Assembly (NCBI RefSeq): GCF_021018805.1
Contig: NC_086251.1
Location: forward strand, 37,952,767-38,016,766
Source of the DNA: Prinia subflava
Taxonomy: Eukaryota > Chordata > Aves > Passeriformes > Cisticolidae
Direction of reading: 5' to 3'
DNA: 64,000 bases
Shown piece after piece: positions 1-64,000 of the stretch. Both the position numbers and the translations under genes were made by a program. How positions within the stretch are numbered: position 1 is the first letter of the stretch; each line of letters begins with the position of its first letter. The notes under the pieces are model-generated. The model was not told the DNA's origin. It saw only the letters and a program-made list of their open reading frames with translations, and ran no database searches.

Positions 1-654
1 CGGACCAGGGTTTGGAGGCAGGGTGAGCTCTGCTGAGCTGCTGCTATCCCTGGACACTTCCTGGGATCCTACAGGATCCTAAACTCAAGGAGCGACTCAG
101 AAACTCTGAAAGGATCTGACCATGGAAGAAGTTCTCCAGGTTTCCAAGGGCAAAAGAGTCTCAGGCATTCACCTAGCACTGTATACTGTCTACATTGCTC
201 ACATTTTTTAAAAAGTCGAGTAAACTAACACTGCTCTCAGACTACCACCCAAATTCTCTGTAGTCAGCCTCTGGGCACAGCAAGGAGAAAACAGAACACT
301 GAAAGTTAAGGAAACAAATCTGAAACTGCCATAGGATCACAACTGTCCTTGCAGTGAGCATCTTTGCCTGTTGTAATAATTAACAGAATTAACCTCCTTT
401 CCTTGTATGCTTAATTAATCTACATATGTCTGTGCGCATGTCAATTAACACTTTTCTCCAGTACTTCAAGTGCTTCTCTCATCTTCTGCAAACGCAAAAT
501 CAGGCAGTAGTTTTATTTTACATCCTCCTCTGACCCCAAGCTGCTCTCGGCTCTGTGCCGTTCCCGGGTCGTTGTGCCTCGCACGCACACAGCGGCAGCA
601 CGGCCCCGACGCGCCCGGCGTGCTGTGAGGAGCAGGCATACCATCACGGCAGCA

Positions 655-778
655 CCCCAAATCCCAAAGGCTATTGCCAGCGAATTAGTTCAGTCAAGGA
701 TATTCAGATTAAGCCTCCAATTAGCAGCTGTAAACATGCGCAGTGCGCCGCTGTATCAATAAAGGCTGCTCAGTTTAG
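655..778. promoter_or_regulatory. AT-rich core with homeodomain-like sites
   Basis: Between the two CpG-rich arms lies CpG-poor DNA containing GAATTAG, GATATTCAGATTAAG, CCAATTAGCAGCTG (a TAATT-type site abutting a CAGCTG E-box), TGTAAACA (a forkhead-type core) and ATCAATAAAGG. This density and variety of developmental factor sites is typical of conserved non-coding enhancers. Conservation itself cannot be seen from one sequence. Confidence 0.4.
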
Positions 779-848
779 AGGGGCCGCCCGGCGCTCGGCC
801 CGGCGGGCTGGCTGCGGGCCAGCGCGGGGACGGCTTAACGACAGCGCT

Positions 849-876
849 ACGTGCGGAGCGTGAGGCCGGCGGCGTG
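849..876 (+). promoter_or_regulatory. Cluster of three RCGTG hypoxia-response cores
   Basis: The cores are ACGTG at 849-853 (within TACGTGCGG), GCGTG at 858-862 and GCGTG at 872-876. All have the same orientation and start 9 and 14 bp apart. Clustered same-strand RCGTG motifs are typical of HIF-responsive elements. The first shares its TACGTGCGG context with the promoter site at 14171-14179. Confidence 0.55.
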
Positions 877-1094
877 CGGCGAGCCCCGCTCCGACAGCGC
901 CCAGACACGGGAAACCCACACAGGCAGCCACACACGGGCGCTCAGGCACTGCTCCGCTCTCCTGAACGGGGCTGTCCCTCCCTCCCGCGCTGCAGGCACG
1001 GAGGCTTACCTCCCACTCTTAAAAAAATACTGTCTAATTACATTTAGGGTTATTTTTGCCTTTTGCTGAAGCCCTCTTTCATCACCCAGAAAAC

Positions 1095-1375
1095 TCTTTG
1101 AGGCCTCTCCTCTCCCCAAAGAACCAAACCTGGCCAAGCTGCACTAATGAGAAAGCATCCCAAGCAATTGATGCAGATGGGGAAAGCATCCCCTGTAATA
1201 AGCCCTGGGGGACATCGTGACAAGCATCACCCCCGCAGAAAAGCAAATTCATAAATAAGTGCAAGCTCATTAAGGAAATCTGTAAGGACTGTCCCTGTAT
1301 GCTCAGTTTCTCAGCAGGGAATAAAAGCCTGGTAACCAGCACAGACATCCTCTGAGGAACACTTCTCATCTGTGG
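1095..1375. other. Intronic stretch of possible regulatory DNA
   Basis: This follows the CpG-rich block and is free of recognisable repeats. It contains ACTAATGAGAAAGC, AGCAATTGATGCAG, CAAATTCATAAATAAG and CTCATTAAGG motifs in balanced-composition DNA. It may continue the upstream enhancer block. No coding potential was recognised; the 95-codon minus-strand ORF here resembles nothing known. Confidence 0.25.
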
Positions 1376-1635
1376 GGTAGAAAGATAACCTCACAGTTCC
1401 TGAAATATTCCAGCCCTTCATTCTTCATCAGCATATCAGACCTTTTCAGTTCTGCTACTAGCCACCCAGAGGATTACACCACTTTTTTTTTTTGTTTGCA
1501 ACATTTAAAGAACTGCCTATTTTGATGTTCTTGTGGCTGCACTAATAAAGGTCAGGAAAGACAGCCACAACACAGGCAAACTTTTGCTGCTGTTGTAGCT
1601 GCCAACATCTTTTTCTTATTATTACCCATTTATTT

Positions 1636-2050
1636 TTAGCCTGTGGGCCCAGGGAAAGTGAGCGACAGTGCCCACGAGGCTTTTATCAGCTCACATTCGG
1701 TATGTAGCACCTCCAGCGCCGGGGTGCTGCCCTGGACATCCTGGCAGGCAGAGGTGGCGAGCCACCACCTTGAAGCAGTGTGCCAAGGGGACAGGAGGCC
1801 CCAGCTGCCAAGAACAGCCCTTCCTTGAGGCCACCACCCAGGACGCCTCCGGTGACCCCGCATGATCCTGCCACACCAGAGGCAGCACCACAGGTGGGGG
1901 AGATGTTCTTTGCCCTGTGTGGCTCGGTGAAAAACACCCTTCACTGTCGGACAGGAATGCAGGGTTCAGAGCAGCGCCATCACACTTGGCGGGTACCCCA
2001 AATATGCCCCAATGGTCCTCCCTGCCAGAGCCCTCGGGGCTTCTGAGGCT
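1636..2050. other. GC-richer intronic stretch without a recognised gene
   Basis: GC content rises here and produces overlapping ORFs of 61-102 codons in several frames on both strands. That is the pattern of chance ORFs in GC-rich DNA. None resembles a known protein, and they disagree in frame. There is no repeat I can name. Confidence 0.35.
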
Positions 2051-5000
2051 GCTAAGACATCGCTGTGCTGAATAAACAGAGAGATCAGCGTTCTTAAGTG
2101 CTTGTTATCACAGCAGTAACACCAAATTAATGCTAATTGATGAGACCAGTTATCTCCTATGTTTATTTAGAAGAAAGCCGTCTCACTATCCACACATCTT
2201 CTGCTCACCCACACCTTTACAGAAGACCTTGGACTAGATAACAGTAACCTGCATAAGATTTTGAATGAATATTTAAGGGTAAAACCCATTAAAATTATCT
2301 ATAAGAAATTACCATCAGAAATAATTTTTACTATGGTTCAATAATGTGTAGTCTTTACCTCTAAGTCTTTAGCTGCACATAAAGTTGTACTGCTCTGTCT
2401 ACACATGCACTTCACAAGAGTGCAATCCCTCAGTTAAAGTGGACAGATGTGTATTCAGTGACACACCATCCTTCTGTGCAGGAAGGGAAACAAGATATTC
2501 AGATATAAGAGAAATTCATAATAATAAAACTGTGCAGCTGTTCTAAGGCTAGGCAATAAAATGTATTGGTAAAAAAAAAAAATCTGCCTAAGTGTTTTAG
2601 TGACCTCTCTCCACCATGTACACAGTTGGTACTTGCAGCACTAAGGTATGCGTAGACAGACACTCAGCAACTCTGAGCAAAGCAAGCATGCATAGACAGA
2701 CGTGCACACACCACAAACTGACTGCCAGCCTTACATCTGCGTGCCTTAAAGATATTCCCAAAGGCTCTCAACTCCTGAACAAGGAAGTCTGCTCCTTAAC
2801 CCAGCCATGAAAATTAGATTCTGGATTTTAACATGGGCTCCTGAATTCCCACTTCCCTTTTTCCACTGGTCAAGTGTCTCCCATGGATTTATGCTGCCAC
2901 CACCTGACAGAAGAGATCAACCCAAAGGCCAGCTGTGTTGTGGCCACTGACACAGGCTTCAACACTCCTGCTGGGGCAGTGACCCTGCACAGGGACACAG
3001 CCATGCCTGACAGCTTTCAGCCTGCTCACACCTGCTGCTCTGCTTTGCTGTAGTCCCCTCTGGAGCCTTACTCAGTCATTCCCACCACTACAACTCACTG
3101 AAGCAGCAGCCCTTAGGAGATTTCTCAAGGCCTAGTTCAGGACTGAGTCTTATAGCAATAATGTTCTATGGCATCTAAGGTGGTTTTTGCAGGAAGCACT
3201 GCAACTGTTGAGCAAGGGAGGCAGTCTCCCTGGTGTGAGTTCAGGATGTTTCCTGAGGATGCAGAAAGCCTGGAGTGTTCTTTCTGGCTCACTTCCCTCC
3301 TTTTTCCTCTTCCCCTCCATAACCTTTCTTCTGGCAGGTGATGTGACAAGAGTGGTATGTACACAGAGTCACCACAGGGGAAGCCAAGGCTGAGCCAGGC
3401 TGGAGGCTGGACAGAGGCTGCTCTCCCAGGATGCCAGCTGCTTGGGCAACCAGAGGAAGCAGCCTCATCCCTGCCTGTTCCCTGGGATGCAGAGGAGAGC
3501 TACTGACTGCACAGGCATGACAGGCTGTGGTAAGAGCAGGGTAAGAAACCACCTGGTGGGGGTCCTGCAGCTGGCTTTGCTAGAGATACGGGGTACAACT
3601 GCACCTCTGTGGTGGGAAGCACAGAGGGGGAAGGCAGGACAGATAGTCCAGGGGGAGGCAGAGCTATAGGGTTACATGTGCCCATTTTGGTGTGTACTAT
3701 GTCTGCCCATAGCTATGTTCATCATTGGCACAACCAGTGCCTTTTCTAACCACAGCCAAAACATTGTACTAATACAGCTTATAACTAGCAGCAGTAGCTT
3801 CTACAGATGGTAAGTACTGAAACACGCTTTTAACTAAGTGCCAGCAAAGAAAAAACAATGTATTTGCTTCAGTTGCAGACACCCAAGTGTAAAAAAACCA
3901 AAAAAAACCACATCAACTACATTTTTACTCTTGCCAAGAAATTATCAGTGCAAATGTGAGACTGCATTGAGCATTTAAGTCACAAGTTAAACATCAAGTT
4001 ATGACCTAAAATATCTTGATAAAATGCACAACTCTGACACTTCAGTGTTTGACCACCATGAAATGTTGAATTACACCAAATTTGGCAATGAGGACCAGCA
4101 TTCCCAAATCTTCTCACCACTCCTTCACAAAGACGAAGTCTGTAAAACAGTTAACCTGGCAGTGACCCTTCCTGTTGGCCTGCTTCAGAGACACCACGCA
4201 CGTGCTCCATACAGCAGATGACAGAGGGTAAGTTAATTTACTGAGGTGGAAACATTGGTGATTATTGTCAAAAACAGAGTTGCCAATACATTCTGGGGGA
4301 CTCTGTCCTGTTTGTGCACATCTACTTATATGACATGGCTTTTATGTCTTAATAGCAGGACATGTTACAGCATTTATGGTGAAGCTCATCCTTTTTCCAC
4401 TTTTCAAACCACTTCTACCAGATTTCCTGTGGGAAATCAGAAGGGGAAGGTGCAGTTAACACATACAGTCTTCAGCAACAAGCACAACACCCTAGGACTG
4501 CTAACAACCCAGGAACAGGCAAATTGAGGACTAATTGCCACTGCCCCCCTCCCACCACTTCTTTAACACCTCCTCTCTCAAATACTCCTGGTTCTGCTCT
4601 ACTTTTTCTACCCCCATGGTCCAGTGAAGGGCTTTGCAAGATGCTTTCTTCATTCCCTGGAGTCCCAAGGCAGTCAGGAAGCTCCAAGCTGACCTCCTCC
4701 ACCAAAACCTCTCACACCCAGGCTTTTCCCATTCCATATGGCATTCCCTACTATACACTGCCTATCCCTCTGCATGCATTACTGGAATAAGTGCTACTAT
4801 TAATGGTATTAAGACAAGTTTGCCATAAGACAGTCAGTTGCAAAGATCAGATAAAAATCATAACTACTATCTGCTTCATCTAATAAGGTTCCTTCCTGCC
4901 TCGCAAGAGACCACATAAAAGATGACCTGCATTTCAAACATAAGAAAAAAAACTATACAAAGACCAGGGACAGCACAAGAAATGCAACTTTTCCTGGTGT

Positions 5001-7116
5001 TTTCTAAACAGTATTCTAGTATAGTCTAAGCCAAGCACCAGAAGATGTGCTTCAGGTCCCATTGATCTGAAAGAGCCTTTAATAAAAAGCAGTTAAGTAA
5101 ATTGCTGAACCAGAGCCAAAATTTTAAAAACATTTGTCTTATCACTTTGTATAAAAAATTACAGTGCAAGAACACATAAGCAATGATTAATTATATTATG
5201 ACTTACAGACAGGAAAAATGCAGACATATATCTTGTTTGGATTTTCAGGTCCAGAAAGAAAGCACAGAAAACAGACTATTTTGACCAAAGGATTCCCATG
5301 AACTAGATAGACAAAAGATTCAAAATGGTTATCTTTTTTTGCTACAGAGTAGGATCCAATTCTCTGATGTTTGGCAAAAGACATGGCTACTCTGCCATTT
5401 CCAACTGCAAAGCTTTGGACAAACTGTCCTGTTTCCAGTCAATGCAGATAGAGTGCTATGTTGTACTCCTGTAATTTACACTACTCATTTTTATCTGGGT
5501 GGCTAAACATGAACATTTAGTAAGCCTCTGTGGAACCACTATGGTCAGCAAAAATCTCTTGCATTTCTTTATTTGTGGAAAATCAGAGCAACAAGTAGGT
5601 TGTTCAATCAACTGCTTTCTACTAAGTGCTTTGCATGTTGGCACTAAGTTTATTCACCTACTAATCTTATCAAAGCACAATGTCAAGAGAAAAATGACTG
5701 TAGGGGAAAATGCTCCTTTCTGTCACTGAGAGATAGTAGATGCCTATGTGTGAGTGATGGAGGGGAAACAGCTTACAGCTCTCTCCAGATCATTCACAGG
5801 AATGATCATGAGTGGTGTGCTGACGGGATGACGTGCCTGTGAATAGTTTAAACAGTAGAAGATAGATGATTTACTTGGCATGAGCCTCCTTCATGATCTT
5901 ACTTCACCTCACTGACTGAACAGAGACCGTCTTGCTTTTCTGACCAACTCTGTAATCTCTCCTCAAAGCAATAAAAGGTCTAAACCAAATTGTTATGTGG
6001 TGTTATGCATCAGTCAAAATCTTCAGTCAAGCCCCACCAAGTTCTGTACCACTGCATCAATTATTTACCCTGGAGCCCACCACAGCAGACGTCAGCCACA
6101 GGCACAGGTGTCAGAAGCAGTTTCCAAAACACCTCTTCCCAAGACATCCTCTACTAATAAACCTTACCAATAAAGCCTTCTCACAGAAGCTTAGGGGATG
6201 TATTGTTGGCATCTTTCTAACAATGTTCCTTCAGTTTTCAGCTTTGTGACAGAAGGATTACAGTCATGAAAATCCAACCTAGGGCTTTAAATTCCCTCCA
6301 GCTGGTATGCACACATCCTTTACATCCTTCTCCATAGACATAAAACCAGTAACACTTACTCCTAAGCTTTCCTTTCTAACCTCCTCATTCTCTCAAGCCA
6401 TCCCCTGCAAGATGGGTGAGTGCTATGGGGCCTGCTGGTGCCAAGGGACCACTTGCCCCTGACCTGTTACACAATGGGAAAAGGCAATCCAATTGCAAGA
6501 GGAGCAGAAAAAGTGAATACCTCAAAGAAAAAAAACAAGAAAGTACCTTGTCTTAGTAAGTCATCTTGAAACATTTGATAGAAGTATTGATCTCTTCCAA
6601 GTGTATCGAGTTTGTTCAGGAAACATCAAAAGCTCAGCTAATTAAAAATGCACTCATGCTTGGAGCATGGTGGTTTTATCTCCTCTCTCTCTCATCCCTT
6701 CCACACACGTATGGGAGGGACTTAAGTACTGTTGGACACTACCGCCTCAGGGAAAAAAAAAAAAAAAACAACCTGTGCAATATGGAAGAGGATGGGGAAA
6801 ATACTTCCATGCAATAAATCAAGCAAATTTCTCAGGAAGCAACATGCAGGATAAGTGTGTTGACATTGAGCCACCATACAGATAAATTTGGAAGTCAAAG
6901 AAAGAAGAGTTTACAGTGAAATCAAATAAAGACATTGGGATTAACACAGCTGGAATCCTTAATGCAAAGTAACAGGGACTTTTACTGTGTACCTCCTGTA
7001 CTGCATCAGTGTTATGAGAATCAGTGTCCATTTTAACATATACTGCTATTAGCAATGAACTGTATGTAATGGACTGAATTATTCATTAACAATTACCTTG
7101 GGAAAAGGCGTACAAA
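2051..7116. other. EGLN3: Intron 1 interior, nothing recognised
   Basis: AT-leaning intronic DNA with short homopolymer runs (A-runs near 2571 and 6751) and no coding similarity, RNA gene or identifiable transposable element. A GC-richer patch at about 3380-3690 yields only conflicting short ORFs. Confidence 0.5.
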
Positions 7117-7333
7117 TATTAATAGCAAGGATCATTAGGAATAAATTCTTCGCAGAAAGGATGATTAGATATTGGAATGGGCTGCCCAGGGAGGTGATGG
7201 AGTCACCATCCTTAGAGGTGACTGGATGTGGCACTTAGTGCCATGGTCTAGTTGACATGGTGGTGTTCAGTCACAGCATGGACTCAATGATCTCAGAGGT
7301 CTTTTCCAAACTAATTGATTCTGTGATTTCATG
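7117..7333 (+). mobile_element. CR1 LINE, 5'-truncated 3' end
   Basis: Contains the typical CR1 3' region: a GAATGGGCTGCCCAGGGAGG block, GTGGCACTTAGTGCCATGG, and a tail with GAGGTCTTTTCCAAACTAATTGATTCTGTGATT. CR1 is the dominant avian LINE, and most copies are short and 5'-truncated like this. It carries the GTGGCACTTAGTGC signature, which the copy at 57288-57716 has in the opposite orientation, suggesting related subfamilies. It has no coding capacity. Confidence 0.92.
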
Positions 7334-10156
7334 GCCAGCTCTCCTCCCTCCCAAACTGCAAGCTCAGCGGGACAGGGCACTGAACTCTGAATCTTGTGAT
7401 TTCCTCAGTGGCTTTCCCAAGGATACTCCACCTTGCAGTGCCGCACACACCCCCGTGAGTACAAAGGACAAACACTCCCCATACACAGAGGCCTTAATGC
7501 CACCTGTATTAAGTCACACTGGCATTCAGTGAGCAATGAGTCCTCACATGAAAGCAAACTGAGAGGCACATACTTATTTAGGGCTCGCAAGTGATCAAGC
7601 TATTGGCCAGCACACCAGTAAGGCAACCTGTGCAGGTCCCTGGCAGTAAGAGCCCACATGGTAGCAGCAAGAACTGCTGCCAGAGCAGGCACGGCAATGG
7701 ATAAGAAGTTACTGTAGAAAATGCATGACCAGTATAGCAGAGATTGTGGAAAACTTCACTGCTTCGCCCCCACCGTGTAACACCAGAGTCTGGCAAGACT
7801 CATGAAGAGCTGCTGGACTGCTAAACTACAGACAATAACAACAAAAAAATTGCCCTGATGCCACAAACAGATGCACAAACACTGGATAAACAGACCATTC
7901 ATACTTTTACATTGCCTGTGAGCACAAATTTCCTGTCACCTATAGGATTCACCACCTTCTGCCTCTCTCTGGGACTGTGGCTATAAAGCACGTGGACAGG
8001 CTCCTGGTACAGTGTGATAAAGGTCACTGGGTGGATACAGACTTCTCTGGCCAGAGGGAGAAAGGACGACCAAGAGAAGCCACCTGGCTGCCAAAGGCTC
8101 TGGTGTAACACATACTGAAGGCAGCATGTTTTTGCCACTGCCTACCATGAAAAAAGTTTGCCAGTGCACTGCAGTCAGGTTTTTGAGAGGTTTTTGAGAT
8201 GATACATAACAGCTACTGAATTCAAGCTGCTTGCAACTTCAACACCTGAGCATTAACTCAAACACCATTCCCTAGAGGCTTCCCATGCTTCTGAACCTGC
8301 TTACAGATATGTGCATCACTGTCTGTAAAATATTGATCCATTTCTCCAATACCCTGTCCCTGCTGAAAGAAGAATTTATCTGAAAGATTCTCCAGGTGCC
8401 TCTTGCAGAGAAGTAGTTCTTTTGAAAGTTTCAAAAGTCATTGAGAATAATTTGATGAAAAACAAAAACAAGTGTTAATATGCCCAAGTTTATACTCATC
8501 TGATTGTCAAGTAAAAATTATACATTCCTGTGTATAATTAACCAGGCTAACTAATCTTGCCTGACAAACACAGATATAAACATCAGCTTTGACACTGAGC
8601 CAAAGCAACCACACTAGGATCTGTGCCAATGCTGAATTCTTCAGTCTCATATCATAAAATGACTTGTCTGCTGTATTTACAGTTCCAGTGGCTCTGGACT
8701 CTGCCAGCAGCTGGCCAGAAGAACAGATTTGAACTTACACATTATGCCAGAACATGTGCATTTGATTAGAAGAAAGAAATGATGCATATTTCTTCTGGAT
8801 GGTGGTATTCATCAGACCTCCCATTGCAAACTAATTGCAAGGCACATTGCTGCCCAAGTATCAAAAATACTTTGTAACATACAATAAGCCAATATATCTC
8901 AAGAGGCAGTACCACTCTTCAGCCTACTACAGTTATAGGTTTCTCTTATCCCACTCTTCAAATCAGTATCTCAAATCAGAAAATTCAGCATTTCACTGTG
9001 TTTTAATTGCAAAGGATAGAATTTGAATGTTATAGAACAGCACTTATCTTTCTTCATATATAAATGCAAAAATACCTTACTTCATTACCTGAGTTATGAG
9101 GAACTTTGTAAAACTACTCCTGTGACATCTCATCCATTTCTTCAATCCTCAGGAACAGAAATCTTGATAACAACCTGCTAGGCAGACCGTATTTCAAAAC
9201 CTAGGAACACCCTATCATGTGATAGGCAGGAGAACCCACTCTGGTTTCCAGCAAACACTCACTAGCTATGAACTGTCACCACAAAACACCTACTTCTCCT
9301 GTGACTATTACAGAGGGTCCACCAGGGTGGGATGAACAGGGTGGTGTTATGATAACAAGCAGAGAAAGCAAGTTTTTGAAAAGGTTTACATCCCATAGGG
9401 TCTTCTAAATTAACTAATCCCACCTTGAAAACACTTTTTTTTAAACTTCAGGCCATACACTTGACACTGAATGTGAGCAGTTCTGTTCTGAGCTGAAGAC
9501 ATCAGCCACAGGCTTCCTTCAACACAGAGCAGCTCTTAAGATTATGAATTCTTGCTCTATTTTCTGACCAGCAGGACTCAGTGGTGTCCAGCAGGTGCAA
9601 GATGGGCTCAAGGTCCCCAGTGGCAGCCCAGACATGGATTCAGCCCTTGGTGGTACCCAAGAGGGTATCTGTGACTCAGAGCAGGACGGGTGCAGAGTCC
9701 GCTCAGAGTGCAGCCACACCAGTTCAAAGTACCTTCCACCCTGCCCTGAGGACCAACGCAGCGCTGGCAGCACGTCAGGCGCTGACTCAGCCGAGGTGGC
9801 CCAGGGCAGCAGGCACTGGTGGCATTGCTCTGGGACCTGCCTACTCACAGGGAGGGCTGCCCTTCTCCAGCAGAGGCACAATGAGAAAAGGGGAATACCA
9901 CAGCCTCCTAGCAGCAGATGAGTTACCCAAACACCCCACTGCAAACACAACTTTAACATTTCCACACATCAGCCAGCCAGCCTGGCTCCTACCATACTCT
10001 GTCCCCTGCCTCCTCACATCAGGGACTTCCAAGATCTCATAGGCTCTGCAGAATCTTTAAAAAAAAAAAAAAGGTAAAAAGCATCCCCTCAAGCCCCTGC
10101 AAGTGCCAGTTAACCCCAAGAAGGAACTTTGGGACCTGGGGAGTCAGAAGCTGCTG
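7334..10156. other. EGLN3: Intron 1 interior, nothing recognised
   Basis: Repeat-poor intronic DNA. A GC-richer patch at 9560-10040 gives overlapping ORFs of 148-153 codons on opposite strands. Neither has a recognisable domain or splice structure, so I treat both as chance. A short A-run lies at 10059-10071. Confidence 0.45.
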
Positions 10157-10200
10157 CACATCACCCTTTCACCTGCAACACATCACCCTTTCACCTGCAG
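10157..10200 (+). repeat. 22-bp tandem duplication, two copies
   Basis: The unit starts CACATCACCCTTTCACCTGC and is repeated head-to-tail, with 21 of 22 bases identical (last base A versus G). A recent slippage duplication is likely, and copy number may vary between individuals. Confidence 0.9.
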
Positions 10201-12949
10201 TCCCTGGAGCACCACCTGATCCAGAGGGCACACCGGGTGACTGGCCTCACAGACCAAGCTGCAGCTTTGCTTCTGACCCCAAACACCCATCAGCTTTTCT
10301 CCATCAAGTAAAGCTCCAGCAGAGTAGTGACAGGTCCTCAAAACCAGAGTGACTCCTGTCCTCAGGCCAGAACATCCCTCTGCACAAGGACATCAACCTT
10401 CTCACTCTAAGGAGAAGACTGAACTTGGGTCAATAACGCCTCAGTGATGTCCTTAACCACGTACCTACTAGAAAAGGGGAAGCATTGTATTGTCTTACTA
10501 GAAAATAGAGATTGGTTGATGAGAATGCAAAAGCCAACAAGCAGTGCATTGGGTCTGTCAACCTTTAACCAGCTAGTATTTTAAAATATGACTTACACCA
10601 AAGATAGGTTTGTATCACTGGTCTGCAAAGATGAAAGGTTACATTTCACGATCAGCTCTCAAATGTCAACCAGCAGCTTCTATGAATATCCAGCACCCTT
10701 GAAAATTTTACTTCTGTTCATTCCCTTTGATGCAATCTTAACTTTCTTGAAATGCTTCTGAAATTAATTTGGAAACAGCACAATCCTAACTGTCTTGTTC
10801 CTCTCATTTAGCTGAAAGGAAAATTTCCTTTATTGGACAAAAGTTGTTCAGGTCCTATTATGTTTGTGTAGCTGCAAAAATATGAAGCACTTCACACTAA
10901 ACTGACATAATCTGACATAAATTCATTTACTAGGCAAATCTCTCCCCTTCTTCCAATACTTAGGCTGAAGACTAAAGTCATACTACTTATTTAAAAATAT
11001 AAACCTTTAAATATTGATAGGCTGATATAAGTACATTTTCACGACAAATTGGGTTCCCATGTACCTAAAGGCTTACATTTTACACAAATTGTTCTGAATT
11101 CTTAGTTCTAACTAATAACTATATCCCAAAACAATAAATTACAACAGCACATGTCCCACAAAGAAGTTCTGGTCCAGTTGCCCACAAATACCTCACATCC
11201 CTACGAATGTTAAGCTGTGAAAGTTTTGTGGGCATTCATTTACATGTATAATCCGCCAGATAAAATGAAAATATGTTGAATTTAAATTTGGGATTTGTGT
11301 GTATGCATTCGTAAGGCTTCAGATGGTAAGGAGAATGGGAAGGTTTAATGGTGGAGGAGAAATGTCTTACACTGACATGGGAACCTGCATGTACTGCAGT
11401 AGTCATTTGTTAGTCACAGCAATATTCTTCCTGCTGAAGGCGTCCCATATCTCAGTTACAGACAGCAGCTGCTATTCCAGGCCTCACATATCCCATAGTA
11501 CTTATTATTATAACAAGGGGATTGGCTACTGCTAATGTCTGATGAAAAATTCTCTGCATTTGGTTTTACAAACAACATTGAGATGCTGAGTCCCTTTCAG
11601 TCCTGGACTGTTGTGTAGCACCTCCACGCTACACTGTTTGGAGTCTGACAACTTTCACATCAAAGCACAAGAGCCAGAAGTCTTTATACCAAATAGCTTG
11701 CTGCCTATTTATAAAATAAGTTCTGTTATTACTATTTGTCCAAGGATGCCTTAAAAACCACCAAAAACTCTATTTTAAAATAATCTCTACCATATAAAGT
11801 CACTGCCCAAAAGACCCTTCTTCCCAGCCAGCACCAACATCCTTCATTCATCCAGCTGATTTGTTTTTCAAATATCTTGAAAAAAGGCTGGACAGCCTCC
11901 TTTCGCTCTAATCCAACTTTTAAGCAACTCCCCTCAACATCCATCCCTACACAGAACCCTTCACTCCCCATACACTCTCTTAGCCAGAAATGCACTTTCA
12001 GTAGCAAACAGGTGAACAGAAGTCCCTCAGAGAAAGGATGAGGATGACCTTAAAGGTGTGCCAAGGCAGGATGGTTATTTATACCTCCTCATACTAGGCT
12101 CTCAACAGGAATAAGTGAAATCCAGTCTACCCACATTTTAAAATATATCTACCCAAGCTTTAACTGAATTGATGATCAATAATTATGCTGAAGCATAAGG
12201 AACAGTGTTTCAATCTTTTATTATTCTCACTACTGTATCTAAATGTGTTGGGGTGCATGCACAGGTTTCAGTGTGTTCCCAAGCAAACATCATTCTACTT
12301 TTTTCTTCATTTTTCAGGGGGAATCTCAGTACCACTCACACATTCCCTTACTTCAGTGCAAGTTAGGATCAAAAGAAGTGCCTAATTTCTCCCTATTGTC
12401 ATTTTTTAAAGGTTTCATTATTTTTGTTTCTGGCATATCTCTAAAAGCAGTGGACCTTTTGAAAATGTACCATGTCAACTCAGAAATAAAGAAATAAGGA
12501 TGTTTTCAGCATTCAGGACAACACAGTAAACTTAGTTCCAAGCTAGTTAACTTTGCCATAGCAAAAGAGACAAGAAAAGAAAAGTTATCCTCAAACTAAT
12601 GTCATTGCAATTGCAAATAAACTTCACTGGGAAAGAAACTAATAATACAAGTGCCCTCTCCATTTCTGAGAAAGCCTAGAAAAAAAATCCTTTCTCTTTA
12701 AAACAAAAGTTTGCTGTGCTCGAACTAAACATCCTGCTGTATTCCATGCATATTCAATGCAGTAACGATAACCTCTTTAGCTGTAGAACGGCGACAAGAG
12801 TTGGAACCTCGAAACTGTTTAGGATACTTCTACTACATGGGCGAAAACATCCAAATAATCGGATCAGAGCCGGGTACGTTGGCAGGGAGGGGGTGGAGAG
12901 CTTGCTCACCCCGAAACTCAGTCAAGCTCAGACGTTTTCGAGGGGTACG
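10201..12949. other. EGLN3: Intron 1 interior near exon 1, nothing recognised
   Basis: AT-rich intronic DNA with no coding similarity, RNA gene or nameable repeat. CpG frequency begins to rise only past about 12780. Confidence 0.5.
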
Positions 12950-13477
12950 CCCGCACAGGTCCACCTGTCCGCACCTGAGGTGAGCACAAGCAGAAGCGGG
13001 GGCAGCCGGCTCCGGCCCACCGCGAGAAGCGAGGAGCCGCCTGCAGCCCCCGGGACGGCTGCGAACTGACGGCCGCTGTCACACAGGCGAAAAGGCGAGG
13101 GACTGGCCGGGCTCCGGCAGCCGAAGAGCGCGGCGAAAACCCAGCAAGGGTAGCCGCGAGCAGCCGCCCCGGAGCGCTGCTGGTACCGGCGGGCGAGGGA
13201 CCCGCAGCTGGCGGCCCCGCTGTCAGCGGGACTCCCGCCCCGGGCCGCAGAGCGGCTGCCGTCCCGGGAGCCCCTCAGGCAGCGCACGGCGCCTCCGCCA
13301 CCCGGGGCGGTGCTGCGGGACAGCCGGAGCCGCAGGCACCGCCGCCGACAGCGCGGACGCGCCACGGGCGAGCGCCCGTGGAAAGTTTCGGGCCGGTCCC
13401 ACCGGCAGCTGCGAGGCGGGTCGGACCGGCTGCGAGCCGGTGCCAGCGGGCGGACAGGAGGTCGGGGCCCCGCGGAC

Positions 13478-13483
13478 CCTTAC
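13478..13483 (-). other. EGLN3: Splice donor of EGLN3 intron 1
   Basis: On the minus strand the exon ends AAG and is followed by GTAAGG, a strong U1-complementary donor. The predicted protein loses EGLN3 similarity exactly here: after RSK the reading frame gives VRVRGAPTS, unlike any EGLN protein. This fixes the exon end and shows that the remaining exons lie at lower coordinates or beyond the window. Confidence 0.94.
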
Positions 13484-13840
13484 CTTGGATCGCTCTTTCA
13501 CGTAGTACTTGCCGAGCCGGCTCCCGCAGTACATCACCAGCCGGTCTATCAGCGTGAGGAGAAAGTTGATGGCCTCGCAGCCCTCCTCCGTGCCTCCGAT
13601 CCACTTGATCTGGTCGCCGCGCAGGTGTCGCTTGGCGACACCGCGGCTGGGGCCGGCCAGCTGCCCGTCGGCCAGTTCCCCGTCGCGGTGCATCCGCTTC
13701 ACCCGCTCCAGCACGCAGTCCCCCACCACCTCCCCCAGGAAGTTGTCCAGGTAGCAGAAGCCGATGTCGTGCAAGCAGGGCACGATGTACTCCAGGGCGA
13801 TTCTCTCCAGGTCCAGCCTCATGATGTGCCCCAGCGGCAT
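13484..13840 (-). CDS. EGLN3: EGLN3 (PHD3) coding exon 1, N-terminal 119 residues
   Basis: EGLN3 is an oxygen-, iron- and 2-oxoglutarate-dependent prolyl 4-hydroxylase. It marks HIF-alpha subunits for VHL-mediated degradation, and it is itself a HIF target (family knowledge). The minus-strand translation starts MPLGHIMRLDLERIALEY and continues through CYLDNFLGEVVGDCVLERV, KRHLRGDQIKWIGG and LIDRLVMYCGSRLGKYYVKE before ending in RSK. I recognise this as the EGLN3 N-terminus, nearly colinear with the human protein as I remember it. The short 5' start without a MYND zinc finger separates it from EGLN1. The exon is 357 nt, exactly 119 codons (phase 0), and ends AAG|GTAAGG, which matches the human exon 1 boundary. 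The start ATG has G at -3 and C at -1 and -2. The HxD...H iron ligands and the 2-oxoglutarate-binding Arg are encoded by later exons that are not in this window. The most diverged part is the linker around residues 49-67 (MHRDGELADGQLAGPSRGV). No frameshift or internal stop is seen, so the gene looks intact here. Confidence 0.97.
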
Positions 13841-14171
13841 GGCGCGGCGGGAACGGGCACGCCGCCGCTCTGCCGGAGCCCGCGCTGGGAGGCGATGTCC
13901 GTGGAGCCGCCGTCCGCTCCAGGCCGAGCCGGGCAGGGGCTCCGCCGCGGCGCGGGACCGGGCGAGGCGCGGTAAAACTTTCGCCGCTGCGGGCTCGGCT
14001 ACGCACCGCGGCCCGGCGCTGCGGGAGCGGCGGTGCTGCCGAAGCCCTGCGCTGCTGCTGCCGCCGCTGGCGCCCGGCAGTGTGCGGGAGTGCCCCGGGG
14101 CGCGGGGAGGGCGCGGCAGCCCCGCCCGCGGCGCGGAGCGCAGACGGCCCCGCGCGGTGAACACGCCGGCT

Positions 14172-14176
14172 ACGTG
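14172..14176 (+). promoter_or_regulatory. Candidate HIF-binding core (ACGTG), promoter
   Basis: An ACGTG core in the context TACGTGCGG, close to the inferred start site. HIF-1/HIF-2 bind RCGTG, and TACGTGC is a favoured context (established knowledge). The same TACGTGCGG string occurs in the intronic element at 848-856. Occupancy cannot be judged from sequence. Confidence 0.5.
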
Positions 14177-14199
14177 CGGGATGTGTGCTCGCGCCGCCG

Positions 14200-14205
14200 C
14201 ACGTG
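14200..14205. promoter_or_regulatory. CACGTG E-box / hypoxia-response core
   Basis: Palindromic CACGTG in the context GCCGCACGTGGGAGG. It could bind HIF or other bHLH factors such as MYC/MAX, USF or CLOCK/BMAL1. It lies 24 bp beyond the TACGTGCGG core, at the inferred transcription start region. Confidence 0.5.
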
Positions 14206-14229
14206 GGAGGGGCGCCCGCCGCGCCGCCA

Positions 14230-14281
14230 TCGCCCCGCCCCCTCCCCGCCCGGGCAGCCAATCGCGTGGGGCGGGGCGGGG
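14230..14281. promoter_or_regulatory. EGLN3: Core promoter elements: GC boxes and CCAAT box
   Basis: On the plus strand there is a GCCCCGCCCC GC box at 14232-14241, CCAAT at 14258-14262 in a GCAGCCAATCG context, and the overlapping GC-box run GGGGCGGGGCGGGG at 14268-14281. SP1/KLF proteins bind GC boxes, and NF-Y binds CCAAT, usually 60-100 bp from the start site. That places EGLN3 initiation near 14150-14200 on the minus strand and implies a 5' UTR of roughly 300-350 nt. The start site is inferred, not seen. CCAAT is in reverse orientation relative to the gene, which NF-Y tolerates. Confidence 0.7.
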
Positions 14282-14315
14282 CCGGCCCGCGGGGAACGCG
14301 CGGCGAGGGCTCCCG

Positions 14316-14321
14316 CACGTG
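14316..14321. promoter_or_regulatory. CACGTG E-box / hypoxia-response core
   Basis: Palindromic CACGTG in the context CCCGCACGTGCGCGG, giving the HIF-like GCACGTGC on both strands. It is about 115 bp upstream of the previous E-box relative to EGLN3 transcription. Another RCGTG (GCGTG) follows at 14330-14334. Confidence 0.5.
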
Positions 14322-14620
14322 CGCGGGGGGCGTGGCCCGCGGCCCCGCGCGCCCCCGGAGCGGGCGTGGGCAGCGCCATTGAGGAATTCTCCGCCGGCAT
14401 GTCGGCTGCGACCCCCGCCGGGCCGCGCCACCGCGCCGCGCCTCCCCTCGCCCTCTCCGCCGCTCCGGAGCGCCTGGAATAGTCCAAGCGAAGTTTGCTA
14501 ATGCCGCGCCGCGGCTCGCCGGCCGTCGCTTACCTCCGGCTACCGCAGCGGCAGTTTCAGCACCATACGGAACAGTTGCAGTAAGCGGCAGATACAGCTT
14601 TTCTGGGCGACGAATGCACT

Positions 14621-14633
14621 GCTTTATAAAAGG
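14621..14633. promoter_or_regulatory. TATA-like sequence, readable in both directions
   Basis: The plus strand reads GCTTTATAAAAGG. TATAAAAGG at 14625-14633 is a near-consensus TATA box for plus-strand transcription, and the reverse strand gives TATAAAGC. It is isolated at the upstream side of the CpG island. It could serve divergent transcription or an alternative EGLN3 start near 14595, or it could be chance. Confidence 0.3.
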
Positions 14634-15173
14634 TTTACACAGCAAAATAGCACTCCCCCGAATTATTTATCCCAAAGGGCCCGCCAGGTTGCTTGGCTCT
14701 GGTAGCAGGAAACATCCCCCGGACCGTCGGCGGCTTCGTGCCGCGGCGGGACAGCTGCGGGCAAACCGAGATAAACTTCGTTCCAGACCAAACCCGCCTT
14801 TCCCCCGTGACACCTGCCGGTAGCACCGTCCCTGCACCGGCGGCCACGAGGATGGTCCCGCGTCGCTGTTCCCACCGGGCAGCGTGCTTTCACGTGAAAT
14901 GCCTCCTGAGAAGCGAACGGCGGAGAACCGCTCAGCTCCGCGCACACACGCAACGTGCCCGGGATTTGCTAAACAAACAAGAGGAGCTTCCACAGAATCC
15001 AAAGCCAAAGCAAAGCCACGTTGCGGAGAGGTGCTGCCTGCGGCCACGCCGAGCGGGACACGGCGGCCGTGCCCGAGTCTGTGAAATTACCGATGCCACA
15101 CGCAACACAGCCCAGCCGAGGGCATCCGTCCTGCTCGGCCCACCGTGCTGTCCCGCGCGGCCCGGGGAGTCCG

Positions 15174-15216
15174 CACACACACACACACACAGACGCACAG
15201 ACACACAGACACACAG
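15174..15216 (+). repeat. (CA)n / (CACAGA)n microsatellite
   Basis: Nine CA-type units lead into an imperfect CACAGA-like repeat. It sits at the outer edge of the EGLN3 CpG island, roughly 1 kb upstream of the inferred start site. Confidence 0.93.
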
Positions 15217-15523
15217 CCCCTCTGCCCCTCCACGGAGGGCAGCGCGGGCCGAGCTCCGCCCGGCAGCCCGCGGGGCCGGGTCCGTGCTGCCCGCCCGTGG
15301 GGGACGCGCCCCGCGGAGCGATCAGCGCCCGGCACGGCGGCACGGCACGGGGCTGACACGGCCTCGCTGGAATCCGGCACATTTCACCCCCAAAAAAGGC
15401 AAAATCTGTGCTGGTTCTTTTCTCCCCCTTCACGTCGCGAATCCTGACGGGATTACAAGCAGTCCGTGCTGCTGATGCTGCTTGAGCTGCAAACTCCAGG
15501 CCCCGGCATAGGCAGGAGCGGGT

Positions 15524-15537
15524 CACGTATTCCACGT
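15524..15537 (-). promoter_or_regulatory. Tandem ACGTG cores upstream of the CpG island
   Basis: On the minus strand, in gene orientation, AACGTGGAATACGTGACC contains two RCGTG cores 9 bp apart. It lies about 1.3 kb upstream of the inferred start site, outside the CpG-dense region, so these two are less likely to be CpG background than those inside the island. A CACGTG at 14891-14896 also lies upstream. Confidence 0.35.
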
Positions 15538-15589
15538 TTGTGCTCCTTAAATCCAGTGGTATCTACCGCTCAGTGCATAGCACTAAGCA

Positions 15590-15960
15590 CAGGTCTAATC
15601 CTCTGAAGTTATTCCCTGACAGCTCTGTCGAGAGCCGAGCAATATTACATCAGATAAATTCGTATGTTGTAAGATAGGGACCGTCAGAGGACCTTATTTG
15701 ATTTAGGTACACACTTCACATTAAAGTGGGGTTATAATTAATAAGATACAATTCTGAATCTTATTAATCCCTTAATGCTTATCCGAAAAATCAGTCATGT
15801 AGGATAGGTTAAGAGCAGCTGTCATAATCAGCAAGGGATGCAAGATTAGTTCAACTGCAAAATCTCAATGTTACGAAATTTGGATACACTAGGAAATTAA
15901 TGCATTATTGTACTGTTCACACATTTTTATTATGTCAAAGCTGTTATGTGCCAAACCCCT
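15590..15960. other. Upstream AT-rich element with paired homeodomain-like sites
   Basis: Just outside the CpG island is a repeat-free segment rich in TAAT/ATTA cores (TTATAATTAATAAG, CTTATTAATCCC, CTTAATGC). It includes an 11-bp perfect inverted repeat, ATTAATAAGAT at 15737-15747 and ATCTTATTAAT at 15758-15768, around a 10-bp centre. This resembles a cis-regulatory module. No gene is present. Confidence 0.3.
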
Positions 15961-16588
15961 TTGATTTTTCCCCTTTTCTTGTTCATACACATATGCAAAT
16001 ATACAGTCCTGTACCAGAATCAAGTATTTGTAGACGCTGAACTTCTAGCCTTTGTATCAAGTGTAATGATGCCACTTTGACAAGTCAAGGGCAAAGAGGG
16101 ATGCCTTCTGGCAGTAGCTGAATTTGGTCATTTAACTTTATTTCACTCCTTCAGAAAGTTTGAAATGATGAGTTAGACTGATGCCAGATCTGCATCAGAA
16201 AAAGTCACCTTGAGAGTTAGAGATTTGTCTGAGAAAACTGAGTCCACAATCCCACTTGCAGAGTGATGTTCACAAAGCTCTAAATACTTTTATTCCTCCA
16301 GCACTGATGTCCTGTCTTCCTCAGGAGGGCATTTGCTGCCCTTTGTTGGCAAATCGGGTTTTCTGGTGGATAAAGTGTTTTCTCCCTCAAAGCATGATGT
16401 GCTTTTCATGCTAGCACTTGCAGTAGCAGTGAGATGCATTACTGTTCTACGTGAAGATAAAACATCAGGAGGAACAAACCCCAAGAGTAGTGATTTTATT
16501 TAGTTTTATTTACCGGTGCTTTTTTACTTCATCTCTGTCCCTTGATGATGATAAAGCCCCTTGCATGATGGTAATGAAGGTGTGTTAT
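15961..16588. other. Upstream flank, nothing recognised
   Basis: Non-coding DNA without an identifiable repeat, RNA or gene. Confidence 0.45.
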
Positions 16589-16704
16589 AGAGACTGTGAT
16601 TGCTCAGGTTAGAAACTCTCCATGCATACAGACTGCACCCATAAACAGTTTTCCTTCCATTGTTATACTGGAACGAGTTTGTAACCTGAGCAATCACAGC
16701 CTCT
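16589..16704. repeat. Long inverted repeat / hairpin
   Basis: The arms at 16589-16616 and 16677-16704 are inverted copies with 26 of 28 bases pairing. They include an 18-bp perfect core, CTGTGATTGCTCAGGTTA at 16594-16611 against 16682-16699. The 60-nt loop can pair partly (CCATGCATACA against the strand near TGTTATACTGG), and pairing continues imperfectly outside the arms. It could be a small non-autonomous DNA-transposon remnant or a structured RNA; I do not recognise a family. Confidence 0.8.
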
Positions 16705-18504
16705 GTCATGCATCACCTTGATCATCACCAAGAAAGGACAAATTCCTGCCTAGCCCACTGACATCCTGCAAGAGCTCTGTCATTCCCTTAGGGGTACCAA
16801 CGCTGAGTTGAGAGATGCTGAGCTGCAATTGCTGTAATCCCAAAGCTAAGACATGAACTTTTCAATAAAAAGGCAAAGCAGTACTCCGTGTATACTATAG
16901 TGTATGAGAACAACCCAGAAGAATAGAAGAGCTGGAACAGGACCAAACATTGAACCTTCCACAGCACTTCTTGTGACCACTCCACTGTTCTCCCAACAAA
17001 ACTGTCACAGCATGTGCAATGTCAATGTTGCACAGAACAAAAACAAAGGCATGAAGGTGTGAAATCAGGATTCACAATGTCACCTGCACTTTTGGACATG
17101 CACAAAGTTTTTTTACAGTGCTGTGTATCACAGGCATGAAAGGTGTCACCACATTTTAATTAAAAAATCCTACATCATTCAATTGTATATGACCAGTCCT
17201 TCTGCATGTAAAGTTCTGTTCATTCTTACAATGCTGATTTTTTTTTCTTCTAAAATTAATTCTGTGTTTTCTTATTTTCCATTTCATCTAATTTTGAAAA
17301 CTCCTGGGTCCTGCATATTTGTTGCTTTCACTAGCAGTGTGGCACACATTAGAGTTCTGTAGACTAAAACAGGACATTAGCATGCTGGCAGAATGATTTT
17401 AAGGAGATTTGTTTTAGAGGATTATAATAATTGGTGTCAGTCAAACCTGGATATTTGTTATACACTAATGCTATTTTTTTGACAAGAGAATTTACAGATT
17501 AACTGCTTCAAACTTTTTTAGAGCAGAGAGTTTTAAACATTTTGAGTCTTGTTTTCCGATTTTTCCTGCTGGAAAGCCAGACTACTTCAGTGCCAAGGGC
17601 TGAACTGCAAAGGCCCCAGCAAGAGAAAGGGAAGAGAAGATTATTCTTTATATCAGTGCAAAACTGTAAAACAGTACTGTTAATATATCATAGCATGATT
17701 TGTAGAGCTGATGTCTCATGATCTAGTGAGACAACAGCTGAAGTCCTGCCTACAGAAGGTGCTTTTCTGACAATGTTGGTATGGTTATACAACCCCTCTG
17801 GCCAAGGGGCAGGTAGTGTTTGTACATGGATGACACACCAGAGCTAGCACACCTTGCCATGACTTCTTAAGAGGTCACTAACCCCACCTGCCCTTCCCAT
17901 CCCTCTGCTGCAGGTTTCAACCTCTCCTCTGCAGCGTTGGCAGAAGAGAATGTAACTTTCTGCCTCAGCCCCTTCAAAAGTGCCAAGTCCAGAGCCTTAC
18001 ATCCACCTTCATTGGGGGCTTAGTTTTACACAGAAACAGCTGAGGCACCAGCAGCTGTACCTACCATTCCTTTGCCTGCTCTGGCAGGAGGTATCACCTC
18101 GTGGCACAGCAGCCGTGTTTCGGTGTGATGGCTCCTCCAACTGCAGCCACAAGACTTGTCAGAGCTCCTTTGTCAGCACTCTTAATACTATGTCACACTG
18201 AAAGCAGGAATGAGGGCAAAGGTGTCTGTCATGGCTTGTGCTCATTCAGCTCATTCATAACAACTCATTCAGCGCCTTTGCCCCTCACACCTCCCTTTGC
18301 TTTGGCACATTTTGGACTCCTTGATAGATGATTGCCTTTGCTAAGGTGACAGAAAAGCAATTATGAGCAAAAAAATAAAGAGTCATTTGGGGAGTTAAAT
18401 TATCTTAGGCCCAGTGAGATACACTGGAAGGGTGGGAAGCATTGGGACTGACCCCTTTGGGCAGGAGTGAACAGTTTGATAAACAAGAAGGAGCACCAGC
18501 GTCT
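16705..18504. other. Upstream flank, nothing recognised
   Basis: Non-coding DNA. The part from 17870 to 18350 is somewhat GC-richer and gives overlapping chance ORFs without homology. No RNA gene was recognised. Confidence 0.45.
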
Positions 18505-19043
18505 GGCTGAGGTGGTGACTGCCCCTCAGCTCTGCCCTCATGAGACCCCACAGGCAGTGCTGGGTCCAGATGTGGAATTTTCAGCCCAAGAGGTACATGG
18601 ACCTCTTGGAGCAGGCCCAGAGGAGGGGCACGAGGATGATCAGGGGCTGGAGCACCTCCCTTATGAAGACAGGCTGAAAGAGCTGGGACAAGAGAAGGCT
18701 GTGGGGAAACCTCATCGTGGCTTTCCAGTGCTTAACAAAGGGCTTTTAAAAGAGAGGGAGAGGAACTTTTTATATGGGCAGATAATGATAGAACAAGGGT
18801 AAATTACTCAAACTAAAAGAGAAGGGATTTAGACTGGATATAAGGAGGAAATTCCTTACTGTGACATTGCTGAGGCACTGGAACAGGTTGCTCAGAGAAG
18901 TTGTGGATGCACCATCTCTGGAAGTGTTCAAGGCCAGGTTGGATGAGGCTCTGAGCAATCTGCCCTGGTGGGTGATATCCCTGCCCAGGACAGGGTGTTT
19001 GGGACTAGATGATATTTAAGGTCCCTTCCAACCCATCCTATGA
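18505..19043 (+). mobile_element. CR1 LINE, 3' portion
   Basis: Recognisable CR1 blocks in order: a GGCCCAGAGGAGGGGCACGAGG block, GGCTGGAGCACCTCCC, GAAGACAGGCTGAAAGAGCTGGG, GGAACAGGTTGCTCAGAGAAG, TGTGGATGCACCATCTCTGG, and the 3' end TTTAAGGTCCCTTCCAACCC followed by CTATGACAG. The order runs 5' to 3' on the plus strand. The reverse-transcriptase domain is missing (5' truncation), and internal indels show it is old. Confidence 0.94.
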
Positions 19044-20788
19044 CAGCTCAGTCATTGGTATCTTCCTTTCCTTTCCAGCCATCCAGTCTGAACGAGGTTT
19101 GAGTTGATTAACGGGTGATAAACTTCCAGGTAGGGTTTGACTAGTCTAAACATCTGCTGAAGATTGCCTTGTTTGCAGTGGGCTGAGTATCTGATGCACC
19201 AGTATCTTCCAAATCCTCATCTTGGGAAAAAACAACGCTATAGATGTTGTTATGGCTAAGGGAGCTCAGCTAGCTATCAGCCACAATCAAGTGTTTTATC
19301 AAAGTTTTCCTAAAGCAGTCTGGGTGTAAAAATGGCTCTTTGGGAAGTGAGATTTCCAGCTTCCTGACTGAATTAAGTGCTTCTATCTCATTATAACAGC
19401 TCCTGAGGAATGCCAGACCTTAAACTTGCAGGTTTTAGTGGCCTGTGGTGTATCTCTTGTTGAGCAATGGATTTTTGTGGCATGTTGTCAGCTGCCTGAG
19501 GAGCCGTGGGATGTTCAAAACCATCCTGCAGGGGAGTTAACAAGTGAGCAGAATGCAAGTAAAGTTGTTTAGTAAATGCACTTCATGCACAGTCTGACAA
19601 TCTTGCACTAGGCAGTTAATTTTATGGCTATCAAGTTGCATACTATCAAGAATTTAGGATTAAGTATGGCTATGAGGGTAAAAAAGGCAACTGTTGAGAC
19701 TTTCATTATGTAAACAGAGAAGTTCAATGTGGTAAATAAATAGCACAAAGAAGGGAAAACAATAAATTTTGAGAGTATACTATTTTGTAAAACAATATTT
19801 CAATGAATTTTAAATTGTTAACATCTTTGTAGGAATCTGAGTGTGAAGATATCCATATGTATATTTCCATGTTTTACAGAGGTTTATCTTACCTTTTTGA
19901 TTTGGATTGATCAGTTAGGAACTGTATCTGATGCAAATACTTATGTTTGAATTTAAATAGAAATTACCATAGATAGCATTATGATTAATTCAAAAGTTAT
20001 TTCCTTTTTAGGTAGATGTTCCTCCCCGTAAACCATATCCCCTTCTCCCAAGTGTATCTCAGTATTTCTGGAATTAAACAGTAAATCCCGATACAGAGAA
20101 ATAAGTCTGCCCCAAATAGTTCATTGTAATAAAACAGGGGATCTGTCCAGGAAAACAGTATTCCACAATCCTTTGATCAGAAGACTGAAGCCATAGATGT
20201 CCCTACTGCATTGCCAGGGATTTCAAGCCAGAGAATTATAACAGTCAGAAACATAAATTCTGACAGACAAGAAATCAAAGTTTTCAATATTAAAGAGACT
20301 TCTACTGATAAAACCAGATCTCAAAATCGTTTCTATGTCTTTCCTTTCTCAAAGACATTACCTGATCATTAATACAGCTAAAGAAGAATACCAGAAATAA
20401 AGCGTTTAAAATATCTTCCCTACTGGTTTGCAGTTGTTGAGTTTTCACATTTCTAGTTTTCCCATAGCTTCCAAGGAAAACAAGAAATCAGTATGTGAGG
20501 TAAAGAAAAATCAGAACAAGAGGATATTTGAAGATAGACAGTTTTAGGGATCAGACTTGCCACTTTTCCTGTTCCATTAGTTAATGAATGAGCAGTCATT
20601 TATTATCTGGGTTTTATAATTAAAGTCGCCACTGTGCAATTTGTCAGTACAGGCAAATTTAATTTCTGAGAAATCTCTAGCTGGCAAGAAAAATTACAGT
20701 TGACTTTCAGAAGTTACTGAAATGCCAGTAAGACAGTAGAGCTGTCTGGGTTGGGTTGATGACTTTTCTCTTTGGATGTGTTTTTTTT
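19044..20788. other. AT-rich intergenic DNA
   Basis: ORF-poor AT-rich DNA upstream of EGLN3. At 20570-20700 there is repeat-free DNA with TAATTAAAGTCGCCACTGTG and AAATTTAATTTC motifs that could be regulatory. I see no gene. Confidence 0.4.
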
Positions 20789-20810
20789 TGTGTGTGTGTG
20801 TGTGTGTGTG
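20789..20810 (+). repeat. (TG)11 microsatellite
   Basis: Eleven perfect TG units preceded by a T-run and followed by a T/G-rich stretch to about 20850. Confidence 0.95.
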
Positions 20811-20850
20811 GTTTGGGGGTTTTGATTTTTTATTTTTAATTTTTTTTAAA

Positions 20851-23800
20851 GTTACTGAATCAGAGACAACAAAAAACCTTACAAGGGAATAAAATCAGAA
20901 TTCTGGTTCTTCTTACCTCTTTTGGATCAATATTAATACAAAAATAGTCTTCAACATGGGGGAATGCGATTTTGCTTTATCTCATTTCATCTCCTTTTTA
21001 TTTAGGAAGTCTTTTCCTATGAGTGGAAAATTTTTAAGCAACTTAGTGAGCATACATTTTAAATCTTATGCCTTATCACTCAAGAATTATGGTCCTCCAT
21101 TTTGTCTTTAGATTAAGATATGATACAAGTTAAAGAAATAAACAGAAACCAAGATTTTTTTTTTAAAGTGCCTGAGTGATAAGTAAAATATTTCCAGACT
21201 GCTTAAGATAATTAAAGCAGTGTGCTTCTGCCCTTTTATTCCTGTCCTACAAGTAGAGGTCCTTTATACTAAAATACAGACTTTTTTTTTACATCAGAAA
21301 GGTGATAAATCCCATAAAATATAAGGCATTATATTTTTTTAAAAAATAAAATTCACATTTTTACATAAAGATCACAATAAAATATTTTGGATTTGGGTTT
21401 CTGTCATACAAAATTAATACAAATGTAAGCTTTTTCTATATTGTAAGTTTGATGATTAGGAACAAATGCTCAAGGACTTGGACATCTTACTCTATATAAA
21501 ATTACTAAAGCTGTCCTCATAATCATAGCATGCAAAATTGATCACTTACCATACGTAATTAAAGCAAGTTTTTCTCCTAATGCAGAACCATGAAAATAAT
21601 GTTCCCTAAATTCTCTTCTGAATAGCTTGCTAATAAAACTTACACAAAAGATTTGTTTTCCTCTCTTAAATTATTTTTTCTAGTAAAACTCATCTATTTT
21701 GTAGGACATTTGCCAGATGTTACTCTGAGCAGTATTGCCTAAGTTTTACTTTAGCTGCATAAAATGTAAAATACATGTTCATGTAAAGTTATAAAATTAC
21801 TAATTTATATATATAAGTAATTGTAGTGCCAGCCTTATAAAAAACCTGCAGTTAGTTTGTCCTGTACACAAATCTAAATGCCCCCATGGCAGGGCATAAG
21901 GTTTGATCCATTTAAAATATGACTTCTTTTTCTTTGTAAATAAAATTGAATCAAGATCTTGACATTCCTGTATTTCTGAGGATCTTGGGGATGGCTACTG
22001 CTTGTTCACACATTTGATTTTCTGATCAGCAATTTTTTTTCTTATTGCGATTTTTTTTCCTGGCTCAAGCTCTGATAGCAAGCTACCCAGCCACATAATA
22101 GCAACAAAAATCAATGCTATTAGGTGATTTTCATAAGTTAAGGGTTAACAGCAGAAGCCACAGTAGTTATCAATCACTCTTGCACAGCTTTCAGCTCATG
22201 TTAGCTAAATGCTGTGCTATTCCTCTGAAACATGAAAGTCCTTGTCCTGGAGTTTAGAACAGTGTGCACAAGGCTTTTCCATCTTCGACATGAGGCTCCA
22301 ATCCCCTTTGCTGGCCAGATAACATTTTTCACAAATGACTTACAACTCAGCAAAAAACCCCAATACTTGTAATTAAAACCTACCTTTTCGAACATACTTT
22401 GGTGTTTCCAGCTAGCCAGTAGTGTCTTTCCCCAGCAAAACTTTCTAAAGGCAATGCAGAAAAGAAAATTCAAGCCTTCATGTAATGTATTAAAAAGAGT
22501 AGACTCTTAAAGGAATTGTAAATATTGTGGAAAATACTGCCCATATCTTTTTTCCTAAGTGTTGAAATTATTTTTGTGTCCTATGGGAAAACTTAAACAC
22601 AATTTGTGTTACAGGCACAAGATGGTGACTTAAGTGATAGATCAGGAGGTTTAATAGAGAAAGGCCTTGTTTAATGACTTTCTTGCCTAATTAAAGCAAA
22701 AAGAGTGAAAAATATCATAACCAAAAGAGCTGACCATTTATTTAATTCATATATATTTAAAGCATTGATTTTGTAGACAAGCCAATGTTCCTAAACTCAA
22801 AGCAAGGATTCAGTTACTCCTAATTTATTGTCAGAATGGATTAATTTACTTTAATTCATGTTTTTCATCATTCCTCATCAACAGAGGCTGATGTTAATGC
22901 TTTTTCACTGTGTTTGACTGTGAAATGTTAGCATATCAGGATGCTAGGATGTTCAGGTTGAACCTTGGATATTGGAACCATCATCTTTCCTTTGAAGAGG
23001 GACATTCTTGTCACCAACTTGTTTTTCCATGAGGGATCTTTTGAGCTGCCTTTCCTGAACAGACATTGCAATAATTAGATTCAGTTCAAAATGTCATTCT
23101 TACTTAATAAACAGATCAATCTCACTTTGCAGTTCCTTCATTGCCCTTCTAGGGATTTCCAAGTCAGAGGGTAAGTAGCTCTTTACTGCCAAAAGCCTAA
23201 TGGGGGTTCAAAAGCAACCTCAAGGAAGTCAAGCCTGGACATCACAGAGCAACACCACCATTGGGAACGTGGGTGCTCAAACCAGAGAGGAGCAGCTCGT
23301 ATCTTCAGTGGAGACTTACCTACATTAAGATAATTTGAGAAGATACAGGTAGCTTCCATACCCAGAGACTGGAGCAGCCAGGCACATCTTCCAGGCTGTA
23401 TGTCTGTGCTAAATGAGCTTTCTCTTGATTCATTCTTTAGCAATTTTCTGAGAAAAATATCTATTTTTTCTGGATGTATGGAAGAAATATAAATAAAGAT
23501 TACCCATGACTAAACTTGTCTTCCCATTGTGTGGTTGTGAACGGAAACTTCATCTGGGCTCTTATGTGCAGTGCTGTGCTCTGAATGATCAGACTGTGTG
23601 ATCCGAAAAAAAATCCCATCTTTAAAACTGTTCCCTTTCTCCCTTCCCTAAGGAAGAAACAGGTGTTTATGTTTTGCAAAGAAAGGCTTTTGGCAAATGA
23701 CTGCACCCTTACTTAACTAGGAATTACTGAGGATGCCCTCTGGCTTGGGGCTGAGGAATCACCTGAAGAGATCTGTGCCACACTGCGTTGTAATTTTAGA

Positions 23801-26800
23801 GGCTGATTACACTCTTTGCCTAGGCTTGATCCCGGCATGAGTCTATCCTGCAGTCCCAGGAGAGTGTTCTTAAGGTCATGTTATATCCCAGCAGCTACTC
23901 TGCCATTATAAGTAAGAGCAAACTGCCTGACAAAAAGTCCACTGAAATCTTGCATGTGACCTCAGTCAAGTCTTGGGGGAAAAAAGAGATCTCTTCTAGC
24001 AGATTTATTGCTTTTATAGAGGCCAGATTATCAATAGGTTACAGTGTATTGATCCTAGATTGGATTGATTCATGTTCATGTTTTTTCTTGACATTTTTGT
24101 AATAAACTTCTGTCTTTTCCATGAAATGCAGAGAAGATAAATCAACATTTTAAAGACGGTCTTTACAGTAAGTTGCTGTTTCATCAACAAGCTGTCTGAG
24201 TGTACGTATATTATTAAATATATGACCAGGAAAAGATACAGCATCAATGACAAGGATAGGTTGATTTTATAGAGAAAACTGGATCATCCTGTTAATCTGT
24301 CTAGGATCAACAACACATCTTAGTGCAAATGAACTATGCACTAAGAAGCAAAGAACATAGATAAGATCTCAGCGTGCATGTATGTTTAGATGTATAATAG
24401 CTAAACTGTATACTATTTTATGCTCTGAGATCCACAGTGGTTTTCAAAAGGTCTTAAAAGTCAGGGAAAATAAGTTTGCTTTGCAGGATCATGGCTGAGA
24501 AAGTAATGCAATCACAACAGAACTGTCCATCTGAGCTTGGAAATTATGCCATGAGAATTTACTTTGCTCCAGTAGAAATGTATGTGCATCTCACTCATAT
24601 CTATCTGGCCCTGACACATCCTGCTGACACTTTGGCACACTCTCTTCTGGTAGTGCAAACCCCTCCGAGTGGGCCACATCAGAGCACTGGAAATGGTGAC
24701 ACTGGTAAAGCTGTCTCAGGGCAGATCACATTCCACAGTCAAGTGTCTGGTAAATGTTTTGAATGCTGCTATCCATAATTCAAGGACAAAGTGATATTAA
24801 AAGACTTTTTACATTATGAGATGCTACATCCTCACTTCTATTTCCTGTCAATGAACATGAACTACATGGTCAATAAGGTGCAGAGAGGAAGTCATGGATT
24901 GTCTTGGACAGAAAGGCAAAGTACAATAAATTGAAAGCTCAGCATTGGTCCATGTCCAACCCTAACACAGAGACAGAGCCCAGAATCTTGCTTAGATGCC
25001 TAAACTTTTATTACTCTACAAGAAACAAACTCAACTAAATATTTGGTACTCATGCTCTCTGTCAAATTCCTGAAGAATAACCTTGAATTCATAGTAAAGT
25101 TTACTGCACTGAAATTCTGAGTAAGCATCTCTGCCCCTATCTTCCCAGCTGATGAAAACATGTATGAGTGAAAATGTGGGAATCCTAACTTTCTTCCAGC
25201 TCATTCACATGCTTTCAAATTATCTTCAATTTCCTCTCTGAGAAGATTTTTTTTTCTGATTCTCCACTATCCAAAACAAACAAACAACCTCCAAAACCCC
25301 AAAGATTTTCCCAAAAATAGATCATAAGTTTCCTCAAACTCACTAAAATCCTCTTTTATAACAGTTCAGTAATTTTCAATAAGTGGTCTCCTCTACCTCA
25401 TATAATACCCAAAGGCAGCTAATTATTGCCAAAAGCTGAATGCAAAACCAAAAGGCAATGCTTGGGGAGGCAGCATTTTCACCTCAGTGATATAGTACAC
25501 AATAATCTGTTGATCTTTTTAAAGCATGTGATTCAATCCATTAATGAAAAATATTTAAGTCATATGAAACATACTATTATATAGTATTTTTATAACAAAA
25601 CTAATTTTCAGTAATGCCATCTTATAGAAAATAGAGGAATAAATTATATGATAGATGCATGCAAACTACGCATTGATTATGTTACATGTGGTGTGAAATG
25701 TGATGCACACATATAAGCAAATAAGGGAGAAGACAGCTAAGACTGCTTACAGAAACTCAATTACATTATTTCCCAGATAACAAACGTGGCTTTTAAGTAG
25801 AACAGGATTTTTTTTTTCTGCTACAAACTCAGTCACAGGCAGAGGGAGAAGGGAGGCAGCTACAGAAGCCTCTTGGCAGAAGCCTCTAACAGCTCACTGG
25901 AGGTAGCCACACTCAGTCCTACAGTTTATAGCTATGGAAACCTGTTAGCACTCATGTATTTAAAGGCAGTATTTCACAAGATGCTTAACATTTTGCCAGC
26001 ACTGCACACAGGAGGAAACTGAATGTGGCAAGAAAGGAAAGAGTTCCTTGTATTATTCCACCAGCTCTTCAGAAAGCTGTAAAATATATTGGCTTAATAT
26101 TTTCTCAGCTTGTCTTGCCACTTAGGGATTTCTCTTGAAAGATATTCCCTCAAGGATTCTCTCTGGAATAGTTTAACATCCTTCACTAAATACTTCTGCT
26201 TACCCTTCCCTGTCCCTTTAGATCTGTATTCCCTGGAGTTTTACAATATGCTGATCTTGCACAGTAAAGGAAAAAAACCTCAACACCCAAGGCCTTAAAT
26301 GGAGTGTTTGCTTCAAGGCTCTAATAAAGGTTTAAATGTATGTTTTTAAGTGGGGAAATAAAACCACTAGGAACAATTATCTGTTCTTTGTTTTTCCAGT
26401 TCACCCATAACCTCAAGAAGCAAATTTCTGCAATCTCTTACTACCCCTCTGAAAAATTTCTGGTCAAGGCTGTGAACCATAAGAGAGGGGAAAAAAAGAG
26501 TGGTGAGCATATATTTTGTAATCTTATGTCCAGAGGCCAACAGAAATGGTAAAACAGTATATAGAGCTTCACAAGGAGTGGTAAGGAACTGGATTTCTTC
26601 TCCAACCTAGTATGGCCATTCAGCTGGAATGGCAAAAAAATACTGAAAGACATGCAGCTGGATGCAATCTGGATAAGGAAACACAAGTCAGAACTACAAC
26701 AGGGAATATTCTGGCAATAGCAGGAGATATAAGCCCAGACCTATAAGAGCCAGACGTGCAAATCATTGCCACCAGCCAATACATACATCACACTCTGTCA

Positions 26801-28565
26801 AGTCACCTCTGCTTTCTTCTATGGAACTCTCATTTGACTTCATCATCTTACTACAATGCCTTTGTTAATAAAGTTCGAGTGTTTTGTAAATCAGTGCCCT
26901 TTTTTTGCAAGTGATAACCATAACAATAGATAGGAGATGAACAATAGAGAGAGTAGAGATAAGCACCAGGGTGCAGCCTTACAATCACTTTTATATCATG
27001 ATCATCTACTCTCAAATTAGCGCTGCATTCCCCATCACTACCCAAAATGGCAGTCCACCCATGTGCCAAAAGCAAACTTCACAGATTTTATGTACCAAAA
27101 ACTAAACAGGGGTATTAGTCTTGTGTACTTTCCTTGTTGAACTTAAGCCATATTATAAGCCATATTCACTTTCCTGTTGACTTTTTGGTGAACAGTTCTA
27201 CACCCTCTGTGATCACCTTCCACTTGTCTTCCTTAGCAGGAAGAGAGCACTGCATTTCATCAGACTGGAAAAGTAGAGAGACGAGCAAGGACAGCTATTA
27301 TCTTAATTAGGATCATGAATATCAACAAGGTGATTAGGGGAGGGAGAAGTCCTTACTAACAGCTTTGCCAAATGCTTCCTGAATTGCCTAATGCTCTTCT
27401 CCACCCTAGGCTGATGGTACTGAGGCACTCCCAGTAACCTGCTAACATGGGAGTAACTAGCTCCTGGTTATCTCCCTGGCAGGTGGGTGAGCATGTCTAA
27501 AAATAGCACCCACAATCAATTAGGAACTTGGAATTAGTGCTTGTGGGAACTCTAGTCTCCCTGTTCTTTTTCTTGCTGAAAACCCACAGCTCCAAGAACA
27601 TGACGCACCCAGGGGTTTTTGTTTCATTTCTGGCCAATATAATAACCAGATTCACCAAATTGTTCATCTGCCTTGAAAACAGAGTGCTCACAAGCAGTTC
27701 TGCTTCATTCCTCTCTGGCCCTCATGTGCCCACCCTGGGCATAAACACTCCTAGAGTCCTTCCCACTACAGCAGCATATACGCTGACCTCTTTCTGACAG
27801 GAAAGTGCTTAACTATTCAGTCCTCATCCATGCAGGTGACGATACACCCAGGAATGAGACAGTCAAATAAAATAATATGTTAAACAAAGCAAAAGTCAGT
27901 GTTTGAACCTCAGCTCCCACTATTCTGAGGAGAGCTGGTATACTGACAGGGCCTCAAGACCACCCCTGCTCCCAGAGGACTGGCTGCAGGGTGCAGGGTC
28001 CCTTTGTGGCTGTGGGGAGCCCAGGCAAGACTGACTGGGTAGCCATCGTATATTTTTGAAAATGACATTCCATCACTATTTTTTGCTTGTATCAAAGGTG
28101 TTTTTTCCTCTGTGGTCTGTGGAGCTAGACTTTCCTCTGAGTTTTATCAGTAGAGACTGAAGCCAGATTAGTCCAAGGAACTGGTGATATGTTGTCCTGC
28201 TAATCAAAAATTCATCTTTTTAATATGGTTCCATTGATACGTGGGAACATAATGAAAGGAAGGCTGTGTGAATTGTCTGGTCAGTCTGTGCCAAAACTCT
28301 TTCCAGGTAAAAGCACTAACACCTTGAAATTAATTAAATGTTTAATATAAAGCACCATCTCCTGTCCCTGTTCTAACACTAAAAGGGTTAAGCATTCTAT
28401 TCCATTATATTAACTAATGCACTGTTACTATTTCCTCCTTGCTTGCCAACGTGGTTTCCTCTGCAGTGACATCTGTGACACCACAGAATTTTTTCAAGAT
28501 CTAGTTAGTGATGTTAGAAGAAAATGTTAGTTTGCCAGATAGTTTGGGGAATAATATAATTTTTA

Positions 28566-28570
<5 letters not shown>
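20851..28570. other. AT-rich gene-poor stretch
   Basis: A long AT-rich, ORF-poor block. It has many poly(T)/poly(A) runs and no recognised exon, RNA gene or transposable element. The segment 22735-22910 is dense in TAAT cores (CTAATTTATTG, GGATTAATTTAC, TTTAATTCATG) and could be a regulatory element. Otherwise nothing can be assigned. Confidence 0.4.

Positions 28571-28596
<26 letters not shown>
28571..28596 (+). repeat. (AT)13 microsatellite
   Basis: Thirteen perfect AT units flanked by unique AT-rich DNA. Confidence 0.95.
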
Positions 28597-29289
28597 GTTT
28601 GTTTGGCATCTTGAATCTTCCTCATGTCCCCATGAATCTTATGTGGCAGCAGCCCTGGAATGCAAAAATAATCTAGGGAATTTCTGATCATTAAGTTTAG
28701 AGCTAAAGAGACAATGTTTTCAGTATGCTGCATTGTTTAGACGTGAGGATAAATTCAGATATCAAAGTAAGTTGCTTTTCTGGAAAATCAGTCTAAATAG
28801 AGTTAGGTTATGCAAGTTCCATTTCTACTGCCTGGCACTGGACTGTGGAGGGAGGACCCTTGAAAGTGCAGAACAGTTTATTTAGGAGAGCAGTATCTTG
28901 GCTAGGAAAGAAAAAGACATTAAGTCAGTTTTTTATTTCTAATTCCCCAATCATTAAAGTATTTCCTGTCACCGGAAGGAGAAGGGTTAAAAAAGATCAC
29001 TGGCTTTAAAGAAAATATATTGATTGAATTCTTCAGAAAAATAGTGTTCATATATGAATTTCATTCCTACATCTTCAAAGGAGTCAGCCCATACAAACTG
29101 TCTTATATAAATCAAAATGTTCAAAGGATCTAGTTCACTGTAGTTCCTGAAAATCAAATATATCACACTTCAGTTTTACAAATTGTTATATCTAGAATTT
29201 TCTTTTCAACCCATGTTATTGTCTCTCTGGTTCAACACTTTTTGTGTCCTGACCTATTTTCAATGTAAAAGAAGTTGACTTTTAGTCAT

Positions 29290-29366
29290 ATTCTAACACC
29301 ATTAAAGTGATCTTAAAGGTCTTTTCCAACCAAACTGATTTTATGATTCTTTGGTTCTGTGATTGC
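29290..29366 (+). mobile_element. CR1 LINE, extreme 3' end
   Basis: GATCTTAAAGGTCTTTTCCAACC followed by a TTTTATGATTCTTTGGTTCTGTGATT tail matches the CR1 3' terminus with its degenerate octamer repeat. Only about 75 bp of the element is recognisable. Confidence 0.75.
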
Positions 29367-32300
29367 TGAGCTTAGCCAGAAATCTGTGGTTTTAGAATAC
29401 AGGGTCAGAAATCTGCTGTTAATGGCTGTAGCTATGCCTATAAAGACTGTGAAGTAAAACCAGAGTTGTGCAATCTGCTAGACTTAAAATACAAATACAT
29501 TTATTACTGAGACTGGAAACAGCAGCCCACTACAGGGAAACAGAATTTAAAATAATTGATTTTACCTGTATTTATATAACCAGGAAAAAAGACAGGCAAA
29601 TCAATAATTAAAAATAGATTACTCAAATGCATTAATCTATGACCTATGCCAGACTCCAATAATGAGAACAGTTTAACAACAAATATTGTCTCATGAGCAA
29701 CAGATATCAACCCACATCTCCATCTGCTTTCTTTTACCCAATCTTTGTAATCTCACCAGAATAATCAAATATGATGAAGATAATCTGGGAGTTATAGAAA
29801 AAGGCTCCCATAACACAGCAGTACCAATTACTGTACACCTATTCCAGACCAGCTAGTGTTTTAGCTGGCTTCTCTTGTGTAACCTGAGAAGGTTCACAAA
29901 CCCATAGTACAGAATACTGTTTTCTGATCTTTCACGCAAGACCTCATGATGCCTTATATTTACCTAGCATAACCTTTGAATATGATTCAGTAGTAGATCA
30001 TAAGTTTTCTGCAGGCAATTTTCAAAGCCCTGTATTTATGAAGCTGTTGGCATGTTTATAAAATTGTATAGTATAGAATTAATATTATACATAGAACTGA
30101 TGAATGAATGTGTTTGACAAAGACAAGTTTTCTTACCTATGCTATTTAATTTGTACTGAGAACAGTTACAGTCAAGCACGGAAAAGCAGAAGAAAATAAT
30201 TGAGGTTTTCCAATGCAATACACCTGGCTTATCATTCCTTTCTCTAAGCAGATTTAGATAGACATAGTGCAGACTGTGAACTCCTATTGACAGTAAGCAG
30301 AAGTATAAAATGGCAGTGAAATGGGTAACTTAAGCATTTCCGAAGAAATTTCCTACTGTTTAAAGCAGGATATTTTCAACAATCAAAGAAAAATCTATTC
30401 AAGTTTATTTTGTTAAAGATACTGTAATTTTCTACTAGCAAGATGTACTGCATTTTGCTATTTTATGGCCACTGGTGCCATTCCATCATTCTGTAGTAAA
30501 AATCATCTACAGAATTGTCCATTTCTTTTTGTGGTAAGGGCAAAATAAGTTTTCCACATAAATTAAACTAGATTGAGGTTGTATATTTAAAAAACCCAAA
30601 ACATTCCCTTCTGATGCTATCTGAAAACAGCAGCAGGCTGCATCCACTTTTTTTACATTGAAAATATTGTATGTATAAGAAAGGTAGCTGACAACAGTAA
30701 ATCAGTTATGTTTTATACTGAAATGGTAAGTAAGAATTACATAAAGAAACAGAAACCAACAAAAAAAAATCCATAAACTGCATTTTCATATGACAATAAA
30801 AGATTAGGCTTATGATGACAAAGACCAAGCAGAATATGAATACCAGAAACTTTTTAGTAAATGTGCACTAGGGCATAACATGAAAGTTGCTTTGTAATGA
30901 CAAAATTTCTCTCACCCCAAGGTGAATTTGATGCTGAGAGACATTTCTATGAAAAATATTGTTTTCTTGAAAAATATGAGAGAATCATAATGACTCTTTA
31001 ATTATTAGCTGAGACTTATGACAGAATATATCTGCACCCAGAGCTGCTAATAGCACCCGGCTGATGTAGGTCTTTGTTCCTTCCACACAGCTCAAGTCAC
31101 ATGAGGATAACATTGACCTTATTTCAAGGAAGAATTATTCATGTCATTTCTTTTGGTTATAGAGGTTGTTCACCCAGTCATGCCTGACTGAAATAGTAAG
31201 CATGGATTTACAAATCCAGTGCCAGACACACTGGGTCGGCAAAGTACATCACTGAATGTGTAAAATTAGTTCCAGAGCTATGAAAGGCAGAGGAAGAGAC
31301 AGATCCAGCATGCCCACTGAACTCTCTGATATGAACTCATCCGTCATTTAGGACCTCAAGCAGCTGACATCTTCTATAGCCTCTCCCCTGCAGATTTTCT
31401 CTCTCTATCCTTCTTAATACAGTCCATGCACTTGTCTAGCCACACTGCTTCATTAGTCATTTGTTTTCTATCCGCTTCCACTATCATCTCTGCACTACCA
31501 TCTTTCACACAACAGAACCTCCAAAGTCCTGGCACTCTTGAAGATGCCTTTAGAGGATTTCTCTCTGAAAAGTAGACTCATTTCCCACCAACAGTCACCA
31601 ATACTTCTCTTTTCTTTAAAATCCAGGGAAAGAAAACAGAAACTCTGATATGTCAAGGTGACAAAGAGAAGCTATGTTAAGCTGACAATTAAATTCAAAT
31701 ATCTACAGTCTTCATCACAGTATATCCTTCATGTCTTCCAAGTCCCCTTTCCCTCTTCCTTAAGTCCACCTTTACTGCTAATTGGAATTTAGCCAGGACA
31801 ACTACTTGTAAAACAAATGGCTACAATTACAAGGAGTTCTTTTTGGTCTTACATGTGAAATGAAAGATGTCTCTACCTAGCAAGTAATGCTCCTTACACT
31901 TGGGACACAGACCTTGGGATAATTCAGGCTATCCCTAAATCCCTGCTCAAATCTGGCCCCAAGAGAAGAAATTGTATTAACTCACTTTCATTTTGAGTAA
32001 AGAGCATCCATGTAGTAGGATAAATAATGTTCAACCACTACACTTTGGAGTCTCATTAAGAGTAGACAAATATTCCTATATACAGAAACTTTAATGGATT
32101 TTCCATGTAGGTACTAGTCCAGTCAAGCCCTGTTCAGCATTAGAGGTGTGCCTTATAAGACACCTTATTCTGCAGATGTATGTTCTGTGTTGTCCATTTT
32201 TGGTAAGATGTGCTATGGGGCACAGCACTGGGTGCCAGTTGTCTTAATATTTAAGTGACTCATAAAGGCCAGCAAATGACAAGAATTTCTTGTTCTGTCA

Positions 32301-32777
32301 TACACCATTACTTGAATGGGCATTACAGCAAGCAGCACTTCTACTCCCATTTTAGTCCAAGGTCGCTGCTGTTTTCCACAATGATACAGGAACAGGTAAT
32401 TACCTCTTGACAAGCTTACTTTGTGGAACTTGAGAGCCCAAGCAGTGAAGGGATTAGTAGTGCTGCTTTTAGAGGTCATTTTGATATTGGTAGGGAAAGT
32501 AACTAAACAAGATGGCATTTTTTCACTTGAGTATCTTTCTATTTCATCTCTTTTATGTAAGTGCATCTATTTGTGTGTTTATTCCATCATCTCACTAATA
32601 TAGAAAATAAAATTGTGAGACTCTTTCAAATAGAGCTCTGCATTTTGATTCTATTTTATCTTTGCTGTAGTTAGGCTAACAAAAACAATTATATGAGCTG
32701 TGAATGGTCTTGTCACAGCCATTCTCTTTCTCCTGATGGTTTTTTGAGTTCAACATGAACTATTTACACGCAGCTTT
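29367..32777. other. AT-rich intergenic DNA, nothing recognised
   Basis: No supported gene, RNA or named repeat. A pyrimidine-rich patch at 31360-31620 has no coding similarity. Confidence 0.45.
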
Positions 32778-32960
32778 TGGAATCACAGAAACAAGGGCAG
32801 GGAAGGACCTCAGGAGGTCACCCATTGCCTCTGCCTGCTGCAGGGCAGAGCCAAAGAGCTAAACGGACCTGAGCTCTCCCCAGCTGTTACTATCTGAGCC
32901 GTGTCCACACAATAGCTGCTGGTGGCTGTTTACCTCCGCTCCCAGACCTGATCTGTTTAT
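32778..32960 (-). mobile_element. Old CR1-type 3' end fragment
   Basis: The plus strand reads GGAATCACAGAAACAAGGGC, then GGGAAGGACCTCAGGAGGTCACC and CTGCTGCAGGGCAGAGCC. This follows the reverse complement of CR1-type 3' ends (a variant of AATCATAGAA..GGAAGGGACCT..GG..GATCA). The rest decays into unrecognisable sequence. It could also be an old SINE with a CR1-like tail. Confidence 0.55.
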
Positions 32961-34274
32961 AGCTGCTTTAAACTGAATAGAGGATGTGATCCATACTCTG
33001 CATTGCATATACAGCCCTTTTCATTCCGTGCTCTTACAGTCTCCTTTCACAATGCTCTCTGTCCTCTGGAAATCTAAACATTGCAGTGGAAAGAAGGGCA
33101 TTCCCACTGTCCCTGTAACCACCCTATTATCTACAAATAGTTTCATCACTCTCCGTGTCCTCAATAAATCCTCTGCTTACACAAGCCTGAGCAGTTATAA
33201 ATAACAAGACATGATATCATGTCTAAAAAGCCACAAAATTTCCCAAGAAAATTATTTCGCAAGCAGCAAATGAAGTAAAAAGGGCAAAACTGACCATAAT
33301 GTAACAGGTAAGCAAAATGAGTGAGACTCAGTTTCCTGCTTCCTTTCAGTTGCAGATGGCTCAGACACAAGTGTCATTTTGAGAGCTGACAGGTAACACA
33401 TGACATAACACAGCTGATTGAAGAACATATTTTGGGAAAAAAGAAATTAAATATTGTGAATTAACTTTACAAATTGAAAGCCAGCAAAGCACAGGAGGCC
33501 TACTAAAGAGTAGATATTTTCCTTATTTAATTCTTCTGCTAACAAGACTATAACATATAAAATGCACAATAAACTAAATTCTTCATTACTCAGGTCAGAG
33601 TCATTAACCTCATCAAGATTATTTCTAAGAATGGTAGTCTTGGATGATTCAGGAAAGTTTAGCTGAAACTAAAGCTGCTTCTTAGATTTTAAGGACTAAA
33701 ATGTTGGTTTCAGATGGGGTAGAGCAAACATTTTTCACAGTGGCTGGTATAGGGCTATGTTTTGGATTTTTGCTGAACAGAGTTGATAATACAGAGATGT
33801 TTTTCTTATTGCTGGGCAGGGCTTACACAGAGCCAAGGCCTTTTCTGCTTTTTGTACTGCCACGCTGGTGAGGGAGCTGGGGGATTGTGGGAGGTGACAC
33901 AGCCAGAACAGGGGATCCAAAGTGACCAAAGGGATACTCCAGACCACACATCATCATGCTCAGTGTATAAAGTGGGGGGAAGATGGAGGAAGAGGGGGGC
34001 ATTTGGAGTGATGGTGTTTGCCTTCACAAGTCAGTGTTAGACAAGATAGGGCCCTGCTCTCCTGGAGATGGCTGAACACCTGCCTGCCCATGGGAAGCAG
34101 TGACTTAATTCCTTGTTTTTCTTTGTTTGCATGTGCAGCTTTTACTTTCCCTGTTAAACCATGTTTATCTCAACCTGTGAATTTTCCATCTTTTACCCTT
34201 CTGATTTTCTGCCCAGTCCCACTGGTGGGGGCTGAGTGAGTGGCTGCTTGGGGCTTGGTTGCTGGCTAGGGTTA
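32961..34274. other. Intergenic DNA, nothing recognised
   Basis: Short ORFs on both strands at 33735-34040 overlap each other and show no domain. No RNA gene or named repeat was seen. Confidence 0.4.
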
Positions 34275-35655
34275 TGTCATGGGTTGGCACTGGCCAGATG
34301 TTAATGCACCCATGAATATATGTTTTTTCTCTAACAACTCCTGTGGGATGTGATCAGGAACAGAGCAGAGCAGGCTTAAATCTTGAAAACAAAAAAAACC
34401 CACCAAAACTTTATTAATTACATAAGAACAGGGACAGAAATACTCTTAAACACACACAGAGACAGCAATAAAAACTTCTTAGAACATTTCTTCTCCCAGT
34501 TTCTACCTCCCCACCCATCACTTTTCACAGACCAACCTTTGGGTTTTAGATCAAACAATCACCACTCAAAAAAAACTAATCTTCAATTCAGCAAGGGAGA
34601 GAGGAGTCTCTCTGGCACCACAGACTGTTCTCCAGAACACACGGGTCTACTCCTTATGTGTTTCCATGTCACCCGTGGCACCGCCCGGAGAAGTCTGCTA
34701 AGGTGACACTCTCTTTTTCCTATGTCTAGCGCTCTCACCGCTGTCTCATAGGCCAAAACTACATACAGGGCTTTTTAAGGATGCTGCATGCCGAGCTCTC
34801 CCCCTTTTTACCCAGGGGCCGGGGTTCCAGGAGCAGGTCTGCCCTGAGGGCAGAGGGCACCACCTCACCCTCCCCCTCTCTTCTCTGCTCGCTCCACTCT
34901 TCAAGTGCCAGTCACTGTAGCAAAAGCAAGGGCAGCTGCATCCACCCAAAAATGCAGTTTATGTTCAAAAGAGACTTAAGTTCAGTCCATGGCTGACATT
35001 ATGCAAGAGAAGTCCAGCTCAGAAGGCTACTCCTCTCATTCTTCTATCGGGTTCCTTCCAATCATGCTTTATCATCTCAGTCTCAGGCCGCTTCCCTCTC
35101 TCCGAAACCACCAGTCATGAGAATCAATGTCTAAGAAAAGTTTCTTTCTGCTACACAAGGGTTAACAGTTTTTTCTCGGCAGGGTGCAGGCTCAGGCACT
35201 CCCAGGCTCCACAACTCCCACGTGGCTGGGCACCTTCTCCCGGAGTTTGGGGATGGAGGGGGGTGAGCACACACAGAAGGCACTTCCACAGTTTTCCACC
35301 CCTCCATCCTGGACGGGGCAGCTCAGTTCCAGTCCTGTCCCTTCTCTTCTCCCCCCCCCCCGGGGGGCTCCGGCTTACCTGAGCCGACCACGTGTTTTCC
35401 CCTCCCCCACCCAGCCTCATGGCTGGGCAGGGAAAGGAGGCCTGAGACGTCTCTCTGCTGAAACCGGGATCTGAAAAGAGGCCGAACCCCCTTGGGGTCC
35501 TGCTTTTAACTCTTTGTGTCCTCAGAGGCGTGTCCAAACCTCCGAGTGACCAATCTAGGTGCCAGCAGAAAAGCTGATTACTGATTGGACTGCCCACATC
35601 CCCCTGGAAAAAAAATTCACCTCCCTTGCAACCACGACAGGTTAAAACCATGACA
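34275..35655 (-). mobile_element. Solo LTR of an endogenous retrovirus
   Basis: On the minus strand the element starts TGTCATGG (ending at 35655) and ends CCATGACA (starting at 34275), the TG..CA inverted ends of an LTR. The 11-bp termini match with one difference. An AATAAA signal lies at 34410-34415 on the minus strand, about 135 bp before the 3' end, and TTAAAA-type TATA candidates lie near 35502 and 34772. The 1.38 kb has no gag, pol or env similarity, so it is a solo LTR left by recombination. It is GC-richer than its surroundings and contains a C11 run near 35350. The 166-codon minus-strand ORF inside it is not viral coding sequence. The ends resemble songbird ERV LTRs, but I cannot fix the family. 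The flanking bases (GGTTA, AGGAC) do not form a clear target-site duplication. Confidence 0.75.
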
Positions 35656-35864
35656 AGGACCCAGAAAACTTACATATAGCAATCCTAAGAAGAAGTACCT
35701 AAAACAGCTAGATAAACCATCTATAACAAATGTATGCTGTGAAAACAGAAGCAACCAGGAAATGCGGCCACATGATGGATTTCCAGGTCTAGAGTTTAGG
35801 AAGCTATTTGCCAGGTTAAGCACATATAGTCTGGCTTCCAGAAGAGGCTAACACCAAGGGCACC

Positions 35865-36862
35865 AATGGACATCAGTGACAAGTGGTTTCCTTTAGGACT
35901 GCTGTCATTTAATATCTTCAATAATGACATAGACAAAAGGGTCAAGGGCATCCTCAGCAAGTTTGCAGATGACACCAAGCTGAGTGGTGCTGTTGAAGCA
36001 CCTGAAGGACAAGGTGCCATCCAGGGGGACCTGGATAAGCTTGAGAAGTGGGCCCAGGGAAATCTCAAGAGGTTTAACAAGGCCAAGGTCTGGTGCTGCA
36101 CCTGGGCTGGGGCAATCCCCTGCATCAGCCCAGGCTGGGGATGAGCAGATGGGAGCAGCCCTGCCCAGAAGGACCTGGGGGTGCTGCTGGGTGAGAGGCT
36201 GGACATGACCCAGCCATGGGCACTGCCAGCCCAGAGAGACAAACGTGTCCTGGGCTGCATCCAAACCCCGTGGGCAGCAGGGCCAGGGAGGGGATTCTGC
36301 CCCTCTGCTCTGCTCTGCTGAGACCCCACCTGCAGGGCTGCAGCCAGCTCTGGGTGCCAGCACAGCAAGGCCAGGGACCTGCTGCAGGGACTCCAGAGGA
36401 GGCCACCAAGATGATCAGGGGGATGGAGCACCTCTGCTACAAGGAACGACTGAGAAAATTGGGATTGCTCAGCCTGGAGAAGAGAAGGCTTAGGGGTGAC
36501 CTAATCACTGCTTTCCAGTAGCAGAAGGGAGCCTACAAGCAAGACGGAGTGGGACTTTTAAAAGAGCATGAGATGGCAGGACAAGAGGGAGCGGATTCCA
36601 AAGCAGAGGGAGGGGAAGCTAAAAGGGAGTAGGTTTATATTAGATATTAGGAATAATCTTTTTACTCCAGGAATGGTGAGGGACTGGAGCAGGTTGCCCA
36701 TAGAAGCTGTGGATGCCCCATCTCTGGAAGTGTTCAAGACCAGTCTGGATGGAGCTCTGAGCAACCTGGTCAGTGGAAGGTGTATCAGCCCACAGCAGGG
36801 GGTTTGGAACTAGATGGTTTTTAATATCCCTTCTGACCCAAACCATTCTGATTGTATGACTA
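35865..36862 (+). mobile_element. CR1 LINE, 3' kilobase including reverse transcriptase remnant
   Basis: The longest CR1 copy in the window. At 35893-36090 it encodes the end of the reverse-transcriptase palm: [10 protein letters not shown], then [12 protein letters not shown], then [22 protein letters not shown] at 35962-35973 is the catalytic YADD-type motif. Downstream are the usual 3' blocks (GAGGCCACCAAGATGATCAGG, GAGCACCTCTGCTACAAGGA, CAGCCTGGAGAAGAGAAGGC, GGAACTAGATGGTTTTTAAT) and the end at ACCATTCTGATTGTATGAC. Frame breaks make it inactive. It begins about 210 bp from the LTR. Confidence 0.95.
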
Positions 36863-39430
36863 CGAGAAAACCAAAAGGGAATGGAACTTGTTGGAAATAT
36901 GTCTAACAGTTTGTTTGGAACAGAACTGTGCTTTTATCTGCTGCCAGTGGAAGACTTAATTAATGCTGTTCTTTCTTGTTCTGCAGCTATTCACCTGCAC
37001 ACAGATATGTATATACCAGTCACAGCAGCACTGCTCCTAGGGGGGGAGACTAAGGCAATGGTTCCTGAGTGTAACAGAGTCTGGTAAAAAGTTAGATTTA
37101 TGCAAAAAGTATTTATGATTTTCAGAAGGAAAAGAGGTAACAGCACAATATCTGCAGAGGATGCTCAGCTTTGAAATGGTAACACCAGAAGGGACCATGA
37201 TCATGCAATTTAGCTAGGGATATGCAGTATGATGGACCAGGTTACTCTTCTTTCCTTGGCTGTACCTGTCTCACAGGATGCAGATATCTCCAACACCAGG
37301 GTTTCTACCCCTGCTCTGACCAGGTCTCATCAGTAAGGATTTGAAAATGCCTATGGCATCCAGTGATTCAACTTATATAATGACTCAGTGTTGCAAGCTC
37401 ATGGAGCTTAGCCAGACTGAACAACAGTGGAAAGTTTTCAATTCTTTTTCTTTTCCCATACAAGATTTTTGCATCTACCATCTACTTCTCTGCTCACAGA
37501 TACCTGTTCAGAGCCCACTGACCATCCATCCAGAGTGCTTCAGTTTTGAAAATTGCTCAGTTCCCACAGTTATTGTATTCCTAGCATGTGAACAACATTG
37601 TTACAGATTCTTCCTGGGGGACATCCCTCAGAGCAAGACCAGAGATCATAATCAAATTATCAGATATACGCTTACAAGATTGTCCTTATGAGGAAGTATG
37701 ATTCAGGAAAGCAATTGCTGGCTTGAGAGCAGTAAAGTTTACGTATGATATTTGTGTTGCAAGGCAGAGCTCCACATAAGCAGATGTTGGGTAATGAAGG
37801 TTCAGTGGGAGCTGCACTACCCGTGTCCAACCTTTACCTCCCTGTCACACTGCAATGATTGTGTTACGCAGGCACAGCCTCCTGGAAGTACAGGCAGGCT
37901 TTGTGTGATAGATTGCTGATATTCATGCAGAAAAGCAAGACCACTAAACCTTTGCACTTGTCAATATTTGTACTCTAGCAGTTGGTGGCTAATGGCTTAA
38001 CACATTGATTCTTGTTGCCCTCCCCCCTGTATTCCAGGAAAAATAAGATTCAGTTTCCCAACTCAGGGATTAGAAAAAAATCGAAAATGCAACCCAGGCC
38101 CAGGCTCCAAAATAAACATCCTCTATTCTCACAGAGTCCTGTACATCCAGACACACTCCAAGCTTTTCTTAAAAGGAAAACCAAATTAAATAAAAAACCA
38201 AAACCAGAATCAATCCCGCCCCCTACCATCAACAAACCCATCAAGGACTGTGATGTATAGTTCAGCTGCAAAGCTTTAGTATTTTGGCTGTGCAAAACAA
38301 GAGATTTCTCGTTGACCTGGAACTAGAACGTAAGGCTTACCAACTCACATTTCAGTAGTCCATCAGCTAGGTCAGGATAACCTACTTTGTGCTTCCCCAC
38401 CCAAATCCTGCCTGCAGGTATTTGCATCCAACTTGCAGCCGTATCTTGGTGGAGGTGGGGACAGGAGGTTCAAGCATCCTCAGCAGTGAAATATCACCTC
38501 CTACATCTCTGAATAGCATTACATCAACTTAGAAGAGCTGCCTCTCAAAAATTCCACTTAAGTAAAGGGTGAAGTAAACACAAACCAAATTCATCCTCTG
38601 CAGGAGCATGGTCAGCAAAGGCATACCTCTGCAAAACAGCCTGCAGAGGGTCAAAGACCTGCAGGTCAACTCCTTTGTCTGCCAAGATCAGGCATGGTCT
38701 TCCCATCCACAGAGCTCAGCATAGATCGTTACAGATCATTTTACTCCTCTTGTTTAAGAAAATCGCTGGTTTATTAACTGGGAACATTCTGCTTGGCAGA
38801 ACCAGACGGATTTGTACTGCTTTAAGTGGGCAGCCACATTTCATTCTGTGTCAGGGTGGAACTCACCAGTAATTATAGTTTGATTTCCTTAATGAATCTC
38901 TGAAAGTATTTGGTTTCAGTTTCACGTTTTGAAAAAAAAATGGAGATGGGAAAGGGAAAATAAATATGGCCCAAGGAATCCTCAAACTCTTTATGCTGTG
39001 AGTTTTCTGCCAAGGCTATCCACAGAAACAGAAGCAGAAGAAGTTTACATTTATAATAAAGTAGTGCTTTGGCAGACTCTCCCTTTAAAAAATTTATTTT
39101 AATAGAAGCTTTAACACAATTTTCTATTTATAGCAAGACTGTGGCAAGATTAGAGGAAGAATACAGGGCACTCCTTCAAGGACCCCGTTCTTAAGCTTGG
39201 TGTTGCCAAGAGATGCTGTGTGAAACCTATTCCCACTGCCTGTACACAATCCTAGGGATGGCTGATGCATTTCACACAGCAATAGTCCAGGTAAAATCCA
39301 GATATTAGAAACCAGAACTGAAACTGAGAACATCCATCTTCTTCAGGAGTATTTTCATTAAGCAGCAGCACAGCAGATTTTCAGCCTACATTTATTTGTT
39401 CATATGCAATCACCTGCTTACTTAATTGTC
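36863..39430. other. Intergenic DNA, nothing recognised
   Basis: Unique non-coding DNA. ORFs of up to 116 codons (37341-37691) show no domain or family similarity. Confidence 0.45.
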
Positions 39431-39472
39431 TGTCATAATTACCTTCATATATTTGTAAAGGTAATTATGACA
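39431..39472. repeat. Perfect 15-bp-arm hairpin
   Basis: TGTCATAATTACCTT at 39431-39445 pairs perfectly with 39458-39472 across a 12-nt loop. It lies about 85 bp before the G/T-skewed tract. The short loop and AT-rich arms suggest a cruciform-prone palindrome or part of a small terminal-inverted-repeat element. Confidence 0.85.
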
Positions 39473-39557
39473 ATGACACAAGCATTATCCAAAAAAATAC
39501 TTATTTTTTTAAAATGAAAGCTTCTTAATTAAAAAAAATGGTATTGCAATGGAGATG

Positions 39558-39716
39558 TTGTGGGTTTGGAGTTTTTTTCTTTTTTGGGTTTTTTTGTGGG
39601 TTTTTTTGTTGTTGTTGTTGGTTTTTTGGGTTTTTTTGGGGGTTTTTTTTGTTTTGGTTTGGTTTTTTGTTGGTGGTTTGTTTTTTTTTTTTGTAAGGTT
39701 GTTGTTTTTTGAGGGG
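39558..39716 (+). repeat. G/T-only low-complexity tract
   Basis: About 160 bp almost entirely of T runs separated by GG, GGG, GTT and GTG on the plus strand. The 73-codon plus-strand and 76-79-codon minus-strand ORFs over it are low-complexity artefacts. It contains at least four G-runs of three or more, separated by T-rich loops, and ends at a GAGGGGGGAGAGAG purine run. Confidence 0.9.
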
Positions 39717-39967
39717 GGAGAGAGAAAAGATTTTTCCATTTTTGCTGGAAATATTTTTTTCCAAGTTTAAGTGAAATAAGTTTACAAATCAGTATTTTGG
39801 CTCAACACTTACTCAAATCTGATAGGTTTTGGAGGATCCTTTTACAGAAAACTACCTGAAACACAGGATTGTGGGTTCGTTTGTTTTCCTACTATTTTTT
39901 AAAGCTTTTTTCACAGAAATCACTTGTGGTTTTGCCAGAAAGATAATGCTTGTAAAGTATATCAGCC

Positions 39968-40072
39968 ACATTCCTCAGGGTGCGACAAAGACATTAGTAT
40001 TCCTAATCCAGGGCGTTGGAACCAGATCTCTAAGGTCTCCTCCAAGCCAAACCATTCTATGACTGTAGTGCT
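39968..40072 (+). mobile_element. CR1 LINE, 3' end fragment
   Basis: The plus strand shows a diverged GGCGTTGGAACCAGATCTCTAAGGTCTCCTCCAAGCCAAACC followed by ATTCTATGACTGTAGTG, the CR1 3' terminus. The first part (39968-40005) is less certain. Confidence 0.85.
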
Positions 40073-41067
40073 AGTTTTCTGGCTTTTAGGATAGACATCT
40101 TAAACTAGAAACAGCAATGTTTAGCTAAAAGTCACCTGCATTATTTACAAAAGATGGTCAGATAGTAGAGTGGAACAGGTAAGTTCTAAAGTGGCAGAAA
40201 GCTCCAGGTGAGGCTCCAAGATGATAGGATGCTTCAGTTAAAAGAATAAAATACCTGACCACTTGAGCTGCTACAGTATATTGCCAAAATAAACTACAAT
40301 TATTTATTCAGATGATGTTCCTTGGCTTTCCTTTCAGGAAAATTGCCAGAAAATAAATGAAGTATTTACTGAGTAGATAACACAGAAAAGACACTTAAAG
40401 AAAGATCTGAAGTCAGAATATGCAACACACTTCATTTAACTAAGCAATAATACTTAGATAAAGACTAGCTTTTCTTTAGCTTACTAGGATTATTTTTTAT
40501 CATTTAAAATTTAATGCATTTGTTTAGAACTAAAATAATTGAATAGTGGGGTGAACTATGCCACCAACATAAAAGGCACACAAATTAATAATTTTATTTC
40601 CATTTATGAGAAATCTTTTCTTCTCCAAATTGCCTCATTCTTATCAGTGCTACTTGGCCAGTTTAGCCATTAGTTCTTTTGCTACATGATGTACAGAGAG
40701 GACAATGAAGTCAATCCTTACCTTCTAGTTGTCTGGGGATTTTTCATTAAACATGTACCTTAGAGTCTGGTTTATGGGTGCAATAAATATGGATAGGGGG
40801 CACTGGACTGGGGTTCCTCAGCCACCATCATTGTAGAAATACACAATGTCAAAAGCCAGGCAGCTTGAGGTGTGTGTTCTGGGTGCTAACAACTGCTGCC
40901 TTGCATGGAAAATGTGTGGGAATGCTCTCACTGGCCTTGGGCCACCTTCTGGGAGACAGGTACCAGTGGAAACTCGGTCTCTTGTCCCTTGCTGTCAGGA
41001 TGCATCATCTTCAGGAAGGGTGGAATGGTCATGGTGACAGCCATGGAGAGCCAAGTGCAGTGAGTCA
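40073..41067. other. Intergenic DNA, nothing recognised
   Basis: Unique DNA with no supported gene. ORFs at 40846-41101 occur in two frames on the plus strand and run into the minisatellite. Confidence 0.45.
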
Positions 41068-41268
41068 CCCAAAGAAAAGCACACAGGATGTCAGGATGTG
41101 AGACCTGAGAGCCCAAGGAAAGGCACACAGGATGTCAGACCTGAGAGCCCCAGGAAAGGCACACAGGATGTCAGGATATCAGACCTGAGAGCCCAAGGAA
41201 AGGCACACAGGATGTCAGACCTGAGAACCCAAGGAAAGGCACACAGGATGTCAGACCTGAGAGCCCAT
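41068..41268 (+). repeat. 36-bp-unit minisatellite
   Basis: Full units at 41101-41136, 41137-41172, 41181-41216 and 41217-41252 start AGACCTGAGA and end CACACAGGATGTC, with only single-base differences. They are preceded by a diverged unit (41068-41092) and followed by a partial unit (41253-41267). An 8-bp insert, AGGATGTG or AGGATATC, follows the diverged first unit (41093-41100) and the second full unit (41173-41180), giving a higher-order pattern of 44- and 36-bp units. Confidence 0.95.
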
Positions 41269-44200
41269 GGCTTCTAGCTGACATCTGTGTGTCACTGCAT
41301 ACTCCAAGTAAAACAGACACTGGGACAGAAAGGTAATATACCCAGTGGCTGCAAGTGACACTGATGCAGTGTTAAAATACTTTCTGGGGAAAATACTGGT
41401 ACATCTGATAGGGCCTGTTCCTTAATGCCTAAAGCCTGACTAAGGCAAACAAACTAGATTCAAATGTACGCTGTCAACAGTTTATATGTTTGTTAAGTAG
41501 ATTAGCTCATACCTACAAAAACAGTGACATAATTCTTTCCCCTTACCTTTTTCCTGGGGAGGTCTATACCTTTTGGAACTGTTGATGTAACCCTTTAAAT
41601 ATTTTTCACTGTCTGCCAGCAACTGAGACTCCCAAAATTGTCTCATTAAACCTGACTAACATTTGGGTCTAAAGCACTCCAAATGAAGGGTGAGCCAATT
41701 TCTCAGTAAAAGATATATTAACAATGAGAGAAACATGAATAGAGAAATTTTGAGGAACCCTAACTTGCATTCTGTTGCTAAGGGATACACCTCCTTGGTA
41801 CGCATACTCCCATGCTCTCAGCAAGTCTGACTCACAAGAAGTCTGGTTTTCAGTAATGAAAACAATGTAAGAAGGGTCAAAAATTAAGTAAAATAAAATA
41901 GCATGCAAATTACATATTACTTTACACTCCAGACAGTACATAGGGTGCTTTACCATTAGAGTGCTCTCTGAAAGCTGCATAATGCACCTGGAAAATTTAT
42001 GTTGAGATAGACTGGACTTTGTTCCCTTTGCAGAGTGATGTTTTTACTGATTTGGTCCCCCTTCTATTGAGCTCAAACAGCTACTTGTTGTGTCCCTTTT
42101 TTCCTTTTTTTCTCTGCAGCAAATGCCACTGCCAGATATTTTTCTCCCACGATATCTTCCTGTCCCTCTCACTTTTCATAACCTCTACTTGTTACATGGA
42201 ATGGGTTTAGACACACAAAGGTTAAGGCCAGAACTTACCCAAGTGACTTCCACTTTTGGGAGTCTCCATAAGGGGTATCTGAACTATTGACATCTTGGGG
42301 ATGAAGTTTTTTGTTCCCATGAAGTTCAGAGAAAGCTACTGGCAGTAGTAACTTCTAAAATTAGTAAATATTTCTGAAAATTTTCACTGATCTTCTTTAC
42401 CCTAAAGGTCACAGATTGAGGCAAATCCCAAGTCCTAATGCTGGTCTTGGCATTTATTGGGTGAATTACAGAGGAAAGCTATAACTAACTTGTTCCTCCA
42501 TGACTGCAAGATTCTCTCCCTCATTCTGTTATGCTTCCAGCAGCATGACCACTGGAATTACTGGCTCTGAATTTCCTATGGTATTTCTCTGAAATTATTC
42601 ACATGAGTGAAGATAATAATGAGCTTAGAGACTGACCTTAACCAACTAATTCAAAATATCTTCAAATGTGGAAGCGACATCTGCAAACTGCACAAAATAC
42701 CTGCATTTTAAACCCACCACAGATTATAAAACCATATTATTACGTACATTATTATCTGTATAACTCTATAGATTAGTAATCAAAATATACAACTTGAAAA
42801 TCTGAGACAGTTATAAAAAAGAAACTATCTATTGCAAAAGATGTGGAGAAAATACAGAATAGGAATTTTACCTTTTGTTCACCTGCAAACCAGATTAAGG
42901 GAATTTTTTTCCTATTTTTCAAAAGGTCATATGCACAGCTATTAATCCTGTGACTCACAAGTCACAAAAAGGTCAGTGGGTTTTTCATGTATACACACTA
43001 ACTGTTATAATATAACAAAGTTAAAAGAAAAACCCCATTGGGGCAGGATAATAAAAACCGGAAAAGAAATGTGAGTAATAGGGGAAGAAGAAAAAATTTA
43101 AAGGAGCTAACTTTAAAATGCAACATTGTTTTTGATTTTTACAACACAGGTGTTACAACAGGGAAAAAAAAAAAAAACAACCAAAACATTAAAAAGTATC
43201 TGGGATAATTTTTTTGTGCAAACACAGGAACTTTCTTACAAATCCCTCATCCCAAGTTATTTCCCCTTTTTCTCTTATTGCACTTACTACTAAACTTCCC
43301 CCTAAAACAATTGCTATGAAATCCTATGTACTAAATCCTGTAGTCCTTGTTCAAACAAAAAATTCTGCTGACTTCAGTGGAAATTGCATTTGAGCAAGGC
43401 TTTGATCAAACATTTTATATTCTAGAATGCTGGAAGAGGAGCAATGGGAAACTCTATCAAGCAGGTGAAAATTTGCATTTAACACCCGTCCTTCTGTAAT
43501 CTGGTCCTCCTGATGCACTACACATCTGGAGGGATACAATGATAACCAGCATTTTGTTAAACCATCTCTGAAGTCAGGAGTCTCCATATGTCTCCTTCTT
43601 TGCCACTGTATACAGTTGAATAGAGAGGGTTGTGGGTTTGGAGAACGTTTTGCATTATGTGTAGTTAATTTGGCTATGTTTGTTATCAAGTTTACAAAAG
43701 GTAAACTCTGGAGTCTTTAATTTTAGAAGTCTTTCTTTAATGTAAAAAGAGTGCCCGTGGCCTTATGAAAATGATGTGTGTGAGGTGTTTCTGTCTACTT
43801 TGAATTCCAGCCAAAACTACAGCAATGTACCAGTGTTGTTGGACTGGATCCTGCTTTGGCTGGAACAGAACAGACTGAAGTGCTCTTCTTTTTAAAGGGC
43901 TCAGGTGGAATATTGTCTTACATTTCATATCTAGAAAACGTAAATTGGTACCCTCCATGCTAAAACAAGAAAAGCAGTATTATAAGACACAGAAATGTTT
44001 TAATACCTTAACAAGACAAAAAAAATTGACCCCTGGATTAAATGCTGTTCACTGAGGTTAACCAATACTTTGCTTTTGGCTTAAGTGAGGTCACCCACTT
44101 AGTTGCACTAAAAGAATTTCTGCCAGTTTCGAAAAGCAAATTTATGTTTTCTTGTCTGTAGATGAAGCTTGTAGAGTGCTGTTGTGTTAGTGAGTGGACA

Positions 44201-47200
44201 CCAGAGATGGCCAGGAGTAACCTGTGCCCTATTTTGAGATAAATGATTCCCACACTGAAAAGATGTGACTACAGTAGCACATAAAGGCAGGGAGAACTTT
44301 AAAAAGTCACACCTACTCAGTAATATGTGGTACTAAATTTAAAAACTCCACTGTGCCAAAGAGATATGTTGAACTATATGCATACCACTAAAAAAAAAAC
44401 CCTAGACACATATAAGATTTTGCCCTTTCTGAGTGACTCCCATGTCCAAGAAGGTCTGTCTTTAGACCTTAGATTCAGGAGGCACACATAAATCAGGAGG
44501 ATTGTTGGTCACTGATATTGTCTTTTTCAAGAAGCACCACGAGCAGCCTCCTCCATCCTGAAACAGAGAGTGAGTGATCATTGAACTGTTTAGCCCTACG
44601 GTTAGGGGAGCTCCTGAAGCTTCCCAGCCTACACACACTGAACCTTAGTGGTTGACTTTATTCCTTAAGGATTTTGTTCTCAACTCACTGGGATGAAAGC
44701 CTCCATATCATTGCACAATGGCATCTTATTACCATTGCACGCAACTGGGAAAAGATTCACACAGAAAAAGCATTCACCTGGACTCCTGACACAACCAGTA
44801 AAGAGCCCAAGGGTATCTAGTTTCTAAAAACTCAAAGTGAGGATATTTACTACCATTCACAGAGCACTGTAGCTCTGTTGTCACAGTAACAAGTAGCAGC
44901 AATACCATTACTGAACCAAATCACATTTGCAGTCTCACAGCATTGTATCCAACAAAATATATCTGAATGCTTTCTATTTGCTAGCAAAAAGGAGGATGTT
45001 AGCCTCAATGAGAAGTAGGGACACAGGATTATGCTCTTATTTCATCTCTTATTTCAAATGAAAGCAACATAGCAGGAAAATCATGAATACATTTTTTAAA
45101 ATATAATACACTGCATATTCTCTAATGTTCTGCTCCAACTCAAGGCAATTCAGCCTTAATCAAACTTCAGAACTCTGGTCATTCATTTGCAAATGTTGAA
45201 GTTTTGGTTGTTTCTTTTTCCGTTTTCAGAGGTCTTTTAAGAAATCTGTGACTATTGATATAATTAAGAACTATTCAGCAGGTTGCCATAGGAAACCTAT
45301 TTTTCAGCTAATCCAATACCTCTACAGGTATCACTGGAAGTAGAAGATGAGTCTTAGATATAAGAATCAGTATGGATGGCTTTTTTAATATAGGCAAAAT
45401 ATTTGTCATCATTAAAAACAAAAACAACTATAAAGTGTCTTCTATCATAGTTTTGCAGGGGGAAAAAAGTTAACTTCCTCTTATACTTATCAGGTACTTG
45501 CAGGGGAAAAAATAAAAATACTATAGGAAGAATCCCAATTTGTATGAATTGAGAGCTCAATTAATTTCTTCTCTTTGCTGGTGTCATTTCACTTTGCTTC
45601 TTAGAAATACTGAACTTGGAGGAGGAATGCTCACCACCTGTGACTGGTTTTCATGCTGAGTACTTGCACCATCTGATTTGGAGATCTTAAAAACAAGCAT
45701 GTTTGCTTTGTAGTCTGGTCTACAGGAAGCAGTGGAACTGAGTTTGAAAATTTACTTTCTCAAACAGGTACTGAAAGTGGCTCAAGGATGCAGAAAACCC
45801 TCTAAAATGTTTTCCACACAGCTTCAGAATGACCTTCAGGAAATTTCTACACTTTAGAGAAATATATCTTTTTTACAAACATTCCTTCTAACATGGAATA
45901 ATATAAAATACTGTGCATGTGCTCATTAAACACCGTTTTGATAAGACTTACTCCAGTCAGCTGCACCGATTTAATGAAAGTGTTGTTGAACGTCACTGAC
46001 AGAGCAGCAGCTAAGCCCTATCCCTGCTCTTCCTATCTGCAAAAGCTCCCCAAGACCTGGCTATCCAAAGTGAAAGCTCTCTCAAGGTAACAGAAATCTT
46101 TAGGGCCACCTCAGGTAGACAGGGATTTTAGTCCAAAAGAGAAAGCAGTAAGAGCAAGTGTGGCCACAGCTACTGGTGATGAGTACCACCTAAATCCCAC
46201 TTCAGTTCCCACACTGGAAGTTCCCTGTTGGCTGGAGCCAGGTATGAATGCACTTTCTAGGCTACTCATACCTGGATTCATTATTCTTAGTGTTCAAATC
46301 TGAAAGGAGAAAATACCACAGTGAGTGTCCCCCCATGTGAACTGCCTGCATATTTTCATCAGCTGTATTTCAGTCAGATCCTTTGAATGTTAATAAATCA
46401 CAATGACCCAGAACATGTTACAGAACATATTTAAGAAGAATTGTCATGTTTGGAGCCATGTAGATCTGATTATTTTTATTATTACCCAGCCTAAACACTC
46501 ATATTTCTAGGGTATTTCACCTCTTTTGTTTCTACACACTCCAGCACTGGACTTCAGCAAGAATATAATTCTCCTTTTCATCTTCCCCCTCCTAACTCAC
46601 CTACTTGGTATTGAAAACACCCCAGATCAGTTGGTAGGGAAGAATATGCACCACTGTGCAGACATCTCAGCAATACTGAAGCTGCATCCAGTGATGCAGT
46701 AACAACAGCTGCTCTTATTGCAAACAACTTTGGTATGATTTGGGCAAAGAAGTTTCAACAAATTCTCCATTTGGCATGGATATAAAGGGGAGAAAAGTTT
46801 TGCACAGTATCATTTCACATCACTTAAAATTAGCCTGCGATTCGAGTCTTGCCTATAATTTCAAGGTCAATCTTAGTTAATGCTCTCAAATTGCACTCTT
46901 GTAGAGGTGCCTTGCAAAGAAATGTTTAAAATATCACATTCAGTACTTGCTAAGTAGTTCAGTCCAACTATGCAAGAGTTTAAAAAGTCCTAATCATACA
47001 GAAAAAAGAAAATAAATCCAAAGTCCATTGTTAGTAGGGAGAGGCAAGCACAAACAGCAGTTAGCAAATGCTAAATAGGACATGCAAAAAGACTTCCATC
47101 ACATAAATAGAGATAATTATAGGGTTACAGAAAATTCCCACAGAGGAAACTTGAGAAGTCATGTGGCTAACAATGACAGCTACTGACAGAAGACCTTTTG

Positions 47201-47900
47201 GTGCAAGAACAGAAAGGTGGACAAGAACAGAAATGTCAACTGACTTTTAAGAAGAGCACAATAAACATGCAGCAGCATTGCAAAGATGAGATGGAGCTAA
47301 ACAAACTCTAGTCTGTGTTTAAAAATAGAATGTCATTAGAACCAGTAAAAGCAATATTTTTAGCTTTGTTTTCTAAGGCCCCATAACAGTTACCATGAGG
47401 ACTGACATTTGGACATTTCAGTATTAACCCAAATACATGAGGCTTATCAGGTAGTACTTACTTGTGCCTCTGTCCACCCCTTTCTTCTTTCTCTTTTTCA
47501 TTATAAGACTTTTTAGGTCGCCACCATTAACCGTTAACTTGCAATAAGACAGAGAAGAGATCAAAGTCAAGTGCCAGAATGCAAGCAGACATTGTCTGCA
47601 AAGGCAAAACTGTAAAAACAAATGAAGAAGCTATAAAGTTGATTTAAAAAGAAAAAAAAAAAAGAGCAAAGAAAAAAAATATAGAAGAAATTATTGCTTT
47701 GGAGGCCTAGTATAAGTGGGAAAGGAAATGCTGTATATTGGTATGTATTTTGATAGGCTTAATCTGTGTATGTGTATGTAATGCTGTAACTCTTAATAAA
47801 GCAACACAGAAAAGGGAAGTATGGGATGTAATTGCTCAGGCAGAGTTATGAGGTATGCAGGCATACGTGAGCTCTTGCACACAGACCAGAACAAACACGA
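41269..47900. other. Intergenic DNA, little recognised
   Basis: AT-leaning non-coding DNA. A small 10-bp-arm inverted repeat, CCAGGTATGA at 46238-46247 and TCATACCTGG at 46266-46275, and A-runs near 43162 and 44391 are the only structures I can point to. No gene, RNA or named repeat. Confidence 0.4.
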
Positions 47901-47904
47901 ACAC

Positions 47905-48265
47905 TTATTGTTGATTTGATAAAGAAATGCAGCATATTTGGTGGTGTGTGCCAGCCAGCTGCCAGCTCACCGCGGAACTGGACATGCCTACAGCCCGGGC
48001 TGAGCGGGCTGGCTGCCCCACACAGCGCCTGGGCTGCTCATTCCTGCCTTTCCCAGGGAGTAAGGGAGAGCGTGGGGAGTAGCCAGCAGTAAATGATCTT
48101 GCTGTTAAGCATTCCCAGCTCACCCCTAATGAGAATCTAGGAGCCCGGGATATGATTAGGGGTCACATACCAACCAGCTGTTGGAGCCTCCGCCTTCTCA
48201 CCCTTGACTTTAGGAACCTGCGCTTGATTATTAGTGGCACATTCTAATTCACATTAAGAACTCAC
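47905..48265. promoter_or_regulatory. Isolated GC-richer block, candidate regulatory element
   Basis: A GC-richer segment in AT-rich desert with scattered CpGs (CTCACCGCGGAACTGG, AGCCCGGGCTGAGCGGGCTGGC). It also has homeodomain-like sites: ACCCCTAAT and ATTAGGGGT form a 9-bp inverted pair between about 48122 and 48164, and CTTGATTATTAGTGG lies near 48221. It looks like a distal enhancer candidate. The 72-codon ORF over it has no similarity. Confidence 0.3.
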
Positions 48266-51200
48266 CATTTTGGCAGAAGGCCAACAATAGTGATCATAAC
48301 TCTTGCATGGGCAACTTCTTCAGGCTCTCTATTGCTACTCCAGTCCTCCACTATGGAATCTTTTTCTAAAAAAGACAAGAAAATAGGATCACTGGTGCAG
48401 CTGGTATAAAGCTGCAGTGCTTGTTTTTAATAGACCTATAGACTTTTGCCAGCTGTTTAATGCCAATATTAAACATGGAACATTAATATTTGTCTATTCT
48501 TCTTGGAAAACATGGGCATATCCACAGATAATGGCAAGGCCCCAGGAACAGCCAACCTTGTACCTTGGAGGCCTGTGTCGTAAAGAATCCTAGGCCAGTT
48601 CAGGGGTGGTCTGACAGCTCCAGTTGTGTTTGTACTCTGAAAACAGTGGTTCCTTCTCACAGTCAGTGTTGGGCTGAAACCTAGACCTGTGCATCTGCCC
48701 TTGCTGAGAGAAAGTAGGAGGCAAAATCCCAAAGGGAACTTTTGCAAGCAAAGTCCCTGCATTTCCCAGTGCTGTGGAAACATGCGTCTTCTTCGGCTTC
48801 CGACATCACACCATTTCAATTTCCTGCTGCACTCAGGCAAGAATAATTCTGTCTAACACATTTCAAAGAGGAGTGTCATTAGTATTAGTGCTTAAGGTCT
48901 TTGAAATGGCAAAGAAAAGGCAGGTGTGTCAATATGGAAGGCATTATGAGAGGGCAACAAGGTTAAAATATTGCTATTTAAAGCTGATCTGCTTTAATGA
49001 GGAGATTAGGTCATACAACGGACAGAAGTTGTGAGATTTTATAAATTCCATCTTCAAACCAGTTTGTCTCAAGTTGATTCTCAACTGTTCAGGTTTGTTG
49101 GAGTAAAAAGGAAGGAAGTGGTATTAAATAGCAGAATGATGTTAGAAATATGTTTGTCAGCCTCCTTTACTAAGTAAGACAATATTTTAATTTATTAGCT
49201 AGGTGAAACTCTTTGTACCTCATCAGAATAAATGGTTTAGGATAATTTAAAAGCATTTTCCATTGACTAGGCTATAGCTAGCAACCTATATTCCAAAAGT
49301 AATCCATAAAAACATTCCATGCTGTCTCTCAAACATTGTGCCAACCCTTTCCACAGATAGAATAGAAAAGACTATGTGAGGTGTCTGGCAGCTAAGAATA
49401 AAACACATGTACATTGAGCATGTTTTACCTAAATAAGTTATCACAAAACAGGAAAAACAGAAAACCCCTAAAGAGACAAACTGAATTAATGAAAAAGTCT
49501 AAACCTCCCGGAAAGCCAACATTCTTTGGCCACTAGACCAAAATCTATCTCCTTCTGCAGCAAGCCCCTGGGACAATTACCTGCTTTTGTCCTTTGTGAA
49601 TCATCTTGAAGGGTTTTTTTCAAGTTTCCACAATCATATTAAACAAACTGAATAAGTTGTGTGATTCTTTTATCGTTTTGGCTAACTTCTGGACAGAGTC
49701 CAGAAATTTGTCTCTCTGCCTCTGAAGTATGAGTCTCATCACATAGCACAGTAAAAATAAATCATGATTCGCATTTCTCAATAGCCTTCAAATAACTACA
49801 TGGAGTAAAGCCAAACCCACCCTCTCCATTGAATCGTTGAAACACACAGCTTACTTTTTCACATACCAAGACTGAATAATTCCTGCCTCCCAATTTCCCC
49901 ATGGGCCACTGTGTGACTTACTACCAGCCACATTTGTCCCTGGTAGCTCACGTAGTAAGTGCTTTGAGTCAGCATGTCCAACCACAACAGCAATAGGATT
50001 CGATAGGATTTACTTCTACCATTGAAACCTTCTGGCACGTATTCAGCTCGTATTCAGCTCGTGACTCAGGGTGCTTATCTGTGAAGCGAAACTCCCTCTG
50101 GGGTGTGAAGCACCATCATCTCAATCACTTCTCCTTTTCCTCAGAAAAAATAAACAAACATTCAGCACACTTCCGAGTCTAGGTCCTTTCTTCTCTTTCT
50201 CATCCCTCACCCAACCCTAGCTGGAGGCAAGCCCTGGAAAATGTGAAGAGCACAGGCACAATTGTTCTCAGCTTCTACCTTATACTCATTATACTGGCAA
50301 GGTTCAAAACCATTTGTTTCTGCCTGTTGTACTTTTAAACACTGTAGTTCTAGAATATCAGCAAAATCCCAGCATCATTCCTCAAAATAGGTTCCTCTCT
50401 TCTATTTGTCATGCTTTCATTCAACAAACGTATCACCATGTTCTCATAGTTATGTGGCAGACTGTTAGACATTCAACTCTTAAAATAACATGTGTCTTCA
50501 AAAGGGACACCCTTACTCATCCATAAGGCAAGTAAACATAAGACAGAGAGGTCACGTACATGCAAATGTTAAATTAAAACCCAATTCTAGTATAGTTAAA
50601 ACAACACCCCAACATAGCTACTGCCACGCAGGCAGCAGAAGACAGTAGAGCAGGACATGTAAAATCACAGCCACTTTTACTGGCTTAGTTGTTTTAATGA
50701 AAACCTCCATGGTTCAACTGAAATAGTTACTCTGGTACAAAGACATGAAGTCCATAGCTGCAGTACAAGATTTGGGAAAAGTAGGAATCCTGAACTATTG
50801 TAGTTCAGTGACTGTATTTTCTTCAACAACCTCTCCCACCCATGTTCCTCCCTTTGCAAAAACCTATGCACCAAATGCAGTTCCAGAGGAATTCCAGATC
50901 TGCAGGCAGGTTGTATTTGTCAAAACACAGAATAAACACTTGCGTTTGAAGAGCTCATTTTACTAGTCCACAGACTAGTTTGGCCATTTTCTCTATGACT
51001 GCTGGCCCAAGAAAAGAAACGAAAGAAGCTGCCAGGAAGAAAGTCTGGGCAGATAGCAGGGACAGGCAGGGGCAGAGACAGAGATGAAGAGAAATGCAGT
51101 GTGGGTAAGGAAGCAGAGAAGTTTGAACTTCAGAGGAGGCCAAGGACAACCCTTGAGAGAGCAGTAAGAAAGGAAGTTTCTATACGTGCTTAGAATTGCA

Positions 51201-52919
51201 CCTGCTAATCTACACAATGCACACTCACAGGAAGTGACTCAGTGGTCAGAGCCTGACACACGAAAGGAAGCATCCTATATTCCAGGAAAAGGTATTTGGC
51301 TTATGCATGGACATGATGTTTTTGTTCAGGTCTTGAACCACAACTGCATTTGGTTGTGATTCTCATATGCAGCAGTTGCCCTTTCTAAATTACTATTTTT
51401 AACTTAAGCCCATCAAAGAGGAAGAGAAATTTTTGAGGAAGATTTCAGTTCTTTATCCACATTGATATGAAGGAAGGAAGGACTAGAGTGCTCCGAAGAC
51501 CTAACCTAGCCCAGTTTCTCTGTGCATCTTCATCCATAATGTGTTGTTACATAAAAATTTACAAAATCTCCCTTATTTGATGTTCCAGGCCAGGCCCTCA
51601 CACTGAAAGCACTTTTTGTCATATCTTTTTTTTTTGTCCTGGTTCAACAAGATCACAATATAGTGCTGTCATACAGCCATACCATACAAAATCCCAAGGA
51701 GAAAGAAGCGGTTGGGCATTGTGGTTACTGAATCCCACTAACTCACAGGGCAAACCAAAGGGATTGCAGTGCCTAATTCTCTTTGCTTCCCCTTCCTACA
51801 ATGGCTTTAAAGAAGAAGAGATAGGATGAATGAGCTGAAGTAGTTCGTGGTTAACAAGTTACTGCAAGTTGTACAGGCTGCCATCAACTTTTGCAGGCAA
51901 GGATGCCCATAACTGGAATCGTGCTCCAGCCAACAGCTACCCTATTGCCTTAGAATCCCTGAATGCACCACTTGGGAAGTCCTTTTACTGGAGTCTGGCA
52001 GGACCTGTCCCACGGGCCCACAGAGGAGCAGCAGTTAGGAGAAGGTCACCTTCGTGCTACCCTGCAGACTTGCTCCAAGTGCCACGTGACACAACCATAG
52101 CATGCAATCCTGAAGGTTTGTAATAAAAGGCAGAAAGCTTTCCAGCTCCTTTTTGACTCATATACCACAACTTTAAGTTCAAAACATATCAATCACATCT
52201 TATCCACTTGCATTTCCTCTCTGGAAGGAGTAAACACAGTCTCTGTGAAGCCTAGCATACTGTATGTAGACAATGAGAGGTTCCTGCAAAGGCTCACTGA
52301 ACTGTATTTAACGGGTGTTCGCCCTGAGGAAGATAACCAGCCACTGTACTTGTGAGACGTGCAAAATGTCAGGGGAATATAGAGAACTGTTGTGTTCAGG
52401 AAGCATGTGATGTGACTAATAGACTGTGACAAGGGGTGTGGTTATCATAAGATATTTACCTCCCTTCAGTGCCTTCAGGAGACGTGAGAAAATAAGTATC
52501 TCCCTCCTCTCCCTGTCTCTCAGGAACATGTTTATTCACTTAGAACTAAACTTCCAAAATTTATTGTACTGCTCTTATTAAAAGCTCTTTTGGGGCAGTT
52601 CTCAGGAAGGAAGTTTATTACAAGATTCTAAATTCCTATTCCAGCTGAGTAATGCTGGACAAAGAATTCAGTTTACTTCACAGTAAATAGTTTATGGAAA
52701 AGCTAAGTTTTTGACCAAAACAATGTATTTCAAGCAAGTGTAAAATTTCTTTGGTGTTTGAATATGAGGTCCACATGTAGGATGGGCTACTCCCATCTCT
52801 GATTCTCTTGGTAGACTGCCCAGCTGCCTGTGTCTGCCCTGAAATGAAACCTCAAGGCAGGTAGGAAGAAGTGAGCAGCCACTAAGCCAATTGGCATCTG
52901 CCTGTAACATTTTTTTCCT
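48266..52919. other. Intergenic DNA, nothing recognised
   Basis: No supported gene or repeat. A purine-rich patch lies at 51005-51180, and an 11-bp direct duplication of GTATTCAGCTC lies at about 50038-50060. Confidence 0.4.
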
Positions 52920-53345
52920 AGATGCAAAGGTAAGAGAAAAAGAACATACTGCTCTGAAGAAAACAGAGATGAACCAAAGAATGGAGGAATGACAGAGAGG
53001 AGCACTGGAGGGGTGGCAGAGCAAGGGCATGAAAGGTAAGTGCTGGAGTTTTACCCAAAAAAATGGAACAGTAGTAAATGGGAGAGCAAGGTAGAAACGA
53101 GAGAAGAAAATGAAATGGACTTTCAGGACAGAAGAAATTTTCCAGGCCCAGAGCCTGGAAAAGGAAATAGGCATGTGAGACAACTGAGGCATATCTTCAG
53201 TTAAAAAAGAGGGGAAATCAGTTAAAGGAAATGCTAATGGAAATTAACAAACTGGGCCTGACAAAAAAAAGAAGGGCAAGGGGAAAGAAACTGAACAAAA
53301 GATAATAAATATTAGGAAGGAAAAAGGAATGAGAAGTAGACAAAA
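52920..53345 (+). repeat. Polypurine-biased stretch
   Basis: The plus strand is strongly A/G-biased over about 420 bp (GTAAGAGAAAAAGAACAT, CAGAGATGAACC, AAAAAAAAGAAGGGCAAGGG, AGGAAGGAAAAAGG). This leaves the minus strand open for a 166-codon ORF (52692-53192) with no recognisable domain, which is explained by the composition. Confidence 0.55.
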
Positions 53346-56300
53346 TATTTTACCCATTACTTTTTTCTTTTGGTCTTGTTTGTCTCCCAGAATATCTCAT
53401 GGTGAAGTAGATGGAATTTTATTTCCCAAGGAAAACAGCTATTTAAAATAGAAAAACTATTGTGTACACAACCCAAATTTTACCCTTCAACCTTCAATCC
53501 ATGAGTGACCCCTCATTTCCACTAATTATTCACCATGCAGACTCTAGTCTAGATAGATTTACACCTGTAGGCATCTCAAGCCACAAAATACAGGTCAATT
53601 CCTCACAGCAATAAAGCTAGCAAATAGATTAATTCATTCACTCATTCAATCATAGAATTTCTTGTAGATTTTGCATAATGATTCTGCAGAACTGAGTATC
53701 AGGATGGTTTGGGGGTTTTCCCCTTTTTACTCATTGCAACATCGGGAGACACTTGCAATGTGTGACAAAACCAGGAAGCAGTTGGTGGTAACAGACAACT
53801 AACTCTGTGTGCACCTCTCTCCCCCTCACACCTCATGACAGAGCAACTCTTGTCTCTATCATCAGCACCCATATTTTCTTATCCACGTCATAAAACCCCA
53901 GATGCATCTATATCACACACCCAACAGTTGCTAAATACCCACATGCAACAGCCAAAGAGTTTGGCTTCAGGACCTCAAACTCATCAACATGAGGTCCAGC
54001 TGCAAGATTAAAACATATAAATTATACTGAGGCAAATAACCATGACTTCAGAACTTTGAAAATTATTGCCTTCTTCAGGTTAGAGATTGTACTTGTAGGG
54101 AAGAGTGTGGGAAGTTCCAGATCAGTGGAAGACCCTGGCAAGCAGGCAGTTTCTCAGTTACAAAGACAGAGCCATCCCTGCTTTCTTCCTGCAGAAGCAG
54201 ACCAGGATTTGGGGATGTCTGTGCTCAACTGTAGCAAGAACATCCCTTAATAACAAAATAAGGTCTAATTTATTTAAAAGGGTTAATTTGCATCAGAATA
54301 CTGTGCTACAGTCTGTACCAGCATGCCTGCTTACAGTCAGCAGCATCCCAGCACTTTCTTCCACACAATATTAGCGAACCACTCCAGTAAAGTTTGAATA
54401 ACTGCAGACTGAGGCTACTTCCCATGTGAACCATTTCTTGAAATAAAGACTGGTCTGTCTTCACTGGAGCAGAAACCAGATAGGAACAACCATAGAAGCA
54501 CATCCATCACAGGAGATTCACTGCTAGTATGAGGCATTATGAGATTCCTGAATATTCCTCAGTCTGGGACGAGGCCCAAGCTGCAGCAGAGAGTAGAGGC
54601 TGATACAAGGAAATCAGATGACCAAGAAGTCATGAGCAAACACATGCTAAACATTAAAGAGACATCCACATTTATGCTGAAAGCACAAAGAACTTAACTT
54701 GCAACAGCAAACTAAAAGAGGAGAGATGCACCTTTTAAAAAACAATTAAATGAGAAATCTTTCTCCGTTTTTTTGGGGTTTTTTAATAAATAACTTCCAT
54801 ACAACAAGACATTTTCATTAATTTTTTTCCTGAGAACTACATCTAAAGCACTCAGAAATAAATAATGAAAACACTGGTTATTAAGGAGAATTAATGCAAT
54901 TGCAGAACCGAATGGTTTAGTGATAGAAACACTTACTACAGAACTACCCTGCACAACACTGATTGGTTCCATATTCACCCATCTGAATAAAATATGACAT
55001 TATTGTGTTATCTGAAACTTTCACTGGTTCAATAGACTCCTTAGACAAGGCCTAGTTTCCTGGTTAGATTGTAATCCTTCAATAAAGAATGGCAAGGCAG
55101 AGCTATGCATGTGTGTAGAGACCCATAGATTCTGAATTTTTTTATGGGATGGGCCCTGAGTGTTATAATAATTGTGGTGTGAGCTCAGCTTGAAATACAG
55201 TTTTTCAAACTCTTCTGAAACCAAGCAGTTCACTTATCAGGAAATGAAATGCTCTGGTAATGAGGAGACATGAAGCATAAATGACACACACTCTTCTTAT
55301 CATATTTACACATTACATGTGTAATGACATGGAGCTCTGCGAGCAGCACAAAAGGTTGAGTTTAGCTTCCTATGGGGAAAATGCTCCTGCCTGGAGTTTA
55401 TTGTGTCTAATATTTGCCTTCAGAGTTTGCCCTGAGTACTCATCAAATCCTCTATACAGATGGATTCATTGGTGTAGAATACTGTCAGGCTCATATTGGA
55501 ATCTTTTCTCCCGAAGGGTTAGCAATAAGACTCACTTGGACTCTAATAATCTTAAAAGTTCTACACTTCTCCATTCAAAGTGGCTAGCCAGTTCAAAATC
55601 TACTGAGTATTCTCATGTTAGAAATCTAGGCTAATTCTACTAAAAAAATTGTCAAAGTTGTTAATTCCTGAAGGGATTGCTGTCTGTAGATTCTAAGACA
55701 CTGTTAGAGACATATTTCTTTACATATGGTATATTGTACAGCTAGGGCCCTGGTAATCCGTGTTATCTATATTCCCATCTAAATAATCTAGTCCTCTTGA
55801 GAGGAGTGGAAAAGTTTTGTAAAGAGGATCTTATTTTCAACAGGATCAGGATGACTTCTACTGGCCATCATGAGACAAGGCATCACAGGCCCTTTTTCAA
55901 AAAGCATTGCCAAAAAAAGTTAGGCGTGGGTCGAAATGAAAGTTATGTATCTTTTCCACAGCTCAGAGTTGATAGAGAAGTGAAACAGAATGGAGAGAGA
56001 GAGCAAGACAGCATGTGACCTGTGGCTTCAAATAGACACTGAGGGTGCACTCAGCTGCACTGAAGCTGCCAGGAATTTCTGACCCTATGTATCTCCAGTT
56101 CCTGGAAAGTCCCACCAACAAACAGCAAGAACACATTCCCTCTGATAAGATTCTGTAATTTAGCAAATATTTCTCTGTGTGTCCAACAGTTTCTGCTGTT
56201 TGTTTAATGATGATATAGAATACTTGGCTCTGCACCTGAATTGGGGCAAGGTGAGCAGGCTCATTGCCCAAGTACAAATGTGCTCTCATTGCATCACATA

Positions 56301-56943
56301 ACCCACAGTTTCTCTGAGCTGAGATCCTCCTGAAGCTGCTGCCAAAGCACATGGAGGGGTTGTCAGCAGTGCTGGGGGCAAAGGCTGAAGATATCTTTCA
56401 CAATATCACCAGTTTGTTCATTGAGACTAATGTAGCAGAAAGGCTATTACTTCAGGTACCTTTTGTAACAGCTTCACTTGTTAGAGTGTTCATTAGGACA
56501 GTAATCTGAACTTCAGTATCATGGTGGGAAGCTCTGGTGGAAGGAATCCACCATATTGGGTGGAAACAAATCCTCTAAACAGATTGGTTTCTTCTTCATC
56601 AGAAAAAGCTTTTGACTATGTAAACAAACTGTAGAGATATATTTTGATGTCACAAAGTCTTGCGAATTAGATTGACTTTGTAGAACCTCCTTCTCAAGTA
56701 TAGTACAGGAAAGTCTGCCAGCACACCCAGTTTTAAGGGACAACAGCAGACTACTTACCAGGGTGAGGAGGTACTTAAGAATTTGAGACATTGTAATCTC
56801 TGCAGTCAGTGAAAGGGTTCACTAACATGGATAACAAACTATATCTATATGAATTCATAATTTTTTAGAAATGTTCTTCCATGCATGCCTTTTATAGTTA
56901 GGTAAAGGTGCAAGAAGCAAAAGCCAGAGAGCTGGAGGTAAGG

Positions 56944-56948
<5 letters not shown>
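53346..56948. other. Intergenic DNA, nothing recognised
   Basis: AT-leaning DNA with short unrelated ORFs on both strands. No gene, RNA or named repeat was identified. Confidence 0.4.

Positions 56949-56978
<30 letters not shown>
56949..56978 (+). repeat. (TA)15 microsatellite
   Basis: Fifteen perfect TA units between unique flanks. Confidence 0.95.
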
Positions 56979-56982
<4 letters not shown>

Positions 56983-57287
56983 CAGGCTAAATTCCCACCA
57001 TGAAGTCACAGCTATGATTTTTATTTAAGGCGTGCAGTACCATGCATACCTTAAAGCTTTGGCTAAATTTGTGTTAAAATATTACCTTTCTTCAGGCTGA
57101 ACTGTGCAAAGAAAACAGCTTCAATCAATACTTACATTGCTTTGATTTGGTCTATAAAACAAAAGGTTGATGAATCCACCTTCCATTTACTTGTGTAACA
57201 GTCAATGAAATTAAGAACATCCCTTAAAATAAGTGAGATCCAGTCACTCTATTTGCCTCAAGCCTTGGTATTTCTCATTTCTGGACT

Positions 57288-57716
57288 AGAATCACTGAAT
57301 CATTTAGGTTGGAAAAGACCTTCAAGATCAAGCCCAGCCTTTGACTTTGTCAACTAAACCACAGCACTAAGTGCCACATCCAGTTGTTTCTTGAACACCT
57401 CCAGGGGTGGTGTCACCACCACCTCCCTGGACAGCCCATTCAATGTCTGACCACCCTGCCAGTGAAGAAATTCTTCCTCATGTCCAACCTGAACCTCCCC
57501 TGGCACAGCTTGATGCCCTTTCCTCTTGTCCTGTCACTTCCAGAGAAGAGACTGACCCCAACCACGTTACAGCCTCCTTTCAGGGGGTTGGAGAGAGTGA
57601 TCAGGTCTCCCCTGAGCCTCCTTTTCCCCTGGCTGAACACTCTCAGCTCCCTCTTCACAGGACATGTGCTCCAGAGCCTTCACCAGCTTTTTTGCCCTTC
57701 TCTTGACTCCAACTCA
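57288..57716 (-). mobile_element. CR1 LINE, 3' portion, reverse orientation
   Basis: The plus strand begins with the complemented CR1 tail (AATCACTGAATCATTTAGG, TTGGAAAAGACCTTCAAGATC). It then shows CAGCACTAAGTGCCACATCC, CTCCCTGGACAGCCCATTC, AAATTCTTCCTCATGTCC, TTTCCTCTTGTCCTGTCACTT and AGGTCTCCCCTGAGCCTCC, ending near TTGCCCTTCTCTTGACTCC. This is the 3' region of a CR1 on the minus strand, truncated at its 5' end. ORFs over it (57384-57779 and 57407-57706) are artefacts. Confidence 0.95.
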
Positions 57717-60700
57717 AAGAAAAGAATACTCAAAGGAAAAATCAGTTCCAAGAGGCCAGATAGAAGTATTCCCCCATGATTGTATCTCTGCTGTCCCTTC
57801 AAGGACTTTTCTCTGTGTCACTGGGGTCATTCGTTTCTGGCTGGATTTCTTTGACCAATTTCTGTTGTAATAATGCACAGTCAGTCAAGAGAACACCATA
57901 ACATTTCCATGAAGAACATATTGTCCTTACAAAAGAACACACCAAAACTTTCTTTTTACACTGCTCAAAATTATCACCATCTCCTCTTTAAAATTCTCAC
58001 CCTTTTCCTTAGGTTAGATAAAGTGCAATTTGCTTGATTATAAAATATCAAAACTGAAAGGTAAATTTCACTGGTCCACTATGATTTCCTAGTACAGTTA
58101 TAATTCCAAATTGTTTTAAAACTTCTTCTCTGCAGCACCTATGATGCAAACATCCTATAAATATAGGGAAGATTAACATTCAAAATTACATTAAGTCATA
58201 AAAAAGAAATCTCAAATTATGCAAAACTAATCCAACTTTGCTACACATTGAGCAGTGTAGACCAAATTTCCCAAATCCTTGAGGTCCAGCTTTCTTTTCA
58301 GTCCTAAAATGTATGTATGACCTTGCATTGTAGTAGAGGTAAAAAAGTGAGGGAGGGATGGATGTTCATTTTAGACTCAGAAATCCCCTAGTGGTTTGGG
58401 TATTTCTACAATTTTTCCACTTATTTGTCATCCCCAGTTCCCTCAGTGAGAGCATTTGAGGTCAGTCATGACCCATGATTGAATAAACACCATTCCCGTC
58501 AGCTATTTTGCCCAGGTTAATGTTTGGCATCAGAATGAGTCTCATTCTAAGTTGTTTATCTCAATGACTGAGATAACATTACTTTGGCAGTACCTATGGG
58601 TTATCATTTGCTTTTCCAATGCACACAATAGTCTGCATATAGTTTGTTGAAGGGAAGGTGTGTGGGTTCAGCTTTAAAATTCAACACGGGACCTTCACTT
58701 TAGCAAAAAGTAATGAAAAGTTCAGTGCAAGTAATGAGCACAAGTAGGTCTGAGTCTACCTGCCTATCTGATTGTGCACAAATGTCTCTTTCAAATACTC
58801 TCCTGCATGCAGTGTAATCAAACCAGTCCACAAATAAATCAGCGTTGTCCTTGATTATTTTTGTCCTCCCTGCTGCCAGATATGTGCCCTTCACAGGGAC
58901 CTGAGAGAGATATAGCCACTGATTTCAGTGGGGCCCAGATTTCAATCCTGATCTTCTCTAGTCCAAAGAAAAGAGCTGCAAGAGTCTTTAGGGACCCAGG
59001 TACTCACAGAGAAATTTGAAACACTTAAAGACACCGTGGCAGCACACAGGGTTGTCAAAATAGCAAAGACCCTTCCATATTGATTAGTTCCATGTTTAAT
59101 ATATACATGCTCTTGCAGTGTTTGCAAATAACCTTTTTTGTATGAAAACAGCACTGGCTTAGTCAAAGCCAGATCAAAGAGGCACGCATGATTCACATCC
59201 ACTAAATAAACACTGATGCCTGATGGCAGTAATACAGCTATTTATATTCATTGCTTGATTTAACCAGTGGCATTCCTTTAATATGATAATAAGCAGAGAC
59301 TGTTTGCTATGAAAAAAACAAGAGACTTGAGTGCTAAACTTGCTCTTAATACCAAATGAAAGTGATATTGGTGGGCAAGTTGAGGTTTGCTAATTAACTT
59401 CCCCTACAGACAAAATCAGAGGTTTAATTTTAGATTATGCTCTGGAATTTCATAATAACAAATAAGCAGAAAACTTCAGTGGGAGTTAAGCACTTAAATA
59501 CATTGGAGAGTTTGTAACCAGGTCTCATCAGTGACCTTTCTGTTTCTCTGGAATAACAGTCCTGCAAATCTGTCATTTCATCTCTTTTGTAGCACCTGGT
59601 GTTAGAAAAATGAGGGCAGAGGACTGTTTTAAACAGCATTATCACTAGTGACTACAGCCCTTACACCTAAAAAAATATCACTAAGCTGGACTGGAACCAG
59701 CAAATAGTTCTCAGGAGCAACAATTAGATGATGACAAATCCCCTGCCTGTCCTTGTGCTACAGACACTCATGGATGACCTGCACTCAGCCAAAGGCTCCT
59801 CCAAATCCTGCTCTTCCACAGCTTCCTCTGGTTACTGTCATTTTGCAGACATTCCTGTGCCCTATGCTCATCATCCGTATTACCTGTCCAAAAGAAGGAA
59901 GAATGTGCAAGTATGAAAACCTTTTAGAATGTCGGGGAAGGATACTTTGTTAGAAGGACCACCACCCACGCTACAAGAGTGTGCACACTTAGTGGGTTTG
60001 TAGTAATAGCTATCTGATTTACAGCAGTCAGTGGTGCCTTCAAGCAACATGAAATTGATGGTGAAATCATTAAAACCACATGCACAAGGAGATGATATCA
60101 GAAGAATCACAGGATCTTTTAATTTGACCATGAGATTGATAAATACAGCAGATTCTGCTAGAAAACACGGAACGGAAAATGTCCCAGAAAATGTCCCAGA
60201 ATGCAAAACTGGATAGGTGCTGCAAACAGAATGGTATGCAAGGATTTTGAGAAAGTCTAGGACTCTATGGATCTCCCTCTTATTCTTTGGGAACTAACTC
60301 AATGTAAACAAAGTGGACAGACCCTTTAAATCTACTAATGTCATCACAGGAAAAAAATAAGACAAATGTAATTTTTTTTAAAGGCAAAACCATTCCATGT
60401 AGACAAGGATTTAGAGGTTTCTTGAAGAACATAATTCTTGTTTTATTCTTGTTTTCTTTCATTATTCTACTTGAGTAGGAAGAACACTTTCTCTCCTATG
60501 AATAGCTGAAGATTTGTAAATACTGTTTCCATTTGTGTATAGAGCAATGTGGTAGATTTGTTTTCGTTCAGTTCTTTCAGCAAACTTCTTTTCAGACTGG
60601 AACATGTTACAGCAGAGACACATTAGATTAGAAATCTGGGACTTCTCCTTCTACTTTCGTGTATATTTACCTTTCTCCGTAATTCCTATTAGTTGATCTA

Positions 60701-63700
60701 TTGGTAAAACTTATCTGATTTGGATGAAGATTGATTTTGGATAGCCCCATGTGCCATAAAATAGCAGCAGAATTCTATTTCCTGCATTGCAGACAAGGCT
60801 GCTTCAGTTTTAGAGTTGTGCTTTGACTTACTTACTGATTTGCTTGATAAACATAATGGCTTAAAGTCTTGGAGAGAGATAATTACATATGCCAGAATAA
60901 CACAGGAACAACAGGGCTGCTAGTACTTCAAAGGCAGCTTGTACTTCCTTATTAAAGAGCTGCAAGAGAAGTTAATTCATTATTTCTCCAAAAATTAATA
61001 AAGAAAGTAGTTATTACTGTAACCAGCAATTTTGAAAGAGATTTCAGATCTTTCTGAGTCCAACATACTGATAAAAACCAATATTAATCACAGCTGGAAG
61101 GAAATGCTGGGAGATTTTTGCTTGATTGAGAGGTCTCAAATTAAAATGCTACTTACAACTCATATCCTCAGCAACATCTAATGATTCAGACCTGCTTCTT
61201 CAGAGATTTCACACTGCCCCACAATCCCAAACATACAGATGTACCAGTGCACTTGCTGACCACAAAATGTTGCCTTAACTCATAACCATATTATCTCTTG
61301 AAATAACACCTTGAAGCTGCATCTGTTTCTACAGCTATCACCTGGTTAACACCGGGGAGATCCCCCACTGTCTCAGTCAGCTGCATTCCTCACTCATTAG
61401 GAAACAATTATTAGTTTCAGGTAACTACTTTCATACATTTAGAATCAATCACAGGTTCTTTACAAACTCAATGTTGAGCTGGACTGCAAATTAATTTTAG
61501 GATACTTAACATTTAAAGAATTTTGGAGGTAGGTCATGTAAATTAATTTTCTTCAGTTATTCCCCCAATCTGTGAAGAGATTGCATACTGCTTTTCTCTA
61601 CAAATGTCTCAAGACTGTTCTCATGATCTATATGAAATCATTCAAATTGAAAATTATCTGTAGGCAGTAAATTCCCTTCAGTGTAACTTTGAAAATACAT
61701 TTTGTTCTCCACAAGCCTGGTTGTACTTGTGTTTTGTAGCATTTGTTTGCTGTTTTCCAACTTCTATCTAGTTCTACTTTGAGGTGGATGATAATTTTAC
61801 TGAAGATAATATTCCCACCCTTTCCAACAAACCTCTATAAAAGTGATCCTAATTTTGTTAATGTAAACTCGAGCTACCTCCTAGTACAAGAAGATTAAGG
61901 CTCGATGTTGGCTGAATCGTTTGCTTTGATGGTAATACAGAATTTCTTAGAAGTGATTGAAAATGCAAAGCTTTCCTTGAATGACGACTGCCTTGGAGTC
62001 TGCAACAGGTTCTCTCCATCTATGAAAACATGTTGCATGTATAAAGAGCAGTGCTGGTGCACTCTGATTTCTGTTCTCACAAAAGAAACCTTGAGATTAA
62101 CTGCCTTAAACTGTTGTGACAAAAATAAAAAGCAGAAGCCTGATTTTCCTAGCGACACTCAGCAGTACCACCCTTGAGTCAAAGAGGAGACCAAGACCAA
62201 CACCTACAGAGGCTAGAACATTCAGAGCTAAATGAAAGTGAACATTGCAAACCTACTCCTTCTTGAAGGAGTATTACGCATGGTAATGAACAATACAAAG
62301 CAATCCTTTAAGACTGCAGCTGTTTGGCATGCTTGGGGAAAACACTACCCATCTACAGGATGGTAGTCCTAGGCTAGTGTCATGGATATTACTCTGTTTT
62401 CATTGCTTAACTTGGTGAAAAGACTTTGCAGGACTTTGCAATCTAGTCACAGATATGATTGTTCACAATTTACAGCTTAGGAAATTTAGGAATAAGGAAG
62501 GTGAGGCAATTGGCCCAAGGTAAATGAATGACAAGAGTTGTGAAGAGACCTTCATTATCCCCACTCTTATCCTAGTCACTAATCAGCACAGCCTCCAGTC
62601 CTAAAGGAAGGAGGTATTTGGGGGGAGCAGCCCAGCCCTCCATCATACAGCTGGAGAGTACAGAACATGGGTGAGCACCTTATTTCTGTTGTGGCATTCT
62701 TCCATCCACCAAAAAGTGTCCTACAACCCCTGTTTCCTGTCAAGGCAAGCCTCCTTGCTATAGACAGCACTGGAGAAAGTCCTAAGGCTACTTGCTGAGG
62801 ACTGTCCCTACCTCTCCAGTTTTGGCTCTTAGCACAAAAAGAGTCTTTCATTCTCCCACAGGCCTGCCTGGGGAAGAGTGTGTCTGGAATAGAGCTAAAC
62901 CATGGAAATCATGAGGAAAATTTAGACTACGTCTCTGAATGTATGACTTAAGAGTGACCTAATTTCTCTGTATCAAGTGTTCTTATCTCTTTATGGAGAA
63001 CAGCAATCAAATTATGGAGCTGCAAAAAATATTCAAAAATCTATTCTAAGGAAATTAACACTTTTCTTAATGAAGTCCTCACATGCACAAGTCTTAGTGT
63101 TTTAGAAGTTTATCTGGACTGCTCAACATACTCAACAGTAAACAGGCAATAAATAAGTTCTAATAATGGCCCTGCTATAAATTTGTCTTCTGCAATTTTG
63201 TAGCACTGTGTGAAGGCAGGAAAAAGTCTATGACACATGAATACTGAGGACTTACTGCACACCTGCACTGGACTGAGAACTCTGGTGGTTTTTAACTTGG
63301 CTGCAGCTGTTTCTCTGCTGCATTTTATCTCCCTCCAAGATAAAACACAGAAGAGAAATAGTAAGAATTCTTTCAGATGTCACAGGCAAAAACCCAACAC
63401 TGAAATGTCCTCTGTGTGTGCTCCCTCTGAATGAATAATCATCAACACTATGCTGTTTTCTACCTGTAGGCCAGAAATGGGTATCACTTGGATTCTGCTG
63501 GCATCTAAATACAGCAGCCAGATGAATGCCCACCTGAAGAGCCCCTCCCAGGGCAGGGTGACACCCTCCTGTCACAGCACTATTTCCATAACACCAGGTT
63601 CCTATAAACACAGATTTTCTTCCTGTAAGAGACAAGATTTCTTTATTCTGCTGGACTCAAAACCAAAGAAAAGCATTGGAAAGCTTTGAAAACTAAGGGC

Positions 63701-64000
63701 ATGTGCTGTCTATCAAAGAGAACTTGGGGCTGGTGCACGTTCGCAACAGCTATGAACAGCTGCTTCCTAGACAGAATGCTTTGCTTCAACAGTTTTTTCT
63801 CATCATGAACTTGAGCCAAAGCCTCAGTGTTCTGCTTTTCAGTAAATTCACACAAGAACAGGATTGTGGTTTAGACATTCTTACCAGTTTCAGAGACATA
63901 CTAAAACTGACCAGGCAGGCAGTTCTGTAGACCAGAAGGACTGGCACATCCCAGCTCTCAGTTCCAGAGTTATGTGGTGAGCTGGGGTCATCACTTTCTC
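57717..64000. other. Intergenic DNA to window end, nothing recognised
   Basis: Non-coding AT-leaning DNA. Short ORFs (up to 127 codons at 63252-63635) have no recognised domains and lie on conflicting strands. A 13-bp tandem duplication (AAAATGTCCCAGA type) lies near 60176-60201. No next gene is reached. Confidence 0.4.

Follow-up and report, generated by a model that had tools for sequence, protein, structure and literature searches.

A small CpG-dense block in what appears to be the first intron of EGLN3 (PHD3) in Prinia subflava very probably carries the orthologous counterpart of the HRE that functions in intron 1 of mammalian EGLN3, a HIF feedback enhancer. The block lies near one end of the window, that is, the whole 64-kb stretch of DNA that was analyzed, and the part that can be aligned with the human element is a short segment within it:

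541-985, no strand: isolated block rich in CpG within EGLN3 intron 1, a small CpG island by its CpG count, GC and observed/expected ratio
832-869, plus strand: segment putatively orthologous to the human EGLN3/PHD3 intron-1 HRE, 30/38 identical, ungapped

Similarity to the human EGLN3 HRE

The earlier note on this DNA had held that mammalian EGLN3 possesses a functional, HIF-bound element in intron 1, and this agrees with a 2007 study of HIF-alpha target selectivity (PMC2360163), in which an HRE is defined in the middle part of intron 1 of human PHD3 and the site is both HIF-bound and hypoxia-active. The human reference employed here is a 38-mer, namely the HRE mutagenesis oligonucleotide as printed in the available text of that paper, with its stated wild-type core restored, and it was slid along both strands of the 64-kb window without gaps. 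The alignment with mammalian EGLN3 intron 1 that the earlier note had proposed as a check was thus obtained over 38 human bases, and the 30/38 match at 832-869 is unique in the window, with the next best position on either strand reaching 22/38. Among the 79 RCGTG sites with enough flanking sequence, the best of the 78 others scores 20/38. In simulated sequence of the block’s first-order composition (30 x 64 kb), the best score over 1,918,890 positions on one strand was no higher than 25/38, and the number of chance matches of at least 30/38 expected on both strands of the window is 2.9e-6, given the block’s composition and independent sites. With both cores fixed, 20 of the 28 remaining positions agree with the human sequence (P = 9.3e-7).

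These figures bear on the proposal that the block is an ordinary orphan CpG island, or a GC-biased patch, in which RCGTG words arose by chance and have no role in hypoxia. The total number of RCGTG words is indeed what composition predicts (5 on both strands of the block vs. a simulated mean of 2.96; P(>=5) = 0.18), but the 30/38 match to the human HRE goes beyond CpG richness, and the larger EGLN3 5' CpG island attains at most 22/38; almost no weight is given to this explanation. In common with the human/mouse EGLN3 intron-1 HRE, the window sequence has the same gene, the same intron, an ACGTG core followed 9 bp on by GCGTG, and an antisense orientation (gene on the minus strand, core on the plus strand). 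Together with the 30/38 ungapped identity, the retention of both cores, their spacing and their strand bears the marks of common descent with the human HRE, at a corresponding location in one and the same gene, as judged over 38 human bases, and lends support to the conserved hypoxia enhancer that the earlier note had put forward. The window’s third GCGTG and the remainder of the CpG block lie outside the 38 bases compared.

For the wider flanks, the comparison covered the two end primers of the 1.1-kb fragment from human, which find at best 10/16 and 10/15 identities within positions 1-2500, so that conservation between human and window may not reach beyond the core. A scan of viral_contigs and genome_contigs for the conserved core returned 0 and 0 hits, and neither 18-mer of the human HRE occurred among the open-literature matches listed. 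Likewise, no avian EGLN3 HRE was named in the titles or abstract openings of the matches listed from the open-licence literature, which is no proof of absence, and further EGLN3 HRE sequence was not found in the available portions of PMC2837373, PMC5536434, PMC3454324, PMC7387696, PMC4642629, PMC3828400, PMC11310289, PMC5663546 and PMC12720325.

Position within EGLN3

The gene itself is represented in the window by its first coding exon and 5' region:

13484-13840, minus strand: EGLN3 coding exon 1, 119 codons (phmmer against PDB; donor)
12900-15530, no strand: EGLN3 5' CpG island/promoter region, with 336 CpG and an observed/expected ratio of 1.02
14169-14179, plus strand: second copy of the 11-mer GCTACGTGCGG that holds the intronic core, located in the EGLN3 5' CpG island (exact search)

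In a phmmer search of PDB, the 119 residues encoded by 13484-13840 matched chains of EGLN1 and EGLN2 (best E = 1.9e-27), and a GTAAGG donor follows the exon. Its start, MPLGHIMRLDLE, is one that we take to be that of PHD3, so that the gene would be EGLN3 rather than EGLN1 or EGLN2. Pfam gave no match for the 119 exon-1 residues, an unsurprising result if the residues covered by the oxygenase domain model are encoded in later exons. For those later exons, no tblastn match was found in the window at E up to 1 (with a human PHD2 sequence as the query), and 541-985 is therefore placed in intron 1, with everything from 13483 down to 1 apparently intronic as far as is visible within the window. The main core at 849 lies 12.6 kb past the donor. 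Pescador et al. are said, in 2005, to have put the human EGLN3 HRE at a distance of 12 kb, and the window’s main core stands 13.0 kb past the ATG. The human position is described as the mid-part of intron 1 in the available portion of PMC2360163.

Only two exact copies of GCTACGTGCGG exist in the window, namely the intronic core and 14169-14179, and the latter is a candidate promoter-side HIF site. The RCGTG site at 14172 ranks second of the 79 against the human HRE, at 20/38, and for human PHD3, PMC3030558 points to a putative promoter HRE within the CpG island. Upstream of EGLN3, the minus strand at 15524-15537 carries two tandem ACGTG cores spaced 9 bp apart, as in the intronic pair; the pairs at 849 and at 15524-15537 are the only 9-spaced same-strand RCGTG pairs in the window. 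Elsewhere, four matches to degenerate CR1-like 3' tail repeats were located at 7317-7334, 29337-29362 and 53642-53659, with 0.26 expected, which is in keeping with a bird or reptile genome, and exact tandem CR1-tail octamers were absent from the window.

The CpG-dense block and its RCGTG cores

An isolated CpG-dense block 13 kb into EGLN3 intron 1, with three same-strand RCGTG cores in 28 bp, had been described in the earlier note, and each of these features is present. CpG islands are commonly delimited by a GC content >0.5, a CpG observed/expected ratio >0.6 and a length >200 bp, and the block, at 445 bp, has a GC content of 0.661 and 46 CpG, for an observed/expected ratio of 0.95. Around it, the same ratio is 0.20 (1-540), 0.27 (986-2500) and 0.10 (2500-12700), and no other 445-bp stretch, in a comparison set that left out the block’s own neighborhood and the EGLN3 5' CpG island (starts 1001-12299 or >15600), contains more than 16 CpG. 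This contrast between block and flanks suggests that the block escapes germline methylation. Its composition is uneven, with a GC content of 0.417 and a single CpG at 661-720, and a scan with consensus motifs picked out the following:

661-778, no strand: middle part, with the factor-like words CCAAT/TAATTG, CAGCTG, TGTTTAC, GCGCAGTGCGC and ATCAATA

This middle part possibly supplies accessory sites, or an enhancer core, for other factors. Coding or RNA content was considered for the block and rejected: Pfam gave no match for the three block ORFs that were scanned of the 16 listed (ORFs of at least 30 aa), and Rfam gave no match at gathering scores anywhere in the window. None of the four tandem-repeat rows for 1-16000 overlaps 541-985, and no repeat of at least 14 bp was found inside 400-1100.

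An intronic HIF-responsive element in a PHD gene is also found in Drosophila fatiga, with an GCTACGTG core, although, in contrast to the element considered here, the fgaA intron-1 HRE serves the nearby fgaB promoter (PMC2928329, in the part available). Common descent of the fly and vertebrate elements is unsupported: the fly 17-mer agrees with the block at 12/17 positions, while two unrelated places in the window reach 13/17. Against the human site it scores 13/17 by ungapped count, for which the available text of PMC2928329 gives 14.

The fly arrangement does provide a precedent for a second reading, in which the block would itself be a promoter, alternative or unannotated, for a short EGLN3 transcript or an antisense or noncoding RNA, and the HRE would belong to that promoter instead of acting as a distal enhancer. 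Small CpG islands are often promoters, and 501-1020 holds the NRF1-like GCGCAGTGCGC and one GGGCGG, but the same interval possesses no TATA[AT]A word. The lack of Pfam matches in the three scanned ORFs of 16 also counts against such a promoter, with no bearing on noncoding RNA, and in human, the fragment is able to drive a heterologous promoter (PMC2360163). A dual role is conceivable. On balance, the promoter reading is thought improbable, and the distal enhancer remains the preferred one.

Within the block, five RCGTG cores were located:

849-853, plus strand: ACGTG, the main HIF core, contained in GCTACGTGCGG; it aligns with the human core that, when mutated, leaves the HRE inactive (motif scan, human oligonucleotide)
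858-862, plus strand: second RCGTG core, GCGTG, 9 bp after the first, the human spacing being identical (human oligonucleotide)
872-876, plus strand: third RCGTG core, GCGTG, just beyond the end of the published human oligonucleotide (motif scan)
582-586, minus strand: further RCGTG core, GCGTG (motif scan)
618-622, plus strand: further RCGTG core, GCGTG (motif scan)

The three plus-strand cores at 849, 858 and 872 together span 849-876, and three same-strand RCGTG starts within 30 bp occur at no other place in the window. Such a cluster, on either strand, appeared in 0.6% of 4000 first-order simulations of the block (P ~0.006). Given this rate and the ordinary RCGTG total, the cluster alone is mildly unusual for such CpG richness, and is only suggestive, rather than proof, by itself.

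The main site reads TACGTG, and in this it resembles classical HREs such as those of the EPO 3' enhancer and VEGFA, which likewise combine a TACGTG core with nearby accessory sequence. It differs from them in having a second same-strand GCGTG 9 bp downstream, and the nearest CACAG ancillary-type word lies at 919. The identity of the main site also bears on whether the element, if orthologous, might be HIF-independent in this species, serving chiefly as a target for bHLH or bHLH-PAS factors other than HIF that recognize ACGTG-like or GCGTG cores. RCGTG-like cores are common to several bHLH-PAS factors; however, TACGTG is not the CACGTG E-box, and sequence context outside the core has been kept with the HIF-bound human site, leaving HIF-independent use highly improbable.

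Proposed function and significance

As a HIF feedback enhancer, the element would be expected to operate as follows. In hypoxia, HIF-alpha/ARNT dimers would bind ACGTG at 849, probably also GCGTG at 858, and possibly GCGTG at 872; the bound intronic enhancer would then increase transcription from the EGLN3 promoter 13 kb away, and the additional PHD3 hydroxylase would keep HIF in check during prolonged hypoxia and upon reoxygenation. For this species, these steps, from HIF binding and looping to hypoxic activity, are predictions from orthology. The human 1.1-kb fragment confers hypoxia inducibility on a heterologous promoter, an activity that is lost on mutation of ACGTG, and in RCC4 cells, antibodies to HIF-1alpha and HIF-2alpha both capture the human site (PMC2360163, in the portion available). 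Induction of PHD2 and PHD3 has itself been described as feedback that limits HIF in long hypoxia or upon reoxygenation (PMC2928329).

The CpG-dense and apparently germline-unmethylated DNA of the block would keep the RCGTG cores free of HIF-blocking methylation. According to the available text of PMC7384226, HIF dimers have a 15-fold higher affinity for unmethylated than for methylated RCGTG, and this preference provides a reason for a CpG-rich, unmethylated setting. The unmethylated state, like the roles assigned to the second and third cores, is presumed here.

In renal cancer cells, the human intronic fragment, when placed in a reporter, missed the HIF-2alpha dependence of the native gene (PMC2360163), and in MCF-7 cells, contacts with several HIF-bound sites are reported for a set of promoters that includes that of EGLN3 (PMC5048371). 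The intronic element is therefore probably not the whole control of EGLN3.

It is tempting to suggest a lineage-specific extension of an ancient two-core HRE, in which a third core and a private CpG island would form a HIF array proof against methylation, 13 kb into the gene, with the identical GCTACGTGCGG of the promoter island as its partner, such that EGLN3 feedback would stand ready in all tissues rather than just in those whose HRE is demethylated. This extension is a speculative one, and it is considered unlikely.

Taken as a whole, the comparison links an unannotated patch of the genome, through its sequence and not merely its position, to a human HIF enhancer of proven function. The element is the counterpart that one would expect of an element known from mammals, and the mammalian mechanism is unchanged by it. 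If the element came down to both lineages from a common ancestor, the enhancer behind HIF-PHD3 feedback would be older than the split between mammals and birds/reptiles, some 310 million years ago. As such, the segment offers a precise 38-bp target for tests of hypoxia feedback in birds, high-altitude species included.
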